From: a bacterium
Lineage (GTDB): Bacteria > Gemmatimonadota > Glassbacteria > GWA2-58-10
NCBI GenBank assembly: GCA_021372515.1
Contig: JAJFUG010000053.1
Span: forward strand, 1-32,357
Direction of reading: 5' to 3'
DNA length: 32,357 bases
The position numbers and the translations under genes are program-made. Below the pieces are notes generated by a model. The model was not told where the DNA came from. It worked only from the letters and a program-made list of their open reading frames with translations, and ran no database searches. Below, piece by piece: positions 1 through 32,357 of this stretch. Every line of letters begins with the position of its first letter. Position 1 is the stretch's first letter.

Positions 1-1143
1 GTACTCCCAGTCGGTCAGCTCGCCGTTGACCCGGTAGCCCAGAGTGCCGACAGCCGTGCCATAGACATACCGGTTCTCGGCGGTCAGCTCGCGTCCCAGG
101 CGGGCGTAGAGCAGCGAGTCCGGGGTCCGGGCGTCCACGTAACCCCAGGGATTGATCAGCACCGAGCTGTAGGAGTGGAAATTCACGGCGCAGGAGAAAG
201 CGTGCGCGTTCACGAAATCACGGAAAGCCCGGGTCTCGGGCTCGCTGAAAGACTCCGGGCCGCGGTAGCTGTCCTGCCAGCCCGCCGGGCTGGAGCCGAT
301 GTCATCGTAACCCCAGCCCAGGCTGAAATTGCGGTTCAGGTCCACCCCCTCCCAGCTCTCCACCTTGCCGTTGCCGTCGTTGTCCCGCGCGTTCTTGCGC
401 CACAGCCCGAACCCGTGGCCCCCGGTGTAGGACTGCCAGTTGCGCTCGTAGCCGTCCGGGTTGAGCACTGGGATGAAATACAGCTCGCGGCTGTCCACCA
501 GGGCGGTGACCGAATCCACCACCCCGTAATTCCCGACCAGCCAGCCTAAGTAATACAGCAGGCACATCGCTGTCACGCCCTCGCGGGGGTGGATCAGCGA
601 GTTGTACAGCACCTGAGGCTTGTCCGGGTCCTCCCCGGAGGCGTCCGCCGAGACCCGCACGGCCCAGAGCGGACGGTCCTCGCTGCTGCGGCCGAACTCG
701 AAGCGGGGCGAGATGATCCCGTGTGTATCGATACGGACCAACGAGTCGACAAAGGCGGCGATCTCCTCCGGGCTGAAAAACCCACCCATGGAGCCCACTG
801 CAAAGCCCTCTGCCCCGGCCAGGCGTGTCGGCGCGCTCTCCTGGCGGCGGCTCGCCAGATAGCGGCCGTAATCCTCCACCTCCACCCGGACCGAAAAGCC
901 CTGTTCCACCAGCCAGGTGCTCTCGCGCGGACCAGCCAGCACCCGGGCGGCGTCACCCTCAACCGACAGCACCTCGATCCCGGCCGCATGCAGGGCAACC
1001 AACGCGGCACTGTCCGCCGGGGAGACCCGCAGCAGGCTCCAGCGGAACGGCTCCTGCGCGGCCGCCGGCCGGGCGGCGGCCAGAAAAAGAAAAAGGGCCG
1101 CAAGCAGCCCTTCAAATGTTTTTATGTAAGAGCCCGGTCTCAC
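1..1143 (-). CDS. M14 zinc carboxypeptidase, secreted (3' end cut by window edge)
   Basis: Metallocarboxypeptidase of family M14, predicted to be exported and to trim C-terminal residues from peptides or peptidoglycan stems. Reading the minus strand from 1143 gives 381 codons that run off base 1. A signal peptide covers about residues 10-29 (hydrophobic LLAALFLFLAAA core, cleavage near AAAQ). A short propeptide-like region follows, then the catalytic domain from about residue 120. Zinc ligands are visible as HPRE (H185, E188) and the later His in NFHSYS (H323); an LNRNF motif lies between them. The start is GTG, its last two bases shared with the TGA stop of the upstream SPOR gene (GTGA overlap), with GGGAG 8 nt upstream, so translation is probably coupled. 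The substrate cannot be told from sequence, and the C-terminal catalytic Glu lies outside the window. Confidence 0.9.
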   Translation of the reverse strand, partial: MRPGSYIKTFEGLLAALFLFLAAARPAAAQEPFRWSLLRVSPADSAALVALHAAGIEVLSVEGDAARVLAGPRESTWLVEQGFSVRVEVEDYGRYLASRRQESAPTRLAGAEGFAVGSMGGFFSPEEIAAFVDSLVRIDTHGIISPRFEFGRSSEDRPLWAVRVSADASGEDPDKPQVLYNSLIHPREGVTAMCLLYYLGWLVGNYGVVDSVTALVDSRELYFIPVLNPDGYERNWQSYTGGHGFGLWRKNARDNDGNGKVESWEGVDLNRNFSLGWGYDDIGSSPAGWQDSYRGPESFSEPETRAFRDFVNAHAFSCAVNFHSYSSVLINPWGYVDARTPDSLLYARLGRELTAENRYVYGTAVGTLGYRVNGELTDWEY

Positions 1144-1709
1144 CGGTTCACTCCCGCGCTGACCACCCAGGCATCCTGGTAACCCAGCCTCTGGAGGTTG
1201 TTTTTAAGGGATTCGGCCTCCTGGCGCGTCACGCAGTCGCCGGCGTGCACTTTCCACATCGGGGCGTAATAGCGCACGTAGACTTTGCACGAGGAGCCGG
1301 CACGGCTGCGCACCCGCGCGGCCAGGTCCTCGGCGCTCTCCTGGTCGTTGAACGCCCCCACTTGCACACGCCAGCCCATGGTGACTCCGGATGGCGCAGT
1401 GTCCTGCGGCTGGCTTTCCCCGGCCGCGACAGCCGCGGGCGCCGGCTGCGCCTCTGTACCCTGCGGAGCGGGCGGCTGGCCTTTCACGGCCAGGGAGTCC
1501 TCGAACGGCTCGTAGATACCGGCCTTGACCGCTTCCTCGTTGGTCTTGAACACCTGCTCGTCCCGGGTGCGGCTGTCGGCTGCGGCCGGAGAGGGACGCA
1601 CGGCACGCTGACGGCTGCAGCCCGCACCGGAAACCAGCAGCGCCAGCAGCAGTAATATTATTGCATTCCGGTTCGCGAAACTTGTTTTGCCGCTTATCCA
1701 GTGATACAT
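1140..1709 (-). CDS. SPOR-domain lipoprotein
   Basis: Protein of 189 aa with an N-terminal hydrophobic segment (about residues 15-30) ending in SGAGC, a permissive lipobox with Cys31 as the likely lipidated residue. A low-complexity Ala/Pro linker follows. A SPOR domain covers about residues 110-186, starting at WRVQVGAF. SPOR domains bind denuded septal peptidoglycan, so a periplasmic role in cell division or wall remodelling is inferred. The ATG start has a GAGAG-type RBS and lies about 60 nt below a near-consensus promoter. The gene overlaps the M14 carboxypeptidase start by 4 bp and is its operon partner. The lipobox has Gly at -3 rather than Leu, so lipidation is less certain than export. 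Confidence 0.85.
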   Translation of the reverse strand: MYHWISGKTSFANRNAIILLLLALLVSGAGCSRQRAVRPSPAAADSRTRDEQVFKTNEEAVKAGIYEPFEDSLAVKGQPPAPQGTEAQPAPAAVAAGESQPQDTAPSGVTMGWRVQVGAFNDQESAEDLAARVRSRAGSSCKVYVRYYAPMWKVHAGDCVTRQEAESLKNNLQRLGYQDAWVVSAGVNR

Positions 1710-1778
1710 TTCACTCTCGTCGGGAGAAAACGGAACGTTCTCAAGATGTTCGGGTTAAGTCCGTGAGCCGGCTGATCG

Positions 1779-1807
1779 ATATTATAACCATGAACGTCGA
1801 CTGTCAA
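1779..1807 (-). promoter_or_regulatory. Sigma70-type promoter of the SPOR-M14 operon
   Basis: On the minus strand a perfect TTGACA (plus 1802-1807) and TAATAT (plus 1779-1784) are separated by exactly 17 bp. The predicted transcription start, near 1772, leaves a leader of about 60 nt before the ATG at 1709. The -35 context GGCTTGACAGTCG recurs upstream of the SIMPL gene. Confidence 0.75.
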
Positions 1808-2196
1808 GCCGAAGGACTGTTCCGGCGCAGCGCCGGACAGGAAAGGACAGCCTTTCCCTGCATCCAAATCACGTAACCCTGTTTATTCCGGCTTTTTGGA
1901 TGTGCGATTCGAAACACTATGGGCGATTTCGGGTACTACAGGAAGTGCGTTTCGAGCGGTGCGAAATCCAACAGCTTTATTTCTAAACGATTAACTGTGC
2001 CGTGCAATCTGGAACACAATATGCTTTCAGTGTAAATAGATTTTTGTTGATAACGAAGATTCCGTTTGTCTTCAGTTTAAAGATATGGGGTCAGGGTCAA
2101 CAGTACGGAGCCGATGTTGGCAGGTCCGGCCGGGCGATGCGCAGCGTTGAGGATGAGCCGAGAGCGAGGACAAACCGGGACAGGAGCATTTAGAGA
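1808..2196. other. Non-coding stretch upstream of the HD-GYP gene
   Basis: No credible coding frame. The part from about 1860 to 2090 is clearly AT-richer than the surrounding genes. A small GC hairpin (TCCGGC, 5-nt loop, GCCGGA; 1821-1837) has no T-tract. I could not find a convincing -35/-10 pair for the downstream gene. The RBS for that gene is CAGGAG, about 10 nt before the ATG at 2197. Confidence 0.5.
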
Positions 2197-4362
2197 ATGT
2201 TGCTGATCGGACTTGTAAACAGCCAGGATGAATCGTGGCTGCAAACCAACCTCCCAGACCGGAGCGGTCTGCGGCTTTTCTTGCATGTAAAAGCCTTTAC
2301 CTACGCTTTCTATTCCCTTATCCGCACCGATGGCCGCCAGCCTGTCCTTCTGTGCTCGGACTCTCTTTTCAGTGAGCTGCTGGGCAGCCTGCCCACCCAC
2401 GGCCTGCGCCGGGATGTGCTTCTGGGCCGGGTGATAGTGCTGCACTCGAGCCAGGCCGATCCCGCCCTTGAGCGAGAGATCGAATCGAGCCGCATGGTGC
2501 ACGGGCGCCTGGAAAGTCCCTTTGACCTGAAACAGCTGGAGTCCCTGCTGGCCGGACTGGACGACGAACTCCCGGTCAAGGCCGTCGCCGAACCGTCCAA
2601 CGCATCCACCGGGACGCCGGAGGCGAGCGGTCAGGTCGAGTTGCACCGTATCCTCAAAGACATCCGCCGGCATCAGGATAAATCCGGCGACAACCAGGAA
2701 ATGTTCCGTTGCCTCGCCCGGCACGCGCGCGCGCTCTGCCATGCCGAGACAGGCATGATGCTATCTCCCGCCCTGGGAAGCCTCTTCCTGTCGGAAAGCG
2801 GGCAGAAAGACAGCCTTCTCTGCCTGGCCAAGGGATTGATCGAAAACAGCACGCTGCCCTTCAATCACATCATTGCCAACCGTTCCACTTTCCTGCAGGA
2901 ACCTTATCGCCTGGCCCAGCTCTCGGATTTTGTCCCGGGAGCGCCCCAGATGCAATCCTTCGCCGCGGTCCCGCTGATCGAGAACGGCCGGGCCGTGGCC
3001 GTGTTGGCCGTGGCCAACAGCGTGAGCGGTGCTTTTGGCAAGGCCGGGATCAACAACCTGAACCTTCTGGCCGATATCGGAGCCATGGCCCTGGGCAACA
3101 TCCAGTCCCGTCAGCAGCTCGACAACGCCAAGCTGGACCTGAGCCAGGCCTACGAGGACCTGAACCTGACCTACCAGGACCTGCAGAACCACGTGGTCAT
3201 CGTGGACCAGCTCCAAAGCCTCGGGCGGCGTATACACGCCGCGATAGACATCCGGGTGATCCTGCGCGAGCTGGTCGAGGGCGCCCACCACCTGCTGGGC
3301 TGCGAATTCTGCCTGATCGCTTTCCGGGAAAATCCGGAACAGCATTACAATTTCTACACCAACAACGAGATCTGCCAGTTCTTCCTCGAGATGGACGGGT
3401 CGTGCCCGATCAACAACCTGCCGTTCTTCAAGGACCCCACGGCGCTGGGTGATTCCTACCTGGACAACTCACCTCCGGAGGAACTGGTCCGGCCCATGCG
3501 GCCCTACCACGTGGAGATGTCCAACATCCTGGCCGTCCCGCTGACCCAGGACAACCAGGTGTTAGGTTTCCTGGCCGGTTTCAACAAGCGGGAGGGCGGG
3601 TTCAGCTCCACCGACCGTTTCCTTATCCGCGCCCTGGCCGGCACAGCGATCACCGCGATCATGAACTCATCGCTGGTGCGCAGCATCAAGGGGCTTTTCC
3701 AGCACAGCGTAAAATCCCTGGCCAACGCAATCGAAGCGCGCGATATCTACACCGCCGGCCACACAGACAGGGTTTCGGCCTACGTGCAGGAACTGGCCCA
3801 TCAACTGGGCTGGGACAGCCAGGCCCTCGAACAGGCCTATATCGGCACGCTGCTGCACGACATCGGTAAAATCGGCATCCCGGATTCGATCCTGAGCAAG
3901 CCGGACCGCCTGACCGATGAGGAATTCGACAAGATGCGCCAGCATGTTCTGATCGGGGTGAGGATAATCAAGGATATCCCGCAGCTCGAACCGGCGAGCG
4001 ATTTTATCCGGCACCATCACGAGCGGTACGACGGGCGCGGGTACCCCGACAAACTCACCGGAGAGGATATCCCCCTGGCCGGACGGCTGGTGGCAGTGGC
4101 GGACAGTTTCGACGCCATGACCAGCGACCGTCCCTACCGCAAGGGCATGAACCTGGAACAGGCGATCCAGGAACTCAAGCGCAATTCCGGCACCCAGTTC
4201 GACCCGCGCGTGGTGGAGCTGTTCCTCTACCTGCTGGAGAGCGGGGCCCTGGACAAGCATTTCCGCAGTGCCAAAAGCGACTCGGAACCTATCCTGCAGC
4301 CCGAGAGCAACCTGCTCCTGATCAACAAGGTCACTCACAAGCTCGGTTCCAAAGCCGAATAG
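2197..4362 (+). CDS. GAF-GAF-HD-GYP sensor, probable cyclic-di-GMP phosphodiesterase
   Basis: Protein of 721 aa without membrane segments, probably a cytoplasmic enzyme hydrolysing cyclic di-GMP. Residues 1-130 look like a degenerate receiver-type domain. A GAF domain follows at about 155-300. A short heptad-rich stretch at about 305-340 links to a second GAF at about 345-490. The HD-GYP domain spans about 500-690 and holds the metal-binding HD (H554, D555) in LLHDIGKIGIP, the HHHERYDGRGYP block (GRGYP at 613-617) and the ADSFDAMTSDRPYR segment typical of active members. The gene is a monocistron convergent with the amidohydrolase gene (45-bp gap). The ligands of the GAF domains cannot be predicted. 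Confidence 0.92.
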   Translation: MLLIGLVNSQDESWLQTNLPDRSGLRLFLHVKAFTYAFYSLIRTDGRQPVLLCSDSLFSELLGSLPTHGLRRDVLLGRVIVLHSSQADPALEREIESSRMVHGRLESPFDLKQLESLLAGLDDELPVKAVAEPSNASTGTPEASGQVELHRILKDIRRHQDKSGDNQEMFRCLARHARALCHAETGMMLSPALGSLFLSESGQKDSLLCLAKGLIENSTLPFNHIIANRSTFLQEPYRLAQLSDFVPGAPQMQSFAAVPLIENGRAVAVLAVANSVSGAFGKAGINNLNLLADIGAMALGNIQSRQQLDNAKLDLSQAYEDLNLTYQDLQNHVVIVDQLQSLGRRIHAAIDIRVILRELVEGAHHLLGCEFCLIAFRENPEQHYNFYTNNEICQFFLEMDGSCPINNLPFFKDPTALGDSYLDNSPPEELVRPMRPYHVEMSNILAVPLTQDNQVLGFLAGFNKREGGFSSTDRFLIRALAGTAITAIMNSSLVRSIKGLFQHSVKSLANAIEARDIYTAGHTDRVSAYVQELAHQLGWDSQALEQAYIGTLLHDIGKIGIPDSILSKPDRLTDEEFDKMRQHVLIGVRIIKDIPQLEPASDFIRHHHERYDGRGYPDKLTGEDIPLAGRLVAVADSFDAMTSDRPYRKGMNLEQAIQELKRNSGTQFDPRVVELFLYLLESGALDKHFRSAKSDSEPILQPESNLLLINKVTHKLGSKAE

Positions 4363-4407
4363 GCCCCGCCCTTCTCTTTCACTTGCCGACCGCAGCCACG
4401 CCGAGTC

Positions 4408-5280
4408 TCATTCCGCTTCCGGAGACCGTCCGGCCCGCTCCAGGACCGCCTTTTTCATGCTTTCCCAGTGGGGACGCAGGAATTCGGGGTGCTGCGCCGA
4501 TTGCCGGGCGTAGAAACCGCTGGCCTTGTCCAGGTCGAGCACTGCGGTGAGAAGACACTCCTCGTAGAAACCGGCCTCTGCCAGGGGCAGTCCGGTGGCG
4601 TCCCGGATGAACGACTGGCCGCTGGAACTTTCGGCCCCGTCCGGCGACTGCCCCACCGTGTTGGCCGCCAGGTGGTGGATATAAGCCTTGGGGCCGGCCG
4701 CCTGCTGCGCCCGCCCGGAGACCCGTTTCCAGGTGACCGCCTCCAGGCTCTCGCTGGAGCAGGAGGGCTGGAAAAAGATCCTCGCCCCCAGCATGGCCGG
4801 GATCTGGAACAGCTCGGGGTGACGGCCGTCGCGGCAGATCGAGAGCGCGCAGTCCACCCCGTCGATCTGAAAGTAGGCCACCTTGTCGCCCGGTATGCAC
4901 CAGCGGCGCTCATCCTCTCCGGCCAACTGGACCTTGGCATACTCGTAGGTCACACTGCCCGCCGGGTCGATCACGTGGGCCAGGTTCAGGAACTTGCCTT
5001 TCCAGGCGCGGATGCTCCCCACTATCGCCCAGACACTGTACTCGGCCGCGGCGCGCGCCGCCTCAGCCAGCGCATCGAGCGCGGCCTGGCGCGACAGTTT
5101 CACCGCGTAGGGGAAATAGTAGCCGGTCAGGCTGGCTTCGGGGAACAGCACCACCCGGCTGCCCTCTGCCGCCGCCTGCGCGATGTACTTGCGGGTGAGT
5201 TCCAGGTTGCGCTCCAGGGGACGGGCCCAGTGCATCTGCACGCATGAGACCTGCAAGGGTCCGAGTTTCTTCTCAGTCAT
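4408..5280 (-). CDS. Nitrilase-superfamily carbon-nitrogen hydrolase
   Basis: Cytoplasmic amidohydrolase of 290 aa from the C-N hydrolase family, which cleaves amides, nitriles or carbamoyl groups by a Glu-Lys-Cys triad. The triad is visible: E48 in LFPEASLTGY, K116 in YEYAKVQL and C149 in SICRDGRHPEL. I place the start at the ATG at 5280 (MTEKKLG), which has GGAG 7 nt upstream. An in-frame ATG at 5313 would add 11 residues that precede the usual family start. The gene lies 60 bp downstream of the UroD-like gene on the same strand, so both are probably co-transcribed. Substrate unknown; family members include N-carbamoyl-amino-acid hydrolases, beta-ureidopropionase and omega-amidase. Confidence 0.88.
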   Translation of the reverse strand: MTEKKLGPLQVSCVQMHWARPLERNLELTRKYIAQAAAEGSRVVLFPEASLTGYYFPYAVKLSRQAALDALAEAARAAAEYSVWAIVGSIRAWKGKFLNLAHVIDPAGSVTYEYAKVQLAGEDERRWCIPGDKVAYFQIDGVDCALSICRDGRHPELFQIPAMLGARIFFQPSCSSESLEAVTWKRVSGRAQQAAGPKAYIHHLAANTVGQSPDGAESSSGQSFIRDATGLPLAEAGFYEECLLTAVLDLDKASGFYARQSAQHPEFLRPHWESMKKAVLERAGRSPEAE

Positions 5281-5340
5281 GAATCGTCTCCATCGGGGAA
5301 AAGGCGGTTCCATGGTTCAGGACAGCGAGACGCTGCCGTA

Positions 5341-6462
5341 TCAGGATGATCCGTACTTAATCCAGGCGTCACGGTACCTTTTCAGTGTGTCCCATTTCGT
5401 CGCGATCGAGGTGTTGCAGCTCATCGAGAAAATGAAGCGGTCGAACGGGCGCATCCGCTCGAACAGCTCGCGCACGTGGGTGTCGGCCTGGGCCTGGGTC
5501 ACCTCGCCCTCGAGCTGCGTTGCCGAAAGCCCGCCCTCCACGATGAACGATTTCCCGGCGGCCTTGGCCTCCCAGAGCTCGATATCGCCCAGGGGCGGGA
5601 ACGCGATCCCCTCCAGACCATCCAGCCCGCTGCCCACGACATGCTCGATGATCTGGCGCTGACGGCCGCAGGCGTGGCTGAACAGCCAGGCCCCGCGCGA
5701 GTGGCAGAGCTCGGAGGCGCGCCGGAAAAACGACGCGCAGTAGCGCTCTAAATGCTCGGGCGGGTAGAAAAAGCTGTCCAGGTTGTCCATGCACATCACC
5801 ACACGCACTCCGGCCTCGAGCATCCTGCCGATCAGGGCCAGGGCCTTTTGGGCGTAGATGTCCATCAGCTCCTGCATCTGCTTCTCGTGGTCGAATAGCA
5901 GGAAAATCGCGTTGTCCTGGCGCGCCAGGATATGGAGCTGCTTGAGCGGGTTGGTGATCTCGCCCGCTATCACCAGGCCGTCCTCTCCCACCTGACTTTG
6001 GAGAGCGTGGAACGAGGCCGGGTCGAACACCAGCTCGCGCGCCTCGGACCAGGCTTTCCAGGCCGGGTATTCCCGCTCGAAATCCTTGAACAGGTACTCT
6101 TTCTGCACCAGGGTCACGCCCTCGCGGTCGAACCAGAGCACCTCTGACAGGTCGCCGGCGGCGGTGTGGTAGACCTTGCGGGTCAGGTCGCCCTCGACCG
6201 TCACCTCCACCTCCAGGCCGGGGAAACGCTCGTGCACGTGCCCGCCGAACAGGCGCTCGGTTATATCGGTCAGAAGGTTGCGGCTGAAAATGTCCACACC
6301 CAGAACGCGCATCACATCGAGCTGGCTCGTGCAGCCCGACAGCTCGGCTGGCAGACCATGCCGCCTGTGGTACTCGAACCACTGCCAGATGTTGGGGGCG
6401 AAAACCGCCCGGTCCGGAGTTTCGCCGGCCAGAACCCGTAAAATTCTGTCTTTAGGTGTCAT
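5341..6462 (-). CDS. UroD-superfamily protein, possible corrinoid-type methyltransferase
   Basis: Protein of 373 aa of the uroporphyrinogen-decarboxylase (URO-D) superfamily, opening with TPKDRILRVLAGETPDR, a typical start for UroD-like proteins that are not HemE. Near the C-terminus it carries H263-x-C265 (FSHACG) and C349 (SMSCNTS), an HxC-X83-C arrangement resembling the zinc site of MtaA/MtbA/CmuA-type methyltransferases, so methyl transfer rather than porphyrin decarboxylation is plausible. The ATG at 6462 is chosen because AAGGG stands 7 nt upstream and it begins at the family N-terminus; the frame stays open to 6537. The nitrilase-family gene follows 60 bp downstream. No corrinoid protein or other haem gene is in this window, so the substrate is unknown. 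Confidence 0.82.
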   Translation of the reverse strand: MTPKDRILRVLAGETPDRAVFAPNIWQWFEYHRRHGLPAELSGCTSQLDVMRVLGVDIFSRNLLTDITERLFGGHVHERFPGLEVEVTVEGDLTRKVYHTAAGDLSEVLWFDREGVTLVQKEYLFKDFEREYPAWKAWSEARELVFDPASFHALQSQVGEDGLVIAGEITNPLKQLHILARQDNAIFLLFDHEKQMQELMDIYAQKALALIGRMLEAGVRVVMCMDNLDSFFYPPEHLERYCASFFRRASELCHSRGAWLFSHACGRQRQIIEHVVGSGLDGLEGIAFPPLGDIELWEAKAAGKSFIVEGGLSATQLEGEVTQAQADTHVRELFERMRPFDRFIFSMSCNTSIATKWDTLKRYRDAWIKYGSS

Positions 6463-6774
6463 CCTCGATCCCTTTGAAATTTGTGAAAGAGCAGGCGTGT
6501 TCGACATTAATTTTTTTGAATCCGCGTGCAGACACAAGAAAAATCAGCCTGCACCCGTCACTGCCGCACAACGTAATGTTTTTCGTCCCGGTTTCGCGGT
6601 TGTTGATTTTTAGCGCTGCATAATGTAATGTCATAAAACGATTGGAATGTTTTATTTTCGGGTCCTGCGGGAGCGGGTTGGAGAGGGACTTGCGGTTCGT
6701 TCGGAGCCAAGGTGGAAGCGAACGGCTCCGGCGCGGCTGCCGTCAATTCACAGCGATGCAAAGGGAAGGCTTCG
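6463..6774. other. Divergent intergenic region between UroD-like gene and cheW
   Basis: An AT-richer 312-bp region separates two divergently transcribed genes. Two similar stretches, about 6562-6578 and 6613-6630, both read roughly GC(C/T)GCA(C/T)AA(C/T)GTAATG and end in GTAATG; they could be a repeated operator or chance. A weak promoter candidate, TTGATT with TAATGT at 17 bp spacing, overlaps the second copy on the plus strand. No ORF here looks real. Confidence 0.4.
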
Positions 6775-7584
6775 ATGAGCGTGCAGACCGATGATAAAGT
6801 CCCCTTCATCCTGATCTATCTGGATGGAACAGTTTACGCATTCCCGGTGAGCAAAGTCCAGTCGATCCTGACCATGCCCCCAGTGACCGCGGTGCCCCAG
6901 TTGCCGGAGCACATGCGCGGCACGATCAATTTCCGGGGCAAGGTGGTGCCGCTGCTCGACCTGCGCTGCCGTCTGGGCCTGCGCTCCCTGCGCACGGAGG
7001 CCGATGAGCTGATCAAGCTGCTCGTGCAGCGGGAGCAGGACCATGTCAACTGGCTGAAAGAACTCGAAAGCTCAGTGCAGGAAAAAAGGCCTTTCAAGCT
7101 GACCACCGACCCGCACAAATGCGGTTTCGGCAAATGGTACGACCGCTACCGGACCGAGAACCAGGAGATCGCTTTCCACCTGAAAAAGTTCGATGAGCCG
7201 CACAAAGCCATCCACGCCATCGCCGACAAAGTCACCCGGCATGTCGGCCTGAGCGATTACGAGGCGGCCGAGGCGGTGATCCGCAAAACCCGAGACACCG
7301 ACCTGGCGCTGATGATACGCCTGTTCGCAAAAATCCGTCAGCACCTGAAAGAGGAGCTGACGGAAATTGTGCTGGTGCTGGACGGTCAGGCCGGGCGCCT
7401 GTTCGCGGTGGCCGCGGACCAGGTGATCTCGGTGGAGCACCTTCGCCTCGGCAGCCTGGTGGACCCGCCCACCGGTATGTTCCCGGGCAACGGCGACCGC
7501 GAACAGGTGGTCCGCGCCATTGCCCGCCGCCAGCAGCCGGATGAGCAGGTGGTGATCCTGGACCCGGATCAGCTCATCCTCTGA
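6775..7584 (+). CDS. CheW coupling protein with inserted CZB zinc-binding domain
   Basis: Protein of 269 aa. CheW normally links chemoreceptors to the kinase CheA. The N-terminal CheW half (about residues 8-75: FPVSKVQSIL, GTINFRGKVVPLLDLR) and the C-terminal half (about 192-269: VLDGQAGRLFAVAADQV, then VVILDPDQLI) are separated by a helical CZB (chemoreceptor zinc-binding) domain at about 78-165. The expected three-His one-Cys ligands are present: H90 (HVNWL), C116 (KCGFGKWY), H143 and H147 (PHKAIH). CZB domains bind zinc and can respond to zinc or oxidants such as hypochlorous acid. The ATG at 6775 has AAGGGAAGG upstream, so the longer frame from 6712 is disfavoured. No cheA or receptor lies nearby. 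The stop is 1 bp from the stop of the convergent next gene. Confidence 0.88.
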   Translation: MSVQTDDKVPFILIYLDGTVYAFPVSKVQSILTMPPVTAVPQLPEHMRGTINFRGKVVPLLDLRCRLGLRSLRTEADELIKLLVQREQDHVNWLKELESSVQEKRPFKLTTDPHKCGFGKWYDRYRTENQEIAFHLKKFDEPHKAIHAIADKVTRHVGLSDYEAAEAVIRKTRDTDLALMIRLFAKIRQHLKEELTEIVLVLDGQAGRLFAVAADQVISVEHLRLGSLVDPPTGMFPGNGDREQVVRAIARRQQPDEQVVILDPDQLIL

Positions 7585-7585
7585 G

Positions 7586-8086
7586 CTAACCGAATATGAT
7601 TCTTCGCATCTGTGGAAGAAAATCAGTCCAGAAAATGGCTATCAGCAGCATCATATATGTGATCGAAGCGATCGCGCTCGTTAAAAAAATCCAGATATCG
7701 CTCCTCTTCTTTTCTCCCAGACGCAGGTATGCGACAATCGAACAGATTATCAGTGCGGTATGAACCAACGCCGCAGGAGCCGCAACCAGGTTCTGGGGGG
7801 AACCACATTCTCCGTTTAGAGCCAGCTTTCCCCACTCTCGAAAGCCAGATTCTATAAAACCGGAAAAGACATTGAACGTGTTCCAGAAAAGAGCAATGGA
7901 TATGGCAATTCCATAGCCCCACTTGCTGTGCTTAAGGCTGAGCAGGATTATTGCCAGATAAATGAAAGACTGGAAAAAATGCAGTACACGGATTTCCTTT
8001 TCCATGTAGGCCGATATTGCAAGTATTGAAATGAAACCCAGGCTCAGTATCACTATTGCCGTGTCCAGCTTTTTCCCGCTATGCAT
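7586..8086 (-). CDS. Hypothetical integral membrane protein, AT-richer than neighbours
   Basis: Unrecognised protein of 166 aa with four likely transmembrane segments (about residues 8-27, 35-55, 105-125 and 135-155). A loop between segments two and three contains GFREWGKLALNGECGSPQN. The ATG at 8086 has a good AGGAG 8 nt upstream. Base composition is clearly lower in GC than flanking genes, and codon choice (ATA, AAA, TTA) differs too, suggesting recent acquisition or relaxed selection. The gene follows the DUF4097 gene by 98 bp on the same strand and might be read from that operon, but no shared function is evident. Function unknown. Confidence 0.65.
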   Translation of the reverse strand: MHSGKKLDTAIVILSLGFISILAISAYMEKEIRVLHFFQSFIYLAIILLSLKHSKWGYGIAISIALFWNTFNVFSGFIESGFREWGKLALNGECGSPQNLVAAPAALVHTALIICSIVAYLRLGEKKRSDIWIFLTSAIASITYMMLLIAIFWTDFLPQMRRIIFG

Positions 8087-8184
8087 ATCTCAATCTCCTG
8101 CTTTTTTGCCTGAATCCGAGCAGAGCCGCACGATCCTCAGCGGCGGACAGGGTCGCTGTCTTGCGCCACACTCAGCCAAAATTC

Positions 8185-9123
8185 TCAGAGCTTGGTTTTT
8201 GCTATTATTATTGCCCCCATCCCGGTTTTAAGGGTTACCTCCGCCCCGCCGGCGTTGAGCTTGCCGTGCAGGCTGTTCCAGTCGTTCTCACCCTTGAAAC
8301 TGTCCCCGAAATCCAGTGTCACCTCGCCCATGCCGCTTTCCGCACGCAGGTCCACACCGGAATGCTCGGGCAGCGAAAGCCGCACCTCGCCCATTCCGGA
8401 TTCGAGGCAGACCCGGTCGCTGCGTTCCAGGCGGATCAGTTCGGCCTCCACCTGGCCCAGGTCGGACTTGGCGTCCACCGACCCGTTGATGTCCTTGAGG
8501 CTGATCTGGCCGATGGACAGCCGTGTGTACAAATCCCCGCGCGTGGAGCGGACCTGAACGCTGCCTATATCCGATTCCAGCGACAGCCGGCCCTCCACCG
8601 CCTCGACATCTATCCCACCGATATCGCATTTGATTCTCAGGTCGCAGTGACGGGGCACGGTCAGCTCGTACTCGATCCGCAGCGGGAGCTTGTTGCAATC
8701 ACCCTTGAACAGGCCGTAGAACATCTTGCAGGCCGAGAGGACCCCTCTGGTGCGGGCTTTCAGCTCCAGGTCCGGGATATCGGTGCGGATTTTCAGTGAA
8801 TTCGAATCGGACTCGCACTGGATCGACACCTGATCGAGGAAGCTCTCGGCCGGCGGGTCCTCGAAACCCTTGAGCTGGCTGAGATCCAGTATTTTCACGG
8901 CCTTGACCCGCACCCGGCTCTCCTCCCAGGTGCGCACCCTCACCTGTCCGATCTCGTTCTCCAGGCTGATCCGTCCGCCCTCCGCGCTCAGCGGATACTC
9001 CTGCACGCTCTCGCGCCTCAGCTCATCCTGCTCCGCCGGCCAGGCCCGGAACGGAACTGCCAGAAGCACCGCGACCGCCGACAGGATAACCCATTTCCAC
9101 GGGAATCGCTCTGCGTTGTGCAT
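8185..9123 (-). CDS. Secreted DUF4097 beta-repeat protein
   Basis: Protein of 312 aa with a signal peptide (hydrophobic core about residues 12-28, cleavage near AWPA). The rest is short repeated beta-strand motifs: RISLENEIGQVRVRTW, GGIDVEAVEGRLSLESDIGSVQV, GQISLKDINGSVDAKSDLGQVEA, SGMGEVRLSL, SGMGEVTLDF. This solenoid pattern marks the DUF4097 (putative adhesin) family. Members often sit next to transporters or membrane stress genes; their molecular role is not established. The ATG at 9123 has a perfect AGGAGG 4 nt upstream. The gene lies 37 bp after the ABC ATPase gene, as the last member of the MacAB-like operon, suggesting a periplasmic or surface accessory role. Confidence 0.85.
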   Translation of the reverse strand: MHNAERFPWKWVILSAVAVLLAVPFRAWPAEQDELRRESVQEYPLSAEGGRISLENEIGQVRVRTWEESRVRVKAVKILDLSQLKGFEDPPAESFLDQVSIQCESDSNSLKIRTDIPDLELKARTRGVLSACKMFYGLFKGDCNKLPLRIEYELTVPRHCDLRIKCDIGGIDVEAVEGRLSLESDIGSVQVRSTRGDLYTRLSIGQISLKDINGSVDAKSDLGQVEAELIRLERSDRVCLESGMGEVRLSLPEHSGVDLRAESGMGEVTLDFGDSFKGENDWNSLHGKLNAGGAEVTLKTGMGAIIIAKTKL

Positions 9124-9160
9124 ACAACCTCCTGATCCTTTTATCCCGACAGACCGGGGG

Positions 9161-9853
9161 TCAATTGTGGGAACCATTTCCGTTGAGGACATCACTCTCC
9201 ACCTTGCCGTCCAGGATACGGATCACCCGCTTGCAATGCGCGGCCACTTTCTGGTCGTGGGTCACGATGATGAGAGTCTTGCCCTGTTCGTTCAGCTTGG
9301 CGAACAGGCTCACGATCTCGGCCCCGGAGGCCGAGTCGAGGTTTCCCGTGGGCTCATCGGCCAGGATTATCTCGGGGTCGTTGGCCAGGGCCCGGGCAAT
9401 GGCCACGCGCTGGCGCTGTCCGCCCGACAGCTCGTTGGGGCGATGGGTCGCCCGGTCGCCCAGGCCGACCAGATCGAGCATGGCCGCGGCGCGGCTGCGG
9501 CGCTCGGAACTCTTCATCCGGCCGTAGATCAGAGGCAGTTCCACGTTCTCCTGGGCCGTGGCGTAGCCCAGAAGGTTGAAATTCTGGAAAATGAACCCGA
9601 TCTTGCGGTTGCGAATTTCGGCCAGCTCGTTGCGGCTCTTTTTCTGCACCGGGTCGCCGTCCAGAAGGTATTCACCCTGGCTGGGGGTGTCCAGGCAGCC
9701 CACCAGGTTCATCAGCGTGCTCTTGCCCGAGCCGGAGGGCCCCAGGATCGCCACCAGCTCGCCCGAGTCGATCTCCAGACTCACACCAGCCAGGGCGTTG
9801 ACTTTGACCGAACCCATGTCATACACCTTCGTAATGTCTTTCAGCACTATCAT
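9161..9853 (-). CDS. ABC transporter ATP-binding protein, MacB/LolD type
   Basis: ATPase of 230 aa that would power the two FtsX-family permeases encoded upstream. Walker A is GPSGSGKST (residues 38-46, K44), the signature is LSGGQ (142-146), Walker B is IILADE with catalytic E167 followed by PTGNLD, and the switch His is H199 in VTHD. The length and the [10 protein letters not shown] string are typical of the MacB/LolD/FtsE mechanotransmission group. The ATG at 9853 is chosen because AGGAGG stands 5 nt upstream; an adjacent in-frame TTG would add one residue. It starts 9 bp after the preceding permease gene, so the two are surely co-transcribed. Confidence 0.93.
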
Positions 9854-9862
9854 CAAAGCCTC

Positions 9863-11101
9863 CTATTCGTATCTAAGGGCATCCACCGGATCGATCCGCG
9901 AGGCCCGGCGCGCCGGGAACAACCCGGACATCAGTCCGATGAAACCTATAATGATCGAGCAGATCAGCGCCAGCAGGGGGCTGAACACCGGCTGGTTCAG
10001 GAACTGAAGTTCCTCTTCCTTGATCGGAATCAGGTGGATCAGGTGCACGCCACCAATTGCCAGGCCCACGCCGAGCGCGCCGCCGATAATCATGGTGATC
10101 AGGCTCTCACCCACGATCTGGGCGATAATATAGCGCGGCTTGGCCCCCACGGCGATCTTGATCCCGATTTCGCGCGTGCGCTCCTTGATCACCACGTACA
10201 TGATATTGGCCACGCCGATCCCGGCTATCAGCAATGTCAGGCATCCGATCAGGCCGACAAATATCTCGATCCCGCGCATCACCTTACCCACCACGTCGCC
10301 CATCTCGATAGTGTCCCACATCTGGTAGCACTGTTCATCCGTGGGGTCGCAGCGGTAATTGCCAGCCATCAGGCTGCGGAAGCTCTTTTGCACCGCTTTT
10401 GTCCGGCTGGGATCGGCGGGTCTGTATATTAAGTTGCTGATCCATCTCTGGTTGAAAGTCATGCGGTGGGTCGAGGCTGGGATCACCGCTTTGTTCTGGT
10501 CGCGGCCCGAATAGCTGCTGGTCTGGATTTTCTTGGTCATCACGCCGATTACAGTAAACGGGATGTCGTTTATCATTATGATCCGGCCAACCGGGTTGAC
10601 TCCCTCTCCGAACATGTCATCGCGCAGCTTGTTGCCGATAAAGACCATGCGGCGTTTCCGGCTCTCGTCCAGGTCGTTGAGGAACCGTCCGCCCGGCTCG
10701 GGGACCATGTTGCGCATCGGGCCCCAGCAGGGCAGCACGCCGTGTACATCCACGCTCAGGACTTTATCCTTGTATTTCATCGAGGAGCCGGAGCGGTACT
10801 CCGGGCTGATCGCGACGATCTCGGGCATCTGTTTTTTGACCAGCTCCACATCCTCCAAGCGCAGAGGAATGGAGCGACCGACCGGGAACCCGGCGTAGGG
10901 CTTGGAGGTCTGGCCGCCCCAGACTATCACGATATTCTTGCCCATGCCGCGCATGCCATCGCCAAACCCGCGGTAGAGGCCCTCGCCCACCGAAAGCATC
11001 AGCACCACGTTGGCGCTGCCCCAGCAGATCGCCATGATCGTCAGGAACATGCGCATCTTCTCTTGTTTCAGCTCGTGCCAGAACTGCAGCAGGATATGCA
11101 T
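9863..11101 (-). CDS. MacB-like FtsX-domain permease (second of pair)
   Basis: Inner-membrane subunit of 412 aa. An N-terminal transmembrane helix (about residues 17-40) is followed by a large periplasmic domain (about 45-280, with SPEYRSGSS and NPVGRIIMINDIPFTVIGVM). Three C-terminal helices form the FtsX domain (LTLLIAGIGVANIMYVVIKERTREIGIKIAVGA is the coupling region), and the protein ends PARRASRIDPVDALRYE. The architecture fits MacB-type mechanotransmission transporters, which push substrates from the periplasm rather than across the membrane, but here the ATPase is a separate polypeptide. It starts 3 bp after the stop of the paralogous permease gene. Substrate unknown. Confidence 0.9.
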   Translation of the reverse strand: MHILLQFWHELKQEKMRMFLTIMAICWGSANVVLMLSVGEGLYRGFGDGMRGMGKNIVIVWGGQTSKPYAGFPVGRSIPLRLEDVELVKKQMPEIVAISPEYRSGSSMKYKDKVLSVDVHGVLPCWGPMRNMVPEPGGRFLNDLDESRKRRMVFIGNKLRDDMFGEGVNPVGRIIMINDIPFTVIGVMTKKIQTSSYSGRDQNKAVIPASTHRMTFNQRWISNLIYRPADPSRTKAVQKSFRSLMAGNYRCDPTDEQCYQMWDTIEMGDVVGKVMRGIEIFVGLIGCLTLLIAGIGVANIMYVVIKERTREIGIKIAVGAKPRYIIAQIVGESLITMIIGGALGVGLAIGGVHLIHLIPIKEEELQFLNQPVFSPLLALICSIIIGFIGLMSGLFPARRASRIDPVDALRYE

Positions 11102-11104
11102 GTC

Positions 11105-12355
11105 TCAGAACTCCAAGGCCTGGACCGGGTTCATCCGGGCCGCCCGGCGGGCTGGTGCGAACCCGGAGGCAAAGCCGATCAATCCGATCACGGTTATGGT
11201 AATGGCCGCCACCACGGGATCGATTGTGGGGATGCCGATATACTTGTTGGTGAAAGCCAGCACCGGGGTGGTGAAAAGGCGCACCACGCCCCAGGAGAAC
11301 CCGAAACCCATCGCTCCGCCCAGGCCCACGATCAGGAAAGTCTCGATCATGAACTGCATCAGGATCATCCGGGGCGAGGCGCCCAGGGCCATCTTGACCC
11401 CGATCTCGCGCCGCCGCTCGCGCACCACGATGTACATGATGTTGGCCACGCCGATCCCGCCCACCAGCAGGGTGAGGAACCCGCCCGCGCCCAGGAAAAT
11501 CTTGAACCCGAGGAAGAAGTAGTAGACAAATTTGTCACCCTCGGCCGTGTTCCAGACCCAGAGGGCATGACGGTCCGTGGGGTCGAACGAGTACTTGCGG
11601 GCCATCAGGCGGTAGACCTCGTCGATCATGTGGTCGGTCCAGGCCGGGTTCTTGGCCCGGAACAGCAGTTGGTCGCACTGAAGAGCGTCGTACATCGCGG
11701 CATAGGTGGAATAGGGGATGAACCCGCTGTCCGCGTCCGGCCCGGAGTACATGTTGTTCTGAATCTTGTGTTTCATCACTCCGACTACTGTGAACGTCGA
11801 ACCGTTGAGCATCACGGTCTTTCCGACCGGGTTGGAGCCTTTGCCGAAAAGCTGGTCCCGCAGCTCATCGCCCAGGAATATCACCCGGCGCCTGAAATCG
11901 TAGTCCAACTGGTTGATAAAGCGTCCGCCCGCCTCGGGGAACACGTTGCGCAGGTCGCCGTACTCGGGGTAGACAGCGCGCACGTGAATCTGGCGCGCCT
12001 CGCGGCCGTAGTTGGCCCGCACACCCCAGCGCTCCGCCTCCGGGCTGATCGCCTCCATCTGCGGGATATTCTGCAACAGGTAACGGGCGTCCTCCTGGCG
12101 GATTCTGATATTGCGCCCCTTGTTCAGGCCCTTGTAGCTCTTGGTGGTGGCGCTTCCGCCGGCGATCACGATATTGGTGCCCAGTCCGTGCATGGCCCGG
12201 TTCGAGTAGGCCTCAATCCCCACGCCGAACGCCAGCAGCAAAATCACCGCGATCGTGCCCCAGGTGATGCCAAAAACGGTCAGGAACGTGCGCAGTTTCT
12301 GGTGCCGCATGTCCTGGTAGAACTGTCCGATCAGTCTCAGGTAGTAGGAAAACAT
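11105..12355 (-). CDS. MacB-like FtsX-domain permease (first of pair)
   Basis: Paralogue (416 aa) of the adjacent permease, with the same plan: one N-terminal helix (about residues 20-42), a periplasmic domain (SPEAERWGVRANYG, NPVGKTVMLNGSTFTVVGVM) and three C-terminal helices with LTLLVGGIGVANIMYIVVRERRREIGVKMALGA, ending PARRAARMNPVQALEF. Similarity runs along the whole length, so the pair looks like a tandem duplication that could form a heterodimer with one ATPase. The ATG at 12355 has only a weak RBS, so coupling to the upstream adaptor gene 80 bp away is possible. Confidence 0.9.
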   Translation of the reverse strand: MFSYYLRLIGQFYQDMRHQKLRTFLTVFGITWGTIAVILLLAFGVGIEAYSNRAMHGLGTNIVIAGGSATTKSYKGLNKGRNIRIRQEDARYLLQNIPQMEAISPEAERWGVRANYGREARQIHVRAVYPEYGDLRNVFPEAGGRFINQLDYDFRRRVIFLGDELRDQLFGKGSNPVGKTVMLNGSTFTVVGVMKHKIQNNMYSGPDADSGFIPYSTYAAMYDALQCDQLLFRAKNPAWTDHMIDEVYRLMARKYSFDPTDRHALWVWNTAEGDKFVYYFFLGFKIFLGAGGFLTLLVGGIGVANIMYIVVRERRREIGVKMALGASPRMILMQFMIETFLIVGLGGAMGFGFSWGVVRLFTTPVLAFTNKYIGIPTIDPVVAAITITVIGLIGFASGFAPARRAARMNPVQALEF

Positions 12356-12435
12356 TTTAGTTGCCTGATCCCAAGAGGGTTTATGTCAGCTTTGAAATAT
12401 CTCCGCCCGTGCGTTCAGTCCGCTTTCGAAGCATC

Positions 12436-13533
12436 TTACTCAATTTCTTTGGTCGCTTCCTCGACCACCGAGTCTCCCACCACCAGACCCTCGACGATTT
12501 CGGTCTTGAGGCCGTCGCTCAAGCCGACTTTCACGAATTTCTCCATGGTCGTGTCCGTGCCTGTCGCAACCACTTTCACGAACGCCGAGTCGTTGCGGAA
12601 CTTGATCAGCCGCTCGGGCAGGGTGGCCACGTCGTCCTTCTGGCGCACGATCACATCCGCGTTGGCCGAATAGCCCGCCCGCAGCACGCAGTCACCCCGG
12701 TCGGTGATCTTGATTTTGAGGTCGAAAACGTTGGCATTGTCCTTGGTCCGGCTCTTGGGACTGATAAAATAGAGCTCCCCGGTCAGGGTGTCCTTGGGCA
12801 GCGCTCCGATGTAGATTTTCGCCTCCATGCCCTCAGTCAGCTTGCCTACGTCGATCTCATCCACCGTGCCCATGAAAATCAGGTCCTCCATGTCGGCCAG
12901 CTTCATCAGCTCGGTGCCGGGCTGGTAAGTGGTGAGCGGCACCACCGGGTCGCCCAGGTTGACCAGGCGCTCCAGGATCGTGCCGGTGACCGGGCTGCGG
13001 ATGATGCTCTCCACCTTGACGTTGCCGATCTTCGAGCTGCCCTTTTCCATCAGCTCGAGCTGCTCGCGGCGCTGGGCCTCGCGCAGCTTGGCCTCCTCGA
13101 AGGCTTTCTTTTTCTGGTCGAACTCCTGCTGCGACAGCAGCGACTTGTTCAGCAGCTCGGTGGCACGGTTCAGCTCGCGGCTGGCGTTCTCGCGGTCCAG
13201 GGTGGTCAGCTCCAGCTCGCGCCGTCCGTTGGCCAGCTCCACCGGGGTCGGCTCGGGCTTGACCGTAATGAGCGGCTCGCCCTGGTTCACCACCTCGCCC
13301 ACTTCCTTGTTCACTGTCTCCACGATTCCAGAGACCTGGCTTTTGACCACGATCTCGTGCTTGGGCCCGATGCTGCCGATAGCCAGGGCCTTCTCCACGA
13401 TTGCCCCTTTCTCGACCGCCACGGTGGTGAACTTGCTTTTGTCATCGTTGGAGCGGAGCTTTTTGACGAAGAAAAATGAGCCACCCAGAACGAGGAGGAT
13501 AACCAAAGTCCAGATAAGCTTTTTCATCTGCAT
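12436..13533 (-). CDS. HlyD/MacA-family periplasmic adaptor
   Basis: Membrane-fusion protein of 365 aa that would link the FtsX permeases to an outer-membrane exit duct. A single N-terminal anchor helix (about residues 4-22) precedes lipoyl-like half-motifs (KSQVSGIVETVNKEVGEVVNQGEPLITV, later SPVTGTILERLVNLGDPV), an alpha-helical hairpin (about 105-175, rich in Glu/Leu/Arg/Gln) and beta-barrel segments to the C-terminus (MGTVDEIDVGKL, RAGYSANADVIV). The start is ATG at 13533 with AGAGG just upstream; the frame stays open to 13668 but the extra residues lack a domain and precede the anchor. It is the first gene of the transporter operon. No TolC-like gene is in the window. Confidence 0.9.
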   Translation of the reverse strand: MQMKKLIWTLVILLVLGGSFFFVKKLRSNDDKSKFTTVAVEKGAIVEKALAIGSIGPKHEIVVKSQVSGIVETVNKEVGEVVNQGEPLITVKPEPTPVELANGRRELELTTLDRENASRELNRATELLNKSLLSQQEFDQKKKAFEEAKLREAQRREQLELMEKGSSKIGNVKVESIIRSPVTGTILERLVNLGDPVVPLTTYQPGTELMKLADMEDLIFMGTVDEIDVGKLTEGMEAKIYIGALPKDTLTGELYFISPKSRTKDNANVFDLKIKITDRGDCVLRAGYSANADVIVRQKDDVATLPERLIKFRNDSAFVKVVATGTDTTMEKFVKVGLSDGLKTEIVEGLVVGDSVVEEATKEIE

Positions 13534-13693
13534 GACCTCTTTTTTGACTTGAGATTTATCCTGCGGGGAAATTTGGTTTCGAGCTTTTCTACTTCTTAGA
13601 CCAGCCAATGCCCGGAAAGTTTTCATTTTTTTTGGTTCTCTCGCAGAAATCGATTTCAAGGCCTGCACCGGGACGGCTTCGGCGGGCCGGATA

Positions 13694-13722
13694 TTGACTT
13701 GGAGCGGTTTTTGGATTATGTT
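13694..13722 (+). promoter_or_regulatory. Promoter before the TPR-lgt-comF genes
   Basis: TTGACT (13694-13699) and TATGTT (13717-13722) are separated by 17 bp. Transcription would begin near 13729, which favours the GTG at 13749 over the one at 13737 as translation start. Confidence 0.5.
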
Positions 13723-13748
13723 TATGGCTCAAAGAGGTGAGGTGGCGA

Positions 13749-14219
13749 GTGAGAGTCGGGCCAAGCCGGCGGTCGATTTTTTTCTGCTGCGCGCTGTGCT
13801 GCGGGATGGCGGTTTATTCCGTTTACGCCGCCGCGCCGGCAGAGGCTGACAGCCTCAAGCGCACGGCTGATATGTATTTTGCCCGCCACGACTACACCCG
13901 TGCCGCCGGAATTTACCGCAGCCTGTTCGCGGCCGACAGCACGGATGCCACCGTGGCCACCCTGCTTGCCAGTTGCCTGCTGCGCGACAGCCGCTACGGC
14001 GAGGCCGTGCCACTGTACGAGAAGGCGCTGAGACTGAACCCGGAACTCAAGCTCTGCCAGCTCGGCCTGGTCGACTGCAACTACAAGCTCGGACGGATCG
14101 AGGAAGCCTCCCGCTGGGCATCGCGGGTCAGAAGTGAATTAGAGGGCCGGAAGCTTGCCGACTGGGACAGCCTTGTCGAGCAGATGTTTCCGTTAATCCG
14201 CAAGCCGGAGAAAAAATAA
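13749..14219 (+). CDS. Exported TPR-repeat protein
   Basis: Small protein of about 156 aa with a signal-peptide-like N-terminus (SIFFCCALCCGMAVYSVYA, cleavage near AAAPA). Two to three tetratricopeptide repeats follow: DMYFARHDYTRAAGIYRSLF, then LLASCLLRDSRYGEAVPLYEKALRLNPE, then LGLVDCNYKLGRIEEASRWA. TPRs mediate protein-protein contacts; the partner is unknown. I prefer the GTG at 13749, which has AGGTGAGG about 6 nt upstream and leaves a leader of about 20 nt; the GTG at 13737 in the same frame adds four residues. The stop abuts the lgt start, so the genes are translationally coupled. Confidence 0.75.
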   Translation: MRVGPSRRSIFFCCALCCGMAVYSVYAAAPAEADSLKRTADMYFARHDYTRAAGIYRSLFAADSTDATVATLLASCLLRDSRYGEAVPLYEKALRLNPELKLCQLGLVDCNYKLGRIEEASRWASRVRSELEGRKLADWDSLVEQMFPLIRKPEKK

Positions 14220-15011
14220 TTGCACCCCGTACTGGTTGCGCTGGGACCGCTGGAGATCAAGTCTTACGGGCTGATGCTCGCCATCGCTTTTATCAGCGGC
14301 TACCTGGTGGCGGTGCGCCGGGCGCGCACGCGCGGCATCGACCAGAACGCCGTGCTCGACCTGTCGTTCTACATCCTGCTGGCGGCCATCGCCGGCTCGC
14401 GCGCGTTCTACGTGCTGACCCATCTGGCCGAGTTCTCAGTCCGGCCTCTGGCCGTGTTCTACATCTGGGAGGGCGGGCTGTCGATGATGGGAGGGGTGCT
14501 GCTGGCCCTGGCGGTGAGCTGGTTCTTCCTTAAGCTGCGCGGGATCGGGTTCTACGACATGGCCGACCTTCTGGCCCCCTCCATCGCGCTGGGGGTGGGG
14601 ATAACCCGGATCGGCTGTTTCCTGTACGGTTGCTGTTACGGCCTGCCCACCGAGGCCTGCCTGGGGGTGCATTTCCCTCTCGATTCGGCGGCGGGCAGCC
14701 ATTATCACCAGGCGATCCACCCGACGCAGCTCTACGAGAGCGCCTACGGGTTCGTGTTCTTTGGCATCCTGATGCTGGTTGACCGGTTGCGCCCGCCGCG
14801 GGCCGTGCTGTTCGGCCTGTTCCTGCTGCTCTATTCGGCGGCGCGTTTCACGGTGGATTTTTTCCGTTACTACGAGCCGGACCAGTATGTGCTGCACCAG
14901 CCTGTCGCGCTGACCAACAACCAGCTCATCCTCGCGGCGCTGTTCGTGTACGGGGCCTGGCTGGTGCTGAGCCGTCTGGCGCGTCGGGGGAACTCCTCGG
15001 GGGGCGCCTGA
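14220..15011 (+). CDS. lgt: Prolipoprotein diacylglyceryl transferase
   Basis: Integral membrane enzyme of 263 aa that transfers diacylglyceryl from phosphatidylglycerol to the lipobox Cys of prolipoproteins. Family landmarks: HPVLVALGPLEIKSYGLM at the N-terminus, GSRAFYVL, WEGGLSMMGG, the signature region GITRIGCFLYGCCYG (R130) and HPTQLYES (167-174). About seven hydrophobic helices are visible. The start codon is TTG directly after the TPR stop, with GGAG 9 nt upstream. The signature reads RIGCF rather than the E. coli GRxGNF, and the E. coli His103 position appears to be Met, a variant seen by eye rather than by alignment. The enzyme would act on lipoproteins such as the SPOR protein here. 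Confidence 0.93.
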   Translation: MHPVLVALGPLEIKSYGLMLAIAFISGYLVAVRRARTRGIDQNAVLDLSFYILLAAIAGSRAFYVLTHLAEFSVRPLAVFYIWEGGLSMMGGVLLALAVSWFFLKLRGIGFYDMADLLAPSIALGVGITRIGCFLYGCCYGLPTEACLGVHFPLDSAAGSHYHQAIHPTQLYESAYGFVFFGILMLVDRLRPPRAVLFGLFLLLYSAARFTVDFFRYYEPDQYVLHQPVALTNNQLILAALFVYGAWLVLSRLARRGNSSGGA

Positions 15012-15012
15012 G

Positions 15013-15735
15013 GTGCGTGGCCGCGGTTCCGGGCTGTTGGATGGCCTGCTGAGCCTTCTGTACCCGCCGGCCTGCACGGCCTGCGGCGCGGACCTGAAAG
15101 AACGCCTTGGCTGGGCGGTGCTCTGCCCGGAGTGCGCGGCGACCCTGGTGCCGCTGGAGTCCGACAGTTGCCCGCGCTGCGCCAGCCCGTTGCGCGAGGG
15201 CCAGCCCTGCGCGTTCTGCGCCAGGCTGGAGCCGGGGATGGACCTCCTGCGCTCGGCCTACTGGTTCGCCGGGCCGGCGCCGGAGTTGGTGCACGCGTTC
15301 AAGTACCGCAGACGGGTCAGTCTGGCCTCAGGCCTGGCCGAGCTGACACTGTCGCACCCCGGCTGCATCGAGGTGCTGGAGCGGGCCGACCTGCTCGCCC
15401 CGGTGCCGCTGCACTTGTGGCGGAGGCTGCGGCGGGGGTACAATCAGAGTGAGCGTTATGCCGCCGCGTTGGCGGCTTTGAGTGACAAAAGGGTGGAAAG
15501 CCGTCTGCTGCGGCGTGTGCGCCGCACCCGCTCGCAGACCCGGCTCGACCCGCAGCAGCGCAAGTTGAACGTGGAAGGAGCTTTCAAGGTCAGGGACCGT
15601 ACGCTGGTCGAGGGCCGTTCTGTCTGTATCATCGATGACGTGATGACGACGGGGGCCACAGCCGGTGCATGCGCGGCGGCCTTGAAAGACGCGGGGGCCG
15701 AGTGGGTGGCGGCCCTGACATTCGCCCGCGCATGA
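15013..15735 (+). CDS. comF: ComF-family phosphoribosyltransferase-like protein
   Basis: Protein of 240 aa. The N-terminus is a double zinc-finger-like region with C21/C24/C38/C41 and C53/C56/C66/C69. The type I PRTase domain follows and contains the PRPP-binding loop IIDDVMTTGAT (206-216); RRLRRGYNQSE (137-147) is the other ComF hallmark. In competent bacteria ComF aids uptake or handling of transforming single-stranded DNA, but it is widespread in non-competent species as an uncharacterised protein. The start is GTG, 1 bp after the lgt stop, with a G-rich RBS inside the end of lgt. No other competence gene is in the window. Confidence 0.88.
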   Translation: MRGRGSGLLDGLLSLLYPPACTACGADLKERLGWAVLCPECAATLVPLESDSCPRCASPLREGQPCAFCARLEPGMDLLRSAYWFAGPAPELVHAFKYRRRVSLASGLAELTLSHPGCIEVLERADLLAPVPLHLWRRLRRGYNQSERYAAALAALSDKRVESRLLRRVRRTRSQTRLDPQQRKLNVEGAFKVRDRTLVEGRSVCIIDDVMTTGATAGACAAALKDAGAEWVAALTFARA

Positions 15736-16788
<1,053 letters not shown>

Positions 16789-16874
16789 GGCTTTCCGGTA
16801 AGCCGGACCGCGGGGTTGGCCGCCTGACCTCCTCCCCGCCTGTCCGCTGAGCCTCGGTGCAGAGTGATAGAGAG

Positions 16875-16908
16875 GGGGTAGCGGCTCCAGGGTTGCTACC
16901 CCTTTCTT
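16875..16908 (+). terminator. Hairpin with short T-tract between gapA and pgk
   Basis: A perfect 8-bp stem GGGGTAGC/GCTACCCC (16875-16882 with 16895-16902), 12-nt loop, then TTTCTT. It could end or attenuate gapA transcripts. It lies about 50 bp before the pgk start, and no clear separate pgk promoter was found, so partial read-through is likely. Confidence 0.55.
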
Positions 16909-16960
16909 GAATCCACCCCGTTTTGCAGTGAAAGCCAATCCACGCCTCAGGAGTGACGCC

Positions 16961-18163
16961 GTGAACAAGAAAACGGTCAAAGACGTAGCCCTCAAGGGCA
17001 AGCGTGTCCTGATGCGGGTCGATTTCAACGTCCCGCTGGATGAAAACCTCAAGGTCACGAGCGACAAGCGTATCCGCGCCGCCGTGCCCACGATCAAGTA
17101 TATCCTGGAACAGGGCGGCCGTCTGGTGCTGATGAGCCACCTGGGCCGTCCCAAGGGCGAGAAGAACCCCAAGTTCTCCCTGGAGCCCTGCGTGCCGGTG
17201 CTGTCGGGCCTACTCGGCAAGCCGGTGCAGTTTGTCGACGACTGCGTGGGCGACAAGGTGAAGGCCAAGGTGGACGCGCTGAAGGACGGCGAGGTCATCA
17301 TCCTCGAAAACCTGCGGTTCTACAAGGAAGAGGAAAAGAACGACCCCGAGTTCTGCAAGAAACTGGCCCGGCTGGGCGACGTGTACGTGAACGACGCTTT
17401 CGGCACGGCCCACCGCGCCCACGCCTCCACCGAGGGCGTGGTCAATTTCGTCCGGCCCGCGGTCTCCGGATTCCTGATGGAAAAGGAGATCATGTACCTG
17501 GACGGTGCGGTGCGCTCGCCCGAGAGGCCCTTTGTCGCAGTGCTGGGCGGGGCCAAGATCAGCGGCAAGATCGACGTGATCACCAACCTGCTGCCCAAGG
17601 TGGACAAGCTTCTGGTCGGCGGTGGCATGGCCTACACGTTCTTCAAGGCCATGGGCTACGAGATCGGCAACAGCCTGCTCGAAGCGGATAAAGTCGAGTT
17701 GGCGGCCGAGATACTGAAGACCTCGGGTGACAAGCTGGTCCTGCCGGTGGACTGCGTGATCAGCGACAAGTTCGATTTCGAGGGCCGCACCTGCGGCGCG
17801 CTCAAGGAAGTCTCGGTCAAGGCCATCCCGGCCGGCTGGGAAGCCCTGGATATCGGCCCCAAGACCGTGGCCGAGTTCGCCAAGGTCCTGGGCGGCGCCA
17901 AGACCATAGTCTGGAACGGCCCGATGGGCGTGTTCGAGATAGCGGCCCTGGCCAAGGGCACCGAGGAAGTGGCCAAGGCCATCGCCGCGGCCACGGATAA
18001 GGGCGCCAAGAGCATCATCGGCGGCGGCGACAGTGTGAGCGCGGTGGAGAAAATGAAGCTCGCCGCGCGGATGACCCACATCTCCACCGGCGGCGGGGCC
18101 TCGCTCGAGCTGCTGGAGGGCAAGCTGCTGCCCGGCGTGATCTGCCTGGACGACGCGAAGTGA
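16961..18163 (+). CDS. pgk: Phosphoglycerate kinase
   Basis: Glycolytic enzyme of 400 aa that transfers phosphate from 1,3-bisphosphoglycerate to ADP. Motifs in order: RVDFNVPLD, SHLGRPKG, ENLRFYKEEE, VNDAFGTAHRAHAS, the hinge and nucleotide region VAVLGGAKISGKI and LLVGGGMAYTF, then WNGPMGVFE and GGGDSVSAVEKM. The start is taken as GTG at 16961 (VNKKTVKDV), with AGGAG 7 nt upstream and the usual family length. An in-frame ATG at 16907 lies within the hairpin's T-tract and is unlikely. A strong terminator follows the gene. Confidence 0.96.
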   Translation: MNKKTVKDVALKGKRVLMRVDFNVPLDENLKVTSDKRIRAAVPTIKYILEQGGRLVLMSHLGRPKGEKNPKFSLEPCVPVLSGLLGKPVQFVDDCVGDKVKAKVDALKDGEVIILENLRFYKEEEKNDPEFCKKLARLGDVYVNDAFGTAHRAHASTEGVVNFVRPAVSGFLMEKEIMYLDGAVRSPERPFVAVLGGAKISGKIDVITNLLPKVDKLLVGGGMAYTFFKAMGYEIGNSLLEADKVELAAEILKTSGDKLVLPVDCVISDKFDFEGRTCGALKEVSVKAIPAGWEALDIGPKTVAEFAKVLGGAKTIVWNGPMGVFEIAALAKGTEEVAKAIAAATDKGAKSIIGGGDSVSAVEKMKLAARMTHISTGGGASLELLEGKLLPGVICLDDAK

Positions 18164-18183
18164 GGCCTTAAGACACACCTCGA

Positions 18184-18220
18184 GCCGGGCCGGGAGGTAT
18201 TCCGGCCCGGCCTGTCTTTT
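18184..18220 (+). terminator. Terminator after pgk
   Basis: A perfect 10-bp GC stem GCCGGGCCGG/CCGGCCCGGC (18184-18193 with 18202-18211), 8-nt loop, then CTGTCTTTT. It separates pgk from tpiA. Confidence 0.7.
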
Positions 18221-18234
18221 CCCCTCCGGGCACT

Positions 18235-18264
18235 TTGACACTCGCCGCAGCGAGGGGCTGCAAT
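18235..18264 (+). promoter_or_regulatory. Candidate promoter for tpiA
   Basis: Perfect TTGACA (18235-18240) and TGCAAT (18259-18264) with an 18-bp spacer, 15 bp after the pgk terminator and 27 bp before the tpiA start. The -10 matches only 4 of 6 positions. Confidence 0.45.
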
Positions 18265-18290
18265 CCTAAATCACAGAGGGAGACAGTACG

Positions 18291-19052
18291 TTGAGAGAGA
18301 ATATCATCGCCGCCAACTGGAAGATGAACCACACGACCAAGGAGCTGGACGAGTTCTTCGCCAAGCTGCTGGCCGCCTACAAGCCGCGCGAGGGTGTCAC
18401 CGTGGTGGTCGCCCCCCCGGCCTGTTACCTGGCCCAGGCCTCCAAGCTCGCCGCCAAGGCGAGCAAAGTGTTCATCGCCGCCCAGAACATGTATTTCGAG
18501 GCCAAGGGTGCGTTCACCGGCGAGCTGAGCGCCGCGATGCTCAAGGATGTCGGCTGCAAGTACGTGATCCTGGGCCACAGCGAGCGCCGTCACATCTTCG
18601 GCGAGAGCGATGAGTTGATCGCCAAGAAAGTGGTGGCCGCCCTGGCCGCCGGCCTCACCCCGATCCTCTGCATCGGCGAGCTGCTTCAGGAGCGCGAGGC
18701 TGGCAAGACCATGGATGTCAACCGCCGTCAGATGAACGCCGTGCTCGACAAGCTGGACAAGGAGCAGATGGCGAAGGTCGTGGTGGCCTACGAGCCGGTC
18801 TGGGCCATCGGCACCGGCAAGACCGCCACCCGGGAGCAGGCCCAGGAAGTGCACGCCCAGGTGCGCGGGATCATCGCGGACAAGTTCGGCAAGGATGTGG
18901 CCGCGGGGATCACGATCCAGTACGGCGGCAGCGTGAAGCCGGACAACGTGGACGACCTGATGGCCTCGCCCGACATCGACGGCGCCCTGGTGGGCGGAGC
19001 GTCGCTCGTGGCCGACAGTTTCCTCAGCCTGGTGAATTTCAAGAAGGCCTGA
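18291..19052 (+). CDS. tpiA: Triosephosphate isomerase
   Basis: Cytosolic enzyme of 253 aa that interconverts dihydroxyacetone phosphate and glyceraldehyde 3-phosphate. Catalytic residues are visible: N9 and K11 (NWKMN), H96 (LGHSERR) and E168 ([11 protein letters not shown]). The phosphate-binding [10 protein letters not shown] and GALVGGASL are present near the C-terminus. The start is TTG at 18291, supported by AGAGGGAG about 8 nt upstream; no ATG or GTG fits the conserved N-terminus. It lies in the order gapA-pgk-tpiA-secG. Confidence 0.96.
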
Positions 19053-19093
19053 GTGTGTTTCCGCCCCGGCGGCGTTCCAGTCCGGCAGGTTCA

Positions 19094-19150
19094 CCGGCGG
19101 CCCGCTCAAGAGCTGAAAGCCCTTGACACGCGGGCCGCCGGGCTTTATTT
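19094..19150 (+). terminator. Long inverted repeat after tpiA overlapping the secG promoter
   Basis: A perfect 12-bp inverted repeat CCGGCGGCCCGC/GCGGGCCGCCGG (19094-19105 with 19130-19141) with a 24-nt loop, followed by CTTTATTTT. As RNA it would make a stable stem with a weak T-tract and probably ends tpiA transcripts. The loop holds the TTGACA of the next promoter and the right arm fills that promoter's spacer. Confidence 0.55.
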
Positions 19151-19151
19151 T
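19123..19151 (+). promoter_or_regulatory. Promoter for secG and tRNA-Leu
   Basis: Perfect TTGACA (19123-19128) and TATTTT (19146-19151) with 17-bp spacing. Transcription would start near 19158, about 26 nt before the secG TTG codon. Confidence 0.6.
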
Positions 19152-19183
19152 GCTCCATCTACAATCACTCCTCCGGAGGGAAC

Positions 19184-19609
19184 TTGTTCTACATACTGCT
19201 GATCTTTCATATCGTTGTCTGCCTGCTGCTGGTGATCGTGATCCTGCTGCAGTCGGGCAAGGGCGGCGGTCTGGCCAGTTCGTTCGGCGGGGCCGGCACC
19301 ACCGAGGCTGTTTTCGGCGGCCGTCAGGCGGCCACGTTCCTGAGCAAGGCCACCTCGGTGCTGGGGACGATTTTCTTCCTCGGCGTGTTCGGCCTGGCGC
19401 TGCTGTCCAGCTACCAGAGCGGACCCAAGAGCGTGGTGCAGGAGCAGTTGCAGAAAAACGCCCTACCCATGGCCCCGGCCCCGGTGACTCAGCCGGTGGG
19501 CGGCAATGTGCTGCAGGGCAACGAGCAGAATGCCCCGGCCAATGCCGCACCGACCGAGAACGCCCAGCCTAAGCAGTCCGGGCAGAGCACGACCCCGGCG
19601 CAGCCCTGA
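19184..19609 (+). CDS. secG: SecG, preprotein translocase subunit
   Basis: Small inner-membrane subunit (141 aa) of the SecYEG channel that assists protein export. Two transmembrane helices (about residues 2-22 and 55-75) flank the conserved cytoplasmic loop LLQSGKGGGLASSFGGAG and the AATFLSKAT segment. A Gln/Pro/Asn-rich tail of about 60 residues follows, longer than in minimal SecG proteins. The start is TTG at 19184, with GGAGGG 3 nt upstream. It has its own promoter and is followed after 15 bp by tRNA-Leu, so both probably share one transcript. Confidence 0.93.
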   Translation: MFYILLIFHIVVCLLLVIVILLQSGKGGGLASSFGGAGTTEAVFGGRQAATFLSKATSVLGTIFFLGVFGLALLSSYQSGPKSVVQEQLQKNALPMAPAPVTQPVGGNVLQGNEQNAPANAAPTENAQPKQSGQSTTPAQP

Positions 19610-19624
19610 GCGTGTAAAAGAGTA

Positions 19625-19711
19625 GCCGAAGTGGTGGAACTGGCAGACACGCTGTCTTGAGGGGGCAGTGGGTGAAAACCCGTACGGGTTCAAGTCCCGT
19701 CTTCGGCACCA
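19625..19711 (+). tRNA. leuU: tRNA-Leu (anticodon GAG)
   Basis: Complete class II tRNA of 87 nt. The acceptor arms GCCGAAG/CTTCGGC pair perfectly and the gene encodes its own CCA end. The anticodon stem CTGTC/GGCAG encloses the loop TTGAGGG, giving anticodon GAG (reads CUC and CUU). The long variable arm GGGT-GAAA-ACCC identifies the Leu/Ser/Tyr class, and the T-arm is CGGG-TTCAAGT-CCCG. It starts 15 bp after the secG stop. Confidence 0.97.
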
Positions 19712-19720
19712 TATTGTTCG

Positions 19721-19755
19721 ACGGCTTAACTCTCAGAGAGTTAGGCCGTTTTTCT
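19721..19755 (+). terminator. Rho-independent terminator after tRNA-Leu
   Basis: A 13-bp stem with one G-T wobble, ACGGCTTAACTCT/AGAGTTAGGCCGT (19721-19733 with 19737-19749), 3-nt loop CAG, followed by TTTTTCTTTCT. This ends the secG-tRNA transcript. Confidence 0.9.
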
Positions 19756-19916
19756 TTCTATCCGGTGTCACCGCCTCCCTCCCCACTCTCTTTGTCCACT
19801 CTGCAGCGCCGGAACGTTTCTGGCGTTACCCGCAATTTCATTGTATTATATTCAGTTTCCCGTTTTTCTATCCCCCGAGTTTCTTTCTCCACTGTGTGAG
19901 GAAGGACTGAAAAGAA

Positions 19917-21347
19917 ATGAAATACCTGTGGCTGTGCCTGGCGCTCGCCGCCCTGACCGCCGGGGCTTCCCTTGCCGGTGACAATACCCGGCGCATCGAT
20001 CTCTCCCCCGCTTGGGATGACTCAAGGGTCCTGGTCAACCCGCACAAGGGCTGGTATTTCCATTATTTCGACAACGACACTGTCCGGTATCACAACCGCC
20101 TGGCTCCGGGTGATTACCTGCAGGATTTCCCTGGGCTCGACCATATTTACCTGCGCCTGGCCTGGAGCTACCTGGAACCGGAGGAGGGTGTTTATAACTG
20201 GGAGCTTATCGACAGAGTGATCGATGCCTGGCGGGCCAGGGGCTACGGGGTGGCTTTCCGGATCACCTGTAAGGAGACTTTCCCGGACCAGACCTACGCC
20301 ACGCCCGAATGGGTCCGCAAAGCCGGGGCCAAGGGCACCATGGTCACCAATAAGCACTTCGGCAGCAATACCTGGGAACCCGATTACGGCGATCCTGTTT
20401 TTTTGGAGAAACTGGACAATTTTCATCGGGCCTTCGCTGCGCGCTACGATGGCAAGGAATGGGTGGAATATATCGATATCGGCAGTTACGGTGAATGGGG
20501 CGAGGGACACACCGGGTTCGGCACCGGGACCGAATACCCGTTCGAGGTGCTCAAAAAGCATATCGATCTGTGGGTAAGGAACTATCGAAAAAGCCGGCTG
20601 GTGATCAACGACGATTTTATTGAAAGAGCCGATCCCAAATTAACGCAGATCCTCTACGGTTATGCCAGGAACTCAGGTCTTTTGCTCAGGGACGACAGTA
20701 TCTGCGTGGAGTGGTACGCGCAGAATTTCGGCCTGAGCACGTTGAAAAACCCTGGCTGGTGGGCCGACTTCTGGCCGTATACTCCGACGATCCTGGAACT
20801 GGAGCATTACCAGAAGACCATCAAGACGGACACATTCAAGGGCGGCGTGCCGATGACCGCGGCCATGGATACGATGCACGCCACTTACATCGGGTTTCAC
20901 GGCGATGCCCGCCAGTTCCTGGCGGACAACCCTGAGCTGACGCGCAGGCTGGCCAACCGCTGCGGCTACTGGTATTTCCCCGGAAGCATCGAGCTGCCCC
21001 GCTCGGCCGCTCCAGGCGGGAATATCGAGGTGGCGATGGACTGGTTGAACCGGGGTGTGGCTCCGGCCTACAACCATTACCCGCTGCTGCTCCGCCTGAG
21101 CGACGGTGGCGCCGTGTCGTGCGTTCTGCCGATCGAGGGGGTGGACAACCGCCAGTGGGGTCCGGATTCAGTGTCGCACTGCCTGGGCCGGGTCAACCTG
21201 CCGGACAGTCTCAGGCCCGGGCAGTACAGCGTGGCTGTCGGCCTGAAAGTGGAGCACAACCGGAAAGAATGGCTGGAGCTGCCGCTGCCCGATAGCCTGA
21301 AGGTGTCGGACGGGTTCTACCGGGTGGCAGACATAAGCATAAGATGA
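19917..21347 (+). CDS. Secreted DUF4874/DUF4832-type protein (TIM-barrel glycosidase-like)
   Basis: Protein of 476 aa with a clear signal peptide (residues 1-20, cleavage after ASLA). The first half resembles the catalytic barrel of beta-galactosidase-like hydrolases: NPHKGWYFHY, HIYLRLAWSYLEPEEGVYNWELID, and a Glu-rich IDIGSYGEWGEGH at about 189-201. The second half fits DUF4832: AMDTMHATYIGFHGDARQFLADNPEL, then a beta-sandwich from about 360 (GGNIEVAMDWLNRGVAP). This pair of domains is common in polysaccharide-degrading bacteria; no activity is established, so glycoside hydrolysis is inference. The ATG at 19917 has AGGAAGGA about 12 nt upstream. Confidence 0.83.
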   Translation: MKYLWLCLALAALTAGASLAGDNTRRIDLSPAWDDSRVLVNPHKGWYFHYFDNDTVRYHNRLAPGDYLQDFPGLDHIYLRLAWSYLEPEEGVYNWELIDRVIDAWRARGYGVAFRITCKETFPDQTYATPEWVRKAGAKGTMVTNKHFGSNTWEPDYGDPVFLEKLDNFHRAFAARYDGKEWVEYIDIGSYGEWGEGHTGFGTGTEYPFEVLKKHIDLWVRNYRKSRLVINDDFIERADPKLTQILYGYARNSGLLLRDDSICVEWYAQNFGLSTLKNPGWWADFWPYTPTILELEHYQKTIKTDTFKGGVPMTAAMDTMHATYIGFHGDARQFLADNPELTRRLANRCGYWYFPGSIELPRSAAPGGNIEVAMDWLNRGVAPAYNHYPLLLRLSDGGAVSCVLPIEGVDNRQWGPDSVSHCLGRVNLPDSLRPGQYSVAVGLKVEHNRKEWLELPLPDSLKVSDGFYRVADISIR

Positions 21348-21403
21348 ACCAGATTCCAGCCCATCCCGGCGGGTTCATATCAGTCGCCGGCAACAACAAA
21401 ACG

Positions 21404-21442
21404 GGACGGTCTGACCTGCGAATAGCCAGGCCGTCCATTTTT
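21404..21442 (+). terminator. Terminator after the DUF4832 gene
   Basis: A 10-bp stem with one wobble, GGACGGTCTG/CAGGCCGTCC (21404-21413 with 21427-21436), 13-nt loop, then ATTTTT. It lies 57 bp after the stop codon. Confidence 0.65.
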
Positions 21443-21637
21443 GAATGTGAGTCGTGTGTCTTTGCTTCCACAGGATTTCCTCCCGGGTTGTGGAAATTCC
21501 CGTAAAACTCTCCGCTTCTGCCCGGCTGGGTGTCCCTGTTGCTACTTTCGTGCCGCATCCGGTGCAACCAGGATGAAAACCATTGAAATAAAACAATAAG
21601 AGAATAAATTGATAATGTCTTCTTCAAAGAGAAAACC

Positions 21638-22012
21638 ATGAAAGCCGGAAACGCCAAAAGTGTGATGATTGTTGAAAAAGACCCCGCCTCCAGAGCCTTG
21701 TTGAATAAAATACTCAAAAGCCTGGATTGCTACGTGGTCGGGGAATCATCCGGAGGACAAGACGCGCTGGACCTGTACGAGAAGCGAAACCCGGACATAG
21801 TCCTGCTGGACATCCAGCAACCGGGCAAGCAGGGTCTGGAAATACTGAAAGAAATCATAAAGCAGAATCCCTCCCAGATCGTTATCATCCTCACCGCCGA
21901 ATCGGATCAGGACACCGTTCTTAGTTGTGTTGCCGCAGGCGCCAAAGGTTATGTCCTCAAATCGGACTCAGCCAACGCGATACAGGACAGAATCAAGAAA
22001 TTCATCCCCTGA
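21638..22012 (+). CDS. Stand-alone receiver (CheY-like) protein
   Basis: Single receiver domain of 124 aa with no output domain. The phospho-acceptor is D58 (PDIVLLDIQQPG), with T86 (ILTAES) and K108 (GYVLKSD) as conserved switch residues. The acidic pocket reads VEKDP, so E13 is present but the second acid is K14 instead of Asp, which may alter Mg2+ binding. As a stand-alone receiver it could act as a CheY-type or relay protein; no kinase is nearby. The gene is less GC-rich than its neighbours. I saw no clear RBS before the ATG at 21638. Confidence 0.85.
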   Translation: MKAGNAKSVMIVEKDPASRALLNKILKSLDCYVVGESSGGQDALDLYEKRNPDIVLLDIQQPGKQGLEILKEIIKQNPSQIVIILTAESDQDTVLSCVAAGAKGYVLKSDSANAIQDRIKKFIP

Positions 22013-22303
22013 GGCTGTCCCACTCCCCCGAGTAAAAACGCACAGTGACACTCCCGCGATAACTGCACGCCGCGGTCTTCCTGCGCAGGTAGGGGAAGGC
22101 CGGAATGACGAGGGATTATCTCCTTTATTTCCAGCAGTTTTCACCGGCTGTGCGCAGCCGCAGTATCCTTCAATTTGATCCTGTCTCTTCCCGGTGCGCT
22201 GAAAAAAGCTGAAATCGATCCGCCGCCTGTCCCGTCAAAACGGTTGTGCCGGGCACTGAGCATACATTTCTTTTAAATTCCGCATTTCCAGAAAGGGCAG
22301 GCA
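22013..22303. repeat. Intergenic region with small palindromes
   Basis: No coding frame stands out. It contains a perfect palindrome CCTGCGCAGG (22080-22089) followed by a GGCCGGAATGACG string like those in dispersed intergenic repeats, and a hairpin CGGCTG-TGCG-CAGCCG (22145-22160) without T-tract. This may be a remnant of a REP-like repeat; no second copy is visible in the window. Confidence 0.35.
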
Positions 22304-23245
22304 ATGAAGACCATAATTATCGGAGTCCTGTTTGTGCTTTTTTCCCTGAACGTTTCCTATTGCCAGACCGCCGACACGGCCCAGGCCGTGCAGGAGAAAA
22401 TAATCCGCACCTCGGACGGAGTGGACCTGCTGGTGCGGATCAAGGGCAGCGGCCCGCCCTGCCTGTTCGTGCACGGCGGCCCAGGCACGGGCTGCCACTG
22501 GATAGAGAAAATATCCGACGGTCTGCTGGAACGGCATTTCCGGATGATTTATCTGGACCAGCGTGGCGCGGAAAGGTCCACCAGCCCGCAGGACAGCAAC
22601 TACTCTCTGGAGCGCGAAATAGAGGATTTCGAGCAGGTGCGCCGCGAGCTGGGTATCGAGCGCTGGCTCACCATGGGGCACTCGTTCGGCGGGCTGCTGC
22701 AGACCGGCTATGCCCTGCGTCATCCCGAGGTGCAGCAGGGGATGATAATGCTCAACTGTTCGCTGGACCTGAACGCAAGTATGACCGGCAACTGGATCCC
22801 CAAGGCCTGCGAGTTTCTTGGCGTCACGAACCCGGACAGCTTTTTCAGTGCTGAGGCCTCCACCCAGGAACGGCTGAACAAGCTGGTCGGCATGCTTCAG
22901 GAACGGGACATTTTCTGGAAAATGGGTTTCGCCTCTCCCGAGGGCGAGGAGACGGTCGACGGTTGCGCCGGGGATATCCCGGACCGCAACGTGGACGCTC
23001 AACAGGGCATGATGCTGACCCGGGACTACTGGGAGAATTTCAAGCCCGCCACCAGCGGGATCGAGGCGCCGGTGCTGTTCATCAGCGGCAAAACCGACTG
23101 GATGGCCGGACCGGACAATTACGAAGGGGTGAAATTCCCGAACATGCTGCTCTGGGAAAGCCAGGTGGGACACACCATTCTGCTGGAGAACCGTCCGGAC
23201 CTGGATAAGGCCCTGACCACTTTCACAGCCAAATACAAGTTCTGA
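22304..23245 (+). CDS. Exported alpha/beta hydrolase, proline-iminopeptidase-like
   Basis: Protein of 313 aa with a signal peptide (hydrophobic core about residues 4-18). The fold is alpha/beta hydrolase with the proline iminopeptidase style oxyanion motif HGGPG (57-61), DQRG (85-88), nucleophile elbow GHSFGG (S127), acid D265 (SGKTDWM) and H290 (VGHTILLENRP). The HGGPG and DQRG motifs favour an aminopeptidase of the S33 type over a lipase, but the substrate is unknown. The ATG at 22304 is preceded by AAAGGGCAGG. The gene ends 20 bp from the convergent fapA-like gene. Confidence 0.85.
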   Translation: MKTIIIGVLFVLFSLNVSYCQTADTAQAVQEKIIRTSDGVDLLVRIKGSGPPCLFVHGGPGTGCHWIEKISDGLLERHFRMIYLDQRGAERSTSPQDSNYSLEREIEDFEQVRRELGIERWLTMGHSFGGLLQTGYALRHPEVQQGMIMLNCSLDLNASMTGNWIPKACEFLGVTNPDSFFSAEASTQERLNKLVGMLQERDIFWKMGFASPEGEETVDGCAGDIPDRNVDAQQGMMLTRDYWENFKPATSGIEAPVLFISGKTDWMAGPDNYEGVKFPNMLLWESQVGHTILLENRPDLDKALTTFTAKYKF

Positions 23246-23265
23246 GCCTGTAACTGCGCCGGGGC

Positions 23266-25281
23266 TCAGGCTGTGGAGTTCCCTTCCTGAGCCCTCTGCG
23301 GCTCTTTCCCCTCCGGGGCCGGCTTGAAGATGGCGTCCATTTCGCTCTCCTCCTTGCCGGCCACCAGCGGCACGGCCAGTACAGCATCCTCGCCGTACTG
23401 GAAGCAGACCGCCTTGAACGCCTCGGTCAGCTTGAGGCTGCGGTCGAAGATGGTCACAGTGACGCCGGGGTAGACCGCGCCGAAGACCTTGACCTTGGCC
23501 TGACGGTACTCCTGCAGGCGCTCGTTCAGCTTCTCGATCTGGTGGTTCAGCTCGATCCGATCCTCTTCTTTCTCCTTTTTCAGCCGCGCCAGCAGGAACA
23601 CCTGCTGCTCCTGCTGCTTGTCGATCTCGCATTTGAGCAGCTTGGCCTGCTTGTACTTGCGTATCACCACCGCAATCCGGTCGATCTTGTCGGTCAGCAG
23701 GGCCACGTGCTCCTTGAGTTTTTCGCTCTCCTCGCTCAGTTTCTTGTTCACCCCGGCTATCACATGCGTGGGAAGGTAGTTGCGGTTGCCCAGAGTCTTG
23801 GCCTCGACCCCCCGCGCGGCCACGGTCAGTCCGCCCACAATCACGCCGTTCTTGCCCACCACGGAGAGCATCCCGGCGGTGGACACTTTGCTGTTCATGA
23901 TGTAATCGGCGATGACAATGTCGCCCTCGGCCTCGATGGTCTCGTTCTCGCAGAACAGGGCGTGCACCTGGCCCCGGGCCCGGATTGTCCCCTTGCCCCG
24001 GCCGGTGAAGCCGAACTTGATCATCACGTCCCCGCCCGACTCCACGAGCGCGTCCTCCACCACACCGCCCACCTCCACATCCTTGCGGGCGGCCACCCGG
24101 AACCCGCTCAGCACGGTCTTGCCCACTTTCACCGAGCCGACGAAATCGATATTGCCGGTGGTGTAATCCACATCGTCCTTGACCGCGAACACCGGCTCCA
24201 GCTCCAGGTTCTTGCCGCGCAGCCGCACGCACCCGTCGATCCCGGCCACAATCAGGTTCGATCTCTCCGGGTCGAACTCCATGTTCTTGCCCGCGGTGAG
24301 GTTGACCGCAGTCCCGTTGCGGGGCTGGCTCTTCCTCCCGTACACAGTGCAGCCCTCTTTGCCAGGAATGGGCGCAATGGCCTCCACCAGGGGGTCGCCC
24401 TTGCGCACGTTGTGTATCAGGCTGATGTTCTTGTAATCGACATTGCCGTCCTCATCCACTCTCGGCAGCACCTCGGTCTCGAAAAAGTAGTGCAGCACGC
24501 CGTCCTTGCCGTCCACCGGAGGCACTCCCTCGGCGATCAACACATCCTGGCCGTACATCCCCTGGTCGAAAATCTCCCTTATCCCCTCCTCCCGCAGGCC
24601 GAACACGACGCCATGGTCACGCAGGAATTCCCGAAGGTCGCTCTCGCTGTAATCTCCCGGTGCAAGCGGACGCTGGACCCGGACAGAGGCCTCGAACTCA
24701 TCCTCCCCCGGTTCGAGCACGAAAAACGGGGTCACCCGCAGCTCCACCGGGTCCGCGGTCATGTAGCCATCCACCTGGGCCACCAGGAAAGACTCGTCCG
24801 AGGGATCCGGGGAGACGTTGAACAGCTTGGGGAGCCGGGCCGGCAGCGGCTCCTGCGGGGGGACGCTCCTGCCCAGCACATCCGTGCCCGCGCGCCCCGG
24901 CTTGGGCGGGATTATCCGGGCCAGACGGTCGTTCATGCTCACCCGGCCGGGCCGCTCGATGGGCAGAAGGTACTCCAGGCGCCCGTCCTCGCCCTCCACC
25001 GGCAGCACGCCGGAGGCGATCGGTATCCTGTCGGAAGGCCGCAACCGAGCCGGGTCGGACAGCAGCTCCTCACGGAGGCCGAAAGTGATCCCTTTCAGGT
25101 GCAGCTCCTGACGGATACGCTCGGGCACCACATGCACGCTGTCGCCGACCGGCTGGATCGTGAGGTAGGCCTCCATGCTGTCGTTGCTGAGCTCCAGGTG
25201 CAGCTCGGCCTCGCCCTCGGCGGCAGCTCTCTCCGGGGGACTCGGCGGATGACCGGTATTATTTTCCTTCTGCTCAGCCAT
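23266..25281 (-). CDS. FapA/DUF342 protein with duplicated N-terminal module
   Basis: Cytoplasmic protein of 671 aa of the FapA (DUF342) family. Two copies of the N-terminal FapA module are visible: one at about 55-140 (KGITFGLREELL ... ASGVLPVEGEDGRLEY ... GRAGTDVLGRSV) and one at about 218-316 (HGVVFGLREEGI ... AEGVPPVDGKDGVLHY ... GKEGCTVYGRK). The parallel beta-helix core spans about 320-500 (GNIDFVGSVKVGKTV, GDIVIADYIMNSKV). A long Glu/Lys-rich coiled coil follows (about 510-597), then a small beta domain. FapA proteins affect flagellar assembly or cell polarity in some species; no flagellar gene occurs here. The ATG at 25281 lies inside the last codons of the CBS gene (8-bp overlap), with AAGGA upstream. 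Confidence 0.87.
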   Translation of the reverse strand: MAEQKENNTGHPPSPPERAAAEGEAELHLELSNDSMEAYLTIQPVGDSVHVVPERIRQELHLKGITFGLREELLSDPARLRPSDRIPIASGVLPVEGEDGRLEYLLPIERPGRVSMNDRLARIIPPKPGRAGTDVLGRSVPPQEPLPARLPKLFNVSPDPSDESFLVAQVDGYMTADPVELRVTPFFVLEPGEDEFEASVRVQRPLAPGDYSESDLREFLRDHGVVFGLREEGIREIFDQGMYGQDVLIAEGVPPVDGKDGVLHYFFETEVLPRVDEDGNVDYKNISLIHNVRKGDPLVEAIAPIPGKEGCTVYGRKSQPRNGTAVNLTAGKNMEFDPERSNLIVAGIDGCVRLRGKNLELEPVFAVKDDVDYTTGNIDFVGSVKVGKTVLSGFRVAARKDVEVGGVVEDALVESGGDVMIKFGFTGRGKGTIRARGQVHALFCENETIEAEGDIVIADYIMNSKVSTAGMLSVVGKNGVIVGGLTVAARGVEAKTLGNRNYLPTHVIAGVNKKLSEESEKLKEHVALLTDKIDRIAVVIRKYKQAKLLKCEIDKQQEQQVFLLARLKKEKEEDRIELNHQIEKLNERLQEYRQAKVKVFGAVYPGVTVTIFDRSLKLTEAFKAVCFQYGEDAVLAVPLVAGKEESEMDAIFKPAPEGKEPQRAQEGNSTA

Positions 25282-25741
25282 GCTTTTCCTTCTCGGCGAT
25301 GAAATACAGCAGGTCGAGGGTGCTCAGGATTCCGCTTATCGCCCCGTCCCGGGTGATCACGATCCGGTGGATACCGTGCTCGATCATCATCTCGGCCAGA
25401 TTCTTGACCGGCGTGGATTCCTCGGCGGTGATCGCCTGACGGGTCATGATGTCGCTGACCTTGAGGTCGGAGACCGAGCTGACCTCGATCCCGCTGCTGT
25501 CCGCCCGCGCCCCCAGCACATCCTTGAGCGCCACTTTCAGGGTCAGGTCCAGGTCCAGATGCACGATATGGGCCAGAATATCGGTCTTGGTCACGATCCC
25601 GACCAGGCTCCCACTCTCATCCACCACCGGGGCGCAGCTTATCCGGTGGTCGAGGAAGGTGTTGATCAGGCTGTTCACCGTCTCCTGCGGCCCGGCGCAG
25701 ATCACGCTGCGGGTCATGATGTCGCTGGCGGTCTTGATCAC
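25274..25741 (-). CDS. Tandem CBS-domain protein
   Basis: Protein of 155 aa made of two CBS motifs (about residues 5-62: DIMTRSVICAGPQETV, APVVDESGSLVGIVTKTDIL; about 90-150: VSDIMTRQAITAEEST, HRIVITRDGAISGILSTLDLL), a Bateman module that usually binds adenine nucleotides. The start is taken as GTG at 25741 with GAGAGGGG upstream. The frame stays open to 25888, but the added residues would lie inside the predicted promoter. It overlaps the fapA-like gene by 8 bp, so translation is coupled and the two products may act together. No transporter or kinase domain is attached. Confidence 0.85.
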   Translation of the reverse strand: MIKTASDIMTRSVICAGPQETVNSLINTFLDHRISCAPVVDESGSLVGIVTKTDILAHIVHLDLDLTLKVALKDVLGARADSSGIEVSSVSDLKVSDIMTRQAITAEESTPVKNLAEMMIEHGIHRIVITRDGAISGILSTLDLLYFIAEKEKHG

Positions 25742-25859
25742 GTTGTCCCCTCTCCCGGCCCCGAGGGCCGTTTTCGCGGTCACGGGAAAGGCGGCTCCGG
25801 GGGCTATTCTTCTCTGCGCCCGGAGCACCTTCCGGTGTGCTGACGGCTGGTTATGCGTT

Positions 25860-25888
25860 ATTCTATCATCGCCGGGCACAGTGATCAA
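25860..25888 (-). promoter_or_regulatory. Promoter for CBS-fapA operon
   Basis: On the minus strand TTGATC (plus 25883-25888) and TAGAAT (plus 25860-25865) have a 17-bp spacer. The start would be near 25853, about 110 nt before the GTG at 25741. It is divergent from the promoter at 25931. Confidence 0.6.
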
Positions 25889-25930
25889 ACTATTTCATGC
25901 GTTTTCGGCTGACTGCGGCCTGCATCAGGG

Positions 25931-25959
25931 TTGAAACCGCCTCCCTGCGGCTTTATATT
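25931..25959 (+). promoter_or_regulatory. Promoter for the PF07090-type gene
   Basis: TTGAAA (25931-25936) and TATATT (25954-25959) with exactly 17 bp between them; each differs from consensus at one position. The start would be near 25966, about 45 nt before the ATG at 26011. Confidence 0.7.
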
Positions 25960-26010
25960 TCCCCGCCTCAATGAAAGTCCAAACCACAAAGCACATACGG
26001 GGAGGGGGAA

Positions 26011-26796
26011 ATGTCCAGAATCTACTACGTGGGTGACTGGGCCGTGCAGTGTGGGCCGGTCTACGCCGAAACGCCGTTCAACTACGCGTTCAAGGGCCTC
26101 GAGACGATCAATTACGGCAAGTGGCTCAAAGCCGCCCTGGAAGCGGATGGACGCCACAGCGTGAACTCGGTGCCCACCTGGGATTTCTACATGCTGGGCC
26201 CGGGGGAATACGAAAAGATACTTGATGAGTACGACGTTGTCGTTTTCAGCGACGTGGAGGCGAAAAATTTCCAGCTCGCCCCCAACTTTTTCAACCACCG
26301 CCTGTTCGGCACAAGAGTGCTGACTTTCCCGGACCGTATCCGCCTGACCCTGGAGGCGGTCAAAGGCGGCAAGGGCCTGATGCTGCTGGGCGGCTGGCTT
26401 TCGTTCAACGGCGAGATGGGCAAGGGCGGCTGGGGACGCACCGGGCTGCGCGAACTGTTGCCCGTGGGCTGCCTGGAGACCGAGGACCTGGTTGAAAGCA
26501 CCGAGGGGTTCACCGCGCGGGCCACAATCAAAGGCGCGGGCGCGCTGGGCGGGCTGGATTTCGGCGGCTTCCCGCCGATCCTGGGCTACAACCGAACCCG
26601 TCCCCTGCCGGACAGCGATATCCTCCTCGAGGTGGCCCAGACCGGCGACCCGCTGTTAGCGAAACGCTCTTTCGGGCAGGGCCAGGTGCTGGCCTACATG
26701 AGCGACCCGGCCCCGCACTGGGGCTGTAATTTCGTGTTCTGGGACCGCTACAGCGAGTTCTGGCTGCGCTGCCTCGATCTGGTGCTGGGGCGCTGA
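26011..26796 (+). CDS. Putative glutamine-amidotransferase-like protein (PF07090 type)
   Basis: Cytosolic protein of 261 aa. The layout fits the PF07090/DUF1355 family, a class I glutamine amidotransferase-like fold: YDVVVFSDVEAKNF in the first half, then KGGKGLMLLGGWLSFNGEMGKGGW around the expected nucleophile turn. The turn reads GGWLSF with no Cys, so a classic glutaminase triad is not evident. GQVLAYMSDPAPHWGCNFVFWDRY near the end is also family-like. No function is established. The ATG at 26011 has GGGAGGGGG upstream and its own promoter. Confidence 0.72.
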   Translation: MSRIYYVGDWAVQCGPVYAETPFNYAFKGLETINYGKWLKAALEADGRHSVNSVPTWDFYMLGPGEYEKILDEYDVVVFSDVEAKNFQLAPNFFNHRLFGTRVLTFPDRIRLTLEAVKGGKGLMLLGGWLSFNGEMGKGGWGRTGLRELLPVGCLETEDLVESTEGFTARATIKGAGALGGLDFGGFPPILGYNRTRPLPDSDILLEVAQTGDPLLAKRSFGQGQVLAYMSDPAPHWGCNFVFWDRYSEFWLRCLDLVLGR

Positions 26797-26915
26797 GCGG
26801 GGCGTTCGCAGGTTCGTGGACCTCGAACGGACCGGCCAGACAGGCGCTCCGAAGGAAGAAATCGATTCTCCCGGAGGCCGGTGTATAGTAATTATTCTGA
26901 ATTTATGAAACATCA

Positions 26916-26944
26916 TTGACAACCGGGGCGTTGAACATTAGATA
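26916..26944 (+). promoter_or_regulatory. Candidate promoter for the Cys-rich peptide gene
   Basis: Perfect TTGACA (26916-26921) with TAGATA 17 bp downstream (26939-26944); the -10 is weak and an alternative TATTAT (26943-26948) would need a 21-bp spacer. The surrounding 26880-26965 is AT-rich. Confidence 0.4.
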
Positions 26945-26993
26945 TTATTTCGTGTAAGTATTGGGTCACACTCACAAAGGAAAGGATATAGCC

Positions 26994-27278
26994 ATGAGAA
27001 AGCTCTTCGCTGTCGCAGCAGTCGCCGTGTTCGCTTTCGCCCTGATGCTTTACGCCGCCCAGCCCGAGGCCGCCTGTCCGGCCGCCAAAGCCGCCGCCTG
27101 CCAGATGGCTCAGGGCCAGGCCGGCTGCTGTGCCATGGCCGCCGCCGGCGAGTGCAAGGCCGACAGCGCCAAGTGCGGCCAGTGCCCGGACAAGGGAAAG
27201 TGCGACAAGAAAGACTGCCCCAAGGACAAGGACTGCAAGAAAGATTGCCCGAAGAAAGACGCTCCGCCCAAGAACTGA
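26994..27278 (+). CDS. Small secreted Cys/Lys-rich peptide
   Basis: Protein of 94 aa. A signal peptide (about residues 1-23, cleavage near YAAQPEA) is followed by a short mature part with 11 Cys. The first Cys are spaced in Ala-rich sequence (ACPAAKAAACQ, GCCAMAAAGEC). The last 40 residues are a charged repeat, CGQCPDKGKCDKKDC, then KDC and KKDC units. This composition suggests metal binding or a disulfide-rich envelope peptide; I cannot assign a family. The ATG at 26994 is chosen, since a longer TTG start at 26961 would precede the RBS region (AAAGGAAAGGA) and the signal peptide. A strong terminator follows within 20 bp, so it is a well-bounded single gene. Confidence 0.78.
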   Translation: MRKLFAVAAVAVFAFALMLYAAQPEAACPAAKAAACQMAQGQAGCCAMAAAGECKADSAKCGQCPDKGKCDKKDCPKDKDCKKDCPKKDAPPKN

Positions 27279-27294
27279 AGCACCGCAAGTCCGA

Positions 27295-27324
27295 AGCCCG
27301 GCCCCTCAAGGCCGGGCTTTTTTG
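27295..27324 (+). terminator. Rho-independent terminator after the Cys-rich peptide
   Basis: A perfect 10-bp stem AAGCCCGGCC/GGCCGGGCTT (27295-27304 with 27311-27320), 6-nt loop, and a T-run to 27324. Confidence 0.92.
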
Positions 27325-27325
27325 T

Positions 27326-27354
27326 TGACAGGAGAATTGCTCGGAACAAGAATT
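27326..27354 (+). promoter_or_regulatory. Promoter for the polysaccharide deacetylase
   Basis: Perfect TTGACA (27326-27331), 17-bp spacer, AAGAAT (27349-27354). It begins 2 bp after the terminator's T-run and would start transcription about 45 nt before the ATG at 27407. Confidence 0.55.
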
Positions 27355-27406
27355 ATTCGATTCTCGCCCTTGCAGCCGGATTCTACCCCATCGCCCCGAG
27401 GTTCCC

Positions 27407-28249
27407 ATGACAACGTTCCGCTCCTGTCTGCTGGCCTGCGCCGCCATGCAGCTTTGCCTGACCCTGCCCGCGCGTGTCCTGGCAGCCGGGGCAGACACTT
27501 TCCGTTGGCCCGGCACGGCCAGGGCGGCGGTCTGTTTCACCTATGACGACGGGATCGACCAGCAGATCGATATCGCCGCCCGGGACCTGGAGAACGCCGG
27601 AATGCGGGGCACGTTTTTCGTGCCGGGCTCCTCGGGAAGCCTGGCGCGGAGGCTCGATGACTGGCGGGCGCTGGCCGCGCGGGGCCACGAGCTGGGCAAC
27701 CACACCCTGTTCCACCCCTGCATAGGCCAGCGGCCGGACGGCTCGCGCTACGACTGGGTCCTGCCCGAATACGACATGGGCGCCTATTCGCTGCGCCGCA
27801 TGCTGGATGAGATCCGGGTCAGCAACACCCTGCTCCAGGCGGTGGACGGCCGCACGCGGCGCACCTACGCCGCCCCCTGCAACGACACCGAGGCGGGCGG
27901 GGTCTCGTACCTGGACAGTCTGGCGCAGATGTTCGTCTCCTGCCGCATCGGCAGCGGCATCCCCGAGGACATGCAGAGCATGGACACTTTCATCGGTCCG
28001 GTGGTCTCGGCCACGAACAAGGACCTGAAGCAACTGATAGAGATGGCTGAGACCGCCGCCGCCAAGGGCACGGTGGCGGCGTTCTGTTTTCACGGCGTGG
28101 GCGGCGGCCACGCCACCAACACCCCGCGCGAGGTGCACCAGGGCCTGATCGATTACCTCAACGCCCACCGTGACCGTTTCTGGGTCGCCACTTATATCGA
28201 CATGATCGACCACGTGAACGCCGAGCGCAAGCGCCTGGGCTGGAACTGA
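27407..28249 (+). CDS. Secreted polysaccharide deacetylase (CE4/NodB)
   Basis: Protein of 280 aa with a signal peptide (about residues 1-27, cleavage near VLAAG). The NodB domain shows TYDDG (D47, D48; catalytic base and metal ligand) and the HxxxH metal pair H99 and H103 in GNHTLFHP. Later segments include RRTYAAPCND and AAFCFHGVGGGH, the last carrying the His expected of the fourth NodB motif. These enzymes remove N- or O-acetyl groups from chitin, peptidoglycan or plant/bacterial polysaccharides; the substrate is unknown. The ATG at 27407 has GAGG 5 nt upstream. Confidence 0.9.
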   Translation: MTTFRSCLLACAAMQLCLTLPARVLAAGADTFRWPGTARAAVCFTYDDGIDQQIDIAARDLENAGMRGTFFVPGSSGSLARRLDDWRALAARGHELGNHTLFHPCIGQRPDGSRYDWVLPEYDMGAYSLRRMLDEIRVSNTLLQAVDGRTRRTYAAPCNDTEAGGVSYLDSLAQMFVSCRIGSGIPEDMQSMDTFIGPVVSATNKDLKQLIEMAETAAAKGTVAAFCFHGVGGGHATNTPREVHQGLIDYLNAHRDRFWVATYIDMIDHVNAERKRLGWN

Positions 28250-28279
28250 GCCCTCCCCCCGCAGACCGGTGTCAACAAA

Positions 28280-28302
28280 AAGGGCCGCCCCGGGCGGCCC
28301 TT
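28280..28302 (-). terminator. Bidirectional terminator between deacetylase and SIMPL genes
   Basis: A perfect 10-bp stem AAGGGCCGCC/GGCGGCCCTT with a 3-nt loop. On the minus strand it is followed by TTTTTGTTGAC, a good T-tract for ending the SIMPL transcript; on the plus strand the tail is CTCATTTC, a weaker one. Confidence 0.75.
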
Positions 28303-28325
28303 CTCATTTCAAGCTCAGCGCTTCT

Positions 28326-29030
28326 TCATTCCAGTTCGAACTCGGCGTGTACTGTCACCCGCACCTGCTTTTTCTTGCTGCTCGTGTTGTGGACTCCGTA
28401 ATCCTGCACCTCGGTGGAATAGGGCTCTGTGATCTGGAACACCCCGGCTCGCGCCTCGCGGATCGCCCCGGCGTGAAGGCCCGAGCTGGAGGCGATCGCC
28501 TCGGCCCGGCTGCGGGCGTCCTGGGCCGCCACGCTCAGCAACTCGTGCTTGAGCTGCTCCTCCCCGGAATAGAAATACTCCAGCCGGCTGGAGCGCAGCA
28601 CTGTCCCCTCGCTCAGCGCCTCCTCCGGGCTGAGCGCCAGCTTTTCCACCGCCTCCACCTGGTGCGAGATCACGTTCAGGGTCTGGCTGATCTGGTAGCC
28701 CACCACCTGCCCGTCATTACGGAACGTGGGGTAGCTGACCGGCGGGCTGACCACGATGTCCGTGGAGGGCACCCCGATTCCCTCCAGACGGCGCGAGACC
28801 TCGGCCAGGTCGGTGCGCAGGGCGGCGTACTCCGCCGTGACCTTGGCCCCGCTGCTCTGGCGGCCCAGCTCCAGGCTCCACTTGAGGATGTCCGTGTCGA
28901 ACATCTTGTCCGCGCTGCCCACCACCCGCACCGTGCGCGGCCCGCTTTGCGCCGACTTGAACAGCAGCCCGAACGTGAGTGCCGCTGCGATCAGGCCCAG
29001 CGCGACAATGGATGCACTTTTTGCATTCAT
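28326..29030 (-). CDS. SIMPL-domain (DUF541) protein, membrane-anchored
   Basis: Protein of 234 aa with an N-terminal hydrophobic segment (about residues 6-25) acting as signal peptide or anchor, followed by the SIMPL domain (RTVRVVGSADKMFDTDILKWSLEL ... GVPSTDIVVSPPVSYPTF ... GYQISQTLNVISHQVEAVEKLAL ... AQDARSRAEAIASSSGL). SIMPL proteins are periplasmic proteins of unclear function, in some species linked to oxidative stress tolerance. The ATG at 29030 has a strong AGGAGGGAAC upstream; the frame remains open to 29126. Confidence 0.88.
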   Translation of the reverse strand: MNAKSASIVALGLIAAALTFGLLFKSAQSGPRTVRVVGSADKMFDTDILKWSLELGRQSSGAKVTAEYAALRTDLAEVSRRLEGIGVPSTDIVVSPPVSYPTFRNDGQVVGYQISQTLNVISHQVEAVEKLALSPEEALSEGTVLRSSRLEYFYSGEEQLKHELLSVAAQDARSRAEAIASSSGLHAGAIREARAGVFQITEPYSTEVQDYGVHNTSSKKKQVRVTVHAEFELE

Positions 29031-29083
29031 GTTCCCTCCTCTGAAATTACCGAGATGTTTGCCATTTTGAGCCAACTGCTGCA

Positions 29084-29111
29084 GATTTAAATAAATTTTT
29101 CCGACTGTCAA
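29084..29111 (-). promoter_or_regulatory. Candidate promoter for the SIMPL gene
   Basis: On the minus strand a perfect TTGACA (plus 29106-29111) is followed at 15-16 bp by TTAAAT or TAAATC (plus 29084-29090). The spacing is short and the -10 imperfect, but the -35 context is the same GGCTTGACAGTCG found at the SPOR promoter. Confidence 0.45.
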
Positions 29112-29141
29112 GCCCTCACCCCTCACTAACGGAGAATCCCC

Positions 29142-30434
29142 ATGCCCCGCCAGCTCGTCCTGTTCCTTCTTCTCGCCTGCCTCGGCCTGCCCCAGGCCGC
29201 GTTCCCAGCCGGGGCCGACAGCCTGCGGGTGCGCACCGACCGCGCGGATTGCCTTTACACCCTGGGTGATACCGCGCTATTCAAGGTAGAGTTCCCTTCC
29301 TCCGGGTCGCAGTTTCGCCTGAGCTACCGTTTCAGCGCGGATGACGCCCGCACGCTGGAACAGGGCGTGCTGGAGAGCCCCCGCTCCGGGCTTACCCTGC
29401 GCTCCTCCCTGGACTGCCCCGGGTTCCTGCGCCTGGACCTGCGCCTTTACACAGGCAAGGACACCCTGCGCGCCGCCACCTCGGCCGGGTTCTCGGTGCG
29501 CTCGATCCAGCCCGTGGGCAGCCGCCCGCAGGACTGGCGCATGTTCTGGGCCCAGGGGCTGGGCGAGGTGACCCGGGTGGAGATGGACCCGCGGGTGGAG
29601 CGCTGGCGCGAGCAGCCCGCAGCCGGAGTGATCCGCTACCGGGTCAGCCTGGCCAATGTCGAGGGCTCGCGTATCTGGGGCTGGCTGAGCGTGCCGGACG
29701 GCGCGGGGCCGTTCCCGGCTGTGGTCTATATCCAGGGCGCGCCGGGCGGCCTGGAGGAGTACCACACCGACCCGATGGAGGTTTACGCCCGCCGCGGGAT
29801 GGTCGTGCTGGCGATCAATCCGCACGGCCTGGAGCTGGGACGCGAGGACAGCTACTACCAGTCGCTCATGGAGCGTGGTGTCCCCGCCTGGGGACCGTCC
29901 CAGGGCGCGGATGACCCCTACCGCTACTATTTCCGCCGCGTGGTGCTGGGCGCGGTGCGCGCCGTGGACTACCTCTGTTCCCGGCCGGATGTGGACAGCA
30001 GCCGGATCGCGGTGGCCGGGGCGAGCCAGGGCGGTGGCCTCAGTCTTCTGACCGCCGCGGTGGACCGGCGTATCCGGGCGGTCACAGTCCACGTGCCCGC
30101 CATGTGCGACTACAGCGGCGCCCTGGTCGAGCGTCCCACCGGCTGGCCGCACCTGATCCCGGAGGACTCGCCCGATCCGCGGGTCATCCGCACGGCCGGG
30201 TATTTCGACGCCGCCCTGGCCGCTGGAATGATCCGCGTGCCGGCCTTTTTCACCGTGAGCTACCTGGACCAGTCCTGCCCGGCCACCACGGTCTACTCCG
30301 CGTTCAACAGCCTGCGCGGACCGAAGGAGATTGTCGGGTTCCCCAACACCACGCACCCGGGCAGCTTTGTCCCGGAGAACGACAGCCTGCTGGTGCATAA
30401 GCTCCAAGACATATTCAGCCGCAAAGGCAAGTGA
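29142..30434 (+). CDS. Secreted acetyl-xylan-esterase-like hydrolase (CE7/AXE1)
   Basis: Protein of 430 aa with a signal peptide (about residues 1-23), an N-terminal beta-sandwich (about 25-125) and an alpha/beta hydrolase domain (about 130-428) of AXE1 type. The nucleophile is S295 in AGASQGGG, the acid D376 in SYLDQSCP and the His H405 in NTTHPGS; a conserved RYYFRRVVLGAVRAVDYL helix precedes the nucleophile. CE7 enzymes deacetylate xylo-oligosaccharides or cephalosporin C; here an acetylated polysaccharide is the likely substrate. The ATG at 29142 has GGAG 8 nt upstream. Confidence 0.86.
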   Translation: MPRQLVLFLLLACLGLPQAAFPAGADSLRVRTDRADCLYTLGDTALFKVEFPSSGSQFRLSYRFSADDARTLEQGVLESPRSGLTLRSSLDCPGFLRLDLRLYTGKDTLRAATSAGFSVRSIQPVGSRPQDWRMFWAQGLGEVTRVEMDPRVERWREQPAAGVIRYRVSLANVEGSRIWGWLSVPDGAGPFPAVVYIQGAPGGLEEYHTDPMEVYARRGMVVLAINPHGLELGREDSYYQSLMERGVPAWGPSQGADDPYRYYFRRVVLGAVRAVDYLCSRPDVDSSRIAVAGASQGGGLSLLTAAVDRRIRAVTVHVPAMCDYSGALVERPTGWPHLIPEDSPDPRVIRTAGYFDAALAAGMIRVPAFFTVSYLDQSCPATTVYSAFNSLRGPKEIVGFPNTTHPGSFVPENDSLLVHKLQDIFSRKGK

Positions 30435-30472
30435 TAGGATTGACTCTGTTCCTGAATGAAAGCCGGAGCACA

Positions 30473-30495
30473 GGGAGCGCAGCTTCCCCTTTTTT
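30473..30495 (+). terminator. Possible terminator after the CE7-like gene
   Basis: GGGAGC/GCTTCCC stem (30473-30478 with 30482-30488, one bulged T) followed by CTTTTTT. It lies 38 bp after the stop codon. Confidence 0.45.
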
Positions 30496-30547
30496 AAAGG
30501 AGAGCAGAGGGGTAGGTAATTGCCCTAAGAAGCCCAAAACCTGTATT

Positions 30548-30571
30548 CTGCTTTGGTTTTGGCCAAAGCAG
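30548..30571. repeat. Palindrome CTGCTTTGG-6 nt-CCAAAGCAG
   Basis: A perfect 9-bp inverted repeat with loop TTTTGG, symmetrical on both strands. No T-tract follows, so it is more like a protein-binding or REP-type palindrome than a terminator. Confidence 0.55.
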
Positions 30572-30843
30572 CAAAGCCAGCGGGGGCCGCAAACTCGTCC
30601 GCACCACGACACCTCTTCTGACTGCGGTGTGCCCGAGGATTTTCTCCGCTGCCGCGTTGCAGCGGCGGCGCTGCCGCGAATCGCCGCCGGGCCTTGCGAC
30701 AATTACGCCCCCGGCCGTTTCAGGCTCGATTACACGCTGCCCTGGCGGGAGGCTCAGACAGGTGCGGCCCCCAAAGACTGAACTGCGGCGGCCTGACAGC
30801 CGCAAGCAGGTTTATTTTCCTGAGATGCCGGGCGATGTCGTAG

Positions 30844-30864
30844 GGGCGAACCTTGTGTTCGCCC
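30844..30864. repeat. REP-like inverted repeat GGGCGAAC-CTTGT-GTTCGCCC
   Basis: A perfect 8-bp inverted repeat with a 5-nt loop, preceded by GTAG. Sequences of this type (GTAGGGGCGAAC...GTTCGCCC) are, to my knowledge, dispersed in many bacterial genomes. Only one copy is in this window. Confidence 0.5.
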
Positions 30865-30987
30865 GTAAACTGATACACAAAGCCTGACCGGAAGCTACTG
30901 TGGCAGGGGGATTGTCCTCTTTCGCTCACAGGCCCTGAATATTCTGAATATCGACACGGTATGTAACCCTATTCCCAGGGAAGCGCC

Positions 30988-31620
30988 ATGCAGCTCTGGA
31001 ACGATTATTTCCGCCTGTTCATCGGCATCCTGGCCATTGTAAACCCCATCGGAGCGATCCCCGTGATCCTGGGCGCCACCGAGGGCCAGGATCGCGCCGC
31101 CCGTCGCCGCACGGTCAAGACCGCCTCGCTCACCGTGCTCTGCACCCTGCTGGCCGTGACCTGGATCGGACACGCGGTGCTGAACTTTTTCGGGATCGGC
31201 ATCCCGGCGTTCCGGGTGGGCGGCGGCATCCTGATCCTGATGATGTCGATCTCGATGCTCTACGCCCGGCCGAACAAGTTCAAGCACGGGCCGGATGAGG
31301 CCCGCTACGCCCACGACAGCGACTCGGTGGGCGTGGTGCCGATCGGCATCCCGCTGCTGTCCGGCCCCGGCTCGATCGCACTGGTGATCGTGGAGACCCA
31401 GCGCATTCCGGGCCTCGGGCACCAGGTGCTGATGAGCCTGGCCGTGCTGCTGGTCGGGGTGACTGTCTGGGTGGTGCTCAGTCTGTCCGACCCCATCGGG
31501 CGGCGGCTCGGCCGCACCGGGATCAACATCGCCACCCGCCTGATGGGCCTGTTGCTGGCCGCCATCGCGGTGGAGTTCATCGCCGCCGGTGCGCTGGAGC
31601 TGTTTCCGGGACTCGGCTGA
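30988..31620 (+). CDS. MarC-family integral membrane protein
   Basis: Inner-membrane protein of 210 aa with six likely helices. Family hallmarks are IVNPIGAIPVILGATEG (18-34), FRVGGGILILMMSISML and VVPIGIPLLSGPGSIALVI. MarC (UPF0056) proteins were once tied to multiple antibiotic resistance, but that link has been withdrawn and no transport role is established. The ATG at 30988 is preceded by GGGAAGC. Confidence 0.9.
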   Translation: MQLWNDYFRLFIGILAIVNPIGAIPVILGATEGQDRAARRRTVKTASLTVLCTLLAVTWIGHAVLNFFGIGIPAFRVGGGILILMMSISMLYARPNKFKHGPDEARYAHDSDSVGVVPIGIPLLSGPGSIALVIVETQRIPGLGHQVLMSLAVLLVGVTVWVVLSLSDPIGRRLGRTGINIATRLMGLLLAAIAVEFIAAGALELFPGLG

Positions 31621-31637
31621 GCCGGGCGGCGGCCTCC

Positions 31638-31672
31638 CCGGGCTTGACATCCTCGGCCCGGACAGGCATCTT
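31638..31672 (+). promoter_or_regulatory. Candidate promoter for asnS inside an inverted repeat
   Basis: TTGACA (31644-31649) lies in the loop of a 6-bp inverted repeat CCGGGC/GCCCGG (31638-31643 with 31656-31661). A weak -10, CATCTT (31667-31672), is 17 bp downstream and 75 bp before the asnS ATG. Confidence 0.4.
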
Positions 31673-31747
31673 TCAGGCAATCAACCGGGCTTGGCCCCTC
31701 TGTGAGAAACACTTCGAAACATCGCCTGAAACAAAGGAATTCCGCCT

Positions 31748-32357
31748 ATGAAACGTGACCGGATAAAGGATATCCTGGCCGGCGGTCCGCTGGGGCAGAC
31801 CCTGACCGTGGGAGGCTGGGTGCGCTCGTTGCGCCAGAGCCCCAACGTGGGGTTCATCGATCTGAGCGACGGCAGCACGCTGGCCGGACTTCAGATCGTG
31901 GCCTCGCCCGAGACAAAGGGTTTCGAGCACCTGGCCGAGTTCCAGACCGGGGCCGCGTTGCGCGCCGTGGGCGAGCTGGTGGAAAGCCCGGCCCAGGGCC
32001 AGAAATATGAGCTGCGCGCTGTGAGCCTCGAGTTACTCGGCCCGGCCGACCCCGAGACCTACCCGATCCAGAAAAAGAAACATACCCTCGAGTTCCTGCG
32101 CCAGAAAGCCCACCTGCGGGCGCGCACCAACACTTTCGGCGCGGTGTTCCGTCTGCGCAGCCACCTGAGCCAGGGCATCCACGACTTTTTCCGGCGCAAG
32201 GGCTTCCTCTACATCCACACCCCGCTGATCAGCGCCAGCGACTGCGAGGGCGCGGGCGAATTGTTCCATGTCAGCTCCACCAAGCACAAGGATTTCTTCG
32301 GACGCCAGGCCTACCTGACAGTAAGCGGCCAGCTCGAGGCCGAGCTTCTGGCCCTGG
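31748..32357 (+). CDS. asnS: Asparaginyl-tRNA synthetase (3' end cut by window edge)
   Basis: First 203 codons of a class II aminoacyl-tRNA synthetase that charges tRNA-Asn. The N-terminal OB-fold anticodon-binding domain covers about residues 18-105 ([32 protein letters not shown]). The catalytic domain begins with [23 protein letters not shown] and motif 1 ([19 protein letters not shown]). The [19 protein letters not shown] segment favours AsnRS over AspRS, as does the [10 protein letters not shown] stretch. The ATG at 31748 has AAAGGA about 10 nt upstream. Its presence suggests direct Asn charging instead of, or besides, the amidotransferase route. Confidence 0.93.

Follow-up and report, generated by a model that had tools for sequence, protein, structure and literature searches.

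The window, the whole stretch of 32,357 nucleotides that was analysed, carries a gene for a CheW protein in which a CZB domain sits, according to the structure model, at the crossover between the two five-strand half-repeats of the CheW fold. The combination of CheW and CZB has already been named, and the protein of the window belongs to this CheW-CZB class. Beyond what the published texts say, the analysis adds that the CZB is nested, that this holds uniformly and that its register is fixed, though a published figure may already show the layout. We think it somewhat more probable than not that the protein serves chemoreceptor-kinase arrays as a CheW-type adaptor whose CZB is a built-in sensor. 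The features of the gene are listed in Table 1.

Table 1. Features of the CheW-CZB gene, in positions of the window
Feature	Position	Strand	Residues	Remarks and evidence
CheW-CZB gene	6775..7584	+	269 aa	ATG 6775, stop TGA 7582-7584, one open frame
N-terminal CheW half	6796..6987	+	8-71	five model strands; Pfam CheW, model, 2ho9 alignment
Ser30, at E. coli CheW Glu38 position	6862..6864	+	30	Glu in 33/75; 2ho9 alignment
Arg54, corresponding to E. coli CheW Arg62	6934..6936	+	54	Arg in 67/75; 2ho9 alignment
Nested CZB helical insert	6988..7359	+	72-195	Pfam CZB 90-153, model, 3t9o match
His90, predicted zinc ligand	7042..7044	+	90	His in 74/75
Cys116, predicted zinc ligand and redox-sensitive thiolate	7120..7122	+	116	Cys in 75/75
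His143, predicted zinc ligand	7201..7203	+	143	His in 74/75
His147, predicted zinc ligand	7213..7215	+	147	His in 75/75
C-terminal CheW half	7360..7581	+	196-269	five model strands; model, 2ho9 alignment

Perera 2021 (PMC8262984) splits 10,140 CZB proteins into seven subgroups, of which CheW-CZB makes up 1.4% and is commonest in Clostridia; PMC10653840 refers to CheW-CZB as an architecture already known. The subgroup resembles the window protein in being one soluble protein with CheW and CZB and a Cys-x-Phe-Gly motif; the texts of these two papers describe no function, nested layout or fixed register for it. The residue after the Cys is Ala in 65 of the 75 full-length sequences compared below and Gly in the window; in the CheW-CZB proteins of PMC8262984 this place is Ala or poorly conserved. 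A full-text search met the name CheW-CZB in these two papers only, no functional experiment on any such protein was found, and a search of the literature for CheW domains with an inserted CZB was without result.

The initial annotation had assigned positions 6775-7584 to a CheW protein interrupted by a CZB domain; the coordinates are correct, and the division of CheW by the insert is borne out by the Pfam matches, the alignment with E. coli CheW and the structure model. A purine-rich ribosome-binding site, AAGGGAAGG, lies 5 nt upstream of the ATG at 6775; an alternative in-frame GTG at 6712 would give a longer protein and is the less likely start. Two separate genes or a frameshift are ruled out by the single open frame. 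The region upstream of the gene holds only weak repeats, and a search for regulatory elements there found no convincing promoter or terminator. An imperfect 17-nt direct repeat (GCCGCACAACGTAATGT / GCTGCATAATGTAATGT, start-to-start distance 52 nt) is located at 6563-6631 of the window.

Both Pfam scores exceed their curated cut-offs. CheW (PF01584) matches with 8.1e-23 and 81 bits against a cut-off of 23.5, its best stretch comprising residues 11-80 (profile positions 2-69 of 138), and CZB (PF13682) with 1.4e-13 and 51.5 bits against a cut-off of 29.4 at residues 90-153, within the residues 78-165 in which the initial annotation had placed the domain. No other Pfam family is matched at E <= 0.001, and thus no receptor or GGDEF domain, so that the protein falls into the CheW-CZB subgroup as defined by CheW and CZB in one protein. 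In these regions the NCBIfam equivalogs for DgcZ and CheW give weak matches that stay well below cut-off. Aligned with E. coli CheW (2ho9), the family profile matches at its positions 5-68 and again at 194-268, so that the second CheW half is real.

The AlphaFold2 model, for which 67 members of the family were used (mean pLDDT 93.2, pTM 0.86), places five strands (residues 8-62), a helical block (63-194) and five further strands (198-262) in this order; the helices of the insert span residues 72-102, 117-124, 130-137, 140-158 and 162-194. The first and last CZB helices run straight into the two CheW halves, and a loop of the C-terminal half around residues 231-240 is modelled with lower confidence. 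In Foldseek searches CheW structures match the whole chain across the insert (TM-score 0.77-0.83, normalised to the target), both halves matching so that the CheW fold is complete, and the helical part matches the CZB domain of DgcZ (3t9o) with a TM-score of 0.76-0.78 (normalised to 3t9o) and an rmsd of 2.8-3.3 A over about 120 columns. These two sets of matches are the reason for placing the CZB domain at the CheW crossover. The structure prediction that the initial annotation had proposed as a check thus returned the DgcZ CZB fold for the insert.

The four residues that had been named as CZB ligands, H90, C116, H143 and H147, align with the zinc ligands of 3t9o and form a 3His/1Cys set in the DgcZ register; the spacing of 27 residues from C116 to H143 had also been given correctly and equals the Cys-to-His spacing of DgcZ. 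From the superposition on 3t9o and the alignment, the four ligands are predicted to be clustered. Neither of the outcomes that the initial annotation had named as refuting was seen. A planctomycete relative (L081:7971-8792) carries Thr and Tyr in place of the zinc histidines 90 and 143, and its zinc site is probably broken.

The family was collected with a query made from a two-sequence alignment, the window protein and L057, in a scan of 84,980 species genomes. This gave at least 168 confirmed relatives, a lower bound set by the seeding with exact motifs, of which 80 were kept; conservation was counted in 75 full-length sequences, the window protein included. The two search patterns contain H90 and C116, so that the conservation of H143 and H147, which lie outside the patterns, is not an artefact of the search. 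In each of these 75 sequences, which come from at least 18 phyla, the CZB is nested in the same way, and all 67 members scanned with Pfam (E <= 0.001) have both domains and no other family. Chance or mis-annotation is ruled out by the Pfam matches, by the model and its fold matches, and by the presence of both domains across the family.

The spacing on the N-terminal side of the insert is constant: D62, at the end of the N-terminal half in its last CheW strand, is followed by H90 after 28 residues in 74 of 75 sequences, and the distance from H90 to C116 is 26 in all 75. On the C-terminal side the spacing is variable, with H147 and D215 lying 66 to 72 residues apart. Because the 28-residue register is fixed across at least 18 phyla, the alignment suggests a rigid helical connection, a lever rather than a loose tether. 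The CheW residues G49, R54, D62, R64 and D215 are kept in the family.

In a tree of the family, which covers 18 named phyla, Bacillota form one group and several other phyla are scattered, a pattern that fits transfer or loss alike; the placement of the window sequence is not firm. In 40 sampled genomes of the closest relatives the matches covered the CheW part alone, and among 200 genomes of the same phylum one other CheW-CZB was found.

In CheW of the F7 class an Arg62-Glu38 pair is invariant and aligns the receptor and kinase sites, an alignment that is needed for signalling (PMC3828127). The window protein keeps the arginine as Arg54 and has Ser30 in place of Glu38, and because of this Ser30 we do not count it among the canonical CheWs of the F7 class. 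A profile comparison of 55 CheW-domain stretches that lack a CZB, taken from the same phylum and including some kinase domains and second halves, shows the Glu38-equivalent in 38 of them. Since the Glu38-equivalent is absent, the window copy may not be an ordinary coupling protein; as a speculation, it is possible that the CZB domain replaces the Arg62-Glu38 salt bridge as the aligning element. A gammaproteobacterial clade on a long branch (L123, L130, L131, L133, L136) has Gln in place of Arg62, with EFQG instead of NLRG.

The host genome (4.87 Mb in 222 contigs, 99.5% complete, the window being contig C53) holds no CZB match besides this gene. CheW profiles match at 15 places; three CheA genes are recognised as CheW frames with a CheA-type HATPase, on C109, C177 and C220, and there are about 12 receptors (12 strong matches) and the flagellar export gene FlhA. 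The CheA frame on C220 (L139:1151-4459, G000:C220; 1103 aa) shows CheW matches in three pieces, which make up two CheW-like domains; about 35 residues in the middle part of the first are left unmatched. The gene upstream of CheW-CZB encodes a URO-D-family protein on the opposite strand, and downstream follow a protein without Pfam match and a DUF4097 protein. Elsewhere in the window are an HD-domain protein with GAF domains (2197-4362), possibly a c-di-GMP phosphodiesterase of the HD-GYP type, and a FapA-family protein (23266-25281).

Neither cheA nor a receptor gene was found in the window, as the initial annotation had said. In 43 loci of relatives the gene is flanked by 7 kb or more on either side, and in 5 of these a che or receptor match of 1e-15 or better lies nearby; action in trans therefore looks like the rule in the family. 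A partner in a local operon was rejected, since none is present in the window and such partners are rare among the relatives. One of the rare linked members is an Ignavibacteria CheW-CZB (L125:7950-8756), which a cheA-cheW-cheR cluster follows about 4 kb downstream. Judged from gene content, action in trans on a CheA of the host is plausible, and the earlier suggestion to this effect gains support from the three CheAs, the receptors and the other CheWs of the host, as well as from the mostly orphan relatives.

For an adaptor with a built-in sensor the following course is proposed. The predicted site would bind one zinc via 3His/1Cys, as in DgcZ and TlpD, and loss of the zinc or oxidation of Cys116 would loosen or shift the helices. 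Precedents are a simulation of DgcZ, in which the CZB helices alpha1 and alpha5 move differently once the Cys is oxidised and zinc is released (PMC8262984), and crystal structures of TlpD, in which the helices on either side are displaced when one His-Zn bond is lost (preprint PMC12871147). The receptor tip binds CheW where its subdomains 1 and 2 meet (PMC6952110), and in the simplest model a shift of the helices would change the position of this groove between the subdomains relative to the kinase-binding site, so that the zinc or redox state might alter CheA output or the integrity of the array. The target of CheW-CZB, reached in trans, would be one of the three CheA systems of the host. That chemical information enters a CheA array in this way, with no dedicated receptor, is plausible; the signal may be zinc, an oxidant or neither. 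Counted against an adaptor that senses are Ser30, the presence of Glu in only 33 of 75 sequences at its position, the low-confidence loop around residues 231-240, the orphan genes and the Gln clade.

The known systems share some of these traits. The E. coli diguanylate cyclase DgcZ (3t9o, 4h54) has the same CZB fold, four ligands and 27-residue Cys-to-His spacing, but its CZB domain is N-terminal and controls a GGDEF enzyme, whereas that of the window is inserted within CheW. TlpD, the cytosolic chemoreceptor of H. pylori, likewise links a CZB domain with a Cys-Zn site to CheA arrays, with the domain at the C-terminus of a receptor instead of on the adaptor. According to PMC10653840, the spirochete CheWS (CheW-CheRlike) also joins a CheW adaptor to a putative sensor domain, but this is another domain, fused end to end and not nested. 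FrzB, a divergent CheW of Myxococcus, departs like the window protein from the canonical coupling features; it is without two strands and without a sensor domain (PMC6952110), in contrast to the CheW-CZB of the window with five strands per half.

FrzB also serves as a precedent for the strongest alternative, which is unlikely but has several points in its favour: the protein would modulate the array rather than relay a signal, the CZB domain dimerising two CheWs and thereby cross-linking or capping CheA-CheW rings, or the protein binding receptors without coupling to CheA, as FrzB acts without CheA binding (PMC6952110). CZB domains form homodimers via alpha1, as in DgcZ (PMC8262984), the Glu38-equivalent is gone in the window and in half of the family, and most of the genes are orphans. 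Most members nevertheless retain Arg62 and the CheW core, and the model with five strands in each half shows no strand loss of the FrzB type. That the insert carries a structural zinc and merely stabilises or localises CheW, with no sensing, is quite improbable. The affinity of CZB for zinc is sub-femtomolar in DgcZ (PMC8262984) and was estimated likewise for TlpD (PMC6715182), so that a permanently occupied site is possible, but CZB regulates the output in both of these studied proteins, and the conserved Cys116 together with the fixed register over 18 phyla suggests, without proving it, more than bulk stability. An exit from chemotaxis, with a CheW-like scaffold using CZB in another pathway, would suit the lack of adjoining che genes in most members and the Gln for Arg62 in the gammaproteobacterial clade, but is very unlikely in view of the three CheA systems and flagellar export gene of the host and the retained R54 and D215.

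A nested CZB domain also occurs in a CheA of the same phylum (L049:1-2523, G150:C200), which has Hpt, a dimerisation domain, HATPase and a first CheW-like domain with CZB (residues 501-563) nested between its halves, followed by a second CheW domain. The CheA of a relative, G223, matches both flanks of this insert side by side without the insert itself, and the CZB of L049 looks for this reason like a clean insertion. In the CZB-domain tree L049 stands on a very long branch between groups, which fits a common origin with the CheW-CZB insert or the contrary alike. CheA-CZB is absent from the seven subgroups described in the text of PMC8262984.

Tentatively, and with considerable doubt, CheW-CZB may be viewed as a widespread, receptor-independent zinc or redox lever in the CheW crossover that would tune the receptor-kinase geometry and replace the Arg62-Glu38 pair. 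The crossover would then be a natural entry point for sensory inserts, as is suggested by the insertion of CZB at the same junction in CheA. The fixed register gives a precise mechanical model for such a lever. Input to chemoreceptor arrays is thought to pass mainly via receptors; a conserved adaptor with a sensor would, if true, be a second input route across phyla, and CheW-CZB thereby bears on the question whether CheW is an active signalling element or a passive scaffold.
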